Below are positions 1 through 64,000 of a stretch of DNA of 64,000 nucleotides, piece after piece; the first letter of the stretch is position 1, and each line of letters begins with the position of its first letter. Location: positions 1,488,001 to 1,552,000 of the forward strand of contig JAFCMP010000112.1 in the NCBI GenBank assembly GCA_017506865.1, read 5' to 3'. The stretch is from Tribonema minus (taxonomy: Eukaryota; Sar; Xanthophyceae; Tribonematales; Tribonemataceae). Below the pieces are notes generated by a model. That model ran no database searches, was not told where the DNA came from, and was given only the letters and a program-made list of their open reading frames with translations. The position numbers and the translations under genes are program-made.

Positions 1-1597
1 ACACTGTAGCGATCTCTTCGGGTGTAGAGAAGACTGCAATGGTGCACGAGTCCTTGCCAGGGTATGTCCGATTGCCACGGTATACACGCTGAATAAATGT
101 CGCATGGTTTCCGATGCCCATAATTGCGATGCCGTTGATGCACGGGCAATCGAATGAGTCGTTGAGCGTCTGAACAGACACAATGCCGCGGTATTCGCTT
201 ACTGGTCCCCCCTCAATCCACCGGATGATCTCGGCGCGCCTTGAATGTGGTGTGGTGCCGATGATGAGCTCGAATTTGGCAGTGAACGAAAGACGCTTGA
301 GTTCCTCCACTATCGCTTCCACGACGATTCTGGCTGGCTCGATGCTGTTGCAGTAGACCAGAGATCGATTGGATCCTCTCCTCACAAACACGGTAGCGGC
401 GAACTTGGCGAACGCCTTTGGGACGTCCGCAAACGGCGTGTCGTCCAGGTAAGCCGGGAAATAATAGTCTTGCGTAGTGACGAGACCACGATCCTCGGCT
501 TCCTTCAGCAGCATCGCGCAGCGGTATTCGTCGTTGCATTGGAGGTACGGGCTGATGTACGCCGATGTGCCGGACACTAGCACCACCAGCATGTTCTTCT
601 CGATGACTGGCACCACCAGCTCCTCCACACAAGGGTAATGCGCTTCATCCACAAAGAAGACGGTGTTGTCGTGATTCATGCAATCCGTCATCGCATCGAC
701 GACCGCGTTGAAGGAGGTGAACGTCGTGATGTATAGGCGGTGCTTGACCTTTTCGCCTTCATCGTAGTGGTGCTCAAACTCAACGTCTGTCTTGCCGTCC
801 ATGCTTACGAGTATCACCTCGGCGTTATCTTCAATGTACTTCTTGAAAAGTGCAAATGCTTGTGATGCAGCTGTGCGGCCTGGGCAGGCCAGGATGATGT
901 TGCGGATTGCTAGGCCATCGAAGAGCTGCTCGGCGGCGAGCATCAGGGTGAATGTCTTGCCACAGCCGGGCGGGTGACCAATGATGCAGGTCGGGACACA
1001 GTCTCCGTACGCCTTCATGACCATGTCGACAGTCTCCAGCTGATAGCCGCGGGGCTCCAGGTCGTTGATGGACTTGGTGGGAAGTTTAGCGTCTGTGGTC
1101 TCGTCCATCTCGGCTTCTCTGCTAAGGAGCTGGTGCTCTGACATGGACACGATCTTATAGTTGTACGGCCTGGCCAGTCGCCCGACCAGATCAGTAGCTG
1201 TTGAAGTGATGCACAGCAGTGACGTACCGAGCTCAACCTTCTCTCGCGCTAAGGTGATCGCTCCCATGAAAGTGGCAATAGCGTTGCAGTCGAGTGCATT
1301 GGCATAGTGTTTGACTTGAAGAAACCGGTAGAAGATGAGCCCTTGAATCATGTAGATTACGATGCCGTCGATACCAATCTCGTATCCAGGTTTCTGGCCG
1401 CCCAGAATACGCGCCTGGATGGCCTCACGGTATGTCAGATACGCTCCGGACGCCACCAGCAACTCCAGAGGAGCCTCGAAGAAGCCGTAAACCCGTTTGA
1501 TGTTTTCATTGAGCGTGTGACCTATCTTGATGTAGATGTCCTGTACACGCTGCCATGACAGCTGCGGCTTGGACCGCTTGACATTGTCGTTGGTCAT
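1..1597 (-). CDS. PD-(D/E)XK nuclease-SF2 helicase fusion (partial, runs off left edge)
   Basis: The reading frame is open from the ATG at 1597 to the window edge, so the C-terminus is missing. Residues about 30-150 look like an Mrr-type restriction endonuclease fold: Asp77 in GIDG, then Gln94-Val-Lys96 in LQVKHY, which fits the D...QxK active site. A DEAH-type SF2 helicase follows: Walker A GHPPGCGKT at about 207-215, a DEAH box in FFVDEAHYP, and a motif VI-like QRVYRGNR near the left edge. Such nuclease-helicase fusions are known in type I/III-like restriction systems and some giant viruses. Likely role is DNA processing, or attack on foreign or host DNA; this is inference. The start is the first ATG after an AT-rich gap. 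Confidence 0.75.
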   Translation of the reverse strand, partial: MTNDNVKRSKPQLSWQRVQDIYIKIGHTLNENIKRVYGFFEAPLELLVASGAYLTYREAIQARILGGQKPGYEIGIDGIVIYMIQGLIFYRFLQVKHYANALDCNAIATFMGAITLAREKVELGTSLLCITSTATDLVGRLARPYNYKIVSMSEHQLLSREAEMDETTDAKLPTKSINDLEPRGYQLETVDMVMKAYGDCVPTCIIGHPPGCGKTFTLMLAAEQLFDGLAIRNIILACPGRTAASQAFALFKKYIEDNAEVILVSMDGKTDVEFEHHYDEGEKVKHRLYITTFTSFNAVVDAMTDCMNHDNTVFFVDEAHYPCVEELVVPVIEKNMLVVLVSGTSAYISPYLQCNDEYRCAMLLKEAEDRGLVTTQDYYFPAYLDDTPFADVPKAFAKFAATVFVRRGSNRSLVYCNSIEPARIVVEAIVEELKRLSFTAKFELIIGTTPHSRRAEIIRWIEGGPVSEYRGIVSVQTLNDSFDCPCINGIAIMGIGNHATFIQRVYRGNRTYPGKDSCTIAVFSTPEEIATV

Positions 1598-1648
1598 GGT
1601 TTGGCAGGCTTTTGATGAGGGCACACCACAAATTGATTTGAGGTATAT

Positions 1649-1670
1649 ATTAAAATTAATCAATTTTAAT
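1649..1670. promoter_or_regulatory. AT-rich perfect inverted repeat between divergent genes
   Basis: ATTAAAATT and AATTTTAAT are separated by 4 bp in the gap between the divergent helicase and coiled-coil genes. It could be a shared promoter element or a transcript-end hairpin. A TATAAAT follows at about 1720, just upstream of the start at 1738. Confidence 0.4.
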
Positions 1671-1737
1671 CGCAAAATATATGTATGCTAGCTGAGCGCA
1701 ATTTTTTTTCTTGCATGTGTTATAAATCGGGTAAGGT

Positions 1738-2853
1738 ATGTACCGTCGCAGGCCTCAGTCGCGTCACGCGCGTCGCGTTTCGAGCACTCCAATGCAGCAC
1801 TCGTTTGTGCCCGGTGCAGCGCAGAATGTCTCACGCGATGTGACTGCGGCACCTGAAGTTGTCGACGACGCCTCAATCAGCGATCGCCTTGTTGACCTTG
1901 AAACTGCTGTTAGTGGGTTCGATTTCCGTTTTTCAGCATTTGAGCAGAATATCTCAAATTTGAGCGCATCCATATCGTCGCTGCATGGCCTCAAAGAGGA
2001 TGTCGAAATTGTAGTGAAACAGGTGCACGATCTCGAAACGCGTACCCTATTTGCCTCCAAGACACCTGAGGCGACACCGGATGATGTTCAAACACGCATC
2101 GCGGAGCTGGCGTCTGTACAGAGCAGCATCACCGCCAAGGTCGAAGAGCTGGTGAACGCGCCTTCCGTGGCACAGTTGATTGGCGAACAGCTCGCCACAA
2201 TCAAGGGCGAGGTCTCTTCGCTCCGTGAAAAGTGCGATGCGAGTAGCAATATGGAGGCTCTCAAGGCTCAAATTGCAGTGCTGCAAACTTCTCTTTCGGA
2301 GATTGCCAAAACAGCGGCAGCGAGTAACACCGAAAAAGAAATTGTAGTGCTTCATGAAAACGTGCAATTTCTGGATGACGAGATGACCACGATGAAGGCT
2401 GCGTTTGCCAAGCTGCATTCAAACTGCGAGAAGAGAGCGGACAGCTCAGACCTAGATGCACTCAAGCGTCAAATCACAAAGGTGCAGACTTCTATCGGTG
2501 AAATGATTATGGCGAAAAAATCCGCGCCTGCGCCTAATGCCGATGAGCGCTTCGCTGAGTTGGAGTCGAAAATGACCGAGATTATGACAAGCATCCAGGA
2601 GCAGCAGGCGGAGCAGCAGGAGTACGCCAAGGGCATGACGACGGACATCAGGACAGGCTTGGACGCGCTCCAAGAGAAGCTCTACACTTCGGTCATCGGT
2701 GATTTGAAGGAGATGCTCGCCGGCCTGCAAATCGATCAACTGAAGGCCGACATGAGCGCTCTAAAGGAGGACGTGCAAGCGACAGCGACTAAAAAGAAGC
2801 CAGGCCCAAAGAAGCGCGGTACACAGAGTGTTATTGAAGTGGAGAAGAGCTGA
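1738..2853 (+). CDS. Coiled-coil protein with basic tail
   Basis: This 371-residue protein has an Arg-rich N-terminus (MYRRRPQSRHARR), a long region of heptad-like Leu/Ile/Glu/Lys repeats from about 45 to 350, and a Lys-rich end (KKKPGPKKRG) before an acidic tail. The basic ends suggest nucleic-acid contact, and the middle should form an extended rod. No enzyme motif is visible. It is divergent from the helicase gene at 1-1597 and convergent with the gene ending at 2856. A TATAAAT sequence about 20 bases upstream supports the start. A structural or DNA-binding virion role is a guess. Confidence 0.65.
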   Translation: MYRRRPQSRHARRVSSTPMQHSFVPGAAQNVSRDVTAAPEVVDDASISDRLVDLETAVSGFDFRFSAFEQNISNLSASISSLHGLKEDVEIVVKQVHDLETRTLFASKTPEATPDDVQTRIAELASVQSSITAKVEELVNAPSVAQLIGEQLATIKGEVSSLREKCDASSNMEALKAQIAVLQTSLSEIAKTAAASNTEKEIVVLHENVQFLDDEMTTMKAAFAKLHSNCEKRADSSDLDALKRQITKVQTSIGEMIMAKKSAPAPNADERFAELESKMTEIMTSIQEQQAEQQEYAKGMTTDIRTGLDALQEKLYTSVIGDLKEMLAGLQIDQLKADMSALKEDVQATATKKKPGPKKRGTQSVIEVEKS

Positions 2854-2855
2854 AC

Positions 2856-3449
2856 CTAAGTGAAGTTCAAGGTGAATTGGCCTGTGTGGATGACCGCCAG
2901 GGGTTTCACAATGTCTGTTCGAGATTTGGTACGTGTTTTTTTGGTCTTTGACAGCTTCCTCCCCTTCATCTCAGCTTCACATGCTTTCATGTGTGCCGTG
3001 ATGGCTTCCATGTTACTTAATAAAACATCGTTAAGCCCGCATCGGTGATACCACTGAAAGAAAACGACCTGTCCGATGGTAGTCGATATTTCGGTATCAC
3101 AAGCTCTGATCTTGATTGCGTGTCTTCTCTTGAAGGCGTCAAAGTAGTTTTTGCCAACCGCTGACAGCATCCGCCTGTACGCGGTCCACATGTCAACAGG
3201 GACACCATCGCCGCCCGGTATCATGACGCTATTTTCTCTAGAGTACTTGGTGACCATATGGTCTACGATGCGAAGCGGCGGGGCTTCGCTCTTGGCAGGC
3301 GTCAGCGACTTCAGAAGTGCCTGCGCCCGCTCGGGATCCTGGTTGAACCATAAAACCCTAGGTGACAAAACGTTTTTTTGGAAGCTGTCCAGAGTCGTGA
3401 TGAGCACAACTCGATTATTGGTAGCGGCATCAGCTATTTCTGATGCCAT
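2856..3449 (-). CDS. Hypothetical protein
   Basis: This 197-residue protein is not recognised. It has no membrane segment or signal peptide. The C-terminal part has a Lys/Arg-rich stretch (SKTKKTRTKSRT, about residues 165-176) that could be a nuclear-localisation or nucleic-acid-binding region. It starts at ATG 3449, next to a very AT-rich gap of about 130 bases shared with the divergent D5-like gene, and ends 2 bases from the stop of the coiled-coil gene. Confidence 0.55.
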   Translation of the reverse strand: MASEIADAATNNRVVLITTLDSFQKNVLSPRVLWFNQDPERAQALLKSLTPAKSEAPPLRIVDHMVTKYSRENSVMIPGGDGVPVDMWTAYRRMLSAVGKNYFDAFKRRHAIKIRACDTEISTTIGQVVFFQWYHRCGLNDVLLSNMEAITAHMKACEAEMKGRKLSKTKKTRTKSRTDIVKPLAVIHTGQFTLNFT

Positions 3450-3533
3450 GGTGCATGTGTGTGTGAGGTGATGTGCGGTAAGTGCGGTATTAATTTAATA
3501 AAATTAATTCAACAAAATATTTAAAAAAAACAA

Positions 3534-3544
3534 AAATAAATATT
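3534..3544 (+). promoter_or_regulatory. Candidate promoter of D5-like gene
   Basis: AAATAAATATT lies 40-50 bases upstream of ATG 3585. Similar TATTTATT-type sequences lie upstream of PCNA, the macrodomain gene and the gene at 59878, suggesting one promoter class. Function is inferred from position only. Confidence 0.3.
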
Positions 3545-3584
3545 GTCTGTGTCATACCTCATCCATTGTCACTTACAGGCCACA

Positions 3585-5567
3585 ATGGAGTACTTTGATT
3601 CGGCAGAGGCTGATGATGGCGATGAGGACATGGCCATGCCTGTCCAAGACCTCTCAGGACAAATTGCGGCCATGGAGCAGACATGGATCTGTAACGTCAC
3701 TTCTGATCCGATCAGCATGCTTCAGCGTATCTACGATTGGGGCACTGGCGGGTACGACGTGGAGTCGGCCACCAGAACTTACGAAGAAGCGGCGCAGCAG
3801 GTCACACAGCTATACGCCATGGTGCAGCTGCACGAGGATGTACAACTGAAGCCCAGAGTCACCAGGCTCATTCGCTCCGTCCAAGAGTCATATCATACGC
3901 TCATCGGTGTGTCGGGCTGGTGCAACATAGAGCAGATGCCCTCCATGGCCGCGGACGACATGATCATCAGGTTCACTTCCAACGGCATCGAGAAAGATTC
4001 TGACGTGCAGCTCGTCTACCGCTTCATCCTTTCCTGGTGCAATAAATTCCAGTTCAGACACAAGTGTGACGTTGTGTACAAGGAGATCATCATCAACGGC
4101 AGGAGGACCAGAGCGTGGGTGCCTGCATCCAAATTTCTAGGCACCACCGAAACCCCTAGGATGAAGGACCTCATCAGCTTCATCTGCACGAAGAAGCGCA
4201 ATGACGAGATGCACAATAAATTGATAAACGTGCCTGCTTCCAAGCTGACGGAGAAGCTCGAAATGTGCAGAGAGACAGAATTTCCAATGCTGAAGACGAC
4301 GCGTGCCTGGATCAGCTTCAAGGACGGCATCTACAATGCCTACAACGACATCTTCCTCACGTACGACGACCCGGAGATCCAGTTCCCAGTGGATATGGCA
4401 GTGTGCACGTACAAGCCCATCAACTTCGCCCCGGCGTACATCCGACCTCCCGGTGGCATCATCCCCAAAGGTGTCCCGCTTCACCCCATGTGCCTGAGCA
4501 CGCCGATGTTCGACGCCATCATGAACGACCAAGAGCTGTGCGGCATAACCAAGTTCTGGCTGATGGCGATGCTTGGTCGGTGTCTCTTCTGGAGCGACGT
4601 GCTCGACAGCTGGCAGGTTGTCCTCTACATCAAGGGCATCGCCGGCACGGGCAAGTCAACATTGGTGAACCTCATCTCCCAGATCTACGAGAACGACGAC
4701 GTCTTTGTCATTCCAAACAACACGGAGGGCACATTCGGGCTTCAAGGATTGACTCCACGAAAGCTGCTATGGGTGGTGCCGGAGACCAAGGAAGACTTCA
4801 ACCTTGACCAGGCCCAATTTCAATCTCTCGTGTCGCACGAGAAACTGGCGCTACCGCGGAAACACCAGGGGCAGTTCGAGGGTTACATCATGGCGCAAGG
4901 AATGATGGCGGGAAATTTAACGCCCCAGAGGTGGAACGACAACGCGGCGTCCATTCAGCGGCGAATCTTCATGATCAACTTCAGCAAGCAGTTGGGTAAG
5001 ACCAAAACGGATCTGCTTCAATGCATGCAAGCCGAGGAGCTGCCGGCGATCATCCGCAAGATCGTGAACTGCTACCTTCGCGCTGTTGACATCGTCGGCG
5101 ACCAGGATATTTGGAAATGCGGCCTGCTGAGCAAGCACATCATGGATCAGCACACCACGCTCGGCGAGAGCGCCAATCCTCTGAAGCGCTTCTTCAAGAT
5201 CTCAGGAATTCTCGATAAGAAGCTGCACACGATTGGGGCGACTGAATTCAACTGGTGCCCGCTCAGTGTGTTCTGGGATCGGTACAAGAATTGGAGGAAG
5301 GAGTCTGATGACGGCAAGTCAAGTGCTTGCAACGCGGACGTCTACACCGCCATCTTCGCGGACGAGGGAGTTAGCGTCGAGGATGCGCGCTTCAAGTGGG
5401 GGACAGAGGAGTTCAAGGACGGCAAGGTCGTCATTGGAGTCGTGCCTCATGATGGCAAGTCGAACATGGTGGTGGTAGAGGGGGAAGACAACCCTTTCAT
5501 CCAACCGCGTACCGACGACACAGATCCGCTCAAGATCACACAAGCCATGTACGACCGCAGGACCTAA
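3585..5567 (+). CDS. D5-like helicase-primase
   Basis: This is a SF3 helicase of the poxvirus D5 type, the NCLDV replication helicase. Walker A GIAGTGKST lies at about 351-359, a Walker B-like LLWVVPE near 393, and the arginine-finger region IQRRIFMINF near 459. The first about 300 residues resemble the D5 N-terminal region, with no clear AEP primase motif. The length of 660 residues is close to the shorter phycodnavirus type rather than the longer poxvirus type. ATG 3585 is chosen: it is the first in-frame ATG, about 45 bases after an AAATAAATATT element. The acidic N-terminus (EADDGDEDM) is a minor oddity. Confidence 0.88.
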   Translation: MEYFDSAEADDGDEDMAMPVQDLSGQIAAMEQTWICNVTSDPISMLQRIYDWGTGGYDVESATRTYEEAAQQVTQLYAMVQLHEDVQLKPRVTRLIRSVQESYHTLIGVSGWCNIEQMPSMAADDMIIRFTSNGIEKDSDVQLVYRFILSWCNKFQFRHKCDVVYKEIIINGRRTRAWVPASKFLGTTETPRMKDLISFICTKKRNDEMHNKLINVPASKLTEKLEMCRETEFPMLKTTRAWISFKDGIYNAYNDIFLTYDDPEIQFPVDMAVCTYKPINFAPAYIRPPGGIIPKGVPLHPMCLSTPMFDAIMNDQELCGITKFWLMAMLGRCLFWSDVLDSWQVVLYIKGIAGTGKSTLVNLISQIYENDDVFVIPNNTEGTFGLQGLTPRKLLWVVPETKEDFNLDQAQFQSLVSHEKLALPRKHQGQFEGYIMAQGMMAGNLTPQRWNDNAASIQRRIFMINFSKQLGKTKTDLLQCMQAEELPAIIRKIVNCYLRAVDIVGDQDIWKCGLLSKHIMDQHTTLGESANPLKRFFKISGILDKKLHTIGATEFNWCPLSVFWDRYKNWRKESDDGKSSACNADVYTAIFADEGVSVEDARFKWGTEEFKDGKVVIGVVPHDGKSNMVVVEGEDNPFIQPRTDDTDPLKITQAMYDRRT

Positions 5568-5657
5568 TAAATTGATTTTCTAATTAATCGTGTTCACCTG
5601 TGTGCATGTTGCACTGCTGTGAAAAAAAATGTGTCATCATTGGTAATTACGTACACC

Positions 5658-5963
5658 ATGGTCATCACTGCATCGGAGGCGCGCGAGCTACGAGTGTGCC
5701 AGGACTCTCCCGAAACGCTCGCCATAGGTAAAATGAGTGAAATGGTCGACAAGTGGGTGCGATCGTGCTCTGAACACGGCCTCAAAAGCTGTCGAGTTGT
5801 TATACCTTCATGGCTGATAGGCATACCAGTGTACGACGCCAAAGTTGTGTGCCAGGGCGTAATGAGCGTGTTTGAGGAAAATGGTTTCAAGATCGACAGC
5901 ATCCCGTCAGATGACCTGGTCGGCTTCAACCTTAGCTGGGCTAAGACTGGAGGTGACTCATGA
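5658..5963 (+). CDS. Small conserved-looking protein
   Basis: This is a 101-residue protein of alpha/beta appearance. A central segment (VVIPSWLIGIPVYDAKVVCQGVM) reads like the small viral proteins in which a Pro-Leu-hydrophobic-Tyr motif precedes an amphipathic helix and a C-terminal strand. No enzyme motif is seen. ATG 5658 is chosen over an upstream GTG at 5619. It stands alone between the D5-like gene and a membrane-protein gene on the same strand. Confidence 0.55.
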   Translation: MVITASEARELRVCQDSPETLAIGKMSEMVDKWVRSCSEHGLKSCRVVIPSWLIGIPVYDAKVVCQGVMSVFEENGFKIDSIPSDDLVGFNLSWAKTGGDS

Positions 5964-6076
5964 GTAGTGTTCATAGAGTCCAGGAATGCTCATGTAGAAT
6001 CAAAGTTGCAGCTCAAAAAAAGCAAATCAGAGAAAAAAATCTATTTTAAAGGTAATCAAGTGAGTTGCACAAAGAC

Positions 6077-7243
6077 ATGAAGTTGTCTCAGGAGCAAAAG
6101 AAGAATATAGCTGTTGCATCGGTCATTGGGATTCTTATCACTGTAGTGATTGTGACATCTGTAGGGTGGGGTAAGTGTAAGAGCAAAATGCACGCCATGC
6201 TGAAGAAGACTGGCATCAAGAAGTCGCTGGGCTCATGGTTCGACACATACGCCCGTTCTGCGAGGAGAGTGATTGCGGCCGCGCGTAGCGCATCCAACAC
6301 GACTCCCACTGGCTCGGCACTTCTGAACAGCGCCTACCCGGAGTGGAGCAAGGCCATGCAACAGAGCGTGTCTCAGGCTGCAGTGGCAGCGGACGGCGCG
6401 AAGGCACTGGGCAAGGCTCCTGTGGCTCCTGGCTACATGCCTCTCGGTGCCCAGGCTCCGCTGCTGAGCGATGCGTACGGCTATACCAACCCTATCGCCA
6501 CAACTGAGGATCCCAACATGCTCATGAGCCAGGCTGACAAGTCCGCTGGTCAGGCTGCGTCCGCCGAGTACAACGCCGCCGCCAAGGCGATCACATTCAG
6601 TGCGCCCAACGGCACCGCCGGCGACGGCACTGACAAGGTCGGAGTCCCCGGCACCGACCTCAAGGCTGCTTACGGCGACAATATGAAGACCATGGACATG
6701 GACAAGGCCATGAATGACGCGAATGCCGCAATGGACAATGATCCCATCAAGCAGCCCCCACTGTATGACGGGCCTTATGACGATGATGCCGTCAGCCTCA
6801 CCAGCGCTTACGGAAACGCATTCGGCGACGGGTCGCAGGCGCCCAAGCTGACGCCTCAGGGTGTGATGGACGCCGCCACGTACCAGCCGGGCGGCTTTGA
6901 CAACATCGGCAGGTCTCGCGTCAGCGGCAACCCGCTGCTGCAGGGGCTCGCTGGCCCTCCTGGCACCTACATCGGCGGCGCACCTACTGGCCTTGCCGGC
7001 CCTCCTGGCACCTACATTGGTGGTGCCCACCTGGGCACACAGAGGCGTTCTTCAGACGATGATTATGCGTTGGGTACCAAGCGCCGAGGTGAGCAGGATG
7101 TCGCCGGAGTGCAGTTCACTAGTGCTATCAACGGGCACATCGGTGCGGTCCCTCAGCGTCAGGGCGCGACCATGGACATGAGCGCCATTATTGGGCACAT
7201 AGGCGCGGTACCGCAGCGCCAGGGCGCACCGATTGAGTGGTGA
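6077..7243 (+). CDS. N-terminally anchored repeat protein
   Basis: This 388-residue protein has one hydrophobic segment at about residues 10-30 (IAVASVIGILITVVIVTSVGW), then a basic stretch, then an Ala/Gly/Pro/Asp-rich low-complexity body. Near the C-terminus two short tandem repeats appear: GLAGPPGTYIGGA twice and GHIGAVPQRQGA twice. Codon choice is GC-rich, like the large protein at 15138, which would fit an abundant virion protein. Likely a virion membrane protein with an exposed tail; this is inference. ATG 6077 places the membrane segment at the N-terminus. Confidence 0.65.
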   Translation: MKLSQEQKKNIAVASVIGILITVVIVTSVGWGKCKSKMHAMLKKTGIKKSLGSWFDTYARSARRVIAAARSASNTTPTGSALLNSAYPEWSKAMQQSVSQAAVAADGAKALGKAPVAPGYMPLGAQAPLLSDAYGYTNPIATTEDPNMLMSQADKSAGQAASAEYNAAAKAITFSAPNGTAGDGTDKVGVPGTDLKAAYGDNMKTMDMDKAMNDANAAMDNDPIKQPPLYDGPYDDDAVSLTSAYGNAFGDGSQAPKLTPQGVMDAATYQPGGFDNIGRSRVSGNPLLQGLAGPPGTYIGGAPTGLAGPPGTYIGGAHLGTQRRSSDDDYALGTKRRGEQDVAGVQFTSAINGHIGAVPQRQGATMDMSAIIGHIGAVPQRQGAPIEW

Positions 7244-7250
7244 AAAAATA

Positions 7251-7293
7251 AAATGAATTAATTATTATTGATTGAAATAATTATATTTCATTT
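7251..7293. terminator. AT-rich imperfect hairpin downstream of membrane-protein gene
   Basis: AAATGAATTAATTATT and AATAATTATATTTCATTT form an imperfect inverted repeat just after the stop at 7243. Hairpins at transcript ends direct 3' end formation in some giant viruses. The same gap must also hold the promoter of the gene at 7333. Confidence 0.35.
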
Positions 7294-7332
7294 AATCAGG
7301 GTCTGCCACATACATTCACAATCCACGTCACC

Positions 7333-8193
7333 ATGACGGCAGCCAAGGTACCGAAGCCCAGGAAAACACGCACACGCCCTCTATCTCCGAAAAAAAGCAT
7401 GCCGTCGATAATTCCGATAGCAGACATACCTCTCGTTCCGGTAGGGTGCTCTGTCGGATTCAGCGGCATGAACGCAGATATGGTGAAGAAATGTGGCGAA
7501 GCTAAAAGAGCAGAAAAAACGGTCTGCTGGAATGATTGTCACGAGTTCGACTGGGAGCCGTGTAGAATTCCTCTACTGTACAACAAGCAACTGGGGATGT
7601 GCTATTCGCAGGGCAACTTCTGCAGCTTTTCCTGCGCCAAGACGTACTGCATGCACAACCGCCTATCAAAGGGCGGAGGCGTGACGTACATTGCGCTCGA
7701 GGCAAACAGGAGCAGGAGGAGGTACATGGGGACGCAAAAGGGGGTTAATGATGTGATTTATGTAAAGAGTGTTCCTGTGCGGGAACGTTTGAAGATGTTT
7801 GGAGGGTCCATGTCCATAGACGAATTCCGAAAGGGTTCACTCCGGTTCGACGGGACACTGATCGGCGGCGAAAACTCTGACATACTTGAAGACCTGATGC
7901 GAGGGAGGACAACCCGAGCGGACCTTGCGCCGCCCGTCTTTGTAGACGAAAACGCAGTCCAGACGCTGCGGTGCATATGCGCGCCAGGAAGCGGCGTACC
8001 GAAACCTTTGCAAGATGACTCGCTGAGCACGTTCGGCGTTCTCAGTCGCAGGTCATCAAACAAGTGCAGAGTTAGAAATTTGTGCACGAACGAAAGCATT
8101 CGACAGCGAATGCAGCAGACCTCTACAAGACCGCCGACCGAAGGGAACTTATTCACCTCAATGGGGATCATAGTAGAGAGCAAGGGTGACTAA
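7333..8193 (+). CDS. VLTF-2 (A1L)-like late transcription factor with FCS zinc finger
   Basis: The 286-residue protein carries an MYM/FCS-type zinc finger at about 65-106: Cys65-x3-Cys69-His70, then Cys97-x3-Cys101 in the stretch NFCSFSCAKTY. This pattern is the signature of the poxvirus A1L/VLTF-2 family of late transcription factors shared by NCLDVs. The N-terminus is basic (KPRKTRTRPLSPKK). It probably acts in late viral transcription. ATG 7333 lies about 50 bases after an AT-rich block. Confidence 0.7.
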   Translation: MTAAKVPKPRKTRTRPLSPKKSMPSIIPIADIPLVPVGCSVGFSGMNADMVKKCGEAKRAEKTVCWNDCHEFDWEPCRIPLLYNKQLGMCYSQGNFCSFSCAKTYCMHNRLSKGGGVTYIALEANRSRRRYMGTQKGVNDVIYVKSVPVRERLKMFGGSMSIDEFRKGSLRFDGTLIGGENSDILEDLMRGRTTRADLAPPVFVDENAVQTLRCICAPGSGVPKPLQDDSLSTFGVLSRRSSNKCRVRNLCTNESIRQRMQQTSTRPPTEGNLFTSMGIIVESKGD

Positions 8194-8202
8194 TGCACAG
8201 AT

Positions 8203-8481
8203 TTATTCTTTGTTCTTTCTCTTGGCGCATGCGCCCGTCATGTTGGTGCTTTGCATCAAATAGTCCAAACTGAACTGCCCCGCTGTCTCCCCTGTCCAAA
8301 GCGTCCTATTGGGGTCCATGTCGCTGTAACCGCGTAGTTGAGTGAATATGTACCTGACGTCTCCTACAGTCAACGATCCAATTCTCGAGCTTGTCGCGCC
8401 TTTCGATAAGGGCTTGATCTTGTCGAATCGGTAAGGCACATCATCGAAAGGGTTCAGCGATGGCGCCTGCCTGTCGCTCAT
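8203..8481 (-). CDS. Hypothetical protein
   Basis: A 92-residue soluble protein with no recognised motif and a basic C-terminal end (CAKRKNKE). It is convergent with the VLTF-2-like gene (9 bases apart) and divergent from the BTB/BACK-like gene across an AT-rich gap of about 90 bases. Confidence 0.5.
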   Translation of the reverse strand: MSDRQAPSLNPFDDVPYRFDKIKPLSKGATSSRIGSLTVGDVRYIFTQLRGYSDMDPNRTLWTGETAGQFSLDYLMQSTNMTGACAKRKNKE

Positions 8482-8572
8482 TCTGTTTTCATCATGGATA
8501 ATATAATATTTTTATAAGATATGACACGAATTTTTTCACTACAAATTTTTTGTGCGTCCATATACAAACAGC

Positions 8573-9925
8573 ATGAACGTCCTGTCTGATTTCTCGAGCG
8601 GCGAGTGGTCGAAAAATACTCTGAAGTGCCTCGAGGACCACGCCAGCATGAGGGAGTACTGTGATATGTTCTGGGAGCTCAATGACGGCACCCTGGTGCC
8701 TGATGTCAGAGGCGTGTACATGAGGTTCAGCGAACCTCTTGCGTCCTCGACTGGGACAGAGAGGGTGGTTAAGGTCTCAGGTTACATGGCCGCGCCTGAG
8801 CTCTTTCACATGATCCGCGTGTACTGCCACACGGGCCAGATCATGTACGGCAAAGCTGAGTCACCACGAGCGTTGCTCAAGAGGTACGAGTGCGTTCATT
8901 TCTACAATATTCCGTGCAGCAAGAGACTCTTTCAGAAGCTCATAGTGGACAGGCTCGATGTGTACAGCGCCATGCAGCTCTTTGAGATACTGGCGACCAA
9001 AGACTACAATGACGACGCACTGCTGAAAGAGGTGTGCATGTACGTCAAGATGCACTTCGGCGAGGCGGGCAAGACGGCGCTCCATCAAGTATCTGGGATT
9101 GCGCTCCCGCACATTTGCAACATGATGAGCCAAGAGGACGCCAACATATCCGAGGGCAAGCTGATGGGGCAGCTGTACGCGGTCTGCTCGAAGGTCAACA
9201 GTTCCAGTCCTACACAGCTCTTCGTATCGCCACAAGGTGATCGCACTAACAGCCCGTGGCAGTGCGTTCGCATACTCGGCCTCAGCGTTGAAGATATCTT
9301 GTCATTTAGAAAGAACTGGCCCAACGCGTTCCAGGACACTTTCTACATGTCTCTCATCGAGGTTATCAAGAGCGGCTCTGCCGCACCGGAGCAAATGCAC
9401 CAGTTGGGTCTGTCAGAACAATCGTTCCTGAGCCCGCGAAAGATGAGACCGATATCGTGCTACCCTCGCAATTTGCCCATCGGCACGGGCACCACGGTTC
9501 ACACCATGTGGGAAGACGAAAATTTGTCAATCACGTACGCCTCCATTGCGTATCAGAGGGGGCTGCACGTAGAGCTACCGCCTTTCACTTCTGGTGGAGC
9601 TGTGCTGCAGCTGACAGCCCATTTCCAGGGAGAGCATCTCAACATCGCTGGCGGTATGAACATGAACCTTTCGAGAGAAGCGAGTCAGTGTCAGCAGAGG
9701 ACGCTCACGCTCTACCTCGTCAACTTTCGACACGGCAGATGGAATAAGAGATCTGTTGTTGTGGAAGGCAATCTGTTTTTCAGGGTGGACAAGCTGATAA
9801 CATTAAACGCCCTAGAAAACGAAGGTTACCGTTTCGACTCTACCAAGTATCCCGATTTTGCTCCTGGCAACATGATCCTCATGAAAGTGGTTGTCGCTAC
9901 AAGCGACACACAGGTTGAACAATGA
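8573..9925 (+). CDS. BTB/BACK-like protein
   Basis: This 450-residue protein has an N-terminal region whose pattern resembles a BTB/POZ fold: a strand pair, then VSGYMAAPELFHMIRVYC, a TG-containing turn, and helices ending near residue 120. It is followed by a BACK-like helical run (residues about 125-210). The C-terminal half is not recognised. In eukaryotes BTB-BACK proteins are cullin-3 substrate adaptors, so a role in redirecting ubiquitination is possible. ATG 8573 is the first in-frame ATG; an upstream GTG is less likely. The assignment rests on pattern only. Confidence 0.5.
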   Translation: MNVLSDFSSGEWSKNTLKCLEDHASMREYCDMFWELNDGTLVPDVRGVYMRFSEPLASSTGTERVVKVSGYMAAPELFHMIRVYCHTGQIMYGKAESPRALLKRYECVHFYNIPCSKRLFQKLIVDRLDVYSAMQLFEILATKDYNDDALLKEVCMYVKMHFGEAGKTALHQVSGIALPHICNMMSQEDANISEGKLMGQLYAVCSKVNSSSPTQLFVSPQGDRTNSPWQCVRILGLSVEDILSFRKNWPNAFQDTFYMSLIEVIKSGSAAPEQMHQLGLSEQSFLSPRKMRPISCYPRNLPIGTGTTVHTMWEDENLSITYASIAYQRGLHVELPPFTSGGAVLQLTAHFQGEHLNIAGGMNMNLSREASQCQQRTLTLYLVNFRHGRWNKRSVVVEGNLFFRVDKLITLNALENEGYRFDSTKYPDFAPGNMILMKVVVATSDTQVEQ

Positions 9926-9985
9926 AAGGACAATTAGCGAAAAAAAAATATACACACTTAGCAACAACAGTGAAGGATACAAGTC

Positions 9986-10639
9986 ATGTCCGATATTCAG
10001 AAATGTATTTTGCCATTCGTTTCATTCTCGGCCGTGATCACAAGTCTCGCCATGAGCTTTGAGAGCAATGCTTGGGGGTGCAAGACTGGTGGCAAGTTCA
10101 GCACCATCGCGGCGATCTCAATCATCGGATTCCTGGTAGTCAACGCCGTGCAGCACCACGCACAGCTGCCCGTGCCCGCGCGGCATGCGCTCAATGTCGC
10201 GAGCATCATCATGCCCCAGCTCATGCTCAGCATCGGCGAGGCTTTCTGCAAGGATAAGAAGGCAAAGACTGGCGCCGATACCACCCGCCTCCTCGTGGTC
10301 TGGAGCGTGCCCCTGATCATCTACGGTATGGGATCGAGCGACATGTCCATCAAGGCAGTCTGCAAGTTCCTGAATGTCATCGGTATCAGCGACGAGACCG
10401 TCAAGAAGATGGCTGCCAAGGTGAATGAGGCCAAGGCCAAGTTCCCGAAGAAGAACGCCCAGCCATACTGGGCGCGTTTTGAGCCGCCTGTCGATGGCGG
10501 TGAGGCGATGCCATCGCCTGCCCCCGAGACAAACTCGAACGCCAAGTCATTCACGCACTTCCGTACCACGGTTCTGGTGCCGCCCAACCTGCGTAAGGCA
10601 GGCCAGCGCATGCGCCAAATCGTTCGCAACCCGTTCTAA
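9986..10639 (+). CDS. Multi-pass membrane protein
   Basis: This 217-residue protein has three or four hydrophobic stretches in its first half (about residues 8-22, 38-55, 72-85 and 100-115), then a charged and Pro-rich C-terminal tail of about 100 residues ending in a basic stretch (LRKAGQRMRQIVRNPF). It resembles an inner-virion-membrane protein in layout, but no family is recognised. GC-rich codon use resembles the probable structural genes. Confidence 0.6.
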   Translation: MSDIQKCILPFVSFSAVITSLAMSFESNAWGCKTGGKFSTIAAISIIGFLVVNAVQHHAQLPVPARHALNVASIIMPQLMLSIGEAFCKDKKAKTGADTTRLLVVWSVPLIIYGMGSSDMSIKAVCKFLNVIGISDETVKKMAAKVNEAKAKFPKKNAQPYWARFEPPVDGGEAMPSPAPETNSNAKSFTHFRTTVLVPPNLRKAGQRMRQIVRNPF

Positions 10640-10654
10640 GGTATAATAAACGCT

Positions 10655-11047
10655 TTACTTTTTAACTACAGTCTCTGACTTCGCACGGCGATACGACTCC
10701 GCCAGATCCATAGCCATGCCCCTCGCCGCGCCCTCGGTGACGAGGCCTGTTTTTTGCATTTTGGCAGTCTCCAAGAGTCTCTTGACCACATCAATTGGCA
10801 AAGGGGTCTCGCGATGACAGGCCATCATCAAGAGCGAAGAGTACGCCACAGCAAACCTGGGAAACCTCTTGTGCATCTCAAACGCCTTCTTTTGGCCGGG
10901 CAAGTCCTTCACGGCATCTGACTTGAGAGCTTCCAAGAGCTGCGCGTACTCTTCCAGGATCATCTCATCAGTGTACTCTGGCAGATCAGCGAGTAGCTGC
11001 GCCGTCTCACGCTTGGCGCGCTGCCAGTTGAGCTTGTCGCTGCTCAT
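10655..11047 (-). CDS. Hypothetical helical protein
   Basis: A 130-residue, mostly helical, charged protein without recognised motif. Its start at 11047 lies beside a perfect AT palindrome (TTTAATTGAATTAAA) that separates it from the divergent gene at 11124. Confidence 0.5.
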   Translation of the reverse strand: MSSDKLNWQRAKRETAQLLADLPEYTDEMILEEYAQLLEALKSDAVKDLPGQKKAFEMHKRFPRFAVAYSSLLMMACHRETPLPIDVVKRLLETAKMQKTGLVTEGAARGMAMDLAESYRRAKSETVVKK

Positions 11048-11123
11048 TTACTTTGTATTTTTAATTGAATTAAATATAATAAATCTGTGAGGTTAGACAC
11101 GCATCGCTCACAACCTCACTGGA

Positions 11124-11681
11124 ATGAGCACTGACACGTGTCCTATAGGCCTTGAGGCCATCACGACACGCTTCGTACATGACAAGATCGCCTTCGAAGC
11201 GAAGGAGATGTTCAAGTATATCAGGCAGAACCCCAACGCACGTAATCCGGTGACTCGTGCAGAAATCAAAGACGAGGATGTTACTGCTCTGAATCAAGTG
11301 GTGGAATCGGCAAGACCGCTACCGATCGGACGTGCTCGCCTTCTCGCGTCCGAGGAACAAGTGGAGCGTGATGAGATGATCGCATACTTGCGAGACGAGG
11401 TCGTCGCCGTTGTAACAGAGACTCTTGAGCTATGGCACAGTCCTCTGATATCTGATATCAATTTCTACACGTCTCTGGGGTCGTGCGTAGCAAACTTGAT
11501 GAATATGCGCCGAGACATGATCGTCGCCGGTGGACTAGAGGAGTGGACCTTCATCATCGGTACGCTCAGAAAGGACTATACGTGCTCGTTGGCCCGTGAG
11601 CTGTTTGACTTCCTAGATAAAACGATCAACGATATGGGTAGATCAGTGCCGCCTTACTCCGAGCGCTCGCCGCTCGTGTAA
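11124..11681 (+). CDS. U-box-like protein
   Basis: Residues about 6-48 read as a U-box-like domain: CPIGLEAI, FVHDKIAFE, then RNPVTRAEI. This matches the order seen in U-box E3 ligases (a CPI/DPI start, a hydrophobic helix, then a NPxTR end). The remaining about 135 residues are helical and not recognised. U-boxes need no zinc, so a lack of Cys/His is expected. It could act in ubiquitination with the RING, F-box and BTB proteins elsewhere in the window. Confidence 0.45.
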   Translation: MSTDTCPIGLEAITTRFVHDKIAFEAKEMFKYIRQNPNARNPVTRAEIKDEDVTALNQVVESARPLPIGRARLLASEEQVERDEMIAYLRDEVVAVVTETLELWHSPLISDINFYTSLGSCVANLMNMRRDMIVAGGLEEWTFIIGTLRKDYTCSLARELFDFLDKTINDMGRSVPPYSERSPLV

Positions 11682-11753
11682 TGTACAACTTTCAACTTTT
11701 ACGGAATGCTCATCACCTTGTTGCAAACTTTTTTATTGACTTACATTCAAAGC

Positions 11754-12134
11754 ATGGCAACGCCACGTCACAGCGCGAAACGTAGGGTCAAGACGCCCAA
11801 AAAGACGAAAAGTCCTCGTAAAAGAGTTGCCCGCGCCACACCGAAGAGACGCAGTCAGAGGCACAAGCCTACAACGAGTTTCCTGGCTGTCGGGCCGCCC
11901 ATGGCGCAGCGCCAAGTAGTGCAGAAAGCGGAAGAGCCAAAGCCGCTAATGAAATCGATACTCAAGCTGCCAGCATTAGACTCACGTGGTGCGATTGATT
12001 ATGAGTTCGGCCGAGAGAAAGGCAAACCGCTCGATAAGGAAGATTTGCTTTTCTTCAAGCCTGACAGAGTGCCTCTCAAGGATTACATTGCAGAAGTGGG
12101 CGAAGCGCTGACGATCGAAAGGCGCAGAAGATGA
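11754..12134 (+). CDS. Small basic (histone-tail-like) protein
   Basis: This is a 126-residue protein whose first about 45 residues are almost all Lys, Arg, Pro, Ser and Thr (RRVKTPKKTKSPRKR and similar SPRK/TPK units). That is typical of DNA-condensing tails. The C-terminal half is mixed and ends in RRRR-like residues. An in-frame ATG at 11706 would add a hydrophobic leader; ATG 11754 after a T-rich run is preferred. DNA packaging is a guess. Confidence 0.55.
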   Translation: MATPRHSAKRRVKTPKKTKSPRKRVARATPKRRSQRHKPTTSFLAVGPPMAQRQVVQKAEEPKPLMKSILKLPALDSRGAIDYEFGREKGKPLDKEDLLFFKPDRVPLKDYIAEVGEALTIERRRR

Positions 12135-12395
12135 GGGTAAACGATTGAATTAAACGTTGAACCAATTTGCTTCAATTGACTCTGTTGACTCGGCAGTGTA
12201 CCATCCAAGTTCATTAGATTGACTCACTCGATTCTCTCGGTATTGAGCCACGTTGATAATGCGATTTGCTTCAATTGACTCTGTTGACTCAGCCGTATAC
12301 CAGCGTCATCAAGTTTATTAGATTGACTCAATAGATTCTCTCGTTGTTTCACCACCCTCTGTGCTTGCAATTGAGTCAATTGTGGTAAGGCCAAA
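12135..12395. repeat. Direct repeat of about 100 bp, two copies
   Basis: The stretch starting near 12164 (TTTGCTTCAATTGACTCTG...) recurs near 12262 with many identical blocks, including TTGACTC and GATTCTCTC motifs. No gene is seen. It forms the first half of a noncoding interval of almost 600 bases. Confidence 0.6.
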
Positions 12396-12640
12396 ACCAA
12401 AAAACAATCAACGGAGTCAATTGAAGCGACTGTTTGCCAAAAACAATCAATGGAGTCAATGCAGTCGACTTGTTGCCAAAAACAATCAATGGAGTCAATG
12501 CAATAGACTTGTTGCCTAATACAGTCAATGGAGTCAATTGAAGCGACTTGTTGCCAAAAGCAATCAATGGAGTCAATGCAATCGACTTGTTGCCAAAAAC
12601 AATCAATGGAGTCAATGCAATCGACTTGTTGCCATGGCGC
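12396..12640. repeat. 39-bp tandem repeat array, about six units
   Basis: Units contain AATCAATGGAGTCAATGCA followed by ATCGACTTGTTGCCAAA, spaced 39 bp, with point differences. Because 39 is divisible by three, both strands stay open and translate into a 13-residue repeat; this is probably not a gene. The last part of the interval to 12727 holds the promoter of the nuclease gene. Confidence 0.75.
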
Positions 12641-12727
12641 TCAGGTGCCTTGTGAGCGCACAGTGTGCATCGGGCTGTACGTATGACACACCTCAATTAT
12701 TATGTTTAAACATGGCAATCTTGAGCC

Positions 12728-13612
12728 ATGTCCTTCAACCCGTCGCAGTATGGCCGGTCATACGGCTTCGTGCCTCCCAACGACACGCAGCAGCACGATC
12801 AAAACGCTTATCACAGATACCTGAGTACGCCGGCAATGCCCCAGGGATTCATGCCGGTTGACACGAACGCGACCATGAACCACGTGTTCACCATGAATAA
12901 CAAATACGCTGCGATTTGGCTCTTTCTCGACATTGAATGCACGCAGCTTGACTACCAGGCTCACAATTTCGGCATTCTGGAAATCGCAGCGGCTATCGTC
13001 GACAACTCCATGGAAGTCATCGACACATTTCACGTCATTGTGAATCAGCCAGCTCACATCATTGCGGCAGCGTCCAAGTGGTGCAAGAAGCGATTCTGCT
13101 CTAGGCTGGAAGGTGGCAATGACCTGTTCGCTCAGTGCGATGCGTCGATCATCACAGAGGCCCAGGCCGGCTTCATGCTCGAGCAGTTCATCATGAAGCA
13201 CGCCAAGGAGCGTCACATGCAACCAGATGAGGCGGAGCAAAAGAGGCGATTCTTTCAAGCCGCAGAGTTGGAGACGATAGACGCTGCTATTGAGACTGAA
13301 ACGAGTGAGGCTTTTATTGAGAAAGACGTAGAGAAGACACAAGGAGGCATTTCACACTTCAGAGTCATGCTGGCCGGCTGCAGCGTATACTTCGACAGAG
13401 CCGTACTGCTACATATATACCCCCGTCTGCGCAACTTGATCGGACACAAAACGATTGAACTCTCTAGCCTACTTGAAATCGCACGCAAGTGGAGACCCGA
13501 TATCCTCGCTACCCTGCCCCCAGCGCAAGACGCTCACAGGGCGCTCATCGATGTGCTGGAGTCTGTATCGCTGCTGCGATGGTTCTGGCGCTTCATCGTC
13601 GTTGCCAATTAA
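12728..13612 (+). CDS. Oligoribonuclease-like DEDDh exonuclease
   Basis: The 294-residue protein has the DEDDh exonuclease motifs in the order of the Orn/REXO2 family: LFLDIEC at about 68-74, a central Asp in SVYFDRAVL, and HRALID near the C-terminus, with an Orn-like LIGHKTIELSSL between them. Enzymes of this family remove nucleotides from short RNAs, 3' to 5'. Compared with bacterial Orn it carries a roughly 50-residue N-terminal extension and a charged insertion of about 60 residues before the second Asp motif. Its stop overlaps that of the next gene in a shared TTAA. Confidence 0.7.
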   Translation: MSFNPSQYGRSYGFVPPNDTQQHDQNAYHRYLSTPAMPQGFMPVDTNATMNHVFTMNNKYAAIWLFLDIECTQLDYQAHNFGILEIAAAIVDNSMEVIDTFHVIVNQPAHIIAAASKWCKKRFCSRLEGGNDLFAQCDASIITEAQAGFMLEQFIMKHAKERHMQPDEAEQKRRFFQAAELETIDAAIETETSEAFIEKDVEKTQGGISHFRVMLAGCSVYFDRAVLLHIYPRLRNLIGHKTIELSSLLEIARKWRPDILATLPPAQDAHRALIDVLESVSLLRWFWRFIVVAN

Positions 13613-14988
13613 AGACCTTGGATATCGTAGTCCGACTCCTCGTAGTGCGAGTAACGGTGGCGCCGGGGGGACTCCTCGCGAGGCGGAATCACAACAAGCT
13701 TCTCGCCCTCGTCAGTAGCAGTAGTCGGTGCATTCTGCGCCTCCATGGCCTCGCGGATGCGCTTCTGTACATAGGCCTCAATGTCATCCATGTCCACAGG
13801 AATGCCGTGCGTGTTGGGCAAAGTCGGGGGACTCGGGAAGTGGGGCTTCTCAACCTGAATGGAATCGATGGCAGCAATATCTTGAACACTCTCGCTTGTT
13901 GTGACACCCTGCTCTGCTTGCTCTGTGACTGCAGCCTCCACCACTGGCGTGTCTGCGACTGGCACTTGTACCTCATTCGCTTGCACGTTCTTGACCTTCT
14001 CGGTGTCTGCTGTGACAGCAGTGTCCACAACGTCAACGGGCGCGACGGTGTCAAGGAGCTCATTCATTACAGCCGCTACCGCAGCCGCAGTCGCGCTGTC
14101 ATCGCTTCTGCCCTCACCGGATGCCCTCACGAGAAGAGGCGGTGTGTCAATAACTTCATCGTACGTAGGCGTAGGCTCGGGCTGCTTCAGCGGCGGAGGC
14201 GGCTCCACAAAGGATGCCTTGGACTTCAGCTCGATAGTCTGCTCCACATACATTTCGAGCTTCCTCTGCACCTCACTGAGCTCGTCTTCCATCTTCTGCT
14301 TCAGGAGTCGCTCACGCTCCATGGCGTCTTGCGTGAAGTTTTCGCGCACCTCGCGCTCCCTTTCAAGCTCCTGCTGCCGCTCGTGCTCCTTGGCCTCAAT
14401 CTCTTCAGCACGACTCTTTACCCTCTCGTACTCCTCCTCCAGCTTCTTGGTCAACTCATTCACCTTCATCATATCATCCGATGTCTCAAGCATGTTCTCC
14501 TTGGCCACAGTCGCAAGAGCCTCCTCCACTATGCCGTGCTCGTGCATAAGATTCGACAGCAGAGACGCATTGGCTGTCGTGATGCTCTGCAAATTCTGGG
14601 ACACAATACGAGACGTGCTCACGATAATAGCGTGGAGCAGCTCCGGAAAAGTAATCTTGAGATCTATGGTGTCAGGGTCACGGGTCTCGGCGAAGCCAGA
14701 TTGCATCTGTAACATCAGGTTGCATTTGGCCAGCTTCTTTGCTACGATGACGCACTCACGGGCGATGCGAGCGTACGGAGCGGCGACGCTAGACACAACA
14801 CGCGCATTCCAGGTGTGAGCACAGCTGATAGCCCATTGAAGGTGCGTGTACATATCCTCATCGTTATCGTACACCTTCGTCATCTTCTCATATATGCCGT
14901 GGAATACGCCGTGTACGGCAGGTACCACAAGTTTGTGAAGCACGGCGAGGAAATTGCGCTGGACGGTCAACAGGGCTTCGGTGCTCAT
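13609..14988 (-). CDS. Long coiled-coil protein
   Basis: This is a 459-residue protein. Residues 1-150 are helical. A strong charged coiled coil (Glu/Arg/Lys-rich, about 160-250) follows, then a Pro-rich hinge (EPPPPLKQPEPTP) and an Asp/Glu/Val-rich low-complexity C-terminal third. There is no catalytic motif. It is probably a virion scaffold, or a tether between complexes. The gene is convergent with the exonuclease and divergent from the large probable structural gene at 15138. Confidence 0.65.
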   Translation of the reverse strand: MSTEALLTVQRNFLAVLHKLVVPAVHGVFHGIYEKMTKVYDNDEDMYTHLQWAISCAHTWNARVVSSVAAPYARIARECVIVAKKLAKCNLMLQMQSGFAETRDPDTIDLKITFPELLHAIIVSTSRIVSQNLQSITTANASLLSNLMHEHGIVEEALATVAKENMLETSDDMMKVNELTKKLEEEYERVKSRAEEIEAKEHERQQELEREREVRENFTQDAMERERLLKQKMEDELSEVQRKLEMYVEQTIELKSKASFVEPPPPLKQPEPTPTYDEVIDTPPLLVRASGEGRSDDSATAAAVAAVMNELLDTVAPVDVVDTAVTADTEKVKNVQANEVQVPVADTPVVEAAVTEQAEQGVTTSESVQDIAAIDSIQVEKPHFPSPPTLPNTHGIPVDMDDIEAYVQKRIREAMEAQNAPTTATDEGEKLVVIPPREESPRRHRYSHYEESDYDIQGL

Positions 14989-15137
14989 GCCTGATCTGGA
15001 AATTATACAGTGTCAAGATTTTTTTTCACGCTCATCAAACACAAACAAAAGATCCGGAAAAGGCTAATGTGTAATTTCATGATTTTTTTTTGTATGTAGA
15101 ATACCAAATACAAGGAGTGCCTTACTTATATTGAATC

Positions 15138-17438
15138 ATGGCTCGTAAGTCAACCCGCACGAACGCATACCCGACTGTCAAGCCCCTGCAGGACATATTC
15201 GCATCTCGCCCGTCTGGCGTCACCATGATTGGACCTGACCGTCATGTTTGGCAGAGCAGCTACCACGACGGTCTGCCCCACCACACAAGCGACAACTCTG
15301 GCAACATGCCTTTTCTGAAGCCCGAGGGAATTGATCCTCGCAACTATGTAAACAAGTACATTGTCGGCCCTAACCAGAAGCTCCTGATGGGGTACAAGGA
15401 TTCTCAGGGTCAGTACGGCTGGCGCGAGGAGAAGAACGTCATGTCTGAGAACACGGTTGGCTTCAAGCTCCCCGCGTCCGAGGAGGTGCCCGCATCTCTC
15501 GATGCCAATGCCATTGACGACAAGGGCATCGCGCTCAACATCTTCGTGGGTGCCGTCGCGTCCTACCGCCGCGCCGATGCTCTGCCCGTGTACTGGGATG
15601 GCGAGTGCTTCTTTGATATCGAGAAGAACGAGCTGTACGTGCCAGAGAGCTTCAAGCGTGGTATCCCCACGACGTACGGGCTCAAGGGCACCGTCTACAT
15701 TCCTCAGGAGACCTACCTTGAGGATCTGCTGATTCCCATTGAGGACCAGGAGTTGTCGTTCCCCACTGAGTACCACGCTCAGAATACATATGACAGCATT
15801 GATGTCAAGTCCGACGGGCGCCACAAGAAGACGAACCGCAAGGTGGGATCCCAGAATGCGAAGGAATGTTTCGAGTCGGCATGGGAGCAGGCAGTGTTTG
15901 AGATTGAAGACATTTTCACCATGCCTGGTGCGCCCTACCGTGAGCGCCGCACCATCCTGGAGACGTTCATCAAGCCTCTGAAGGATGCGTACAAGCAGAT
16001 CCGTCTGATTCCCACCATGCCCATCCACTCCCGTGAGTGGGCCATGTCCGCATACGAGAACACCCCGCCCAATGCGTACCTGGTTCTGACTGACCCTGAC
16101 AGCGTCTTTGAGGGTGCAGTGGATCCCAAGGAGAGGGCCCCACCCCGCAGGCGCCGCACTCTGGACCAGAAGGAATTTGCTGGTCCTCTTGTTGGATGGA
16201 AGCTTGACGGCAGCGGCAAATTGGAGGGTGTTGTCGTCGAGGGCACATCTACAGTGAACAAGTCTGCTATCGTCGTCCACCCGGGCCAGCTGTGGGTCGG
16301 TGATGCCACCAAGGACAACGCTACTATTGCTACCGTCCGCCGTCGCATGAACCAGGACATTTCCGGTATCAAAAAGGCACGAGAAACCTACGGCATCAAG
16401 ATCCCGAGCGAGTTCATCAACCGCATGGTCAAGGCATACGAGGATGATTTCGAGGCCCAGACCAGATCCCTTCAGGCCATTGACAAGCCTGTCACAAGTC
16501 AACGTGCTCGCGCAGCACGTGCCATCCGAAACCTCATGGGTTACAGTATTGGAAAGGGCAAGCCGATACGTACGGAGTACGGAGGAGTGGAGGTTGACCT
16601 CGCGCTGCTCAAATTCATCGTGAACTGGACAACCACGGATCTCACCAAGGATGCCGCCGGGGGTAAACATGACTTCTTTTCCATCATTGACGAACTTACC
16701 GAGCAGCTCGCCAAGTTTGTGCACGAGTGTGGTGAGAAGATTGACCCAGGCGCACGTGACATCGTCGTGGACGCTACCACGATCAACACGGCGGCCATCG
16801 CAGCAGCACCCACCACTGCAACAAACTACGTCAAGAAGATCTGGGATGCCATGACAGACAAGGAGAAGACAAGTCTCGTTGATGGCCTACTGAAGTATAA
16901 TACGCACAACCCTGACGCATGGGGTTACTGGAAGAAGATTGCCAAGGAGGAAGCCGGAACCATCGCCACCGGCGCCGACAGGATCAAGAATCCTGTCATG
17001 CCAATTATCACCGGGAATGTCATCCTGGCTATGCTGAGCTCCGATGACGACCCCATCTACCCAATGACAGCGCAGAAAATAGAGGATCTATTCGCTGTGG
17101 ATGTGCCTGAGTACACACCTAAGACAGCTGGCGGTGACAAGGTTGTTATGAACACTGGAGATATAGACATGAAAAAAGCCAGGGCATTCCGCCAGATCAC
17201 TCTCGAAATTGTAGGAAGGCTCATTCAGAGCATCAAGCCCGACCCGTTGTTTGTGTACCGCGACGCAAGCAAGGACCCCAAGAACCTGCTGGAGTGGAGC
17301 ACCGCTCAGACTGTTTACTTCCAGCGCTCTTTCCCTTACGGTGCGCTCATCCACTTCAAGGTGGTCAAGGGCGATTTCATCGACGAGTCCACCAAGGATG
17401 ATGACTCTTACGCCATGACAAAGGTTACCGTTGTATAG
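15138..17438 (+). CDS. Large abundant virion protein candidate
   Basis: At 766 residues this is among the longest proteins of the window. It shows GC-rich, strongly biased codon use, typical of highly expressed genes. No membrane segment, enzyme motif or clear capsid jelly-roll pattern is seen. The N-terminus is basic (MARKSTRTNA), and the body mixes strand-rich (about 100-230) and helix-rich (about 390-640) parts. An AT-rich leader with an 8-T run precedes the ATG. It may be a core or capsid-associated protein; the function is unknown. Confidence 0.7.
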   Translation: MARKSTRTNAYPTVKPLQDIFASRPSGVTMIGPDRHVWQSSYHDGLPHHTSDNSGNMPFLKPEGIDPRNYVNKYIVGPNQKLLMGYKDSQGQYGWREEKNVMSENTVGFKLPASEEVPASLDANAIDDKGIALNIFVGAVASYRRADALPVYWDGECFFDIEKNELYVPESFKRGIPTTYGLKGTVYIPQETYLEDLLIPIEDQELSFPTEYHAQNTYDSIDVKSDGRHKKTNRKVGSQNAKECFESAWEQAVFEIEDIFTMPGAPYRERRTILETFIKPLKDAYKQIRLIPTMPIHSREWAMSAYENTPPNAYLVLTDPDSVFEGAVDPKERAPPRRRRTLDQKEFAGPLVGWKLDGSGKLEGVVVEGTSTVNKSAIVVHPGQLWVGDATKDNATIATVRRRMNQDISGIKKARETYGIKIPSEFINRMVKAYEDDFEAQTRSLQAIDKPVTSQRARAARAIRNLMGYSIGKGKPIRTEYGGVEVDLALLKFIVNWTTTDLTKDAAGGKHDFFSIIDELTEQLAKFVHECGEKIDPGARDIVVDATTINTAAIAAAPTTATNYVKKIWDAMTDKEKTSLVDGLLKYNTHNPDAWGYWKKIAKEEAGTIATGADRIKNPVMPIITGNVILAMLSSDDDPIYPMTAQKIEDLFAVDVPEYTPKTAGGDKVVMNTGDIDMKKARAFRQITLEIVGRLIQSIKPDPLFVYRDASKDPKNLLEWSTAQTVYFQRSFPYGALIHFKVVKGDFIDESTKDDDSYAMTKVTVV

Positions 17439-17461
17439 ATTTATGTCTTATTATAATGATA

Positions 17462-19183
17462 CTAAGTGTACGTGAGCCAATCGTGCTGCGCTAATTTTTC
17501 CAATGTGATTCTCTTGTCTGGATCTTTCCTGAAACCCTCTTTGCAAAAGTGTTTGAACCTCGAAATGTCGTCGTTCGTCCAGTTCTCATTCATCATCTTC
17601 AAGCACCTCGGAGACATGGTCGTTCCCATTGCGGGCGAAGAGTACATGACAGATTGCGAGAGCACCAGTCCTTCAGCGCCAAACGGCAGAGACCCGTATA
17701 CAACGTGGTGCATCGTGCCTACCAGAGACCACACATCAATGGCAGTGGTGATGATGCCAGTGGAAAATAGCTCGGGCGCCATGAATGCGGGAGTGCCCAT
17801 GAACTTGGCCCTCGTCAAGCAATCGCTCACTCTTATCGCGCACCCGAAATCTGTCAGTTTAGCTTTGCCATCGCTCATGATCAAAATATTCGCAGGCTTG
17901 ACATCACGATGCACATATCCTCTGCTGTGCATGTACGTCAGCGCGCTCATGGTATCGGACGCGACGTGCTGACACTGGAGAGATGTCTTCATCACCACGC
18001 CGACCAGAGAGCCCTTTGTAGCCAGCTCCTCCACCAAAAATGCTACGTCTAGCCTGGGATCGTTAATGACAACCAATAGATTCACAATGTTCTTGTGTTT
18101 GAGATCCTGAAGCGCCATGATCTCACGATGCAGTGACTCTTTCGCCTTGGATTTGTAGACCATCTTCATGGCCACTTTACCGTGGACGTCACTGCTGCAC
18201 TCGAACACGCGCGCCGTAGATCCAGTGCCCATGTGACCCGTGATGCTGAACTCGTTCACCTCCTTGAGGCTGCCCATTTCGTGTGACAGCTTCGTGGTGG
18301 GCACAACGGGCGCTAAGGTAATGTGTCCCTGTGATTCACACCTGTAGAGGACCATGCCGCGTTGCAACCTCGCCTTGACTTCCTTCATGACGCTGCGCTG
18401 GTACGCGGACTCCATTATGGACATGGTAAAATCGGTCCTGTCCATCAGCGTGCACGTAGACTGGACTGTCATGACGGCGTAAATACATCGAGACTGCACA
18501 AAGAAGCAGGCGCTCTGAGAATCGCTGAGCTTTTCTACAACGCCCAGTATGTGACCCGGGTAATAATGCATCTCGCCGTCATCACATTTGCTGTAAACCA
18601 CACCATCTATGACCACAATGATACGACCAGATAGCAGGATCACGTCACCGGCCTCAGCTACACCGTAAGTGAACGTTAAAGTTTGCAGGTCCACATACTG
18701 AATCGGAGGAATGTTGATACGCAGATAAGTCTGCCTGAACAACTGCCACTGTTTTGCACCGTACATGGCCTGCGGCAGATACGCACAGTGACATTCCTGA
18801 ATGCACTTAATGGTGTCCGCGCTTTCGTGCGCGGAATACATCAGCCCATGCGAATCGATCAACTCACCGAAACCGATGATGTCGCCACTTCCCTCGTTCA
18901 ACAACACGGGTCCTACATCTAGTACTATGTACATGCCCTCTATCGCCTTCCCGCGCTCACAAACAAACTGCCCCGGTTCAAACTTTCTTATTTCCAAACA
19001 TTGCTTCAGCTCACACACGTTACAGTTCTGAGCGTACCCGGTTTGCACGGCAGCCTCCTCCACATATTCAGGACCGCTCTTGTCTTCGTGATCACCATGA
19101 TCGGACCTGATTTGACTGCTATCGGAACTCGATACTGAACTGATCGATACGACGTTCAAGGTTTCGTCGTCTTCTATCATCAT
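17462..19183 (-). CDS. Tandem cNMP-binding-like domains fused to Ser/Thr protein kinase
   Basis: The 573-residue protein starts with an acidic Ser-rich leader. A cyclic-nucleotide-binding-like domain follows (about 50-155, with GFGEL), then a second, more divergent one (about 165-290), and a protein kinase domain (about 305-573). Kinase motifs are complete: glycine loop GHMGTGSTARVF, Lys in AMKMV, catalytic HRDVKPAN, DFG in TDFGCA, and APELF. The order matches cGMP-dependent kinases, but the kinase core reads more like MAP3K types. The Arg expected after the FGEL cassette is absent, so ligand binding is doubtful. A role in host signalling is inferred. Confidence 0.8.
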   Translation of the reverse strand: MMIEDDETLNVVSISSVSSSDSSQIRSDHGDHEDKSGPEYVEEAAVQTGYAQNCNVCELKQCLEIRKFEPGQFVCERGKAIEGMYIVLDVGPVLLNEGSGDIIGFGELIDSHGLMYSAHESADTIKCIQECHCAYLPQAMYGAKQWQLFRQTYLRINIPPIQYVDLQTLTFTYGVAEAGDVILLSGRIIVVIDGVVYSKCDDGEMHYYPGHILGVVEKLSDSQSACFFVQSRCIYAVMTVQSTCTLMDRTDFTMSIMESAYQRSVMKEVKARLQRGMVLYRCESQGHITLAPVVPTTKLSHEMGSLKEVNEFSITGHMGTGSTARVFECSSDVHGKVAMKMVYKSKAKESLHREIMALQDLKHKNIVNLLVVINDPRLDVAFLVEELATKGSLVGVVMKTSLQCQHVASDTMSALTYMHSRGYVHRDVKPANILIMSDGKAKLTDFGCAIRVSDCLTRAKFMGTPAFMAPELFSTGIITTAIDVWSLVGTMHHVVYGSLPFGAEGLVLSQSVMYSSPAMGTTMSPRCLKMMNENWTNDDISRFKHFCKEGFRKDPDKRITLEKLAQHDWLTYT

Positions 19184-19315
19184 GTTTTGCTCAAGTGGCA
19201 GAAAAAGCTTCCACTAGAAGGTGTGTAATACCACCTGTAACAGATATGCATACATAAAATTTGTGTCAAGTGCATACAAAAACAAATCTTGTTTCTGGTG
19301 AAAGGAAAACTTGAA

Positions 19316-19732
19316 ATGCCCGTGCTCAAAAATAAGCATGACGTCGACGCCACAAGCATCGACGGAGACTTGAACTGTGTCACCTGGAGACACAAAGGCG
19401 ACATTGGAAAAATTGTTCGCATCGAAGAAGGGTGGATGCTCGTGCTCGGCAGAACATGCTACCATCTGACCCTGCCGGGACAACCGGATACGGCCGTCTT
19501 CAAAGATGCGACGGGCGAATACTTGGCCACCAAAGTCGAGCCCAACAAACACTACTCCACAGTCGAAAATGCCGTAGTCATCGTTGAAGGCACAGGCAAA
19601 CTCATACTAGACTCTGAAGTACTCGAATCAAGCGACACAACAGTCACAAAAGATGGAAAAGAGTACGGTGAAGGAGACATCATCACAGTCGCAGGCAGGA
19701 AAGCGAGAATCGCCATTGGCAAAAGTGTGTGA
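19316..19732 (+). CDS. Hypothetical beta-rich protein
   Basis: A 138-residue protein with alternating hydrophobic and polar residues suggesting stacked beta strands, and several Gly-rich turns. No family is recognised. ATG 19316 is used because the upstream in-frame TTG is weak. It is convergent with the cyclin-like gene, whose stop is 5 bases away. Confidence 0.5.
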   Translation: MPVLKNKHDVDATSIDGDLNCVTWRHKGDIGKIVRIEEGWMLVLGRTCYHLTLPGQPDTAVFKDATGEYLATKVEPNKHYSTVENAVVIVEGTGKLILDSEVLESSDTTVTKDGKEYGEGDIITVAGRKARIAIGKSV

Positions 19733-19737
19733 ACAAT

Positions 19738-20130
19738 TTATCTAAAATCCCATTTTAACAACCGACACATCTTCAACTCCTCGCACTGCAACCGCTCCAG
19801 ACTCAAATACTGCCAGTAATGCCGCATATGCCGCAAGGTGCAATACGCGTGCGTCTGAGTCTTTGGCCCGGCGAACTTTATCGCAAGCCCCAGGCATATC
19901 GCCATATACCGATGCACCCCGTAAGTATAACACAGGCACGTGTAAGCCGACCTGATCCGTTCCCACAACACGATCGCAGCGTCATAATAATACTCGTCTA
20001 ACATATGCTGCTCGCATATCTGCCGCAATGCTTCGCGCTCGCCGCTGCTGCTCGTGCTGCGTTCATGCTTAACTGGCACTGCCGGCTCCACGTACTCAAA
20101 AACAGACCGCGCGCCGTGTCCCAGTAGCAT
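19738..20130 (-). CDS. Cyclin-box-like protein
   Basis: This 130-residue protein has the helical pattern of a cyclin N-terminal box. A central helix runs through MAICLGLAIKFAGP (compare the LAAxxIAxK helix), then a segment with LRH/YLSLERL, and the final helix EELKMCRLLKWDF, close to the E...LLxxLxWxL end of cyclin boxes. Viral cyclins can redirect host CDKs. It is short, just one box, and could also be a TFIIB-type fold. Confidence 0.45.
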   Translation of the reverse strand: MLLGHGARSVFEYVEPAVPVKHERSTSSSGEREALRQICEQHMLDEYYYDAAIVLWERIRSAYTCLCYTYGVHRYMAICLGLAIKFAGPKTQTHAYCTLRHMRHYWQYLSLERLQCEELKMCRLLKWDFR

Positions 20131-20193
20131 CTTGTGACAGTGGCGTAACGTGCTTCATGGACTGCAAATATTATATTGATTATTATTTAAAGC

Positions 20194-21033
20194 ATGATTT
20201 ATTTAATTGATGTCGTTTCTTACAATGGCGAACCAGTCCTGGAAGCACGCCTAGAGTACCTCTCTGAGCGTGTAGACGAGCTCGTCATCGTTGAATCCAA
20301 GTGCACGCACTCGGGCACCCCCAAGCCTTGCTACTTTGGCGAGAAGTTCTCTGATATCCTTCAGAAGTTTCCCAACATCACATACCTGCAAATAGACTCC
20401 TTTCCACCCTTAATACCAGACGTATGGATGAAAAAGCACGCCGCAGATGCATACATGCGAGGCGGCCTAGGCGCGTGGTTCAGAGAAAACTATCAAAGGG
20501 ATTTTGCTCTGCCGTACATTCAAAAGAAGTATGCTGGAAAACAGTATATCGTAATGTGCTCTGACGTCGACGAGATACCCAGCCTTGATGTTGTCAACAC
20601 ACTGAAGGCCAACTACGCATCGCTGTCCACGCCCATCTACTTTCACCAACGCTTCTACATGTACAACCTCAACTGGGAAACCGACGAATTCTGGTCAAAG
20701 GCCTTTGTCATCAACGACACTGGGCTCACCCCTGAGCACTCACTCAGCGATATACGCACCGCCCCGCCCAAGCGCGTCTTTCCCTCGGCCGGGTGGCACT
20801 TATCCTTCTGTCTAGCCAAGCACGACCTCATTCGCAAGATACAGAGCTTTGCCCACACAGAGTTCAACAAGGACAAATTCACCAGCGAAGCACATGTCGA
20901 AAAGTGTTTGGCCAATGGAAGCGATATTTTCAGCCGTCAGCATGTTCGCATAACCCGCACTGCCACCACAGACGACCTACCGGAGCCCATCAAAAAATTC
21001 CATGAAAAAATAATGTTTGCACAGCGCTATTAA
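20194..21033 (+). CDS. GT17-family glycosyltransferase
   Basis: The 279-residue protein matches the layout of family 17 glycosyltransferases (beta-1,4-GlcNAc transferases acting on N-glycans). Signs are an N-terminal EARLEYLSERVDELVIVES segment, a DxD-type CSDVDEIP at about 122-129, and a late GWHLSFC. There is no membrane anchor, unlike the Golgi enzymes, so it probably works in the cytoplasm or virus factory, modifying viral glycoproteins. Such genes are common in phycodna- and mimivirus-like viruses. Confidence 0.85.
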   Translation: MIYLIDVVSYNGEPVLEARLEYLSERVDELVIVESKCTHSGTPKPCYFGEKFSDILQKFPNITYLQIDSFPPLIPDVWMKKHAADAYMRGGLGAWFRENYQRDFALPYIQKKYAGKQYIVMCSDVDEIPSLDVVNTLKANYASLSTPIYFHQRFYMYNLNWETDEFWSKAFVINDTGLTPEHSLSDIRTAPPKRVFPSAGWHLSFCLAKHDLIRKIQSFAHTEFNKDKFTSEAHVEKCLANGSDIFSRQHVRITRTATTDDLPEPIKKFHEKIMFAQRY

Positions 21034-21055
21034 ATTAGACAAATTAAAATACAAG

Positions 21056-21066
21056 TATTTATTTTG
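21056..21066 (+). promoter_or_regulatory. Candidate promoter of PCNA gene
   Basis: GTATTTATTTTG lies about 40 bases upstream of ATG 21101, as similar sequences do before the D5-like gene and the gene at 59878. This supports an early replication-gene class. Inferred from position. Confidence 0.3.
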
Positions 21067-21100
21067 TACCTGTCACAATCATTCACTCCTCGCTCCAACC

Positions 21101-21946
21101 ATGGAAACCGATGCGCCCGAGCACGATACGAAACGCAATGAGCTCGGCGACGTCGATGACCTTCCAGCAGACTGCATCCTCATGATGCGGTCGACACAGA
21201 CGTCGCAATGGCGCTCCATCTTCGACTTTGTCAAGGACGTCACCACTGAGGTCCCGTTCAAATTCGACACTGAAGGCCTCTCCATCATCACTCTGGACCC
21301 GCTCAAGATCGCCCTCATCTCAGTCCGCGCGGTCACCGAGTTCTACTACTGCAAGGCGCCGCTTAACGTCGGTATCAACGTGACTGTGCTGTACCGGCTT
21401 CTGCGCAACCTCACATCAGCCGGCTACGTGCTTGAGATTAGCATGTTCCAGAATGAGACCGATGTCATCCATGTCCAGATCACCAACAGGGACAAGCGGT
21501 CGGTGGTACGCAACAAGATAAAGCTTTTAAGGCTCCCAGATGAGGTGATAACCATCCCCAGCACAACCTTCGATCGTGTACTCTCAATCCCGTCCTCAGA
21601 CCTACAGCGGTACATAAGAGAGCTCAGCTCGCTTTCGTCCAAGATCACCGTGTCCAGTACACGCGACGAGTTAACTCTCTCGGCCCAAGGCGCATTGGGC
21701 TCTTCTGAAATCACGGTCAGACCGACGTCTAGCGGAGTTCACTTTTTGTTCAAAGACACCGAGAAACACGATGAGGTTGTCAGCGCCAGATTCTACTCCA
21801 GGTACCTGGAGAAACTTTGCCGCCCAATTGATTCAAGTACCGAGGTGTTTTTGAAAAAAGGCTATCCTTTGGTTTTGCGGTATAACTTGGCCACTGCGAC
21901 GATTCGCGTTGTAATTGCACCAGTGAATGACGACGACGAGTCGTAA
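21101..21946 (+). CDS. PCNA sliding clamp
   Basis: The 281-residue protein fits the two-domain PCNA fold. Its first domain has LRSTQ-like and FKFDTEGLSIITLDPLKIAL segments (around the centre loop), then an interdomain strand and a second domain with SSLSSKITVSSTRDELTLSA. The C-terminal VLRYNLATATIRVVIAPV resembles the LAPK/I-like end. It would ring DNA and hold the polymerase. It is about 20 residues longer than cellular PCNA because of an acidic N-terminal extension. ATG 21101 is chosen by leader length. Confidence 0.88.
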   Translation: METDAPEHDTKRNELGDVDDLPADCILMMRSTQTSQWRSIFDFVKDVTTEVPFKFDTEGLSIITLDPLKIALISVRAVTEFYYCKAPLNVGINVTVLYRLLRNLTSAGYVLEISMFQNETDVIHVQITNRDKRSVVRNKIKLLRLPDEVITIPSTTFDRVLSIPSSDLQRYIRELSSLSSKITVSSTRDELTLSAQGALGSSEITVRPTSSGVHFLFKDTEKHDEVVSARFYSRYLEKLCRPIDSSTEVFLKKGYPLVLRYNLATATIRVVIAPVNDDDES

Positions 21947-22170
21947 TGGAGTGCGAGTTGTGTGTTGTCTGGTAAATGTAAGAAATCATCTTCGACCCAG
22001 TGATGTTTGATTGTCATGTTTCTGCTTGACCTGCACACCCTTGAATCAAAGCAATGTATTGACGCCGAGCATCGCACAAACAATGACACGATGATGCAAA
22101 CGGCAGAGCGCCTACAAACAAATTCATTTGATGCAAGTGTGTCACTGATTCATTATGCTCCCGATGATTT

Positions 22171-23607
22171 TCACCTCGTTGTCACTTGTTTCAAAGTGAC
22201 CTCGTCGTAGTACGCAGTTGTGAACTGCGAGCGCACAAACAGGTACTTCTGTCGGCTCCATCCTCCGATCTTGTCGTCCTCCGTATCCTTCAGGCGTACC
22301 GAGTTGTCCATCGAATTGAACTCAAGACACACAATCACACAATTGGCCCTTGTGTAACCTTTTGTGGAATCCAGACGCTCGATGGACGCCTGAAAGTTGC
22401 CCGTTTTACTAACCCGCTTTTGTGAGTACGCGCAAAGCCCACGCTGCTCAACAAACATGTCTACAATATCGTCACGGCTGATAGTGTGTGTACTGGCTTC
22501 CCGCTTACGCTTAGCTGCGCTAGATTTGGAACAATCGAGGAGTTTCTGGAACCTTATCTTCCAAAATACAGCCTTCCGCTTTGTCTTGTCCTGAGAAGTA
22601 CATTTGTCACATTTGGTGCGTGATTTCTTGAACTCGCCAGTATCCTTGTCACTTTCACAGTAGAAACAGTGGTAACCGCCGTCGTGTTCTTGTACTTTGT
22701 AAGTGGTCGTCTTCCACCTGTTGCGTTTCGTCATTTCTGCTCGGATCTTAGCCAATTCATCATCCGAAAGCGGATGTTCAACATGAGTCATCACCTCGAT
22801 TGCCTTTGCCCGCGTCCACTGTGCCTGTGTGTTGGCCTCTAAACAAGTTAACACTACGTTTTCGTAGGAATAGTTTTCTGCACCCTGCAATTTTTCAGGG
22901 GAGCACTGCCAGTGTGAAAATCTTTGAAACATCAGTGGGATGCCAAATATGAAGCACCTGTCCTGCTGAATGTGTAGCTTTCGCACAACATCTTCATGAG
23001 TCAACGTGTGCTCCCCAGGCAGCTTAAGTTGTCGTGTGTGACTTCTCGAACTTCTCACAAAGTTTTTGATGAACCCATCTTTTGTGTTTGCCACCTGTTT
23101 CTTGAGCTCACTGCTACATAAGGTGCACATTGGAGACCTTCCATCTCGCATTCGAGCTTGCAAATGGAAATCTTCAAAGCCCTTGCGTTTTTGGCATTTT
23201 GAGCACACCTTGTTCTCGTTTTTGATGTCAAGTGTCAGGGTCGCTGAGCTTCGCCTGACATGTCGTGGCTCACCATGTTTTAATCGGTACGTTCTAGCAC
23301 TCTTCTTCAAATAGCATTCGGCGCAAGTTGCCTTTACACCACCTACACCGTTTTTCTGTTTGTGAAACTCCGATAACAGCTTAATTTTCACACACACGTT
23401 GCATGTCTTCTCGCCTTGGTCAATCATAGTTTGTTTGATGCGTTTGCGCACAGCGACATTTGCGACCGTTGTGACCTTTGCGGTCGTTGCAGGCTTTGCG
23501 GCCTTGGCGACCTTGGCGGCGTTGGCAAGTCTGGCAACTGTTGCGGCCTTTGCGGGCTTGGCGGCCCTTGCGGCCCTTGCTGCAGCGGGTTGCGGCTGTG
23601 GCACCAT
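22171..23607 (-). CDS. HNH-type endonuclease with zinc clusters and Ala/Lys-rich N-terminus
   Basis: This is a 478-residue protein. The first about 60 residues are AAK/VAK repeats like a histone H1 tail. Several CxxC pairs follow: CNVC...CAEC and CSKC...CTLC, resembling phage endonuclease VII-type zinc sites. A first HNH-like region lies near RCFIFGIPL...ENVVLTCLEAN. After another zinc pair set (CFYC...CDKC), a second HNH-like region has GLCAYSQKRV...IERLDSTKGYTRANCVIVCLEFN. The latter resembles a working HNH core. It may be a homing-type nuclease. GC-rich leader repeats are odd. ATG 23607 is chosen. Confidence 0.7.
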   Translation of the reverse strand: MVPQPQPAAARAARAAKPAKAATVARLANAAKVAKAAKPATTAKVTTVANVAVRKRIKQTMIDQGEKTCNVCVKIKLLSEFHKQKNGVGGVKATCAECYLKKSARTYRLKHGEPRHVRRSSATLTLDIKNENKVCSKCQKRKGFEDFHLQARMRDGRSPMCTLCSSELKKQVANTKDGFIKNFVRSSRSHTRQLKLPGEHTLTHEDVVRKLHIQQDRCFIFGIPLMFQRFSHWQCSPEKLQGAENYSYENVVLTCLEANTQAQWTRAKAIEVMTHVEHPLSDDELAKIRAEMTKRNRWKTTTYKVQEHDGGYHCFYCESDKDTGEFKKSRTKCDKCTSQDKTKRKAVFWKIRFQKLLDCSKSSAAKRKREASTHTISRDDIVDMFVEQRGLCAYSQKRVSKTGNFQASIERLDSTKGYTRANCVIVCLEFNSMDNSVRLKDTEDDKIGGWSRQKYLFVRSQFTTAYYDEVTLKQVTTR

Positions 23608-24277
23608 GCTTCGGTATATCAGATATTGACAGTCAGAGAAAATAAATCGTGTGATCGTAGCGCGCTTTTGACGCTTTTGCCACATGGACGCGATTGGCGC
23701 GTGCGTGAGGCGGCGAGAGAGCAGTGTGCAAGCGTTGAAACATTTGATACGGGCAAGCATCAATACAAGCCAGTGTACCAATTGATTGAGGTCCTGCAAC
23801 GAGGGTGTCAACGAAGCAAGGAGTCTATTGATACTGAAGACGAATCAAGTGGTACTATTGCTTCTGTTGATGACGCATGGACCAGCATTGACTGAACGCA
23901 AGCAAGTGTACCAATAGATTCGGGCGTGCAGCGATTCGTTTCAATGGAGACAAGGTGCACCGAGTGTATCAAAGAAGCAATGAGTCAATTGACACTGAGT
24001 ACGAATCAAGTGGTATTATTGCTTCTGTTGATGTCGTGCAAAGCGTTCTGCGACAGCAAGTCTGACAAGAGCAAGCAAGGGTACCAATAGATTCAAGCGT
24101 GCTGCGTGTGTGTGTCAATGGAGACAATGCATCGAGCCAATGCGCGTATCCGCTGAAGAATCGATAGATACTATGGCTTCTTTAACGCATGTGTAGTGTC
24201 AACTGAACACCGAAAACGAAAACACTTGAACTATTATCTTAAGCATAGAGCACTCAAGGTAGGCAACACCTGTAAGC
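23608..24277. repeat. Noncoding gap with degenerate direct repeat
   Basis: Two related stretches occur, near 23757-23900 and 23905-24060. They share blocks such as ACGAATCAAGTGGTA, ATTGCTTCTGTTGATG and ACCAAT(A/T)GATT, and a third weak copy follows to about 24190. No gene is supported. Motifs like CAATGGAGAC recall the 12396 array. Confidence 0.55.
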
Positions 24278-25222
24278 ATGAGCTACATACAAGTGTATAT
24301 CAAAGACGTGGACAGAGAGCATCGGATGTTTCTTCACAGGTTTCTGGATGGACCTAACAGCTGGCATGACGGTTCCACGGTTGGCGGAGTGCGCGCATTC
24401 ATCAAAGCTCGCTTGAATGGTACACAATTTGTACTTCGCCTCTGGGAAACCAATGAGCTGTTGGAAGATGACACCAGGGCGGTTGAAAGAACCACAAATA
24501 TGTACGTCGATCGATACACTGAGCCACCACCGCTCCATGTCACATTCGGAAGAAATGTATACCTTGTGAGCAGAAGGCCTGGCACAACTGTAAAAGAACT
24601 CATTGACCGAGTGTATATGCAAGTGGGTCAGCGTGGTGCATCAATACTTGAAAGTAGCATTGCGACATACCCGCCAGATACTCTGACCGACACACTGCCT
24701 ACAGAGCTTAAGATTGTGCCGGTGTACTCCGAAGAGCGCAGTTTGAAACAGCTCGCAGCAGAAAAGATTAGAGTCAGCTCATGGGTACGAGAGTGGTCTG
24801 CGATATCGCAGCTAAATCTCAACCACGGTGCATACATGTCACTGTTCACCGAATGCCCATACTTGGTGGCAGACATGATGATATACGCCATAGATACTGA
24901 GGATACAGATGTCTTTGAGTTCATCGACGAGTTTGCCAGTGTCATGTCCGATGTACGCGAAAAGACATACTGGGTGCAATGCGCTGTAAGGAAAGGTCAC
25001 CATTTGTTCGCGCTGGCAATGGTCAACAATGGATTCAAAGTGGCAGAGAGTGAGTGGACGGACCTGGCACAACGCGCAGTGGACACAGGTGCTCGTACTA
25101 CTGTCGACAAGCTAGCCGCATCCCGCCCCCGATCTCACCAGAGCTCGAGCCCGGATGACATTTTTCAAATGTTCACGGAGCGGCGCAGGCGCTTAGCTAG
25201 ACTGCAGCGTCATCTAGGCTGA
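24278..25222 (+). CDS. Hypothetical protein
   Basis: This is a 314-residue protein. The N-terminal about 75 residues and residues 85-150 look like two ubiquitin-like or beta-grasp-like stretches (GSTVGGVRAFIKARL, PGTTVKELIDRVY), but this is only a pattern. The second half is helical and could be repeat-like. The tail is very basic (ERRRRLARLQRHLG). It sits alone after the repeat gap and is convergent with the RecD-like helicase. Confidence 0.55.
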   Translation: MSYIQVYIKDVDREHRMFLHRFLDGPNSWHDGSTVGGVRAFIKARLNGTQFVLRLWETNELLEDDTRAVERTTNMYVDRYTEPPPLHVTFGRNVYLVSRRPGTTVKELIDRVYMQVGQRGASILESSIATYPPDTLTDTLPTELKIVPVYSEERSLKQLAAEKIRVSSWVREWSAISQLNLNHGAYMSLFTECPYLVADMMIYAIDTEDTDVFEFIDEFASVMSDVREKTYWVQCAVRKGHHLFALAMVNNGFKVAESEWTDLAQRAVDTGARTTVDKLAASRPRSHQSSSPDDIFQMFTERRRRLARLQRHLG

Positions 25223-25290
25223 CAAATCATGGCAGCGCCAGGCACAGAGGCGGCAACGGACTCAATTGAATGTACCAAAACAACGTCTTA

Positions 25291-27573
25291 TTAGAACAGA
25301 TCGCGAAGAACGTAAGTCAATGTGGACACACGGGGACGGTTCTTCTTGCGTGCAATGGCCTCCATGTCGCCGTTGCGAGCGAAGCACTTGGCACGACGGC
25401 GAGACCTTGATGTGTTGGTGTACAAAGCTTCGCAATCGAAAAACGCACAGTTGGGAATTGCAACGCAAAATAAGTATGGCACCTGCCCGCCTTGCATGCG
25501 GTATATCGTTGACGCATATCCAACTGCAAAGATGGTGTTGATCTCGCTTGCCGGGATCCTGAAGGAAGTTTGATCGCCATTGCTGTTCCAGCGCTCCAGG
25601 GTGACCTTGTATATGATCTCATCAACTGCCTCACCCAGATCCGATGCGACGTGGTTCTCCAAGTCATCGGCTGTGTGCGCTTTCTTCGAAACAGGGACCA
25701 GTGGTAGCGCATTCGCCTTCGGATCCGTAGAGGCGATGGATGCAATCGATACACACGTGTACATCTGCGACTTGAGCAGATTCAGCGCTGGCTCCCCACC
25801 CTCCTCTGCAGGAGCGATGGTCACCGTCTTCTCCACGATCACCTTGATGCCTTCCTTCAGTACCGGATCCCCCTTGCGTCGCGGCGCCACACCAAGAGCC
25901 TGTGCGATGCTGTTGTTGATGGCGTCAACTTCGCAGTTCATGTAGGCCACAATGTGGGGCTCCTCTCCGCTGGCAGAATCCTTGATGAACTCTTGCACAA
26001 TCTTGGCGAGCGGCAGCTGCTTGGGCTCTTTCTTGCCGTTCGTGACGTACTGCATATCCTCCTGCTGCACCTCCACTTTGACAAAGGTATCGTCGAAGGT
26101 AATGTCTTGGGGTCTCTGGTAGACGATGGCGCTGAAGTTGCGAGCGAGGGCCTCGCCGCTCCTGTAGTTCTTGGTCAACTCAGTATGAGGCACGCCGGCG
26201 TTGATGAGATCGCGAAGGACCGAACCCCGCTCCACGCTCTGCAGCTGTTTCGGATCACCACAAAAGATGATGCGGCACAGCCGCGGAAATAAGGCCACGG
26301 CTGCATGTATGATACGTGACACGCTGCCGAGATCGTGCATACCTGCCTCCTCAAACACCAGCGTGGTGACCTTGTTCACCTTCTTGGGTGTGATTCTCTT
26401 GCCTCTGGTGTCCTCATCAGCAAACTCAGTGTCAGTAGTCTCGTAAACGAACTCGTAGCCCATCGCCTCCAGGAAAGCGGCGGTCCTGTCACTTCCGCAG
26501 GCGACGTCCAGGCCAAACCTGAGGAATTGACTGACTTCGAAGCCTATGCCCGTGCACCCAGCATCGGCGCATTTGTCCTGGATGACGATACGCGCCGCGT
26601 GTGAAGGCGCGATGACACCGGCCGAGCCGCACTGAGTGAGGAAAGCTGACAGTGTCTGCGACTTGCCCGTCCCTGCAAGGCCAGTCAGGATAGAAATCGG
26701 CTCCCGATACATCATGTCGATCGCTGCGAGCTGGGTCGGGTCATACTGTTGAGCGTGGTCCACAAATGGTGAAGCTCCAGTCATGGGGCGCCCCGATACC
26801 TTCTGAAATGCGCTGTGGATCCTGTTCTGGTCGCGTTCCACCTCGGGGGTAATGAAGTACCCGATGCCATCAAAGATGCGGTGGACGAAGAAGTCGTTGT
26901 CAATGAGGATCTGCATGCCTGCTGTAGGCACAAAGGGCTGCCTGGATGCGCAGCCGAAGGTTGTTGCCAGGATTGCAGTGTCACTCTTGTGCTTTGGGTA
27001 CTCTGCAGGCGGGCCGTCGTACTGATTCCACAGCTGCAAGGCCTCGGCCACATCTGACGGAATCCTCTCGCCAATGGCGTGCGCGGCTTCGGTGATCGGG
27101 TTCTTGTGCACCAGGAGCGTATGCACGTCTGTCCTGGAGTAGCCCTTGTCGTTGACAGTCGTCGTGCTCCATGTCCACTTGCTCAACATGGTCTTGCACA
27201 GGCCTTCGTTGATGACGTCTGCGAGAAACCGGTCCCTATCTTCTTGGCGGCCGGTGTCAAGCATGTGAGCGCAAACGCGCTGCACCGCCCAAAAGAACTG
27301 GTCGACTTGCGCTGGCGTCATGGAGCTCTGTACGGCCTCGACTGGATCCAGTGAAAGCACTATTCCTGCACCTTTGGGCTGCGATGTGAACTGTATGGTG
27401 CTCTTGAAGGACGTTCTGCCATTTATGTTGGCCAGAAAGTATGTGGACGGATCCCACACTGTAGTCTCGTGAGCGTTGAATGCAGATCTGCTGACAAAGT
27501 TGATCCAGTGCGTCTTGAACCTGAATTTGCCATCGCGCTTGCGCATGACCGATGCTCCAGGTACTTTAACCAT
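25291..27573 (-). CDS. RecD/Pif1-like SF1B helicase
   Basis: This 760-residue protein is a superfamily 1 helicase. It has Walker A LAGTGKSQT near 297-305, a Walker B variant VFEEAGMHD, motif III-like IIFCGDPKQLQSV, motif IV-like LTKNYRSGEAL, and a C-terminal AVGYASTIYRMQGGQVPY, matching the motif V/VI region of RecD-type enzymes. The first about 280 residues hold no recognised enzyme. EEAG in place of DEAG is a small deviation. It likely moves 5'-3' on DNA during replication or recombination. Divergent from the macrodomain gene. Confidence 0.82.
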   Translation of the reverse strand: MVKVPGASVMRKRDGKFRFKTHWINFVSRSAFNAHETTVWDPSTYFLANINGRTSFKSTIQFTSQPKGAGIVLSLDPVEAVQSSMTPAQVDQFFWAVQRVCAHMLDTGRQEDRDRFLADVINEGLCKTMLSKWTWSTTTVNDKGYSRTDVHTLLVHKNPITEAAHAIGERIPSDVAEALQLWNQYDGPPAEYPKHKSDTAILATTFGCASRQPFVPTAGMQILIDNDFFVHRIFDGIGYFITPEVERDQNRIHSAFQKVSGRPMTGASPFVDHAQQYDPTQLAAIDMMYREPISILTGLAGTGKSQTLSAFLTQCGSAGVIAPSHAARIVIQDKCADAGCTGIGFEVSQFLRFGLDVACGSDRTAAFLEAMGYEFVYETTDTEFADEDTRGKRITPKKVNKVTTLVFEEAGMHDLGSVSRIIHAAVALFPRLCRIIFCGDPKQLQSVERGSVLRDLINAGVPHTELTKNYRSGEALARNFSAIVYQRPQDITFDDTFVKVEVQQEDMQYVTNGKKEPKQLPLAKIVQEFIKDSASGEEPHIVAYMNCEVDAINNSIAQALGVAPRRKGDPVLKEGIKVIVEKTVTIAPAEEGGEPALNLLKSQMYTCVSIASIASTDPKANALPLVPVSKKAHTADDLENHVASDLGEAVDEIIYKVTLERWNSNGDQTSFRIPASEINTIFAVGYASTIYRMQGGQVPYLFCVAIPNCAFFDCEALYTNTSRSRRRAKCFARNGDMEAIARKKNRPRVSTLTYVLRDLF

Positions 27574-27646
27574 TTCAGGGCTGTGTGTGAGAGTGATGCT
27601 CTCAATTGTACTGCCCTTATTAAATTTAAATTTTATTCAGATCGAT

Positions 27647-27662
27647 TAAAATATTTATTTGG
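27647..27662 (+). promoter_or_regulatory. Candidate promoter of macrodomain gene
   Basis: AAAATATTTATTTGGG lies about 12-25 bases upstream of ATG 27673, and AT-rich palindromic sequence fills the gap to the divergent helicase. Inferred from position and similarity to the elements at 3534 and 21056. Confidence 0.3.
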
Positions 27663-27672
27663 GAATAATTGT

Positions 27673-28383
27673 ATGATGAAGTTTGTTTTTTGCGACTTGA
27701 ACAAGGATGTGCTCGATGCGTTTGAGCGTGTTCTGAGCGATATGATGCCGTGCGTGTTTCGCAATGCATCTATACTCGATTGCGCCCCTGAATGTGACAC
27801 GTTGGTATCAGCATCTAACTCGAGACTATGCTTTGATGGCGGCAGTGACTTGGACTACACAACACTGTTTGATGATCCGCATGATGCAATGTACGCCAAG
27901 CTGAAATCGTTTTGGGACTCTCACAACAAGGTTTTCGGCGAGTGCTCGGCAGTCCACCTGCCTGTTGGTGCAGCTATGATTCATGATTACGGGACGCACA
28001 AATTCATTGCAGCGCCGACGATGATCCTGCCACAGCCTGTGCCAGATACAGAGAATGCATACTTTGCATTTAAAGCGGTGCTAGAGTTGGTTGAAAGGGA
28101 CTCTACGATTCAAGATGTCCTGGTGCCCGGCCTATGCACTGGCATCGGTAGAATGAACATTGCAAAGAGCGCTGAACAGATTTTGAAGGCGTGGATGGAT
28201 CACGAGGCAGGTGTCAGAAACGATGTGCTGTCACGCAAAGACTTTGTGTACGACCCTCGCGCCATGCAGCAGCAGCCCGATGTGTACATGAACACAATGT
28301 ACACACAAGCGTGCGAGTTTGTCACAAACACAGATCTACTTCCGGTAGTGAGTGCAGAAACTGGTTCAAAGCTCTGGTATTAA
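27673..28383 (+). CDS. Macrodomain protein
   Basis: The 236-residue protein reads as a macrodomain: strand VFCDL at the N-terminus, DTLVSASNSRLCFDGGSDLDYTT (the ADP-ribose-binding SANS...GGxD loop), then a helix, a strand before VGAAMIHDYG, and VLVPGLCTGIGRM (the second binding loop). Macrodomains bind or remove ADP-ribose and can counter host ADP-ribosylation. ATG 27673 (two ATGs in a row) gives the strand directly at the N-terminus. It borders the repeat island. Confidence 0.8.
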   Translation: MMKFVFCDLNKDVLDAFERVLSDMMPCVFRNASILDCAPECDTLVSASNSRLCFDGGSDLDYTTLFDDPHDAMYAKLKSFWDSHNKVFGECSAVHLPVGAAMIHDYGTHKFIAAPTMILPQPVPDTENAYFAFKAVLELVERDSTIQDVLVPGLCTGIGRMNIAKSAEQILKAWMDHEAGVRNDVLSRKDFVYDPRAMQQQPDVYMNTMYTQACEFVTNTDLLPVVSAETGSKLWY

Positions 28384-28389
28384 CTCTAC

Positions 28390-28790
28390 GGATCTTACCC
28401 CAGTGATGTGTTGCCTCTCACACAAACCAAGCGATCAGATACAACACCTACACTTTTGCAAACCTTGTGGATTGTTTTTTGTCGTTAGTGAATTTATTTG
28501 ATCTCTGTAGGTAATAGTCTCACAGAAAGAGACAGCAAGATTGGGAAGCACCCTGGTTGAAAGTCCCTCAGAATTATTTCCAGTAATATTCAACTTATTA
28601 AGGTGAATTAAATAACTGTCAGTATTGCCGTATATCCAAAATCCTAGCCCAATCCTGGAAAAATAAAGTTTCCAGATTTCTCGGGTCGTTAGGAAATGAG
28701 GTTCGGGTAGTTGTGTGGCCAACAACATCACTAGGTTGAAAAATGTGAGGCGTCTACAGGATTTGTACACCATCAAAGGCTTGGTGCGAA
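28390..28790. repeat. Dispersed repeat family, copy A
   Basis: About 370 bp with TTCCAGTAATATTCAACTTA, GTCAGTATTGCCGTATATCC and CCCAATCCTGGAAAAATAAA, ending in TCTCGGGTCGTTAGGAAATG. The same order recurs at 29230, 32540 and, inverted, at 48290-48590. No gene is supported. Confidence 0.75.
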
Positions 28791-29115
28791 TAGCCCTTGT
28801 GAATGGCACTTGCAATATTTAAATGGCACTTGCGAATAACACTTGCGAAGAGCCCTTGCAAAGAGCGCTTGCGAATGGCATTTGCAATTTGGAAATAGTA
28901 CTTGCAAAGAGCCGTTGCGAAGAGCACTTGCAATTTGAGCTTGCGAATGGCTTTTGCAAATAGCACTTGCAAAGAGCCCTTGCAAAGAACACTTGCAAAG
29001 AGCACTTGCTAAGAGCCCTTGCGAAGAGCACTTGCAAAGAGCACTTGCGAAGAGCACTTGCACGCAGCACATGCGAAGAGCACTTGCAAAGTGCAGCTGC
29101 GAAGCGCACTTACGA
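28791..29115. repeat. 13-bp tandem array, island 1 (first)
   Basis: The unit GCACTTGCGAAGA is repeated with small changes every 13 bp, mixed with a few longer spacers. It directly follows copy A of the dispersed repeat. Since 13 is not divisible by three, all frames cycle, giving spurious repetitive open frames. Confidence 0.8.
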
Positions 29116-29216
29116 AGAGTCCCTTCAAAAAACTATTTGTCATTTCTTGAACTTCAAGTGCCATGTCCATGTACTTCAACTTTGGTGTTTTATATCATTG
29201 CCCAGCACTCTCACTG

Positions 29217-29517
29217 TGTTACAGGTGCTGTAAGATCTCAAAATGCATCACCTACATTGTTCAAAACCTTGTGAATTTTTTTTGGCTTCAATGAATTTTT
29301 CTGAGCTCTGGAGGCAAAAGTCTCACAGGAAGAGACAGTAAGGTCTGGAAGTACCCTGGTTGAAAGTCCCTCGGAATTATTTCCAGTAATATTCAATTAA
29401 TTAAGGTGAATTAAATAACTGTCAGTATTGTCGTATATCCAAAAACCTCGCCCAATCCTGGAAAAATAAATCTTTGGGATTTGGGCTCTCCGAGGGTGCA
29501 GTCTTGAGAGACGTGTA
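29217..29517. repeat. Dispersed repeat family, copy B
   Basis: The same blocks as copy A occur (TTTCCAGTAATATTCAATTA, AACTGTCAGTATTGTCGTAT), ending in TTTGGGATTTGGGCTCTCCG at the border with the retroelement. A related end lies at 33140-33180. Confidence 0.75.
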
Positions 29518-31985
29518 CGTATGGACTTGTATTTATAAAGGCCCAAGGGAGGCCGGGTTGCCTATGCAATCGAAAAGCTTGCGTCAACGCAGCAGCCTAG
29601 TCTGCGCTGTGCCCTAGGAGTTTGGATACCGGCGCCGCAACACAGCCCAGCATTCGCGCTCCACGTGTGTATGCCATGACGCGCTCCGCCAACTCCCGCG
29701 CCAGCGATATGCTCAGCTCAATGTGGATCTGACGCTTAGCTAACCCGGCCTTGCGTAACACATCTGCCTTCCCCCCCCCTGAGCACAGTGCTGAGTGCAT
29801 TGCCAACTCCTTAACAAAAAGGCTTGTCTGCTTGCCCAGCCGTCCGTACGACTCCTGCACGAATGGCACAAAAGCCCAAGATGACGTCAAGGTGCCGGTG
29901 TGGTGCTTGACCTTCGCGTCCTCCCCCACCCCAGCAGCATAGCCGTCCGTGTTCGAGGCATTTGTTTTGCCTGTCAGGTACGAGCTCGCTGTGGGTGCGC
30001 GCACACTTGTGTCTAGCACTATTCCCTTGTTACGGTATGCACTGCTAAAGTGCAGACACCCTGGGTCAATGACTGTGTCCGCCCGATACCCCGGTACCTT
30101 GAAGACGCTAGCGTCCTCATTGCGGACAATAGAGACATGGTGCTGTCTCAAGATGCGCTGTAGGCACCGCTTTTGGGCAGTGTGTGTCGCGTTGTGCCCC
30201 CGTATGTGCTGGCTGGGGCAGCTGATCGCATGCGTGGAGGTGGGGCTCACGTCACTGCACCGCCATGGGCACACCTCGCCCTGTATGCCCCACCCGTCTA
30301 TAAAGATCGCAACCATAATCATCGTGGCTGCTGCCATACTGGACATGGGCGCCGCACCCGGGCGGTCATTGGCAGCGGGTGGCACGCTCATCCACGCCAT
30401 TGCCCCGGACGCACGCTGGCTGCGCAGCTGCGCCAGGACCCGCGCGCTAGCCTGTTGGCGGCGGCGGCTGGTGTCACGCAAGTCACCAATAAGTGTAGCC
30501 TGCGTCGGCTTGCCCACGGCACCAGCCGAGGCAGCCTCTAGGTCCTCCACCAGGCAGTCCTCGTATTGACGTCGAAGAACATTTGAAAGGCCGGCTTGTA
30601 GTCCGTGCGTGAAGTGACCGCGCCGGCGGCGGGGCACTACCTTTCTGCAGATCTCGTCAGCATAGGCCTCCCAGTCGTCGTCGTCGTCCTCCTGCCCGCC
30701 GCTGCAGCTGCTTTCTTCCGCGCTAGTTTGTGTTTTAGCGGGCGTGGAAGAGGCAGCCGCGGCAGCGGCTTGAGGGCCAGGTACGGTCGCCGCCGCAGCG
30801 GCCGCCTCGGCGCCAGGCACAATGCCGTGGGTGTGTGGGGCTGGCTCAGTGGTCCCCGTCTCCGTGACGGCAGTTGCGGCGTAGATCGCTTGCACCGCAG
30901 TGGGGAGCGTCGACGCTGCGGCCGTTGTATCCGCTGCCCACCGTAGCAACGATGCTGGGAGCTGCTCGGCCACAGCTGTGCGTGATTTTTCGCCGCCATC
31001 AGCTGTCAGCGCTCGCGTAGAGCGTCGCACGGCCTCGATGATTGGCGGCAGTCCCTGGTCCTCGCGTATTGCGCATGAGTGCTGCGCGAACCAGGTGACT
31101 GCGCCGTGTTCGTCAGTGCCGAGCCTCAGGGCCCCTGCTGCCACAGTGGCATGAATTATTGCAGGCCGCAGTGTTGTGCATGCCTGGGCCGTGTATGCGG
31201 CTGGTGCCAGTAGCCCCAAAAGCGGCATGCCCAGACCGCCTCGTCGCTCCGGCAACCGTGACGCCCGCAGTGGCACTGCGATGTCCGTGAGTTCTGGCGG
31301 GCCCAAGCGCGGCAATACCAGCACGCTGCCACTGCTGGCTACCTCATTGTCACCAGCAGTGCAGGCGGCCAGCAGGTGTGACTTCATGACTGCCGCGGTA
31401 GCGCAGCCGTGCAGGTGCAGCATGCGTTCAAGCGTCCATGCACAGAACCCGTCAAATGCGTGCAGCCATGTCTCACTCAAAGCCGTGTCAACGACCCGAG
31501 CTAAGAAGCCCATGCGCTTTGTCAGTGACCTGCGCAGAATGAATTGTGCTGCCTGTAGGTGATGCCGCGCCATCCCAGCTAGCTGCCACGACAATCGCCA
31601 TGTCCCTGCGTCAACAAGATGCTTGCTCATGGCAGCATGCACATAGGCTGGGTGCCCTACCGGTACCCCGACCGACGTAAAGCCCTGACTGGATTCTGGC
31701 ATGGTGGCGTCCACAAACGGTATGTCAAGGGCGCGCAGGCGTGCTCTGGCCGCTTCATCAAACACTGTGCCGCGCATGGCAATGGCCAGCGACTTGTCTG
31801 GTCGAACGCGTAGGCCCCCTGCCGCAAGCCGACGGATCACCTCTGCCACCCCAGCGGCCGCTGCATCGTCGAAGTAGGCAGCTTGCAGCACGTTGAGGTC
31901 ATCCAGGAAAGCGCAGTGCGGGGCTGGCGGTTCCGCTGTGCTGTGGCCGTAGGCCGGCATACTGCCGGGCGTCGCACTCACTCCA
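29518..31985 (-). mobile_element. 5'-truncated LINE-type retroelement (long copy)
   Basis: The element lies on the minus strand, with its 3' end at 29518. The first 153 bp (29518-29670) are identical to the copy at 49559-49711. The 5' boundary, near 31985, is set where protein similarity to reverse transcriptase fades; no target-site duplication was found for this copy. It sits in a repeat island between copies B and C of the dispersed repeat. Codon use is far more GC-rich than in neighbouring genes, suggesting host origin. Confidence 0.75.
29597..31981 (-). CDS. Reverse transcriptase-endonuclease fragment of LINE retroelement
   Basis: The reading frame begins without a good ATG (GTG at 31981 is only a formal start) and lacks the RT fingers, so it is a 5'-truncated polyprotein. 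Near its N-terminus is the RT catalytic AFLDDLNVL, followed by GLRVRPDKSLA and SVGVPVG, as in non-LTR reverse transcriptases. A long Ala-rich linker follows. The C-terminus has a zinc-knuckle-like CPWRC...H...C, then RADTVIDPG, IVLDTSV and KVKHH, fitting the restriction-like endonuclease of R2-type and algal LINEs. A GRLG-containing tail closes it. It is probably inactive. Confidence 0.75.
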   Translation of the reverse strand: MSATPGSMPAYGHSTAEPPAPHCAFLDDLNVLQAAYFDDAAAAGVAEVIRRLAAGGLRVRPDKSLAIAMRGTVFDEAARARLRALDIPFVDATMPESSQGFTSVGVPVGHPAYVHAAMSKHLVDAGTWRLSWQLAGMARHHLQAAQFILRRSLTKRMGFLARVVDTALSETWLHAFDGFCAWTLERMLHLHGCATAAVMKSHLLAACTAGDNEVASSGSVLVLPRLGPPELTDIAVPLRASRLPERRGGLGMPLLGLLAPAAYTAQACTTLRPAIIHATVAAGALRLGTDEHGAVTWFAQHSCAIREDQGLPPIIEAVRRSTRALTADGGEKSRTAVAEQLPASLLRWAADTTAAASTLPTAVQAIYAATAVTETGTTEPAPHTHGIVPGAEAAAAAATVPGPQAAAAAASSTPAKTQTSAEESSCSGGQEDDDDDWEAYADEICRKVVPRRRRGHFTHGLQAGLSNVLRRQYEDCLVEDLEAASAGAVGKPTQATLIGDLRDTSRRRQQASARVLAQLRSQRASGAMAWMSVPPAANDRPGAAPMSSMAAATMIMVAIFIDGWGIQGEVCPWRCSDVSPTSTHAISCPSQHIRGHNATHTAQKRCLQRILRQHHVSIVRNEDASVFKVPGYRADTVIDPGCLHFSSAYRNKGIVLDTSVRAPTASSYLTGKTNASNTDGYAAGVGEDAKVKHHTGTLTSSWAFVPFVQESYGRLGKQTSLFVKELAMHSALCSGGGKADVLRKAGLAKRQIHIELSISLARELAERVMAYTRGARMLGCVAAPVSKLLGHSAD

Positions 31986-32108
31986 TCAGGGCCTTTCGAA
32001 AAGAGCGATATGAGCTGAAAGGCTCGGCATTTGAAAAAAAGCGATATCGCTGGAATCAGCAGTAATATTTTGTTGCCGATGCATCAGACACTCACGAGCT
32101 TGTGACAA

Positions 32109-32381
32109 ATGACGCTCTTGAGGCTAACGAATCCAACAGCTTACAGGGACGCCGTGTACACATCGCCACCATCGTTCCCGCTCAAAATCGAGGGACTCGG
32201 CCTTTCTGGACTCCGTGCTTGCCGGGTGGGAGCGACAGATTCAATTGCCTCAATAGCGTCTCGCGTCACCGATGCCATGCAACGGATCGCCGCTGTGGCC
32301 GAAATGTGCCACGAGCACGGCTGTTACGATGTCGACAGTGCTACCATGGCCACCATTTTTGCCTGGTCCGCTGCGGCCTAG
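32109..32381 (+). CDS. Small hypothetical protein, doubtful
   Basis: A 90-residue frame between the retroelement and repeat copy C. Its composition is not repetitive, it has an ATG start and it is GC-rich. No motif is seen. It might be a real small gene or chance sequence, or a remnant carried with the retroelement. Confidence 0.3.
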   Translation: MTLLRLTNPTAYRDAVYTSPPSFPLKIEGLGLSGLRACRVGATDSIASIASRVTDAMQRIAAVAEMCHEHGCYDVDSATMATIFAWSAAA

Positions 32382-32535
32382 GCCGATTTGCCCGTTGGCC
32401 CGATTAATACAACATCTTTACCAACACAACTCGTCTCGTCTTCAATGCTTGCTTGCGCTTTCCGTGATGTGATCCTTTTCAAGCCACTTTCTGCTAATCG
32501 CTTGAGCATTTGACAAAATCAAGGGACTACGCACT

Positions 32536-32830
32536 ATCAAATATGTACACCTACACTTTTCAAAACCTTGTGAGTTTTTTTGTCTCCATTGAATTTTTGT
32601 GATCTGTGTAGGCAATAGTCTCTCAGAAAGACACAGTAAGATCTAGATGTACCCTGGCTGAAAGCCCCTCGAAATTATTTTCAGTAATATTCAATTAATT
32701 AAGGTTAATTAAATCACTGTCAGTATTGTCGTATATCCAAAATCCTCGCCCAATCCTGGAAAAATAAAGTTTCCAGATTTCTCGGGTCGTTAGGAAATGA
32801 GGTTCGGGTAGTTATCTAGACCAGGAAGTC
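32536..32830. repeat. Dispersed repeat family, copy C
   Basis: Closely similar to copies A and B: it has TTTTCAGTAATATTCAATTA, CACTGTCAGTATTGTCGTAT and GATTTCTCGGGTCGTTAGGA, in the same orientation. It directly precedes a second 13-bp array. Confidence 0.75.
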
Positions 32831-32865
32831 ACTTGGGCAGAAAAATGAAGCGTCAATGCATGGGT

Positions 32866-33060
32866 AGCACAAGAGCACTTGCGAAGAGCACTTTCGAAGA
32901 GCACTTGCGAATAGCAATTGTGAATAGCACTTGCAAAGAGCACTTGCGAAGAGCACTTGCGAATAGCGATTGTGAATAGCGATTGTGAATAGCTCTTTGC
33001 GATAAGCACTTGCCAATAGAACTTGTGAATAGTGCTGCTTGCAAAGAGCACTTTGTGATA
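32866..33060. repeat. 13-bp tandem array, island 1 (second)
   Basis: Units of the type GCACTTGCGAAGA recur with spacers such as GCGATTGTGAATA. It follows dispersed-repeat copy C, as the array at 28791 follows copy A. The interval from 33061 to 33286 holds a further partial repeat (ATCCAAAATCCTCGGG...) and the helicase promoter. Confidence 0.75.
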
Positions 33061-33286
33061 AGGATTGACGTAGATCCAAAATCCTCGGGTCCCCTTCGGC
33101 GACGTCGCCTGAAGGGTGACACCCAAACCTGGTAAGGTAATTTTTGGGAGTTGGACCCTACGAGTGTGCAGTTTTAAGCCAAGTGCAGCAAAAGAAAACA
33201 CTTGGGATTGGTTTTTCTTTAGCGCGTTCGCGCTTTGTTGAGGCAATTTATTGTATGTTGTCAAGTGTAGCCATAGGCAGCAGCAA

Positions 33287-34678
33287 ATGGCCACAGCGGT
33301 GTTACAAACGTGCCTGAGGGTACCGTTGACTCCGGAGATACAGCAGTTAATTGCCGAACTCAGCATTGAGCAAAATCAGTTGTCGGCCCTTGCTGACCCT
33401 AGTACACTCGTCGCATATACGATCGAAGAAACAGCAGCTGGCACCTTTGTCAACCTGCCAAAGATGTGGGCTCTCGACAACCTTGACAAGCTAGGTGTGA
33501 CCAAGATCATTGGCAAGCAATTACCTGTGACAATGCTTGAGGACAAAGATGTTGTATCCACGATCAGACAGCTCCGCCCACACCAGATCGAAGCCACCAA
33601 AGCGGTTACTAAGGCTTTTAATACACGCTATGGTGGCGGCGCACTTCTTGTACTCAGCTGCGGCATGGGCAAAACAGTGACCGCCTTACACATTGCGGCA
33701 ACACTCAAGCTAAAATGCCTCATCATCACACACACTGACGTCCTCGCTTCACAATGGGCTGCGGCGATTATGCAGTACTACCCCAAGGCACGAGTGGGCA
33801 AAATTCAGCAGAATACATTTGATGTGGAAGACAAGACTCACGTAATTGCATCGCTCAAGTCTGTGGCCACAAGGCAATACGACATGGCCGGTGCCGGTTG
33901 CGGACTCCTCGTAGTGGACGAGGTCCATCGCATCGCCAGCTTGCAATTGCACAGAGCTGTGGCTAACGTCGGGTGCAAGTATCGTCTCGGCCTGTCAGCT
34001 ACACCAGATCGGGCAGATGGATTGTCGCCATTCTTGAAGTGGGGAATTGGGCCTGTCGTGTACCAGCTGGAGCGCGACCCAACACCTGATCTGAGAATCT
34101 TTGGCATCATGCTGGATAGCGGCCCCGTGTACCCCAAGGTGGTGCGCAAAAATGGTAAATCTGTGGCCAACATCGCAGGCATGATCAATCTCATGACGGA
34201 GGATACGGATCGCGCAAAAATGAGGCAGCAAGTGGCAGCAGCATGGATACGCTTGTGTGCGAAGAAGGGACGAAAAATCATCGTGCTGTCAGATCGTATT
34301 GATTTATTGAAGGGTTTGGAGAAGCTGATGAAGGATCATGTTGACGGCACATCCCTACTCATAGGGTCGGCGAAACGCGCTGTGAGAGACGTCGCACACC
34401 TCTCTCAAGTGATTCTCGCATCGTACGGAATAGCGAGTGAAGGATTTGACGTGCCTTCGTTGGATACGATAATTTTGCTCACACCGCGATCAGGTGCAAA
34501 TGTCATCACACAGTGCGTCGGCAGGATTCAGCGGCCAGGAGGCAAATCACCATTGGTCATTGACATCGTTGACTCAGTTGGCTTATTCAAGGGCATGTTT
34601 GCGAAGAGATGCAAGGTCTACGAGCACCTCGGCGGCACTATCACAAAGTATAACGAGAGGAGGGAAATACTCACTTGA
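33287..34678 (+). CDS. A18-like SF2 helicase
   Basis: The 463-residue protein resembles the NCLDV A18/UvsW/XPB group of SF2 helicases. It has a Q-like LRPHQIEATK upstream of Walker A SCGMGKT (about 125-131), a DEVH box (about 210), SAT in GLSATP, and motif VI QCVGRIQRPGG near 409. In poxviruses A18 releases transcripts and remodels DNA. ATG 33287 is the first usable start. Convergent with the small gene ending at 34671, with an 8-bp overlap. Confidence 0.85.
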   Translation: MATAVLQTCLRVPLTPEIQQLIAELSIEQNQLSALADPSTLVAYTIEETAAGTFVNLPKMWALDNLDKLGVTKIIGKQLPVTMLEDKDVVSTIRQLRPHQIEATKAVTKAFNTRYGGGALLVLSCGMGKTVTALHIAATLKLKCLIITHTDVLASQWAAAIMQYYPKARVGKIQQNTFDVEDKTHVIASLKSVATRQYDMAGAGCGLLVVDEVHRIASLQLHRAVANVGCKYRLGLSATPDRADGLSPFLKWGIGPVVYQLERDPTPDLRIFGIMLDSGPVYPKVVRKNGKSVANIAGMINLMTEDTDRAKMRQQVAAAWIRLCAKKGRKIIVLSDRIDLLKGLEKLMKDHVDGTSLLIGSAKRAVRDVAHLSQVILASYGIASEGFDVPSLDTIILLTPRSGANVITQCVGRIQRPGGKSPLVIDIVDSVGLFKGMFAKRCKVYEHLGGTITKYNERREILT

Positions 34679-34961
34679 AATTGTACACGACCTCGTTCAG
34701 AGACTTGTTGCTCGGTTGCAGACCCTGTGCCGCGCGCATGCCCATAGGTACGTTTGCACGCTCAGAGTATACCTGCCCGGATCTCATCACGTTCTCCTCC
34801 CAGATTACATTGGTGCCATTCATTGTCGTTGCTGCGGTTGGGAATACCGCCGGCGCTCCTAGCACTTGAGATGGTATCGGAGTCAGTTGTCGGTCAGAGA
34901 TGCTGTAGCCTAGCGACTTCGTTTGCGTGGCGTTTCTGTATTGTTGCTGCAGGGCGTCCAT
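34671..34961 (-). CDS. Small hypothetical virion-type protein
   Basis: A 96-residue protein, polar, Gln- and Asn-rich, with no recognised motif. The ATG at 34961 follows a short AT-rich gap shared with the divergent membrane-protein gene at 35029. An open frame extends further upstream, but that part is antisense to the membrane-protein gene. Confidence 0.5.
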   Translation of the reverse strand: MDALQQQYRNATQTKSLGYSISDRQLTPIPSQVLGAPAVFPTAATTMNGTNVIWEENVMRSGQVYSERANVPMGMRAAQGLQPSNKSLNEVVYNFK

Positions 34962-35028
34962 GCTTTGCAACTTGTTTATAACTAACTTACAAAAAAAATG
35001 TCGGTTAACATCAATTGTGATCACACCA

Positions 35029-35304
35029 ATGAACGTGACTGACTCGATCATACCTCCGCCGCCTCCAACGATAAAAGGTAATTTTGAGTTCTCGAGCCTG
35101 TACAGATCCAAGGCGGGTCTCGCATTTCTGGTATTTGTGTCAACGCTGATCATAAGCGTGTCCATGGAGCCGGCCTTCCTGCTAGTCACACCGAGTGACC
35201 CGTTTGAAGAAAGACGGATTTGCTTCTCTAGGGCGCTCGCAGTTTCATTCGGGCTCTCATTTGTATTTTTGAGATTGCCCGCGTGGTGCAGGGATTCAGA
35301 GTAG
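35029..35304 (+). CDS. Small two-pass membrane protein
   Basis: A 91-residue protein: a Pro-rich N-terminus (IIPPPPPTIKG), a hydrophobic segment at about 29-50 (AGLAFLVFVSTLIISVSM), a charged loop (SDPFEERR) and a second hydrophobic helix near 70-85. This is a typical layout of small viral membrane proteins. ATG 35029 is preferred because it follows the shared AT-rich gap. The stop overlaps the next gene's stop by 9 bp. The opposite strand is also open here. Confidence 0.5.
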   Translation: MNVTDSIIPPPPPTIKGNFEFSSLYRSKAGLAFLVFVSTLIISVSMEPAFLLVTPSDPFEERRICFSRALAVSFGLSFVFLRLPAWCRDSE

Positions 35305-35571
35305 TGACTCGCTGCCCTTGGGCTGAAACACCCCATCGACAAAAACGAATGGAATGTAGCAATAGTTGTACTTGCGCTGCAAGTACTCAAGTGCTTTCAC
35401 TGCGTCTTCGTGGTCATCCAGGATGAATGTTCTCCAAGTTGGTCGTGCCTTCGCTGCTCGTGTCGTGTATCCACACCAGCTCATGCCGACGATGAACGAG
35501 TACTGCAAGCCTATATACTTTTGAATCTCAGGAAGACACGGGCGTAAAAGTGAAGACATGGTTTGTACCAT
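35296..35571 (-). CDS. Glutaredoxin-like protein
   Basis: The about 91-residue protein has a thioredoxin-fold pattern. YSFIVGMSWCGYTTRA holds a Cys-Gly-Tyr-Thr motif, like the CPYT of glutaredoxins but with a single Cys. Then come a helix with YLQRKY, IPFVFVDGVF (the cis-Pro strand) and a Gly-rich end. A monothiol redox or adaptor role fits. Start choice between ATG 35571 and ATG 35559 is open. Other Trx-like protein in the window: 56661-56996. Confidence 0.55.
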   Translation of the reverse strand: MVQTMSSLLRPCLPEIQKYIGLQYSFIVGMSWCGYTTRAAKARPTWRTFILDDHEDAVKALEYLQRKYNYCYIPFVFVDGVFQPKGSESLL

Positions 35572-35583
35572 ACCCAACAAAAT

Positions 35584-35904
35584 TCATTCTGTTTTGGCGC
35601 TGTCTGTCAAATGCCAGCTTCGTGCATGGTTGTGCACCACTCCGTGAAGCAAATCGCTGAAGGATGCAAATATTTGCGCTTTGCTCAAATCGCCTGTATC
35701 CCAGTCTTCGTCTTCGCTCGTGTAAAACGCGTACTGGTTCAAAGCCTCATTATGCCAGACTTGGTGATTGGTGAACCCGCGCCTGTAACCCATTTGCAGA
35801 CACCAGCCGTTTTCATCTGCAGCTGGTTCAGGGTACGCCCATGTGAGAAATGATACAATGTGCTTTAGAACATCGTCTTCGCTTTTGCATGCAATAGCGT
35901 TCAT
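35584..35904 (-). CDS. Hypothetical protein
   Basis: A 106-residue, acidic, Trp- and His-containing soluble protein, with no motif recognised. ATG 35904 is preferred to the upstream GTG. It lies 12 bases upstream of the glutaredoxin-like gene on the same strand, so the two may be co-transcribed. Confidence 0.5.
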   Translation of the reverse strand: MNAIACKSEDDVLKHIVSFLTWAYPEPAADENGWCLQMGYRRGFTNHQVWHNEALNQYAFYTSEDEDWDTGDLSKAQIFASFSDLLHGVVHNHARSWHLTDSAKTE

Positions 35905-36007
35905 TGCTGCGTACAACACACATGCACATTATAACTTGCGTCGACAAGACGCAACAAGAGCACAGTATGCAGGCAAGAAAAGCTTTGAAAGAGTTTGAAT
36001 GGTGTAT

Positions 36008-36505
36008 TTACATGAAATGTCCGATTTTGTTAAGGATGTGGGGCGAAGTACGCGGTAGCCACTGTACCAATTGAACGATGTCGTTCCACTGTCTCAGCCG
36101 CCTGCCCTTGTACACCTTGACGAATTCCGGTAGCTCTGCAACTATTGCACGACCTAGCTCTGCTTCGACGCCAGAGAGTACAACGAAATCGATTTTGGCG
36201 GTGTTTGTGTGCACAACATACACAATCTGATCTGCCGGAACGCCCGTGTGATCGGCCCAAGCCCCAGCGTCAATCTTGATAATGTCACCAGCGCGTATTC
36301 CAGTGTCGCATTTTTTACCATGCGACCGCGCAGGCTTACGCGACTTGAGGGCGCATTTGGCTGTGTTGGCTCCGTTGACGCGATGCGCCCGTCCTTTGAG
36401 CCGATTGAGCCCGTTGCGCTCACTCGAGTCAAGTGGCTCTGCCGGTATTTTTTCGTTATCGAGGGACTCCAGGTACTCTGCAGCTTGCAGCAACAGCACC
36501 AGCAT
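36008..36505 (-). CDS. Hypothetical basic protein
   Basis: This is a 165-residue protein. Its N-terminus is hydrophobic/Leu-rich for about 10 residues and then strongly basic (LKGRAHRVNGANTAKCALKSRKPARSHGKKC). The C-terminal half resembles a small beta-barrel: GDIIKIDAGAWADHTG looks like the start of a KOW/Tudor-type barrel. Function unknown; RNA or chromatin binding is possible. It is divergent from the spliced gene. Confidence 0.5.
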   Translation of the reverse strand: MLVLLLQAAEYLESLDNEKIPAEPLDSSERNGLNRLKGRAHRVNGANTAKCALKSRKPARSHGKKCDTGIRAGDIIKIDAGAWADHTGVPADQIVYVVHTNTAKIDFVVLSGVEAELGRAIVAELPEFVKVYKGRRLRQWNDIVQLVQWLPRTSPHILNKIGHFM

Positions 36506-36592
36506 CGCTACGATCGGTTTTGTGTGTGCAACCGTTTTGACCGCTTGACCGCTTCGCCATCGCTCTTAAATTAAAGGAAATCGCATTTAATA

Positions 36593-38248
36593 ATGACCGA
36601 CGGGATTTTATGTTTTTTCAACGGTTTTGCTGCTGGCTTGCAGTTCAATGGAAACACTCGGTCCCCATCACTCTCATCAAAACACTTTGCCATGGACTCG
36701 ACCGACATGCAGGCTTTCGCAGCCTCGTCTAGTGGCGACAGCTACAACAGCTTGCCTTTTGGCGAGCACTGCGATGATTACCCAGCCCCGCGCCCCTACA
36801 GAAGCGATACCACTTCTTCCCGCTCATCAGAGACGACACGATCTGCAAGGTCCCCATGGCCACTGCTCACACACGTCTCTACCGACACAATGCAGCTGAT
36901 AACCTACTTGGAGAGCGACATCAACAAGCGATCGGTAAGATACTTGCCATTTCCTACTGCCTGATCTTGCATCTGAGTTTGATCCAAACCTGTCTGACCG
37001 AGGACCTCATTTTCCGATATGCACCACAGGCGCTTACAACGGTACTAGATGTGCTCGGAGACAGCTGCGAAGTGCCAGAGGAGCTGGCTGGCGTTTGCAC
37101 CGATGTCATGCACTACCACGGCGTGGCGCCAGGCACCAACATGAAGACACTCACGGCCCTGTTTGCCAAGCTCTGCATCATGGGCGCAGCCAAGGAGTAC
37201 TACGGACCCGCAGGCATGTACCGCGTGGCGATTAATGTCCTGTGTGACATCCTGCACACCAGGTCATCCATGGAGGACGATGAGTTCTGCGCATGGGCCA
37301 AGGACTACGTCAGCACATTCGGGCGCTTCGGGGCGCAAACGGAGCAGATCGTCAACAACTGCCTTTCGGAGCTGTCCATTGGACGCGCCAAGACTCTGCC
37401 GCACATCTTCAACCTAGAGAGCTACCACTGCAAGACCTACACGCCTGTCGAGCACCCGGACATGCCGGTGGTCACAGTGTTTGCCGACCTCAAGGAGACG
37501 GCGACCAGGGAGGACATCGGGCGCGTCATGAAGCACCTCGAGGGAGTAGCCAACTTCCGCATTCCTGATATGTACGTGGACGTGGTGACCAACTTCTACT
37601 CCCAGAGGGTCATCCTCATCAAGATCCCACGGTAAGCGCTTATGGCACGCTATGCTCTCTGCACCTGGTGCGCATGTTCTGAGTTTATTGCACACCATTC
37701 TACCGTGCACTTTGCGAATATTCAGCGATATAAACTGACTTTGTGCGTCTCTCATGTGTGCATCTCACAGGGCTTGCGTCGCAGAGTTCACCGACAGAGC
37801 GCACGGCAGCAAGTTCAACGGGGGCCTCATTCGCGTGTACCACATCAGCAACTACTCTCCGAACAAGATGCTGGCGTTCTCGTCGGATCGCTTCCAGCCG
37901 AGGCACACGGAGGCCAGCATGGTGAGGGCCATCGACAAGGAGCTCAGCGCTGCCATTGCCGACTCAGTTCACTTCTGTAGTACGCGCAGCACAGTCAAGT
38001 GCAGCATCTCTTTCGACAGCGTCACCGCAGCAATAATGGCGCTAGTAGACATTGTGAGCAAGGCAGACATGACATACTCAATGACGCTTCTCAGAGGCGA
38101 AAGGGATTACATTGAATTTGGTGGCGCTTGGACCAGGGTGCAGTTCAAGCAGCCTAGCCGTTCCAGGCCCCCTAAGGGTTCCAGGACACCCAAGCGGTTC
38201 ACAGAGACATCACAGGCGACGCATGTCGCCAAGAGGAGGCGTGTGTAA
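36593..38248 (+). CDS. Intron-containing gene, possible RRM-like domain (three exons)
   Basis: Exons 36593-36934, 37030-37631 and 37771-38248 join in frame to 473 residues. The first exon is Ser/Thr-rich. The second holds a helical region (CTDVMHYHGVAP...). The part spanning the second junction reads like an RNA-recognition motif: VTVFADLKETATREDI, a variable loop, VILIKIPR, then VAEFTDRAHGSKFNGG, close to the RNP1 region. The C-terminus is basic (RPPKGSRTPKR, KRRRV). The strong frame, with composition typical of real genes, stops abruptly at each intron. The RRM reading is tentative; the splicing is well supported by sequence. Confidence 0.75.
36935..37029 (+). other. Spliceosomal-type intron 1 (95 bp)
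   Basis: Donor GTAAGA, a CTGAC branch-point-like sequence about 42 bases before the end, and acceptor CCACAG. It lies between codons (phase 0) and contains in-frame stops that splicing would remove. Confidence 0.7.
37632..37770 (+). other. Spliceosomal-type intron 2 (139 bp)
   Basis: Donor GTAAGC, branch-point-like CTGAC at about 37736-37740, a pyrimidine-rich stretch and acceptor CTCACAG. Without splicing the frame hits TAA at 37633; splicing restores an open frame (phase 2) that continues the domain. Confidence 0.75.
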
Positions 38249-38275
38249 ATACAACATATATACGTATAATCAAAT

Positions 38276-38926
38276 TCAGGCCGTGCTCTCATCGCTGTCC
38301 TTGCTCTCCTCAGCTCCCACATCCTCCACTGCCTCCTTCTCATCATCTGCGTCACTGAAATCGCTGTCCTCAAGCTTCTCTACGCCTGTCGAGTCTTTCT
38401 TGCACTTGCGACGGTATTCAATCGGGATCTGATCGATGGGAACCTTGGGCCTGCGCTTCTTGTCGTAGTACTTTTTGAGTTCCTTCTTGCGCTGCTTAGC
38501 GGCAAGCTCCTTGTTCTTTCGCTGCTGTTCATCTTGCTGGAGCCGCTCAATCATGGCAGCCTTCTCTCCTTTCAGATGAGAAATGTAATTTTCTCTGATC
38601 TCTGTGACACGCTTGTCAGTGTAGTTGACGTAATCGATTTCCTCAAAATTAGGTGGAAGCGGTATCCACTCAAAATTCGGCATCACAAGCACATCGTACA
38701 CATCGTTGGCGTCGCGTAAGGAACGAGCAAAAGCGTTGGCGGACTCGAGTGTGTCACAGCATCCGTACACGCGGATCATGAGATCGGGTGCTGTCTGGTT
38801 CGTGCCGGTAGGGGCGATCACGCTCAGGACAGTGAAGTTCTGTTTCGGGTTCTTTAGACGGTCAGGTACAGGCAGCTCGAACTTGAAGGCGCGGTCCTCA
38901 ACGGATTCAACGTTCCAGGTAGCCAT
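38276..38926 (-). CDS. DUF5832-like protein
   Basis: The 216-residue protein resembles the DUF5832 family found in NCLDVs. It has an N-terminal TVLSVIAPTGTNQTAPDLMIRVYGCC segment, ESANAFARSLRDAND, VLVMPNFEWIPLPP, and a KLIDxxxKxHxxNxxxxxxF-type helix replaced by a Lys/Glu-rich coil. The C-terminal half is highly charged: a Lys-rich helix, then a Glu/Asp/Ser tail. The function of the family is unknown. Convergent with the spliced gene. Confidence 0.65.
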   Translation of the reverse strand: MATWNVESVEDRAFKFELPVPDRLKNPKQNFTVLSVIAPTGTNQTAPDLMIRVYGCCDTLESANAFARSLRDANDVYDVLVMPNFEWIPLPPNFEEIDYVNYTDKRVTEIRENYISHLKGEKAAMIERLQQDEQQRKNKELAAKQRKKELKKYYDKKRRPKVPIDQIPIEYRRKCKKDSTGVEKLEDSDFSDADDEKEAVEDVGAEESKDSDESTA

Positions 38927-38969
38927 GGTATCGGTATCAGATGTTTGTACAGAGAGAAAATAAATCGTG

Positions 38970-39383
38970 TTACTTAAGCGCAGACAGCGTGTGCATTCCT
39001 GGGTTCTGGCGCGGCGTCAGCGCATCGCCTGTGTACATGGTGTCAAAGAAAGCGGTCTTGTCCTGCGCTTCTTTTGAGGCCTTATTGAACGGTGCCACGA
39101 ACTTGGTGCTCTCTTGTGCTGGGTTAGCGGGCACTTCCGCGCCCAGTGGTGACCGATGTGCTTGTGATTCGTGCATCTGCAGCGACCTCAGTACGCGCTC
39201 GTTGAACTCGTCTGTGTTGAACGTGTCCGTGCACATCGTGCACCCGCCGCCCACTATGCCATGCAATTGACACCAGTCGTACAACATGGCAATGCCTACC
39301 AGTAATGCGGCCGTCTTACATGAGCCTATACCAATCAAGTACACTGTCGTGATAGCAAGAGCGATTGTGATATCTCTGTTCAT
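38970..39383 (-). CDS. N-terminal membrane-anchored protein
   Basis: This 137-residue protein has one or two hydrophobic segments in its first about 40 residues (IALAITTVYLIGIGSCKTAALLVGIAMLY). A GGGCTMC motif and a polar tail of about 80 residues follow. It could be a virion membrane protein; the Cys pair might hold a metal or form a disulfide. It is divergent from the small acidic gene at 39433. Confidence 0.55.
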   Translation of the reverse strand: MNRDITIALAITTVYLIGIGSCKTAALLVGIAMLYDWCQLHGIVGGGCTMCTDTFNTDEFNERVLRSLQMHESQAHRSPLGAEVPANPAQESTKFVAPFNKASKEAQDKTAFFDTMYTGDALTPRQNPGMHTLSALK

Positions 39384-39432
39384 CGTGCTTGTTACACATG
39401 AAAAATATTATTTTTGTTTGTGTACTGGAAAT

Positions 39433-39633
39433 ATGGACTCTGAGTCAGACGCTGTTGAAGTACACACCATCTACAATAACCTGTTGACGCCTGAAGAGAT
39501 ACAAGCGCTGTGGCCCGGCGAAAGCGATTATTCATCGACAGACTCGGAAGACGAAGATGGTTTGCAAGACGGTGATGAATCAGAGTATGATTCCGACACT
39601 ACAGCTGCCCACGAACCAGAGTTCATTGAATAG
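39433..39633 (+). CDS. Small acidic protein
   Basis: A 66-residue protein made mostly of Asp, Glu and Ser in its second half (DYSSTDSEDEDGLQDGDESEYDSD), with a short helix before it (TPEEIQALW). It may bind a basic partner such as a DNA-packaging protein. ATG 39433, after an AT-rich leader, is preferred over the long open stretch upstream, which lies over the divergent membrane gene. Confidence 0.45.
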   Translation: MDSESDAVEVHTIYNNLLTPEEIQALWPGESDYSSTDSEDEDGLQDGDESEYDSDTTAAHEPEFIE

Positions 39634-39666
39634 AAAAGCCTACTTTAATATTGGTATATTACCAAA

Positions 39667-40488
39667 ATGAACAGACAAGAGAGCAGGGACACATGTAAAA
39701 TTAAGCCAGGCGATATTATTGACAGGTATCGTATCTTGAAACTGCTCGGAACAGGCGCATCGGGTCAAGTGTTTCTGGTGGACGACAGCGGTAAACAGTT
39801 TGCTATGAAGGTCGTCAGGCTGCCAGATATGCATAAGACTAAAACTTACACCAGACTGAAGCGCGAGGTTGAGATCATGAAGCGCCTTGACAACGAGCGC
39901 ATCGTGAAATTGTACAGAGTACTGAAAGGCAGCACATGCATTTACTTGATATGCGAGTACGTCGCGGGAGGCGATCTGTTTGACAAGATCGCCTTGAACA
40001 ATCAACTGACAGAGACAGAAGCCAGGCGTTACTTTAGGCAGATTGTTGAGGGCATGGTGTATTGTCATTCTCAAAACATTTCGCATAGGGATATAAAACC
40101 GGAAAACATCATGATCACATCTTGCGATGACGTCAAGATTGCAGATTTCGGCCTGAGCCGCATCAAGACCCAAACGACTGTGGTGTTTGACACATTCTGC
40201 GGCACTTTGAACTATGTAGCTCCAGAATTGCTCGCCAAGAGACCATATGACTCCAAATGCGACATTTGGAGCCTGGGCATCATGCTGTATGTCATGCTAT
40301 CGGGCAGGTTCCCATACGACTCTGACGACGATGAAGAAACGGCGCACATGATTCTAGACGATCAATTCACTTTCCCTGCTTCCATTGTAGATGGTAATGC
40401 TAAGAATCTAATTAGCCAAATGCTTCAAAAGCGTCCTGAGTCAAGGCCTACCATGATCCAGGTCGCAGCGCACCAGTGGCTACTGTAG
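39667..40488 (+). CDS. Ser/Thr protein kinase, AMPK/SNF1-like
   Basis: The 273-residue protein is almost only a kinase domain with all key motifs: glycine loop LGTGASGQVF (about 28-37), Lys48 in AMKVV, catalytic HRDIKPEN (about 140-147), ADFGLS (near 160), and APELL. The core resembles CAMK/AMPK kinases (GGDLFDKIA, SKCDIWSLGIMLYVML). There is no regulatory domain. It probably phosphorylates host or viral proteins in the cytoplasm or virion. Its stop overlaps the methyltransferase gene end by 9 bp. Confidence 0.88.
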   Translation: MNRQESRDTCKIKPGDIIDRYRILKLLGTGASGQVFLVDDSGKQFAMKVVRLPDMHKTKTYTRLKREVEIMKRLDNERIVKLYRVLKGSTCIYLICEYVAGGDLFDKIALNNQLTETEARRYFRQIVEGMVYCHSQNISHRDIKPENIMITSCDDVKIADFGLSRIKTQTTVVFDTFCGTLNYVAPELLAKRPYDSKCDIWSLGIMLYVMLSGRFPYDSDDDEETAHMILDDQFTFPASIVDGNAKNLISQMLQKRPESRPTMIQVAAHQWLL

Positions 40489-41118
40489 CTCACACACAAA
40501 GATGCCGACGCCGTTCCAGAACGTGTTGCCCGGGCTGTGATAGCTCTCTGTATTGACGAGGCCGATCTCGTGACTGTACAGCACCTTCAAGCCTGCCTCC
40601 TTGATGCCGTCCATCGTGCCTCTCTTGACGTGCACCCAGTCACAGGCCCAGTCATCTACCATAATCACGACGCGCTTGTCAAAGAACTGCTTGAAGTATG
40701 TTATGGCGCGCTTCTGGTCCTCGTAATTGTGAGCGCCGTCGTACAAGAATACGTTAATCGGCACCGGTACATCCTTCTTGGAGATGGACCAGCAGTCCTT
40801 GTCATGCACGATCATGGATGCGTTGGGGACGTACCTCTCTGCATTTCGAAAGAAGTCGTCACGCCCGCCAAACTCGGACCAGTTGTCGACGCAGAACCCA
40901 GTGCACCCGTCGTTGCCAAACATGGCGGACACGAATGAACTGCCTTTGAACGTGCCTATCTCTAGATACCTGGCACCTGGCAAGGAGCACATGTTGTTAT
41001 ACAGGTGCCTAGTCTTGGAACCTGACATTCCAGGCATGCTCAGCACATCTTCAGTCAACTTGGACTTGTTAATGTACGCCGCAAGTATTGAGTTCTTAAC
41101 GTGACTGATGAGCTCCAT
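40480..41118 (-). CDS. Class I SAM-dependent methyltransferase
   Basis: The 212-residue protein has the class I methyltransferase layout of the family near Methyltransf_24: ARYLEIGTFKGSSFVSAMFGN as motif I, an acidic end of the second strand in FCVDNW, and INVFLYDGAHNYEDQKRAI as motif IV. Proteins of this type often modify sugars or small molecules; the substrate is unknown. Convergent with the kinase gene. Confidence 0.75.
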   Translation of the reverse strand: MELISHVKNSILAAYINKSKLTEDVLSMPGMSGSKTRHLYNNMCSLPGARYLEIGTFKGSSFVSAMFGNDGCTGFCVDNWSEFGGRDDFFRNAERYVPNASMIVHDKDCWSISKKDVPVPINVFLYDGAHNYEDQKRAITYFKQFFDKRVVIMVDDWACDWVHVKRGTMDGIKEAGLKVLYSHEIGLVNTESYHSPGNTFWNGVGIFVCELQ

Positions 41119-41149
41119 GCCCCCTGTGCTTTAACGCAACACATTTTAT

Positions 41150-41716
41150 TTATGTGAAACTAGCACATGACTGTGATGTCGTGGCTATGTGGAGTTTCTG
41201 CAGCTTGCTCTTCACTGCCGCGGTACAACTTGCAGATGTGTAGAGCTTGGGACCGTTGTATGATAACTGCCAATCGATGCCAATGCACTGCCCATTATCA
41301 ACAAACGCTGGATTTCCCTTGGCATCAAAATGCACAAGCATTGGAGATTTCACACCGCTGGCAGCAGCGAGCTCAGATATAGGGCGCATCGTTTGATTCA
41401 TGGCAGCGTACGCGGTTCGGGTGTTCGCGTCCACCAGCACAAACGAATTGCCCATAGGCCTAGTTGTGAATAGCATGGCTTGCTTTATATTTTTAGTCAG
41501 CACAAGAGGAGCGTTTTTCTTGGGTACCCATAGCCACTGACAAGCCTTGCCAGTGCCGACGCTGGACGCAGGGTCAGTGAGCTTGCACATGAGAAGATAC
41601 TTTTTCGGCGCTGCAGCGCCGAGCGCTTTCTTTACGCCAAAGTAAATACCAATACCTAAGCCGCTCATAAGAAGCAGGGAAACACATAAACCTATGATCA
41701 ATCGTGCTTCCAGCAT
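41150..41716 (-). CDS. Single-pass membrane protein
   Basis: The 188-residue protein has one hydrophobic segment at about residues 6-28 (LIIGLCVSLLLMSGLGIGIYFGV), followed by a Lys-containing stop and an about 155-residue beta-rich exposed domain with scattered Cys. It looks like a type II virion membrane protein. No family is recognised. Same strand as the next upstream gene (41736), about 20 bases away. Confidence 0.6.
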   Translation of the reverse strand: MLEARLIIGLCVSLLLMSGLGIGIYFGVKKALGAAAPKKYLLMCKLTDPASSVGTGKACQWLWVPKKNAPLVLTKNIKQAMLFTTRPMGNSFVLVDANTRTAYAAMNQTMRPISELAAASGVKSPMLVHFDAKGNPAFVDNGQCIGIDWQLSYNGPKLYTSASCTAAVKSKLQKLHIATTSQSCASFT

Positions 41717-41735
41717 TTCTCTATTACTTTAAACA

Positions 41736-42167
41736 CTACATAAAAATGTTAGTGATCTCGTGCTTTGTGGTGGTTACCACAGGTGTCAAAAGGGCAAGCT
41801 TTGTCGAGGTTGCGGGGGGAGTGACAAAAGAGTAGTTCCACTTTTTTGTCAGTATCGCGATGGTCTCATCCGTCATCTGCTGTATGGTCGCGTTTTGAAA
41901 TATATAAGATTCAAAAACGGTTCTCATGACGTCATCTAGGTCATAGACCATCATCGCGCGGTCTACGTTTTTGGATGTGATGCTCGCTTTGCCCCAGATG
42001 TACTCACGCATGTTCATCCATTGGCTCCAAATGTAAGCCTCCCGAGGGTCCGTAGTTTCGTAAGCACGCTCTTGTGTAAGCGTAGATGCCACCGCATATG
42101 AGCGGAGAGACAGCGAAGGCTTCAACTTGCCGGAAGCATCTTGTTTACCACCTGAGAAGTACGCCAT
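41736..42167 (-). CDS. Hypothetical protein
   Basis: A 143-residue soluble protein, mixed helix and strand, with Thr-rich C-terminus (LLTPVVTTTKHEITN). No motif is recognised. It sits in a run of minus-strand genes with short gaps, from 42200 to 41150. Confidence 0.5.
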   Translation of the reverse strand: MAYFSGGKQDASGKLKPSLSLRSYAVASTLTQERAYETTDPREAYIWSQWMNMREYIWGKASITSKNVDRAMMVYDLDDVMRTVFESYIFQNATIQQMTDETIAILTKKWNYSFVTPPATSTKLALLTPVVTTTKHEITNIFM

Positions 42168-42199
42168 CGATTCGTATTACAACAACACAACATAAAATA

Positions 42200-42352
42200 T
42201 CAAGGTATAAGCTCAACGAGCGGCATGAGCTCTTCACACGCTTCTTTCATCAGCTGCAGTATTGATTGATCGCTGCACCCATTCTCGTCCAGCAAATCGA
42301 TGCAACTTTGCAAACATGCGATGGCGTTCTTGGCATCGTGCCTGTGATTCAT
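42200..42352 (-). CDS. Small hypothetical protein (50 residues)
   Basis: ATG at 42352 gives a 50-residue helical protein with three Cys (ACLQSCIDLLDENGCSD) ending at TGA 42200-42202. It starts about 70 bases from the divergent gene at 42425. Size and spacing fit a real small gene, but the evidence is limited. Confidence 0.4.
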   Translation of the reverse strand: MNHRHDAKNAIACLQSCIDLLDENGCSDQSILQLMKEACEELMPLVELIP

Positions 42353-42424
42353 TGGGTTGCAAAGAGTGTATCATCACAAGTATTGGACAAAAAATATATT
42401 GTTATACGTGTAAAGACACAAAGT

Positions 42425-42844
42425 ATGGCGCACGTACCCCCTGGTTCAAGAGCTTACATCAAACCCGATGATTTTTATGGCGATGTGGTGAGGACGACCG
42501 TGCTCAACCTAGACAACTGTCCTGTTGTGCAGCGCGACGACGGCAAGATGCGGGCTTTCCTAGGGCAGGAAGTTGTGGAGGTGGTAAACAAGGAGACACA
42601 GAGCGATGGAGTCGAGACTGTCAATGATCTGCCCCTCGATGTTAGAATGGTGGGCATCGATCTAATGACCACCATGGGCGTGCCCCAGGCGACGCAGGGT
42701 CTCATGTTCAACAACTGGTTATACAAGCTCACAAAGGAGCAGCGTGCGGCTTACACCACCCAGTTCGCGGCCGTAGATGTAGGCAACGCGGCTGCCGTGG
42801 GTGCGTTCATCACAGCCATGATTTCAGCGCTTACGGCGCTCTAG
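42425..42844 (+). CDS. Hypothetical protein
   Basis: A 139-residue protein, beta-rich at the N-terminus and helical and Ala-rich at the C-terminus (GNAAAVGAFITAMISALTAL). ATG 42425, after a TATATTG-type AT stretch, is chosen; the frame is open further upstream, over the small gene on the other strand. It shares its stop with the next gene in a nested CTAG. Confidence 0.55.
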   Translation: MAHVPPGSRAYIKPDDFYGDVVRTTVLNLDNCPVVQRDDGKMRAFLGQEVVEVVNKETQSDGVETVNDLPLDVRMVGIDLMTTMGVPQATQGLMFNNWLYKLTKEQRAAYTTQFAAVDVGNAAAVGAFITAMISALTAL

Positions 42845-43119
42845 GCTTCAGACTCTGCGAGACTAGCTAACCGTCTGAGGCCGTCGTCAGCTTCTGTTTC
42901 CTCATACTGTTCTTCGTCATCGTCATCGCTGTCATGTACATACCCTGGACGCTGACTGGTGTACTTGTAGCACACGTTGACAAAGTCTCTGAACGACATG
43001 TTGTCAAGCAGGAGCAAGCCTTCGTTTTGAATCGCTTGCTGCATTTTGTCGTACATGTGCCACACATACTCTTCCACATCGGGCTTCATCATGTAACCGA
43101 AGACGTTGTGCTCGGCCAT
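42841..43119 (-). CDS. Small acidic-tailed protein
   Basis: A 92-residue protein with a helical first half and an acidic tail (DSDDDDEEQYEETEADD). No motif is recognised. ATG 43119 is the first in frame after a short gap from the dNMP kinase gene upstream on the same strand. Confidence 0.5.
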   Translation of the reverse strand: MAEHNVFGYMMKPDVEEYVWHMYDKMQQAIQNEGLLLLDNMSFRDFVNVCYKYTSQRPGYVHDSDDDDEEQYEETEADDGLRRLASLAESEA

Positions 43120-43197
43120 GGTAAAAGTGACACAGTGACCCAAATCCTTTTAAGACCATGCAAACATTTTTTTGAGTGACATTAAGGCACAGTCTCA

Positions 43198-43761
43198 TTA
43201 TAGATCCACTACGAGCTTCATCAGTGTGGCAATCGCCTTCTTTTGCAGAGTTTGCACTGTCCCGTCGTTGGCAATGGTCATGTCACATGTGATGGCGTCA
43301 ATGGCGCTCTCTGATGCGTGCTCGTCCGTTGCACCATCTGAGACCGGCCTCGCAATGCGTATGAGGACTGCACAGCTTCCTATGTAATCCCTGAGAAACC
43401 TCGCTTCGTTTTCGAAACGCACGTCAGTCACAATTGCCACATCAGATGTACAAGCATCAAGTCTGAACTGAAGGTGCTTGATCCAGTGCTCCTCGCCGAA
43501 GTTGGCGCGCACACATTCGGTGCCGAGTATCTGCATCATGCTCCTCCGCGACACGCCCCATCTCTCATCGATGGCTTCTTTCTTCTCGCGATCCTCAAGG
43601 TCGTCCTCGCTCAAAAGAAAGACAGCCCTACACGCTGCCTTGATGGGGTCGGCAAATGCGAACCTGGCAAATGCTGTGCCGTCAAACGCTACGGCATTGG
43701 CAAATGTATCCTTGCCGGCGCCTTTCCGCGCAACCAGGCCGACAATGAAATGAGGTGGCAT
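43198..43761 (-). CDS. Deoxynucleoside monophosphate kinase
   Basis: The 187-residue protein has a P-loop GLVARKGAGKDTFA at about 8-21, FADPIKAACRAVF, an LGTECVRANFGEEHWI segment and IVTDVRFENEA, all typical of the phage T4-type dNMP kinase family also found in NCLDVs. It converts dNMPs to dNDPs for viral DNA synthesis. Length is usual. It is divergent from the secreted-type gene at 43807. Confidence 0.82.
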   Translation of the reverse strand: MPPHFIVGLVARKGAGKDTFANAVAFDGTAFARFAFADPIKAACRAVFLLSEDDLEDREKKEAIDERWGVSRRSMMQILGTECVRANFGEEHWIKHLQFRLDACTSDVAIVTDVRFENEARFLRDYIGSCAVLIRIARPVSDGATDEHASESAIDAITCDMTIANDGTVQTLQKKAIATLMKLVVDL

Positions 43762-43806
43762 CTTGTGTCAGTTTGCACACAAAAAAATAAAGTCAATTAA
43801 ACAAAT

Positions 43807-44145
43807 ATGTTGATGGTGTGCATTTTTGCTGCTTTGCTCACACCGATGGTGGCCATGGACATTGCCGATACTGTTATCCGATATTGCCACGCGCAGATCC
43901 TGCAGTGCGCACAGAGCGCTGCGTGCACATTCTGCTTTGATGTATTCGAAATGCCGCAGCTTCCTGACACGGACCAAATGGGCGTTTTTATGTACAACCT
44001 TGAGAAAGGATTCAAGGACGACTGCGATCTGAGCGACACTTCGATGACCGCCTTGATGTTGTGTTCCATGAATGTAATTTCCGACAAGCGAACTTACTTA
44101 GGCGCTCATGCGTCGTTTCTTTTTCATCGCTGCAATCGCAGCTAG
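43807..44145 (+). CDS. Small Cys-rich protein with signal-peptide-like start
   Basis: This 112-residue protein has a hydrophobic N-terminus (MLMVCIFAALLTPMVAM) that looks like a signal peptide. A region of six or more Cys follows (YCHAQILQCAQSAACTFCF). It could be secreted or lumenal. The 3' end overlaps the formin gene's 3' end by about 48 bp on the other strand. Confidence 0.45.
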   Translation: MLMVCIFAALLTPMVAMDIADTVIRYCHAQILQCAQSAACTFCFDVFEMPQLPDTDQMGVFMYNLEKGFKDDCDLSDTSMTALMLCSMNVISDKRTYLGAHASFLFHRCNRS

Positions 44146-46818
44146 CATTGCGTCTCTTCGCTTAGGCAGCTGTTCAATGATTGTGTTGATAGCTTCCGTA
44201 ATCTCTACAGTTGATGACTTCTTAGGATCTAGCACGAGGTAGGTGGCGGTGTCCTCGAACGCCTGCTGTGCGTCTTGAAACTCCTTGTCCAGCCCTGCCT
44301 GCGCAGCGTCAAATGTCTTTGTAAATTTATCGCACACGTCAACAAACTGGTCTGTCCACTTTTTCTCACAGACGAGTTCCATCACATCCTTGACGTTCGT
44401 CGCCTCCACCACACTCGTCTCCTTCTTCAATTTCTCGACATTTTTCGTAAGCATGTTGAACTCCGCCTTTATATCCTTCAGGTCAGTTCTTATCACAGCT
44501 GGCACATCCTGCAGCTCGGCTCTCAAGTCAAACATGGCAGAGCGCCCTGCATCTTGCATTAGATACTCGATGACTGCGTCAAACAAGGATTTCTTGGCTG
44601 CGGTTGTCTTTTCTGTGAACTTTTTGTAGAGTTCTGGCAGGTGCAATGCAGTCTGAAGAAACTTCGGGTTTTGCAAGTTGACGGAGTTGTGAAATTGCAC
44701 GCAGATTGCGAGAAAGTCCTTCAGCAGCTTGCTCTGCTTGATCTGAACCAGAGCGTTTGTGATCGCAGTGACTCTGTCGTGGAGGTACGAAACGGTGTCC
44801 GGCGTGGTTCTGATGATCTGTAAAATGTCCAGCCTCTCCTTGACCCTGGGCAACAGTGCGTACAGAGTGATGAGGAATAGAGGTATCGACTCCAACGAGT
44901 CCAAGGCGTCCTTGCACGGCTTGCCGCCTACCATGCAGTTGTCGATGCTGACTTTGACTTCTTCATTGATGAAAGACAGAGCATCAGACAGAGATTGCGC
45001 CACGTCAGGAGCCAAAGACATTTCCATCAATCCCTTCACGATGCTCTGATACATCTGGAGAGATTGAAGGCCGGCTGGTGTGCCGCCGGTGTTGCACTTG
45101 TGATCAGGGTCTCTGTAAATATCATGCAGCTTGCTCACTTTCATCTTTGCGATCGCAATGCTAATGTTTTGAACAGCTTTTGCATCGCCAATGTGCAGGT
45201 CTGCGAGAGTCTGTTTTTTCAGCGAAACCTCAACATACTTCTTCACATCGCCTCCGCTGACTGTCGCAATTGTCTCTGTGCCATCTTCATTTTGCATTTT
45301 GACCTTGTAAGAGCCATTTCGGGGGTTCAATGCCTGCACCACGGCCCTGGTGGTGTCAGAGCCTACTTGTACAGCGTCATTCACTGCGAACTGTAGCTTG
45401 GGGATCGCTGCCGTGTCTGTATCTCGCATATAGACAATCGGGACGGGAGAGAGCTTACTCGTGTCCAATGCCTTGAGCACCGCATGGCTCGGGTCATCAA
45501 CCAGCTCCACACTGTACACACCGCTTTTCACATCTCTCACCACCGCTTTGTCAGAACTGCCTTGGCTATCACTCAGAACATGTACAACTTGTCCAGTTTG
45601 CCACTCATTCAGTGGACTGAGCTCCTGGTATCCCTTCTTCGCATCGCCTTCGCTCACAGAAATTGTGAAGTCGTCCCCATTGATTTCTTTGACGGTTCCT
45701 CTCACTTCATTGCCGTTGTCCTGGAATGAAATGTCTTGACCGACACTGTAAATGGGGTCCATCTTTACCAAGTACCCCTTGTATGCGTCCACAGCCAGTA
45801 TTCTCCCCGTCTGACTGTCTTTGGTAGTTCTAACGAGAGTGTCCACAGTCAGCAATGGTAAGAATTGACTGACCAGGTCATGAGGCACTTCAAACTTGGC
45901 GGCATTGTCAAAAACTGACCCTGTCTGACTCTTCTTGTCAGTGACAAAGAACTGGCGTTTGACAGAGGGGAATGCGTTTGGCGGCCCGAGTGGCGCCGCC
46001 GCTGCGCCGCCCCGAGGTCCCAAAAGCCCACCGGGAGGTGGCAGACCCCGCGGCGGCATGCCCGGCAATCCTGGTGGCGGTCCACGTGGTGGTGGCATGC
46101 CCGGCAATCCTCCTGGAGGTGGTGGCGGCGGGCCACGTGCTTGCACTCCAGGCAGTCCCGGCAATCCTCCTGGAGGTGGTGGCGGCGGGCCACGTGCTTG
46201 CACTCCAGGCAGTCCCGGCAATCCTCCTGGAGGTGGTGGCGGGGGACCACGTGGTGGTACACCAGGCAGTCCCGGCAATCCTCCAGGAGGTGGTGGCGGG
46301 GGACCACGTGGTGGTACACCAGGTGTGAGTACAGGCTGTAGCTGCCCTGATGCATGAGGTTGTGGTACGAGCAGCGACTGGCGCAGTTGTTCTATGGTAC
46401 CCTGTTGTGCTTGAGTTGCGGCGTTTAGTGTCTTGTTTTGCACATCCAAGGCCCGCTTCTCCGTGTCCAACAAGAGAATATCCTTTTCCAGAGTTGATTT
46501 TTGTGAGGCGATGGTGATCTTGTCGGCCAAGCAGTCATTCAACTGAACCGTCAACTTCACAATGTCTGCCTGAAGCTGTATCAAGTGCGTCTCGAGGCTT
46601 GACGTTCTTGGCGAGCTGATTGGCAACGAAGGTTTATCTACTTGAAGCCAGTGGTCCACTTCTGTTTGATCTGGTGAGTAGAACCCCCAGGTGTTCATAT
46701 CGAACGGGTCAAAGAAGGGAATCTCTAAATGGGGTACAGAGGATGACATGCGCTGGTCCGTCGCCAGCTGTTTTTGTTGACTCATGAAAGACCTTCGGTG
46801 TGTCGAACGGCTTTGCAT
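44098..46818 (-). CDS. Virus-encoded formin (FH1-FH2)
   Basis: The 906-residue protein is built as follows: an N-terminal polar region, a coiled coil at about 74-150, an FH1-like Pro-rich region (about 165-280, with 19-residue GPPPPPPGGLPGLPG units), a beta-rich region of three or four KOW/Tudor-like stretches (about 300-545), and an FH2-like domain (about 550-890). In the last, NISIAIAKMKVSKL, LLPRVKERLDIL, SKLLKDFLAICVQFHN and FKDV-type helices follow the FH2 order, ending with FEDTATYLVLDPKKSS. Formins nucleate and elongate actin filaments with FH1 recruiting profilin-actin. The usual GN-x-x-N motif is changed to CVQFHN. Confidence 0.75.
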   Translation of the reverse strand: MQSRSTHRRSFMSQQKQLATDQRMSSSVPHLEIPFFDPFDMNTWGFYSPDQTEVDHWLQVDKPSLPISSPRTSSLETHLIQLQADIVKLTVQLNDCLADKITIASQKSTLEKDILLLDTEKRALDVQNKTLNAATQAQQGTIEQLRQSLLVPQPHASGQLQPVLTPGVPPRGPPPPPPGGLPGLPGVPPRGPPPPPPGGLPGLPGVQARGPPPPPPGGLPGLPGVQARGPPPPPPGGLPGMPPPRGPPPGLPGMPPRGLPPPGGLLGPRGGAAAAPLGPPNAFPSVKRQFFVTDKKSQTGSVFDNAAKFEVPHDLVSQFLPLLTVDTLVRTTKDSQTGRILAVDAYKGYLVKMDPIYSVGQDISFQDNGNEVRGTVKEINGDDFTISVSEGDAKKGYQELSPLNEWQTGQVVHVLSDSQGSSDKAVVRDVKSGVYSVELVDDPSHAVLKALDTSKLSPVPIVYMRDTDTAAIPKLQFAVNDAVQVGSDTTRAVVQALNPRNGSYKVKMQNEDGTETIATVSGGDVKKYVEVSLKKQTLADLHIGDAKAVQNISIAIAKMKVSKLHDIYRDPDHKCNTGGTPAGLQSLQMYQSIVKGLMEMSLAPDVAQSLSDALSFINEEVKVSIDNCMVGGKPCKDALDSLESIPLFLITLYALLPRVKERLDILQIIRTTPDTVSYLHDRVTAITNALVQIKQSKLLKDFLAICVQFHNSVNLQNPKFLQTALHLPELYKKFTEKTTAAKKSLFDAVIEYLMQDAGRSAMFDLRAELQDVPAVIRTDLKDIKAEFNMLTKNVEKLKKETSVVEATNVKDVMELVCEKKWTDQFVDVCDKFTKTFDAAQAGLDKEFQDAQQAFEDTATYLVLDPKKSSTVEITEAINTIIEQLPKRRDAMLAAIAAMKKKRRMSA
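46035..46335. repeat. 57-bp tandem repeat inside formin FH1 region
   Basis: Four near-identical 57-bp units start at about 46115, 46172, 46229 and 46286, each coding 19 residues of the Pro-rich FH1. Such arrays change copy number readily. Confidence 0.8.
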
Positions 46819-46856
46819 CTTTTTACTCTACCCACACATATAAAAAAGTCACACCC

Positions 46857-46990
46857 TAAGATTCGCAAAGTGCTCTTCGCAAGTGCTCTTCGCAAGTGCT
46901 CTTCGCAAGTGCTCTTCGCAAGTGCTATCAAAAAGTCACACCCTAAGATTCGCAAAGTGCTCTTTGCAAGTGCTCTTCGCAAGTGTTATA
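46857..46990. repeat. 13-bp tandem array, island 2 (inverted)
   Basis: The unit GCAAGTGCTCTTC is the reverse complement of the island-1 unit. Two blocks are separated by a duplicated AAAAAGTCACACCCTAAGAT. Confidence 0.75.
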
Positions 46991-46999
46991 ACAAAACCA

Positions 47000-47960
47000 C
47001 ACCCTAACATTGAGATTGCAGCAATGGCACTCTTAACAGCGCCCGATGTTGGCTGTTTGTGCCATTCTGATTGCAGCGATAGCATACTTAGCAGCAACGC
47101 TAGGAACTCCATCCTGGACAAACTGTCTCTGACAGCTCGCTGTGTTAGCCCGGCCTTCTCGCTATTTATTCTCGCTGTTTCCAGCAGGACAGCCAAGAGG
47201 CCAAAAGGCTCAGATGAGCAGCGCGCGCTGTTGGCTGTTTGCGCTATTCTGATTACAGTGATGGCACACATAGCTGTATCGCTGTTGGCTGCTTGCGCAA
47301 TTGTCTCTGACAGCTCGCTGTGTTAGCCCGGCCTTCTCGCTGTTTAGTCTCGCTGTTTTCAGCCGGATTGTCAAGAGGCAGCAGGAGCTGGCTGTTTGCG
47401 CCATTGAGATTGCAGCAATGGCACTCTTAACAGCGCCCGATGTTGGCTTTTTGCGCCATTCTGATTGCAGCGATAGCACACTTAGCAGTAACTTTAGGAA
47501 CTACATCCTGGAACTGTCTCTGACAGCTCGCTGTGTTAGCGGCCTTCTCGCTATTTATTCTCGCTGTTTCCAGCAGGACAGCCAAGAGGCCAAAAGGCTC
47601 GGATGAACAGCGCTAGCTGGCTGTTTGCGCCATTTTGATTGCAGTGATGGCACTCTGAACAGCGCCCGATGTTGGCTGGTTGCGCCATTCTGATTGCAGC
47701 GATAGCACCCTTAGCAGTAACGCTAGGAACTCCATCCTGGACAAACTGTCTCTGAAAGCTCGCTGTGTTAGCCTTCTCGCTATTTATTCTCGCTGTTTGC
47801 AGCAGGACTGCCAAGAGGCCAAAAGGCTGAGATAAACAACGCGCGCTGTTGGCTGTTTGCGCCATTCTGATTGCAGCACTGGCACATTTAACAGGAAGCG
47901 CTAGGAGCTCCATCCTTGAGTCTTGACACATCGTCTTTGACAGCTTGCTGTTTTAGCCCG
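47000..47960. repeat. Long degenerate tandem repeat, noncoding
   Basis: Blocks such as TCTCGCTGTTTCCAGCAGGA and CAAGAGGCCAAAAGGCT recur at about 47170, 47560 and 47790, with a variant near 47345. The block TTGGCTGTTTGCGCCATT recurs many times. Unit length is roughly 200-300 bp. Open frames here are short and made only of repeats, so no gene is called. Confidence 0.7.
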
Positions 47961-48111
47961 GCCTTCCAACTGTTCAAGCTCGCTGTTTTGCTCGTGGTAA
48001 GTCAAATTCGCCTTTGATGGTGTACAAAACCCTACAAACGCTTCAATTTATCGCCCTACTGAATTACTAGTCTACATAACTACCCGAACTTCACTTATAA
48101 CGGCCCGAGAA

Positions 48112-48245
48112 CTGCATGTGCTCTTCGCAAGTGCTTTTCGCAAGTACTATTTGCTGTGCTCTTCGCAAGTGCTATGTGCAAGTGCTCTTCGCAAGAACTA
48201 TTTGCTTTGCTCTTTGCGTGTGCTCTTCGCAAGTACTCTTGGTGC
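48112..48245. repeat. 13-bp tandem array, island 2 (second)
   Basis: The CTCTTCGCAAGTG unit recurs with changes. A partial dispersed-repeat end (CATAACTACCCGAACTTCAC) lies before it at about 48076. Confidence 0.7.
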
Positions 48246-48289
48246 TATGTGTGTTACTACAGCATCCTCAAATGCTTCATTTTTTTCAT

Positions 48290-48590
48290 CCGAGTGGCTT
48301 GTTGGTCTACATAACTACCCGAGCTTCGTTTATAACGGCCCGAGAAATCTGAAAATTTTATTTTTCCAGGATTGGGCGAGGATTTTGGATATACGACAAT
48401 ACTGACAGTTATTTAATTCACCTTAATTAATTGAATATTACTGGAAATAATTCTGAGGGACTTTCAACCATGGTACTTTCGGATCTTAGGGTCTCTTTCT
48501 GTGAGACTATTACCAACAGAGCTCAGAAAAATTGAATGCAAACAAAAACAAACACAAGGGTTTGAAACGTGTAGGTGTTGATATTTGGTA
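48290..48590. repeat. Dispersed repeat family, copy D (inverted)
   Basis: The reverse complement of copies A-C is seen: CGGCCCGAGAAATCTGAAAA, GGATATACGACAATACTGAC and GAATATTACTGGAAATAATT in order. It ends just before the kinase-like gene. Confidence 0.75.
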
Positions 48591-48655
48591 CGTAATGCCA
48601 CATGTAATGCTATTTGCTTGTTGGAATATGTTAACGTTTGTGGTGCTGCAGCGCA

Positions 48656-49534
48656 TCACATCAGGGGCATCCTGCTAAGTATACGCAGGTACTCCTGGCG
48701 CTTCTCCTGCAGCTGTTCAGGTGTAAACAGCAATTCGCTCATGTCATCAGCTCCAATTTGCGTGTGATTATACTCTCGAAGAAACTGCGCGCACAGTGTG
48801 TGGTCCTGTGTGGCGATGTCGTCTACTGAATTGATCAGCACAGCCAGGTCATACAGCTTTGCGGCTCTGAAATCTGCATTGTCGTTCGCAAAAAACAGTG
48901 TACGGGATGTGTCCACAAATGTAACACAAGTGGACTCGCAGATCACGTTGCCAGCGTGCAGATCTCCATGTACGAAACCCTTGTCGTGCAGGCCCTTGAG
49001 TACATGCGCACACATTGGCATCAAGTCTCCTGGTACAATCCTGCCGCTGGCGAGTACAGTGTGCAGTGACTCTGTGCCTGCATCTCGCATGAGCACAAAC
49101 CCGAAGTTGACTCCTGCTGCACGCTTGACCACACATGCGTCAAGTACTTCAGGAAATACGTCCGGCACGCCCAGATTGACAGCATGCAACATGCCGACCT
49201 CATGATCGAAGCTAGCACGTTTGGTCATGTACCAAGGTTCACCCAATACGTTCATCCCTTTCACACTGCTCAAGTTAACCAGCTTCACGACGACATCAGC
49301 GTTCTGGTCGGTCCTGCCAGCCAGCACTATTCCGTAGCTTCCCCGGTTCCTCACATCGGTAATGCGGTACCTATGCTTACTGGGCAACTGCCGTGTTATG
49401 GCATCGCACACATCCATACCAACGCGAGCTGCAGGTGATATGCCCAGCACGTCAAAGAAGAAATCGCGACACTCGAATTCAATCTTGCACTCACTTCGAG
49501 CACGTGAGTGCGCGACCTTGGTGCTCTTGTTCAC
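48656..49534 (-). CDS. Kinase-like protein, 5' end cut off by retroelement
   Basis: This frame encodes an atypical protein kinase: glycine-rich RGSYGIVLAG, Lys in VVVKLV, catalytic HGDLHAGN and an FVDTSR in place of DFG. That resembles RIO/ABC1 or bacterial-like kinases. It has no good start: GTG 49534 is formal and the first ATG is 49417, which would leave the kinase core (about 253 residues). The original 5' end lies beyond a 153-bp insert at 49712-49785. A TATAAATA in the insert could serve as a new promoter. Confidence 0.7.
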   Translation of the reverse strand: MNKSTKVAHSRARSECKIEFECRDFFFDVLGISPAARVGMDVCDAITRQLPSKHRYRITDVRNRGSYGIVLAGRTDQNADVVVKLVNLSSVKGMNVLGEPWYMTKRASFDHEVGMLHAVNLGVPDVFPEVLDACVVKRAAGVNFGFVLMRDAGTESLHTVLASGRIVPGDLMPMCAHVLKGLHDKGFVHGDLHAGNVICESTCVTFVDTSRTLFFANDNADFRAAKLYDLAVLINSVDDIATQDHTLCAQFLREYNHTQIGADDMSELLFTPEQLQEKRQEYLRILSRMPLM

Positions 49535-49547
49535 TTCTCTAGCCTTG

Positions 49548-49558
49548 ATGTCATTGGA
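49548..49558. repeat. Target-site duplication, left copy
   Basis: ATGTCATTGGA is repeated at 49712-49722 at the other edge of the 153-bp element. An 11-bp direct repeat of this type is the mark of LINE-type insertion. Confidence 0.85.
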
Positions 49559-49711
49559 CGTATGGACTTGTATTTATAAAGGCCCAAGGGAGGCCGGGTT
49601 GCCTATGCAATCGAAAAGCTTGCGTCAACGCAGCAGCCTAGTCTGCGCTGTGCCCTAGGAGTTTGGATACCGGCGCCGCAACACAGCCCAGCATTCGCGC
49701 TCCACGTGTGT
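49559..49711 (-). mobile_element. 5'-truncated LINE insertion (153 bp)
   Basis: The sequence is identical over 153 bp to the 3' end of the long retroelement copy (29518-29670), in the same orientation. It is flanked by an 11-bp duplication (49548-49558, 49712-49722). It contains only the 3' tail of the element, with no poly(A). Three bases (ATG) beyond it at the 5' side match both the donor and target, a microhomology often seen at 5' truncations. Identity shows a recent event. Confidence 0.9.
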
Positions 49712-49722
49712 ATGTCATTGGA
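49712..49722. repeat. Target-site duplication, right copy
   Basis: Second copy of ATGTCATTGGA, directly after the element's 5' edge. Confidence 0.85.
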
Positions 49723-49785
49723 CCACTTCTGCTCATCTGAATCCGTGGCGCCTTTCCTAAATTTGAAGAAAGCTTGTGACAGCAT
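49712..49785 (-). pseudogene. Detached 5' end of the disrupted kinase-like gene
   Basis: ATG 49785 opens a frame that reads to 49712. If the element and one copy of the duplication are removed, it joins in frame (966 bp, 322 codons including the stop) with the kinase-like frame at 48656-49547. With the insert in place the frame shifts and stops inside the element. The divergent RING-ankyrin gene lies just upstream. Confidence 0.8.
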
Positions 49786-49838
49786 GTGGTTGCAATGTCT
49801 TATGAACGTTATTTTTTTTCTGTTTCAAGTTCAAAAGC

Positions 49839-51104
49839 ATGTCTGACACTGTGAGTCCGCCTTCTGCCCCCAGTCCTGCAACACGTGCTGCAGCCCCCAG
49901 TCCTGAAACACCGGCTCAAGAATGCTCGATCTGTCAACTCACTGACACAGCTCTCGTAGCCACCTCTTGTGGGCATAATTTTCACCTTTCATGCCTACTC
50001 AAGTGGAACCAAAGTCAAACTCGTAGGGGCTACCCTACCACGTGTCCGACATGTCGTGAGCCTCTCATAGACTCAGCTACGAGCGCGCCCAATGCGAGTG
50101 CGCAGCCTCGACCGATTCCAATGCCGTTGATTGAGAGCATCTGGTCTTTTCAGGTACCCAACACTGCTGCCAACGGCTCCAGAAGCGATGCGCTGCGCAT
50201 GGCAGACACACTTTTTGCTATGCTCCACACACCGCCAGTCACAGCTCAAGTTCCAGTTCCGGCTCCGCCTGCAAACCCGCCCGCTGCGCCACCAGCAAGC
50301 ATGAATGCACCACAGCAGCAAAATGTGCAACTCCAGTTTGACCCGCCTCCAGACGACGTCGACATGGAAATCGAGTACGACATGCTCATGGATGCACTGT
50401 CTGATGGCGACCACATCATCATGCGCCAACGGATTTCAGAATGCCCTGCGGTTGTGCACTGTCGCTCTGAAGACGGCACTACTGCGTTACATCATGCGAT
50501 CGCGCGTGATGACCAAGAAGCGGCCGAAACACTGCTCGCGAATGAAGCATCCGCGCGTGCAGCCACCAACTACGGCATAACACCGCTACACCTGGCAGCC
50601 ATGCGTGGAAGTGCGGAGCTAGTCACCCGACTCACTTTCCACGGCGGTTTCATCGATGCCAGAGACTCATCTGGCGACACCCCTCTGCACTACGCTGTTC
50701 GCAACATGGATGCCAACATGACCTTCAAGCTCGTCACCGGATCTGCCTCAGTCGATGTCCCCAACCTGAAAGGCGAGACTCCGCTCCACCTGACTGCGCG
50801 TCACGGCTCTCCCATCATGAACGCTGTCGTCATTGGCACTTCACGTCACATTGAGAAAACGGATCAGCTCGGTAACAATGCGCTGCACATTGCAGCACAA
50901 TGCCACAATGTCGATTTCGCGCGCCGCCTCATGGAACGTTCACCTTCCATGATACGCTTTGCCAGAAATTTGGAGGGAAAATCGCCATCGGACATCGCTT
51001 TTGCCACCAACAACATACTTATGCACAATATATTTTCTGAGGCGCAGGCTGCAGACACTATGGACGATACCGACGAAGAATACGACGAGGACGGCGAAAA
51101 TTGA
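49839..51104 (+). CDS. RING-H2 / ankyrin-repeat protein
   Basis: The 421-residue protein starts with a Pro/Ala-rich leader. A RING-H2 finger follows (Cys29, Cys32, Cys44, His46, His49, Cys52, Cys69, Cys72), then a Pro-rich linker and about six ankyrin repeats from about residue 185 to 395 (GTTALHHAI, GITPLHLAA, GDTPLHYAV, GETPLHLTA, GNNALHIAA). The tail is acidic (DDTDEEYDEDGEN). It should be an E3 ubiquitin ligase whose ankyrin part picks the substrate. The promoter gap is shared with the broken kinase gene. Confidence 0.88.
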   Translation: MSDTVSPPSAPSPATRAAAPSPETPAQECSICQLTDTALVATSCGHNFHLSCLLKWNQSQTRRGYPTTCPTCREPLIDSATSAPNASAQPRPIPMPLIESIWSFQVPNTAANGSRSDALRMADTLFAMLHTPPVTAQVPVPAPPANPPAAPPASMNAPQQQNVQLQFDPPPDDVDMEIEYDMLMDALSDGDHIIMRQRISECPAVVHCRSEDGTTALHHAIARDDQEAAETLLANEASARAATNYGITPLHLAAMRGSAELVTRLTFHGGFIDARDSSGDTPLHYAVRNMDANMTFKLVTGSASVDVPNLKGETPLHLTARHGSPIMNAVVIGTSRHIEKTDQLGNNALHIAAQCHNVDFARRLMERSPSMIRFARNLEGKSPSDIAFATNNILMHNIFSEAQAADTMDDTDEEYDEDGEN

Positions 51105-51173
51105 AAAAAATTGTGACCAATTTAAAAAATTAAAATATTGTCCTATAGATAGAGACCTGAATTCACTCTTGAC

Positions 51174-51449
51174 ATGTTCGGCATCGTAATCAAGGATCGC
51201 AACACGTGCACACGTGGAGTCGTGCTTGCTCCTGCCACAGCAAATAAGAACACTCGCGAAACTTGTGTGCAGAAGAAGTCCGCCCGTGACGCCGCCCGCC
51301 TCAAGAAGCTGAATGATCGCAAGGACGCCAAGGAGACCATGCGACGAGCGAATCTCAAGGAGAAGTTTGGAAAGACGCCGATGAAAGGATCAGCTTCTCA
51401 GGAGAGGCTGCTGAAACTAATGCGCAAGTCATCAAATCACAGTTTGTAG
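51174..51449 (+). CDS. Small basic protein
   Basis: A 91-residue protein rich in Lys and Arg (SARDAARLKKLNDRKDAKETMRRANLKEKFGKT), predicted to be helical in the middle. It may bind nucleic acid. ATG 51174 follows an AT-rich gap (AAATTAAAATATTG). Confidence 0.5.
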   Translation: MFGIVIKDRNTCTRGVVLAPATANKNTRETCVQKKSARDAARLKKLNDRKDAKETMRRANLKEKFGKTPMKGSASQERLLKLMRKSSNHSL

Positions 51450-51489
51450 ATGTCACAAAAAATAAAATCACTTGTCTAAACCAAACAAG

Positions 51490-52143
51490 ATGCGTCCTGC
51501 GCTTCTCATCGATGTTTCTGGACTTGATGACGATTGGGTCTCGTCGGATGAGTCAGGGTCAGAAGAATCAGATGCATCAGAAACTGAATCGGGCTCAGAG
51601 TCTGATTGGACGGAGCACACGGACAAGTGTAATTCCATGAGCGTCTCCAGCGCTGACACAGGCACTGACTCGTGTGCGTCTGACATGTCCGTCACTCCGC
51701 TTCAGTCGACGGCAAGTGAGACGCATGTGTTCTTTGACCCGGTCAAAATGTACAAGCAGCTCGAAGAGAGGATGTCAGCGTCCATGTTTGACGCATGCGG
51801 CTTGGAGCCTGAAGACGTGCCGCCGCTCATCTCGATCTTCGATGAGAAGGTCGGTAGGTTTACAGTTGCTCAGAAGATCGCCAAGAAGCTGCGGACCACA
51901 GAGTCCATGCTAAGCTTGGCACTAGATACGATACGGCTGACCTTCTTTGCAGATGACAAAGTCGTTGCCATGGAGGAGCGTACCAACGCTTCCAAGGTCT
52001 CAAAGTTGGCGATCTTGATGCTGGAATCGGCCAGCTATAATGACCACGAAGACGACCTCGTCATCAAGGAGGTCGAGTTGTGTGTAGAGTACATCGTGGA
52101 CCTGCTTGAGCGCAAAAAGTTTGTTGGGTCTCTTATAGTATAA
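51490..52143 (+). CDS. Hypothetical protein with acidic leader
   Basis: This is a 217-residue protein. An acidic, Ser-rich segment (about residues 15-65, SSDESGSEESDASETESGSESD) is followed by a helical domain from about 95 onward (LEERMSASMFDACG..., ICEKLRTTESML). No family is recognised. It is followed within about 30 bases by the protelomerase gene on the same strand. Confidence 0.55.
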   Translation: MRPALLIDVSGLDDDWVSSDESGSEESDASETESGSESDWTEHTDKCNSMSVSSADTGTDSCASDMSVTPLQSTASETHVFFDPVKMYKQLEERMSASMFDACGLEPEDVPPLISIFDEKVGRFTVAQKIAKKLRTTESMLSLALDTIRLTFFADDKVVAMEERTNASKVSKLAILMLESASYNDHEDDLVIKEVELCVEYIVDLLERKKFVGSLIV

Positions 52144-52169
52144 AATTATGTTGGCTTCTTTGTGTTAAT

Positions 52170-53273
52170 ATGAGTACTGAAATCCACGCGTATCTCGCTG
52201 CTTTTCTTGAGGATACCAAGGATACACGTGCCGTCCTGGATTGCATCAGCCAGAAGTGGCCGCGTTGCAGAGCTACTTATCTGTCGTGTGTCAAAGCTGC
52301 TTGGATGGCACAAAATATCTACTCGGACGACTGCGTGGCCAAAATGTCTGAAATAGATGCTCTGTTAAAAAAGAAGTTGGTAGGATCAAGAGGCAAAACA
52401 CGCGAGGCAGTCAAGACAGCCATAGACGACTACGACAAGTTCAAACAGTTATCGCTCAAAGAGAAGGTCGGGGTGCAGAAACTGTTGAGGCAAGAGCCAC
52501 TTACAGGACTCGAAGATGTCGATGATGGCATATTGAAACTGCCCATTTTACCGCAGTACGTTCGTGACCTTCACTTGACCAAACAAGAGTCCGATGAGGT
52601 CGCACGCAAATCCATGGAAGCGCTGGCCATCAAAAGCGTCAACTCTGTGTGTGTCGATGCCAGTGACCTGATCTCCAAGTGCGAAAAAACACTAAAAGAC
52701 GTGAAGAGCAACGCCTTCGACCTGGCGGCCGCCATTGCGCTGACGTGTGGCAGAAGAATGACGGAAATATTCTCCGTTGGCAAATTCGAAGCGGTTGAGG
52801 GCGAGGAACGCACTCTCGCATTTTCGGGCCAGGTCAAGAAACGATTCGGCAGTCATGACGCCACCAACTTCGTTCCAACGCTTGCGAAGGCATCCGTCTT
52901 CCTCGATGCGATCAACAGGTTACGGGTCGAGAAATCGTGTACCGGTCTATCCAACAGAGACGTCAACCTGAAATGGTCCAATTCGTGCCAGAGCGCAGCT
53001 AGAAGGCTGTTGGGTGATGACGGACACTTTCATGAGTTACGAGCCATGTACGCCGTTATTGCGTTCAACGCCACATTGCCACACTCTTACTCACTGAACG
53101 CATTCGTCTCACGCGTGCTGGGGCACGTAGGCCTAGGTAACTCGCTCACATACGCATGCATCAACGTCAGCAACCTGGCCCCTGCTCACAAGTTTCAATG
53201 GTCCTACCTGAATGCTTATGGGGCCGCGCCGAGCCCCAAACGCAAGCCGCTGCGCGAAGTCATACGCAAGTGA
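52170..53273 (+). CDS. Protelomerase (telomere resolvase)-like tyrosine recombinase
   Basis: The 367-residue protein has the tyrosine recombinase/telomere-resolvase set: Arg195-Arg196 in LTCGRRMTEI, Lys224/225 in SGQVKKR, His288-x2-Arg291 in HELRAMYA, His319 in VLGHVG, and candidate nucleophile Tyr328 in SLTYAC. The helical N-terminal half and the RAMYA context are closer to protelomerases than to integrases. Such enzymes close linear DNA ends into hairpins. The tail is basic. A plain tyrosine recombinase remains possible. Confidence 0.75.
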   Translation: MSTEIHAYLAAFLEDTKDTRAVLDCISQKWPRCRATYLSCVKAAWMAQNIYSDDCVAKMSEIDALLKKKLVGSRGKTREAVKTAIDDYDKFKQLSLKEKVGVQKLLRQEPLTGLEDVDDGILKLPILPQYVRDLHLTKQESDEVARKSMEALAIKSVNSVCVDASDLISKCEKTLKDVKSNAFDLAAAIALTCGRRMTEIFSVGKFEAVEGEERTLAFSGQVKKRFGSHDATNFVPTLAKASVFLDAINRLRVEKSCTGLSNRDVNLKWSNSCQSAARRLLGDDGHFHELRAMYAVIAFNATLPHSYSLNAFVSRVLGHVGLGNSLTYACINVSNLAPAHKFQWSYLNAYGAAPSPKRKPLREVIRK

Positions 53274-53278
53274 TGCTC

Positions 53279-53794
53279 TCAATTGAATATGCAAAACCAC
53301 GGCGTCTTGTCCACACGGCTCATGACGCTGGTGTCCAGGAGCTTGACACATTGCCTTATCACGGGCCGCAAAATTTGAAGGCACGGTGCCGGCACGAGCA
53401 TCTGAACGAGTACTGACACCACGCACTCGATCAAAGGAATGACAGAGCGCTTGCTGATCTCGACGTAACCGATTCGTTTTTTGTTCAAGCCGTTGATGAC
53501 AGAAGCCATCTCGTTCACAGTGGTCATGAGCGTCGGCATGTCACTCAGCGTGACTTCGCCGTCGGCAAAGACTCCTTGCATACACTTGCTGATGCACTCT
53601 TGTATACTGGCACGAATATCTGGTTGGCTGATGAAGTCGCTCGCGGCAGCAACGTCAGCTGCGCACATGATGACCTTGACTGTGTCGCTTGACTGATTCA
53701 GGCTGACGAGCGGCGCCTGTGACTCGGGCGTGATATTGTTGAACGCATCGCGCGTCATGTTATACACGGTAAACGTCAGTGTGTCCAGCGACAT
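53279..53794 (-). CDS. Hypothetical protein
   Basis: A 171-residue soluble protein, mainly helical (PDIRASIQECISKCMQGVF, VISKRSVIPLIECVVSVLVQML), with several Cys. One hydrophobic helix in the second half might associate with a membrane. No family is recognised. Convergent with the protelomerase-like gene, 5 bases apart. Confidence 0.55.
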   Translation of the reverse strand: MSLDTLTFTVYNMTRDAFNNITPESQAPLVSLNQSSDTVKVIMCAADVAAASDFISQPDIRASIQECISKCMQGVFADGEVTLSDMPTLMTTVNEMASVINGLNKKRIGYVEISKRSVIPLIECVVSVLVQMLVPAPCLQILRPVIRQCVKLLDTSVMSRVDKTPWFCIFN

Positions 53795-53854
53795 CTTTTG
53801 AACTATGACAACATTTTATGGAAGGCAAAAAAAATGCGCGCTTCATAATAACAA

Positions 53855-54142
53855 ATGGTGTTCGTTTACAAAAAGCTTGTGAAGCTGTCACAAACCCAGA
53901 AACGCATAGAACAGACGGTCACAAAGGAGCCCAAGAAATATTCAAGGAGGTGTGGCTTCTGCCACAAGAGAGTTGCCATATCGGCCATCATCACGTGCAG
54001 GTGCGGTCTCGAGTTGTGCCCTAAACACATTCATTCAGATACACACTACTGCAGCTATGATTACAAACAGCACCAGCAGCACAGGGCAGAGCAAGAAATA
54101 AAGTCCTTCGGCAGTCTGGTTCAAAAGGTGGTAAAGATATGA
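53855..54142 (+). CDS. AN1-type zinc-finger protein
   Basis: This 95-residue protein has a complete AN1 finger: Cys33-x2-Cys36-x11-Cys48-x-Cys50-x4-Cys55-x2-His58-x5-His64-x-Cys66. The flanks are short and basic. AN1 fingers occur in ZFAND proteins, which link ubiquitin, the proteasome and stress responses. It lacks the A20 finger of the ZFAND5/6 type. It may interfere with host protein turnover. Confidence 0.78.
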   Translation: MVFVYKKLVKLSQTQKRIEQTVTKEPKKYSRRCGFCHKRVAISAIITCRCGLELCPKHIHSDTHYCSYDYKQHQQHRAEQEIKSFGSLVQKVVKI

Positions 54143-54312
54143 AACTGTTGTCATTATAGATCCAGTCTTTCGTCCGCATATGAGCGACGTGGTGGTGTCT
54201 CCGTGCTATAAACGGGATTGAATGCTGCAAGACTGGAAGACCGGGAGACCATTGAAGAAACCAAGACCATCTGTGCTACACTGTGTATAGAGGTCGCGCG
54301 ATCGTGCTACAC

Positions 54313-55092
54313 TTAATTCGACTCGATAGACCATACTTTACGGGCAGGCTCAGGGCTGGTACGGAACGGAAGTCCGCGGAAGAAGTTGGGGGTGGCGCCA
54401 GGGGGGGCGTGCATGGCGGCGATGCTCTCATTGGTCTTACAGTAGACCTCAACCACAACCCTGCGATAGAGCGCACACTTCTTGGGGGTCCATATGTGCT
54501 TCTGAGCGACCAGCTCGAAACTGGCGGCCACCTCGGCCAGCAACTCGCGCATCTCTGTGGCTTGCTTGCTCCACAACATGTGAAGGGCATCGGTGGGGGT
54601 GTTCATCAAGGGTTTGTACCTCAGAGTGTCACTGCACATGGCGACAATATCGCCTCTACAGGCAGCGACGAAGAAGTCGTCAAATGCGTAGTACAGCGCT
54701 CCAGCCGTCTGCTTGTGGCCTAGGAACACCGCCGTAAAGTGACAGAACGACTCACCCTCTGACAGGGGCGTCAGTTTCACCCGCTGGAGAAAAGCACACA
54801 GGTGGTCGAACATGGTGGCCTGCATCTTGGCGAAGGAGCTGTACACGTTGTCCAGGATGGGGTCGTGCAGGGTGAGGAGTCTGGAGCAGCGTCTGCCCTG
54901 CTGCAGAGCCTCCATTGACTCAGCCGGCGCTGGGATGTGTGCGAACGGTGAGGGGCCCATAGGAAAGGCTGCTGCTGCCGTGGGCGGCGTGCTGGAGCAG
55001 GCTGGAGATGCCGGTGTAGGAGGGGATGTGCATACGGACGAGCTTCGCTCCGCCTTGCAGGTCAGGGCCTGTATGCCCAGCGTGCTGATCAT
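54313..55092 (-). CDS. Hypothetical protein
   Basis: This 259-residue protein has a low-complexity Pro/Ser/Thr/Ala-rich N-terminus (about 1-60) and a helical C-terminal part with aromatic and Cys residues (about 75-235). No motif is recognised. It is an independent minus-strand gene between the AN1 and extended-PHD genes. The region 54143-54312 contains no gene I can support. Confidence 0.55.
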   Translation of the reverse strand: MISTLGIQALTCKAERSSSVCTSPPTPASPACSSTPPTAAAAFPMGPSPFAHIPAPAESMEALQQGRRCSRLLTLHDPILDNVYSSFAKMQATMFDHLCAFLQRVKLTPLSEGESFCHFTAVFLGHKQTAGALYYAFDDFFVAACRGDIVAMCSDTLRYKPLMNTPTDALHMLWSKQATEMRELLAEVAASFELVAQKHIWTPKKCALYRRVVVEVYCKTNESIAAMHAPPGATPNFFRGLPFRTSPEPARKVWSIESN

Positions 55093-55452
55093 TGCTTGGT
55101 GTTGAGTTGTTGTGAAATGTCTGGAGGGTGGAAATATGACTGTCGGTGCGTATGAGGGGCTCTGGGGGTAGCAACGTCAGCATGGGCAGACTTTTTTTTG
55201 CGGAAAGGTTAAGTGCGGACTGCTGTTGATGCTGACGTCGACCATCAAAGCGCCGACTAGTTTTGTGATAGCCTTGCCAGTGAGACCTGGGACGTCCAGC
55301 GTGCAGCTATGCACGCGCAACTAGTCGTTTCACCACGCCAGTGCAACCTTGAAGTCCGTTGACGGATTTTAACAATCGGCATTTAAAGTTTAAAAATGTT
55401 TTAAAATAACGCGTGTTTCTTGTGGTTGTTACAACACTCAACGCACACGGAC
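55093..55452. other. Intergenic region with an inverted repeat
   Basis: No gene is seen. CGACTAGTT (55254-55262) and AACTAGTCG (55319-55327) form a 9-bp inverted repeat 56 bases apart, with GTGCAGCTATGCAC between. The AT-rich end near 55380-55410 is the likely promoter of the next gene. Confidence 0.5.
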
Positions 55453-56664
55453 ATGGAGTGTTTTTACTGTGAGCAAGACACCACATATGATGAGAGGTGG
55501 CACGGCAACGGCACGCCGCTAGGGCTTCCCATCATGGTCACCATCGACTCCGACAAGTCTGCCCGCGCTCATGGCGTCTGCGCCATGTTCTTCGGCCTTT
55601 TCACCAAACGCCAGACTCTGTGCTGCCTCTGCAACAAGACCACCAACGCTGCAGTCAAGTGCAGCCGCCCCAACTGCTCTGAGTACGTTCACCCCTGGTG
55701 TGCATCCACGCTCCTCCAGGGCCGCGTCAACCTGTCCATCACCTGCAACACCGTCTTCCGCGAGATCTACTGCGAGCTTCACGGCAATGGCAGGTTCAAC
55801 TGCACACCGGAGGACACTGTGAAAGCAGTGTGCGACGCTGCGAGAAACGTCGAGGGCCTCTACGCTGCCGATGCTCTGGAGAAGAACCTCTACGAGAGCG
55901 TCGTAAGTTACCTCTCTCCTCGATCCAGCAAACAGTTCCTGAGCGCCCGCGACTGTTTTGCCACCATAGAGGATACCATCGCCACCACTTTCGGGTTTGC
56001 CTATGACACCAGCAGCTACGTCCACACAATTCTGAAGGATTACATCAAGGCTGCGGACAACGCCACCAGAGGATTCGATGACAGCCCGGGCACACTCGCC
56101 CACAGCAGCGTGCCTGTAAGTCTGATATCTGCGCCCGTAGAGCCAGATGACTACGTGCTCTCTCCCCTGCCCAGGGACGACAGCCCGTTCTTCATTGACA
56201 CCATCAAGCAACCAGTGGTGCTCAATCAGCTTGTTGAGGACGGTGCGCCTGAAGAGTTTCCTTCTCCGTTCACGCCCCTCGCGCCTGACGCGTTTTCTTC
56301 GCCCGTAGCGCCCGACGCTTTCGCCCTGTCGCCCCTATCGCCCGCCGCCCCCCTAGCACCCCTAGCACCCGCTCCGCCATACGTCTTCGTCAAGCCAGAG
56401 ATGGAGGAGTGCTTCCCTAAGTACGTTTGCTTTCGGCGCGGGTGCGACGGAGAAGGTTTCTGGAACGGTAGCTTCGTGTTTGACAATGTTGACTTCGAAC
56501 AATATGTGTGTGCCGTGCACTGCAGGACCAGCCTCAATCCCTCGGCCCACGGCATCACGGCCACCACAGTTGCCGATCTCGATGTGCTCATCAGGTCTGG
56601 CACGCTGGAGCCTGAAGTGGCTGAAGCCATGAAGTCGCTTCTCGATGTCCTTGCGTTCGCTTAG
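55453..56664 (+). CDS. Extended-PHD-type zinc-finger protein
   Basis: This 403-residue protein begins with a zinc-finger region of the extended PHD type: C-x2-C near the N-terminus, HGVCAMFF, then CCLCNKTTNAAVKCSRPNCSEYVHPWCAS and a final FREIYCELHG. The order (knuckle, PHD, His at the end) matches JADE/BRPF/AF10-like readers. The middle is helical. A Pro-rich linker (PLAPLAPAPP) and a second CxxC-containing part near 310-345 (CFRRGCDG...CAVHC) follow. It may bind chromatin or nucleosomes. Confidence 0.65.
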   Translation: MECFYCEQDTTYDERWHGNGTPLGLPIMVTIDSDKSARAHGVCAMFFGLFTKRQTLCCLCNKTTNAAVKCSRPNCSEYVHPWCASTLLQGRVNLSITCNTVFREIYCELHGNGRFNCTPEDTVKAVCDAARNVEGLYAADALEKNLYESVVSYLSPRSSKQFLSARDCFATIEDTIATTFGFAYDTSSYVHTILKDYIKAADNATRGFDDSPGTLAHSSVPVSLISAPVEPDDYVLSPLPRDDSPFFIDTIKQPVVLNQLVEDGAPEEFPSPFTPLAPDAFSSPVAPDAFALSPLSPAAPLAPLAPAPPYVFVKPEMEECFPKYVCFRRGCDGEGFWNGSFVFDNVDFEQYVCAVHCRTSLNPSAHGITATTVADLDVLIRSGTLEPEVAEAMKSLLDVLAFA

Positions 56665-56996
56665 CTTTGTGTAATGGCCCCCTTGACGCCCTCGTAGTTA
56701 CGCGGCCCCGTGTACGGCGTTACTGAATCGCCACGTGTCAATAAAATCGTTGGAAACGATGTAACATTTCTTTTCTCCTGCATCTCTGTTGCTTCTACAG
56801 TGCCATCCACATACACTTTGACAGTGTATCCGTCTTGATCCTTAACAAGTTTATTAATTTCATCCTTTATCTTTCTGCAGTGCGGGCACCAATCCGCGAC
56901 AAACACCTCAACGCGAGGCGCCGAATCATCATTGATGTACCTGGACAGACAAGCACCTGCAATGCACACACCTGCAACACCTGCAACAAAAGCCAT
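56661..56996 (-). CDS. Membrane-anchored thioredoxin-like protein
   Basis: This 111-residue protein has an N-terminal hydrophobic anchor (about 2-18) and a thioredoxin fold: VEVFVADWCPHCRKI with the CPHC active site (Cys37, Cys40), a central acidic/Lys helix and SFPTILLTRG with the cis-Pro. It should face the lumen or intermembrane side and handle disulfides. The start is chosen at ATG 56996 to place the anchor first. Nested stop overlap with the PHD gene (TTAG). Confidence 0.75.
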   Translation of the reverse strand: MAFVAGVAGVCIAGACLSRYINDDSAPRVEVFVADWCPHCRKIKDEINKLVKDQDGYTVKVYVDGTVEATEMQEKRNVTSFPTILLTRGDSVTPYTGPRNYEGVKGAITQS

Positions 56997-57045
56997 TTTC
57001 TTTGTACGTAAACAAACATTTTTAATATTGTCTTGTAGTAAACGC

Positions 57046-57693
57046 ATGTTGGATATATCTGCATTGATTGAGGCCTGCACGCCTGTCTACCATTTCGATT
57101 ACAAAGAGACAGAATCGCCAGTCAACCTCACCAGGTTCATCCAGACGAAAGCGGCGGTCGCGGATGACACTGTGAGCGCAGTTTTCAGGCCCGCAGCAGA
57201 CGGCAAAGGAGGGTTCATTCACTACTTTCTGTTTTTCATGAAAGATGCAGGCACGAGCGTGTTGGGTTTTAACATGGGCTCGCATGAGTATGATATTGAG
57301 CAGACTATCGTTCAAGTTTCCTCGAAAGGAAAAATTGTAGCCATCGAATTCATGCCGCATAACACCAAAGAACACTTCTGGATCAGGGACACAAAAGACC
57401 TGGCCACAATCGTGAGGGACGGCCACGCGCAGGTGTACGTGTCTCGTGGAAAGCACGGCTGTTATCCGGTGGCGGGCACCGTCACCAGGTACCTGGGCGC
57501 CGTGAGCGATGTGTGCGACAAGCCCGTGAAAAAATCATATGCGGCGGTAGTCCTAGCGGACGCTGTGGCGAATGTCAAGTACATTGGCACGGGGTTCGAA
57601 GGCATCAAATCGAGGCTTGTCGTCAACACATCTGTGCCGACCATCCGCCTGTCTGAAGTGAGATTTTACAACGTACTACCGCTCTTCAGGTAG
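57046..57693 (+). CDS. Hypothetical protein, Vps62-like motif
   Basis: This 215-residue, beta-rich protein has YVSRGKHGCYPVAGTVTRYLG near residues 130-150, similar to the AxGSHxxY motif of the Vps62 (DUF946) family. The match is short, so it is tentative. ATG 57046 gives a start clear of the divergent thioredoxin gene. It overlaps the minus-strand gene at 57666 by 28 bp at the 3' ends. Confidence 0.5.
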   Translation: MLDISALIEACTPVYHFDYKETESPVNLTRFIQTKAAVADDTVSAVFRPAADGKGGFIHYFLFFMKDAGTSVLGFNMGSHEYDIEQTIVQVSSKGKIVAIEFMPHNTKEHFWIRDTKDLATIVRDGHAQVYVSRGKHGCYPVAGTVTRYLGAVSDVCDKPVKKSYAAVVLADAVANVKYIGTGFEGIKSRLVVNTSVPTIRLSEVRFYNVLPLFR

Positions 57694-57956
57694 AGATGAA
57701 ATCTGCGACGCTTCGCAATCTTGTCTGGCGGGTCGGCCTTGTCGAATATGATCCGCAGAGGCTTGCAGAACTTGATCAGGCGATTCGTAGCCTTGGTGGG
57801 TGTGACTGGATTGCGCTGCATCTTCTTGGGTTGCTTTGTGGTTGACTTGTGTGGCCGTGGCGTCGGTGGTCGTACATTTCTCATATTTCCAAAAGAAATC
57901 CTACGAGTATACCAGATAACACAGATAAGAAAAACAGCAACGACTTGCCGGACCAT
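57666..57956 (-). CDS. Small membrane/basic protein
   Basis: This 96-residue protein has a hydrophobic N-terminus (VRQVVAVFLICVIWY) followed by a long, very basic tail (PPTPRPHKSTTKQPKK..., KIAKRRRF). It may tether the virion core to the membrane. It overlaps the 3' end of the next upstream minus-strand gene. Confidence 0.5.
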   Translation of the reverse strand: MVRQVVAVFLICVIWYTRRISFGNMRNVRPPTPRPHKSTTKQPKKMQRNPVTPTKATNRLIKFCKPLRIIFDKADPPDKIAKRRRFHLYLKSGSTL

Positions 57957-58057
57957 TGATCCATTCGAGCATTTTTTGTACGTGCGACGGCCAGCATGAA
58001 TGATGCGGCAATCATCACGACGTTTTCAAGGGTTTCGTTGTACTTCATGTTTATCAT
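57881..58057 (-). CDS. Small two-pass membrane protein
   Basis: This 58-residue protein has two hydrophobic stretches (VVMIAASFMLAVA and LLFFLSVLSGILVGFLL) joined by a short charged loop, and ends on LEI. It is typical of small virion membrane proteins. It overlaps the next gene's start by about 75 bp, which is a caveat. Confidence 0.4.
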   Translation of the reverse strand: MINMKYNETLENVVMIAASFMLAVARTKNARMDQWSGKSLLFFLSVLSGILVGFLLEI

Positions 58058-58061
58058 ATAC

Positions 58062-58841
58062 TCAAGATTTTTTAAAAGCTTCAAGGGCTTCCATCAGAGA
58101 CTTCTGCACGTCCTTGACCCCCAGGCTGCATCGGATGTCCAGCAACTCGGACGCCTTCTCGCACGCTAACTTCGTCAGTCTCTGCGGACACCCCGGCTGA
58201 AATGAAGCATCGGTATCTGCCTGGTAGAATACTGTCAAGGGCCCATCTGGCAATTCTGAAATCATGTGTGCCAAGTCTGCGGCCAGACCCTCTTTTGTTG
58301 GGGTCAGCTCGTCCACCTTTGCCTGCAAGCCGACGGATGCCCACCTTTCGATATCTTTGGTAATGATCTCAATCTCTCTCTCCAGAAAATCAATGGAATC
58401 CATGGGCTCATAGTCGCGCACGATGTCGCGCACCACCACGACCTCGCCATCAGCTATGTTTCTGAGGGCGATGATTGCGACCGAGTCCTTGTGCGGAGAT
58501 ACATGCAGGATGCAATTGTAATCATTGCTATCAAATTTGAGCAACCTAGTCACCTGGCATCTGAAGTTTGGAATGTGCACCAGGTGCGACGCTTGAGCCC
58601 TTGACTCAACTGATTCGCCCGGAGCCATGCACCACTTGCTGGCCGCTGGCTCCAGCATGGTACACGCGAGATCGCGCACTTCCTGGCTGTACACGTCGAG
58701 GCCGGCGGGCTCGTGCACGACAGAGCGCTCAAACAATAACATCGTATCCTTCGCCACATTCATTCGCAGCTTGCCGCCGTCGCTGCAGAAACGCAGCGCG
58801 ACGTGCCTCAGCGAATTTCCGCACCTGAACATGTCATCCAT
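58062..58841 (-). CDS. Hypothetical protein, SET-domain-like end
   Basis: This is a 259-residue protein. A segment (CILHVSPHKDSVAIIALRNIADGEVVVVRDIVRDY, about 135-170) is reminiscent of the closing part of SET methyltransferase domains, where a His/Asn segment is followed by IxxGEEL and a Tyr. The usual NHS motif is missing, so it may be inactive or unrelated. The C-terminal helix is charged (EALEAFKKS). ATG 58841 is used. Confidence 0.45.
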   Translation of the reverse strand: MDDMFRCGNSLRHVALRFCSDGGKLRMNVAKDTMLLFERSVVHEPAGLDVYSQEVRDLACTMLEPAASKWCMAPGESVESRAQASHLVHIPNFRCQVTRLLKFDSNDYNCILHVSPHKDSVAIIALRNIADGEVVVVRDIVRDYEPMDSIDFLEREIEIITKDIERWASVGLQAKVDELTPTKEGLAADLAHMISELPDGPLTVFYQADTDASFQPGCPQRLTKLACEKASELLDIRCSLGVKDVQKSLMEALEAFKKS

Positions 58842-58916
58842 CGCTTTATTGGAAAGCAACAAAATAAAACCAGTGTGATACACGCACCCGATTTTTTTTC
58901 GTTGCTGATACTCAAA

Positions 58917-59816
58917 ATGAGTTCTGACTTAAGGTACAAGTCCATTGCGCTCATCAGAGAGTCCTGGAACAGCCTGCACAAGCTACTGGGCGATGCTGGT
59001 GTATCCAAGGAAGACTTCGAGAGCGCATGTCGCGATACAGTCACAAGAGCGTGTGATTCCCTGGAGTCAAGCGATGCAAGCGCTTTCGTGATTCTGCACG
59101 ACATAGGCAAAGTCTTTGTTGTGATCGAGCTGTGCAAAGAGAATCAAGAGCTGACGAGGCTCTTGGCAGACAAGTACGCCGCCTCGGCGCTCGTCAAGAA
59201 CAAACGAAGCAGTTCGCATCTATTGACTCACGCAATCAAGGTGCTCGATTGCGTCACCGCAGATACACAGACGCTGGACGCGCTCATGGCGGGTGTCATG
59301 CGCCTCCAACTCGCATCACTGCCGCAATGGAAGCCAGAAACTCCTCTTCTTCAACTGCTTGCAGACGCGGAAGCCATAGAGTCGAGAGCTTCAGAAGGCG
59401 GCGTTAATGCCGATATTCTTCACTCACTTCAATCTGAGTCCATCCAAACCCTAATTCAAGATATTCAAAGGCTCGCCGGCGACGTAGCCAAGTGCTTTGA
59501 TATTCCCACGGATGCAGCGTACTCCAAGATCTTCGATACAAATCTCAATAAAGTCTGGTCAGATCTAGTCGGAGCGCGCGTTTACGGATCTGCTTCCGAA
59601 AACACCAAGTGGGACACGTGTCTCGGCATCATCATATGCGACGATGACTCAGCTAAAGACATCGTTGCCCTTTTCGTGTTTTTCTCATACTACAAAGAAA
59701 TTCTTGTCAGCAGAAAAGGTCGCGGAGTGCGCATCAAGGGCTGCGACAGAGTGCGGAAATGGGCGATTGCGAAAAAAAATGCCGGGGATAAAGTGCCGGA
59801 CATTTTATTAAATTAA
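58917..59816 (+). CDS. Hypothetical helical protein
   Basis: A 299-residue, mainly helical soluble protein with a basic C-terminal part (SRKGRGVRIKGCDRVRKW). No motif is recognised. ATG 58917 follows AT-rich leader sequence with an 8-T run. Its 3' end is followed by the palindrome at 59821. Confidence 0.55.
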   Translation: MSSDLRYKSIALIRESWNSLHKLLGDAGVSKEDFESACRDTVTRACDSLESSDASAFVILHDIGKVFVVIELCKENQELTRLLADKYAASALVKNKRSSSHLLTHAIKVLDCVTADTQTLDALMAGVMRLQLASLPQWKPETPLLQLLADAEAIESRASEGGVNADILHSLQSESIQTLIQDIQRLAGDVAKCFDIPTDAAYSKIFDTNLNKVWSDLVGARVYGSASENTKWDTCLGIIICDDDSAKDIVALFVFFSYYKEILVSRKGRGVRIKGCDRVRKWAIAKKNAGDKVPDILLN

Positions 59817-59820
59817 AATT

Positions 59821-59834
59821 AAATAAATTTATTT
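59821..59834. promoter_or_regulatory. Perfect 14-bp AT palindrome
   Basis: AAATAAATTTATTT sits directly after a stop codon and about 45 bases upstream of ATG 59878. It could be a transcript-end signal, a promoter element or both. Confidence 0.4.
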
Positions 59835-59877
59835 GACCCATCACAATTACTACCACACTCACAACCACAGCAGCAGT

Positions 59878-60486
59878 ATGAGCGACTCGGAGGCTGACAT
59901 GATAGATGATGAAAATGCGGATGGCGACGAGTTCTTGACCAGAGTAAAGGCTTGTGCGTCTTCGCTCATCAACAGGCGACAAATGTGGTTGACTGCGATG
60001 GACGCTCAAGGATCTGATCTACACAAGGATAATGATCATCTTCTCGCATTCAGCGCATACGGGTTTTCGCGGTATATGACTCCATCTCACAAACAGCAAT
60101 TCTGCGACATCATCGGCGCCGGTGTAAACAAGAACCCGATCACGCTCGATCAATTTGAAACAGGCTCAGCGCAATTCAACCGGCTGGTCGCGACGCTTGT
60201 GCAGCTCGGCTACGCACAGGTCGCATGTTCTTCATCGCCGGACAACCAGCACATCTTGGACCAAGTGAATCACCTCGTCCAACTGTTACAAGGGCGGCAA
60301 ACGCAGTCGACAGATGATCTGCTGGATTTGACTGCTTGGAAACTGCTTGCTGGCTCGTACGCGGCGGCAGACGTGCCTAGATGTCTTGATAAAGTGAACT
60401 TCCAGAGCGAAGCGGATGTGCAGATGCTCGAGCTCGCAATGTTTGCAATTGACAGGCAAAAGCTTATAAAGCGCCTCCAGGGCTAA
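59878..60486 (+). CDS. Hypothetical protein
   Basis: A 202-residue protein with an acidic start (MSDSEADMIDDENADGDEF) and a helical body, ending in a Lys/Arg-containing helix (DRQKLIKRLQG). No motif is recognised. Long 5' leader (about 45 bases after the palindrome) resembles that of PCNA and the D5-like gene, hinting at the same timing class. Confidence 0.55.
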   Translation: MSDSEADMIDDENADGDEFLTRVKACASSLINRRQMWLTAMDAQGSDLHKDNDHLLAFSAYGFSRYMTPSHKQQFCDIIGAGVNKNPITLDQFETGSAQFNRLVATLVQLGYAQVACSSSPDNQHILDQVNHLVQLLQGRQTQSTDDLLDLTAWKLLAGSYAAADVPRCLDKVNFQSEADVQMLELAMFAIDRQKLIKRLQG

Positions 60487-60514
60487 ATATTTTGTTGTAC
60501 TTAATGAAAAAGAC

Positions 60515-61126
60515 ATGTCGGACTCCAAGCGCGTGGTATTTGCACTTCTGCTTGTTGCTGCAATTTGTGTTGCGGCCTACCTTTATCTGCCAAGGCCGTC
60601 TGCCTCAAAGGCTATCAATGCATCAAACGTGTCAGTTTTCAGCGCGGCGAAGGCTGCGCCCATTGAACACAAGGCACTACCGCTATCAGGCTCCAAGCCG
60701 GTGAACCAAGGTGGCTATGGGGCCATTCCTTGGGGGGGCGCGGCAAAATTCATCGAACCTTCAGCCATGTGGTTGTGGACTCAAAACAATGCGCGATTCT
60801 CGGCGCCACCTGCTACAATTGATTTCTCCACGCTCATCACAAACAGCTCTCAAGACGATCAACAAGCAGTCATTCACATCCTCGTTGACAACGATGCGGT
60901 CATTTACTTGAACGATATCAAGGTGGGATCTGCCTCCATGGGATTCAGTAACCAAGACTACAACAAATTACCAGTGTCCATCCCATGGGGTACAAGCACG
61001 CTGCGCATCCGAGCCATGAATACCGGCCAAGGCCCTGCCGGTCTCATTGTCGCCGTAGTTGACGCTGCTTCAGGAACAACGCTAGTGAAAACCGATCCCA
61101 GCTCGTGGGTGTTCAATGCTGTCTGA
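60515..61126 (+). CDS. Membrane-anchored beta-sandwich protein
   Basis: This 203-residue protein has an N-terminal anchor (about 7-25, VVFALLLVAAICVAAYLYL), a polar linker and a beta-rich domain (about 75-200) with VIHILVDNDAVIYLNDIKVGS, a pattern found in jelly-roll, galactose-binding-like domains. It is probably exposed on the virion surface. There are no catalytic residues visible. Confidence 0.6.
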   Translation: MSDSKRVVFALLLVAAICVAAYLYLPRPSASKAINASNVSVFSAAKAAPIEHKALPLSGSKPVNQGGYGAIPWGGAAKFIEPSAMWLWTQNNARFSAPPATIDFSTLITNSSQDDQQAVIHILVDNDAVIYLNDIKVGSASMGFSNQDYNKLPVSIPWGTSTLRIRAMNTGQGPAGLIVAVVDAASGTTLVKTDPSSWVFNAV

Positions 61127-61127
61127 G

Positions 61128-61673
61128 TTACGAGCCTAATAACTGGTGCAGATATTCAGCGTCAGCAGTGTCACCGATCCACTGATTCAAGTCTATCCCC
61201 TTGTTCAGCCGGTACCATGCGATTTTGCACATGGCATCGTGACTGTCATAATTAGCGTCCACGTCCATGCTACACTTGCGCTCGTTTGATGAAATCGGGC
61301 GACGTGCAGCATCCAGTAATGATAAACGTGCTGGCAGTGTCAATGATTTAAGCTTTAATACATTCCAAACGCTGTCGAAACGCTGGAAGTCGCCTGCTTC
61401 TATGAAATGCTGTATGACAAACAGTATATCACTGTTTGTGAGCTTGCTATGATTTAGTCCCTGCCATAGCTGGTCAAACACCTTCTTACACTGCAGAGAA
61501 GCCATCTCAAGCGGTGACCGAGCTATCACAGTACCATTTTCCAGTCGAGACACGATCAAGTGCAACACGAAATTGTCATGCCACAGTTTCAAGCCGTCAA
61601 GCAGCTTGTGGTCACCATTGTGTATGGCGTGTAACACTGTATCATCTGTCACAAAGCGACAGCAGCAACGCAT
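61128..61673 (-). CDS. Hypothetical protein, possibly ankyrin-like
   Basis: A 181-residue protein whose pattern (VLHAIHNGDHKLLDGL, RSPLEMASLQCKKVFDQL) is reminiscent of degenerate ankyrin or similar helical repeats. Cys-rich N-terminus (MRCCCRF). Convergent with the previous gene, 1 base apart. The function is unknown. Confidence 0.45.
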   Translation of the reverse strand: MRCCCRFVTDDTVLHAIHNGDHKLLDGLKLWHDNFVLHLIVSRLENGTVIARSPLEMASLQCKKVFDQLWQGLNHSKLTNSDILFVIQHFIEAGDFQRFDSVWNVLKLKSLTLPARLSLLDAARRPISSNERKCSMDVDANYDSHDAMCKIAWYRLNKGIDLNQWIGDTADAEYLHQLLGS

Positions 61674-62028
61674 ATTCCTGTTGCTTGAAAGATATATTAT
61701 TAATCCAATGCACAGTACATGCTGCAAGCGACAGTGTCAGGTGCCAAGTTCGAATCCCAGACCCAATCATACCGGATCGCAAACGAAAACGGAGGTGTGA
61801 AGAGTGGTACCAAGGAGTGTAGGTTCAAAGACAGTGTCAGAGTGGCGTCGAACAATCCAGGGACAGGAGTGATGAGGAGGGTATCGTCGCAGAAGGAGAG
61901 TTTCCAGTGCCGACCGTGTGATCAATTGACTCAACTGACTCAACTTCATCTATGGATTGTGTTTTTGTTTTGTGTGTTTCATTGCCGTGATTTATTTTAT
62001 GTGCATATGTATATATACACCAGAAGCA
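61674..62028. other. Gene-free interval
   Basis: No gene is seen. A stretch near 61750 (GTTCGAATCCCAG) looks like a tRNA T-loop, but no tRNA fold fits around it. The final part has TATATATAC about 15-20 bases upstream of ATG 62029. Confidence 0.4.
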
Positions 62029-63426
62029 ATGGATGCAATGCAGTCCATGCAGTCAAAGAGGCAAAAGCAAACCGACGAATGCCTGCATGACCCGGATATG
62101 CACTCTGAAATTTTCAAGTTTCTAGACGCAGATGCATTGATGAAATGGCGCACAGTCAATAGGCAAGCAAGAGATGATGGCACCAAAAGGCTGAACGAGA
62201 TTGCCGTACGCAGACGCACCACGTATCAGGCTCGTTCATGGGAGAACTGGGGTAACGCAGGCACAGCTACTTCGGCGTATGCCGTGTGCAAGCACATTTG
62301 TGTCATTTGCAAGGAGAGGTTTCGTGCAGGTATCAATACACTCGGTGTGCCGGCACATTGGTCGTGCATGGTGCCTTACATGGCTCAAGAGCGAACGTTC
62401 AAGGGGGACGTTAATGCTGCCCACATGCGCTCACAGATTGGCTGCTGTTGGCGTAACTACGCTGCGAGATTTTGGATGGCCAAACATCACTGCATCCCAT
62501 ATGAGCGCACCGTTCAGTATTATAAAGAGCAGTTCAAGGACAACATTGTTGAATATCGTAATGAATTGGTGGCGGCAAAGGAGCGACAGGTGAATTACGC
62601 CAAAGTGAGAGCCAAGGAAGTGCGGCAGGAGTGGATTGGTGCAAGAAAACGATTCACGGCGGAGTTCGGGTGTGCCTGGGCCGAAGGGAGGCGCTTGTAT
62701 CCGTCATTTCTAATGTCATCTCTAAGAGCAGATGACGATGCGTTTCATCGCTTGAAGATGTGGCTGATCACCCACGACATGATTCCCGAGCAGCTTTGGA
62801 CACGGGTGTACAGGACGTGGCGATTCAACGAGATGCTGACAGCATGTCTCGAGGCCCCGAAGCAGCTACTGGAAGACTTGGCAGGCTTTGATGATCTGTA
62901 CGTGTATTTCGGTGCGGCGGAGCTGGTTCGGTGGAGTGCAATGTATGCTGAGGGGAGAAACTTATCACTGCAAGCCCGGAAAAACATGATTCAGATGCGC
63001 AATCCACCAGTAGCACAGGCTGCCTATTTGGACTTGGTCGAAATAGCGCCGGACGAGTGCCTCAAAATCCTTTACAAGGAGATGCCGCGCTTCACAGATT
63101 GTCTTGCGTTCGCTCTATCACTGTGGTCACGTATGCCACACGATGAACAACTTTATGACTTGTATCGAAGCTCGTTCTCACGACCGGCTCTGGCCAGGCT
63201 ACTGGATGTTAACCCCAACATCAGCGTTGGCAGCCTGGCCAAGGCTGGCAACAGCATGTGGTTTGCATCATCGTACATCCGTGCGAGTCAAACGTGTGTA
63301 GGGGACCCGATTGATGTGTATGGGACGATCTGTCTCTACGTGCCGCATCGCCTGGAGCAAGCTACAGATTACCAGTTGAAGGAATATTTCTTGTCTTGCA
63401 ACTTGATGATCTTAGAAAACAGTTAA
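62029..63426 (+). CDS. F-box protein
   Basis: The 465-residue protein has an F-box-like stretch at about 17-50 (DPDMHSEIFKFLDADALMKWRTVNRQARD), the usual start of SCF adaptor proteins. A CKHICVICKERF pair with a further HxxC gives a zinc-binding candidate at about 86-110. The rest is helical and Trp-rich, perhaps the substrate-binding part. Such proteins can route targets to SKP1/cullin-1 ligases. ATG 62029 is chosen because the frame upstream is hydrophobic and lies in the promoter region. Confidence 0.65.
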   Translation: MDAMQSMQSKRQKQTDECLHDPDMHSEIFKFLDADALMKWRTVNRQARDDGTKRLNEIAVRRRTTYQARSWENWGNAGTATSAYAVCKHICVICKERFRAGINTLGVPAHWSCMVPYMAQERTFKGDVNAAHMRSQIGCCWRNYAARFWMAKHHCIPYERTVQYYKEQFKDNIVEYRNELVAAKERQVNYAKVRAKEVRQEWIGARKRFTAEFGCAWAEGRRLYPSFLMSSLRADDDAFHRLKMWLITHDMIPEQLWTRVYRTWRFNEMLTACLEAPKQLLEDLAGFDDLYVYFGAAELVRWSAMYAEGRNLSLQARKNMIQMRNPPVAQAAYLDLVEIAPDECLKILYKEMPRFTDCLAFALSLWSRMPHDEQLYDLYRSSFSRPALARLLDVNPNISVGSLAKAGNSMWFASSYIRASQTCVGDPIDVYGTICLYVPHRLEQATDYQLKEYFLSCNLMILENS

Positions 63427-63484
63427 CAAACGAAATTCACACAATTCAATCAAAAAAATCTTTGACAAGTGTAATATTGGAGTT

Positions 63485-64000
63485 ATGCAGATCAAATTGC
63501 CGTTGGATGGCACTGCCGAGCCTGTGGAAAACACATTGAAATGTATCGTCAAATCCTCTGCTCTTCTGTCAAGTGATGTGCTGCCTGATGCTGCGTACAA
63601 GGGCAGCATGCTATTCAAGTCCGATGGCTCATTTCTGACCCTGTCAGCGATCCCGGCCATGAAAGCCTGGACGTACGAGTTTTGGATATTCTCGTGTGTA
63701 ACAAACCCTACGACGTTTCAGCAGGTGACGCGCCACGGTCCATCCCAGCAAGGGATTCAAATCAGTCCTACGATGGTGTCGCTAGATGGAAACAAGTTAG
63801 TCGTTGCGACATCGGGGCTGAAAACGGTAACAAGCAAGTCATGGACGCATTTTGCAGTTGTGAACGATGGCAAATACGTTAGAGTATTCCAAGATGGTTT
63901 CAAGGTTGTTGAAAACATGGCGACAAAGTTTCTGCTGGGAAGCACGCTGGACGTAGGCTTGTGGCGGTCAGAGCGTTCAGTCAAAGGACAGCAAGGGTTT
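63485..64000 (+). CDS. LamG/concanavalin A-like lectin protein (partial, runs off right edge)
   Basis: From ATG 63485 the frame is open to the window end. It reads as a LamG-like jelly-roll: FKSDGSFLTLSAIP, WTYEFWIFS, QVTRHG, SKSWTHFAVVNDGKYVRVFQDG and LDVGLWRSERS. These match the FDGxxxYv...WTIEaWvr...WhHvAvt..g..lrlYvDG order. No signal peptide is seen. Such domains bind carbohydrate or host surfaces; in viruses they often lie on fibres or in surface proteins. The C-terminus is missing. Confidence 0.75.
   Translation, partial: MQIKLPLDGTAEPVENTLKCIVKSSALLSSDVLPDAAYKGSMLFKSDGSFLTLSAIPAMKAWTYEFWIFSCVTNPTTFQQVTRHGPSQQGIQISPTMVSLDGNKLVVATSGLKTVTSKSWTHFAVVNDGKYVRVFQDGFKVVENMATKFLLGSTLDVGLWRSERSVKGQQGF

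Follow-up and report, generated by a model that had tools for sequence, protein, structure and literature searches.

The window analysed here is a stretch of 64,000 bp (1488001-1552000) of contig C112 (2,115,883 bp), which belongs to a eukaryotic genome of 158.18 Mb in 554 contigs. On its reverse strand lies a formin-like gene, P0001, with viral genes on either side, within a block that carries hallmark genes (Table 1). Its frame is open in the genome assembly too, where it extends to 909 aa with the upstream codons and has zero internal stops. GC at the three codon positions is 0.59/0.41/0.57, or 0.54/0.35/0.59 without the FH1 region, and this composition resembles that of other genes in the window (GC3 0.55-0.75, n = 21 measured). 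GC3 of P0001 is lower than in each of nine exon frames measured for the host formins (0.63-0.96), which were taken from stop to stop and include some intron. A six-frame search found no second copy elsewhere in the genome, so that P0001 is single-copy by this search.

Table 1. Features of P0001 and its surroundings (window positions; residues refer to the P0001 protein)
Feature	Residues	Position	Strand	Basis or remark
Deoxynucleotide monophosphate kinase (DNMK), downstream neighbour of P0001		43198..43761	-	Pfam scan
P0001, formin-like gene		44098..46818	-	single uninterrupted frame, 906 aa
FH2 core (knob, coiled coil, post) without lasso	533-906	44101..45222	-	Pfam, HMM, Foldseek
Lys737, post actin contact, aligned with mDia1 Lys994 / Bni1 Lys1601	737	44608..44610	-	alignment
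HNSVN at the site of the GNY/FMN dimerisation motif	710-714	44677..44691	-	alignment
Ile554, knob actin contact, aligned with mDia1 Ile845 / Bni1 Ile1431	554	45157..45159	-	alignment
Stretch at the expected site of the FH2 lasso	286-535	45214..45963	-	lasso undetected; barrels plausible but unproven
FH1-like proline-rich region with four P6 tracts	161-285	45964..46338	-	sequence
Probable coiled coil, heptad-patterned, possible dimeriser	74-150	46369..46599	-	heptad shuffles
Array of the 13-bp repeat TTCGCAAGTGCTC, adjoining the P0001 start on its upstream side		46862..46985	.	
Telomere resolvase, viral marker on the flank opposite to DNMK		52170..53273	+	

The Pfam scan covered 41 window proteins out of 131 ORFs of at least 100 aa, many of them overlapping. 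Those of viral character include the telomere resolvase, PCNA, a DUF5906 ATPase, an SF2 helicase, DNMK and proteins with DUF5832 and DUF7197, the last two of which we take to be giant-virus families. Outside the window, C112 carries a major capsid gene at 1,104,336 and VLTF3 at 1,133,272. The host genome holds multiple giant-virus elements. Genome-wide, 10 major capsid and 8 VLTF3 matches were found; both kinds are present on C112, C179, C90, C21 and C223, only capsid on C40, C144, C485 and C541, and only VLTF3 on C9 and C445. For the telomere resolvase family, 11 contigs together hold 12 strong sites (E<=1.3e-17), that of the window included, and there are 22 weak matches; this suggests that the genome contains several endogenous viruses with a telomere resolvase. 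Two sampled stretches of C112 contain retroelement frames; in one the match exceeds the Pfam cut-off, in the other it falls slightly short. Matches to actin and profilin occur in the same genome, together with five formin loci whose FH2 matches lie in separate frames. Since the window is sited in a cellular genome of this size with its own actin, profilin and formin loci, it is not a free virus. The sequence-only reading had called the gene virus-encoded; this holds for an endogenous giant-virus block with hallmark genes and a shared repeat, but not for a known free virus. Residence of P0001 in a Nucleocytoviricota provirus is very likely.

Several other genes of this region were recorded in passing. 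A protein with a RING finger and ankyrin repeats at 49839-51104 is a candidate of the ubiquitin-ligase type. A protein kinase at 17462-19183 has a clear Pfam match, a kinase-like frame at 39667-40488 was recognised by reading of the sequence only, and a kinase candidate at 48656-49534 has a weak sub-threshold match. On C112 beyond the window, locus L033 (3156-4637) encodes an EsV-1-7 cysteine-rich protein with 11 motif stretches.

The 13-bp repeat next to P0001 connects the gene with the surrounding block. In the window, TTCGCAAGTGCTC occurs 19 times within one mismatch, against 0.13 expected, and forms arrays at 28863-29090, 32873-32963, 46876-46975 (the one next to P0001) and 48124-48238. 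Arrays are found also at loci L030, L036, L037 and L040, and the exact 13-mer was present in 5 of the 45 loci compared, all on C112. Of the 12 genomic sites of the exact double unit, nine are on C112 (990,691-1,554,164), one is on C110 and two are on C523. Because this adjoining repeat is mostly confined to the viral block, P0001 is considered to be embedded in that block, which may comprise a single element or several neighbouring ones. The arrays are perhaps regulatory. A 229-bp tandem repeat of 2.2 copies also lies upstream of the gene, at 47386-47885.

FH2 homology of P0001 is close to certain. The Pfam FH2 profile (positions 113-369 of 372) matches residues 581-882 with 71.1 bits against a cut-off of 34.8 (E 1.2e-19), and residues 535-906 scanned alone give 74 bits. 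An HMM built from six formins scores 69.0 bits at residues 637-878, with a further weak piece of 3.2 bits at residues 532-563. Foldseek against the PDB with a P0001 model could have placed the C-terminal half outside the FH2 fold, and all 31 matches at E<=0.001 were formins. The AF2 models are weak (pLDDT 48.7 and 54.3), and the fold result is not independent because their inputs contained formin rows. Taken from profiles and models, both FH2 homology and a predicted FH2 fold are supported for the C-terminal half, as had been read from the sequence, and the FH2 landmarks named in that reading do occur in P0001 in the order given. The alignment also keeps both key actin-contact positions, I554 and K737. 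Their counterparts in mDia1, Ile845 and Lys994, are described as the centres of the two actin-binding sites of the formin in the available part of PMC2948013.

What separates this domain from the usual FH2 is at the sites of dimerisation. The Pfam match does not include the N-terminal lasso/linker part of the domain, a scan of the fragment of residues 267-339 gave no FH2 match, and an HMM of the lasso columns reported no match in P0001. Pairwise comparison of residues 283-330 with six formin lassos was not significant (40 of 500 shuffles for the best, 81-425 of 500 for the other five). The shuffle count for the lasso HMM is uninformative: the real segment had no score, and some score appeared in 1196 of 3000 shuffles. 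A hidden lasso at residues 283-330 is thus supported neither by the lasso HMM nor by the pairwise shuffles or the Pfam fragment scan. Non-detection is not proof of absence, because the full six-formin HMM recovers lasso columns in only two of the five host formin loci and can miss lassos or their exons. At the docking motif GNY/FMN, each residue of which contributes to dimerisation according to the accessible sections of PMC555941, P0001 keeps two of the five positions. The Gly and the two Asn of the motif are invariant in six reference formins. The five host loci read GNFLN (three), GNELN (one) and ANFLN (one), and because of this last locus the Gly alone is not decisive. Dictyostelium ForI likewise departs from the motif (same sections of PMC555941). 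Because the motif reads HNSVN, we call P0001 a diverged formin-related FH2-core protein of an endogenous giant virus, rather than a full formin. Judged from the sequence, the most informative feature of P0001 is the apparent loss of the lasso together with the alteration of the docking motif, the actin contacts being kept.

The N-terminal half may provide another way to pair. The segment of the probable coiled coil has no Pro and one Gly. Its heptad pattern was reached by 6 of 1000 and 3 of 1000 shuffles in windows of 49 and 63 residues, which were tried, on a slightly different and slightly shorter segment, after a window of 35 residues had failed (332 of 2000 shuffles). The region that follows is 43% Pro and 24% Gly, and its exact P6 tracts start at residues 173, 192, 211 and 230; the DNA behind them is a 57-bp unit in 3.7 copies with 95% matches. 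From their composition and their place upstream of FH2, these tracts are FH1-like and putatively bind profilin. The stretch between FH1 and the FH2 core had been read as KOW/Tudor-like barrels, and here the reading was not borne out. Pfam gave seven matches for residues 307-566, all sub-threshold, the best to a rotavirus capsid family (E 0.023) and another to an SH3 domain (RimP C-terminal; E 0.044). Internal repeats in residues 319-533 are weak (six pairs, reached by 12, 22, 62, 197, 328 and 640 per 1000 shuffles), and AF2 gives low-confidence strands with pLDDT of about 25-44. Barrel repeats in residues 286-535 are plausible. Thus, of the proposed formin with FH1, barrel repeats and FH2, the FH2 and the proline tracts stand, whereas proof of the barrels is wanting, a lasso went undetected and the dimer motif has changed. 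GBD, FH3 and DAD are not among the six Pfam families found for P0001 at E<=10.

Close relatives of P0001 did not appear in the searches. Over shared core columns its identity to each of 11 formins is 16-24%, and in the phylogeny its branch measures 5.8-6.7 changes per column, which is too long to place it in the tree or to name a donor. A protein search with the full length returned P0001 itself and two formins at E<=0.001 (8000 candidates scored), residues 535-906 returned P0001 alone at E<=0.01, and a profile of three sequences again P0001 alone at E<=1e-5 (8000 candidates scored). In IMG/VR, no viral relatives were confirmed through P0001, the telomere resolvase, the DUF5906 protein or the SF2 helicase, with scans of six short peptides each of a collection from which the records nearest to this genome are possibly absent. 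A further IMG/VR scan from the six-formin FH2 alignment confirmed none either; it used a single degenerate pattern of the GN motif, and would miss relatives like P0001 because P0001 lacks that motif. BFVD gave 519 matches at E<=10 and 0 at E<=0.001. Within the limited sensitivity of these searches, no orthologue was found in IMG/VR, BFVD or the rest of the genome. The claim that no viral formin has been described agrees with these results and with the literature searched, which leaves out most subscription papers and bioRxiv preprints, so a report elsewhere is possible.

Our main reading, to which we give a probability of roughly 45%, is that P0001, encoded by an endogenous giant virus, is a strongly diverged formin of eukaryotic origin that acts on host actin and is dimerised by its coiled coil. 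The virus would have acquired the gene from some eukaryote. The P6 tracts of FH1 would recruit host profilin-actin, the FH2 core would hold the barbed end of the filament, and the N-terminal coiled coil, in the lasso's stead, would join two subunits. The segment that separates FH1 from FH2 may replace the lasso and linker, and may tether P0001 to structures of the virus or the cell. As to the purpose, it would be a guess to name factory placement, virion transport or exit. Most likely, P0001 acts on the barbed ends of host actin and, if it dimerises at all, does so via the coiled coil. A stronger version, which we hold to be doubtful, is that this is the first virus-encoded formin, in which the lasso and docking motif that hold FH2 dimers together in the cited structures, as far as these sources were available, have been discarded, pairing has passed to the coiled coil, and a viral targeting module sits between FH1 and FH2.

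An FH2 core without a lasso may not build filaments, because that of Plasmodium formin 1 was for the most part a monomer and left the polymerisation rate in the pyrene assay no higher, although its association with filaments persisted and in low salt it induced them (PMC3302767, accessible part). The main rival is a viral actin inhibitor, a lasso-less and largely monomeric core that would cap barbed ends, block growth and damp the host cytoskeleton. The undetected lasso, the altered dimer motif and the kept actin contacts all fit it, and the same part of PMC3302767 states that an mDia-family core FH2 alone inhibits polymerisation, most likely via barbed-end binding. However, capping alone would not call for an FH1, whereas P0001 has four P6 tracts, all intact, and the heptad pattern suggests an alternative route to dimerisation; we regard this rival as somewhat unlikely. 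Less probable still is a canonical formin whose lasso (residues ~283-330) has diverged beyond detection and in which the stretch after it is an insertion in the variable linker between lasso and knob. KKSQ-TGSVFD of P0001 locally resembles KPSQVTGTVFN of P0002, three Dictyostelium formins carry Phe in place of the lasso tryptophans and linker length is variable (available sections of PMC555941), and the HMM recovered lasso columns in no more than two of the five host loci. Against this stand the non-significant pairwise tests, the Pfam scan of residues 267-339 without an FH2 match and the change of GNY/FMN, itself part of the lasso/post interface.

P0001 may instead be a captured gene decaying without function in an inactive provirus. 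Its very long branch, its single copy without a detected orthologue and the retroelement frames on C112 would agree with decay, but 906 uninterrupted codons, the codon-position composition shared with other window genes and the kept actin contacts would not, and we consider this improbable. That a retrocopy of a host formin landed in the provirus after integration is very improbable: the gene is uninterrupted and the host does have five formin loci, but P0001 is 17-21% identical to these formins, which are 24-50% identical among themselves, and its GC3 is like that of viral genes.

Compared with formins such as mDia1, DAAM1, FMNL3, INF2 and Bni1, P0001 shares the FH2 core, the upstream poly-Pro and the Ile and Lys actin contacts, and differs in the undetected lasso, in HNSVN for GNY/FMN, in showing no GBD, FH3 or DAD among its Pfam families at E<=10 and in the unusual stretch of ~250 aa between FH1 and the knob. 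It is like the FH2-delta-lasso construct of Plasmodium formin 1 in being an FH2 core without a lasso; as presented in the accessible part of PMC3302767, that construct is a laboratory truncation, whereas P0001 is natural and adds FH1 tracts and a probable coiled coil. Phaeoviruses, Ectocarpus endogenous elements and coccolithoviruses are large dsDNA algal viruses or elements with a telomere resolvase, as here (PMC13236599, PMC10222054, parts available), and the word "formin" in the singular has 0 occurrences in the available text of PMC13236599 and PMC12993054. Other eukaryotic cytoskeleton genes are carried by Nucleocytoviricota, as P0001 would be: actin, myosin and kinesin (PMC8215601, PMC8407384, PMC11915834), and also dynamin and tubulin tyrosine ligase (PMC11915834), as described in the accessible portions. 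In the main texts of these three papers, as far as available, "formin", "formins" and "profilin" have 0 occurrences. Neither formin nor profilin turned up by term search in the available main texts of four giant-virus papers in all, one of them a survey of genes for ubiquitin, cytoskeleton and trafficking functions.

If the reading as a first virus-encoded formin is true, the virus has its own actin-assembly machine. To the cytoskeletal genes reported so far, a viral filament-assembly factor would add command over the place and time of actin growth. A naturally lasso-less FH2 would also make it testable whether FH2 can function processively when it is dimerised by other means.
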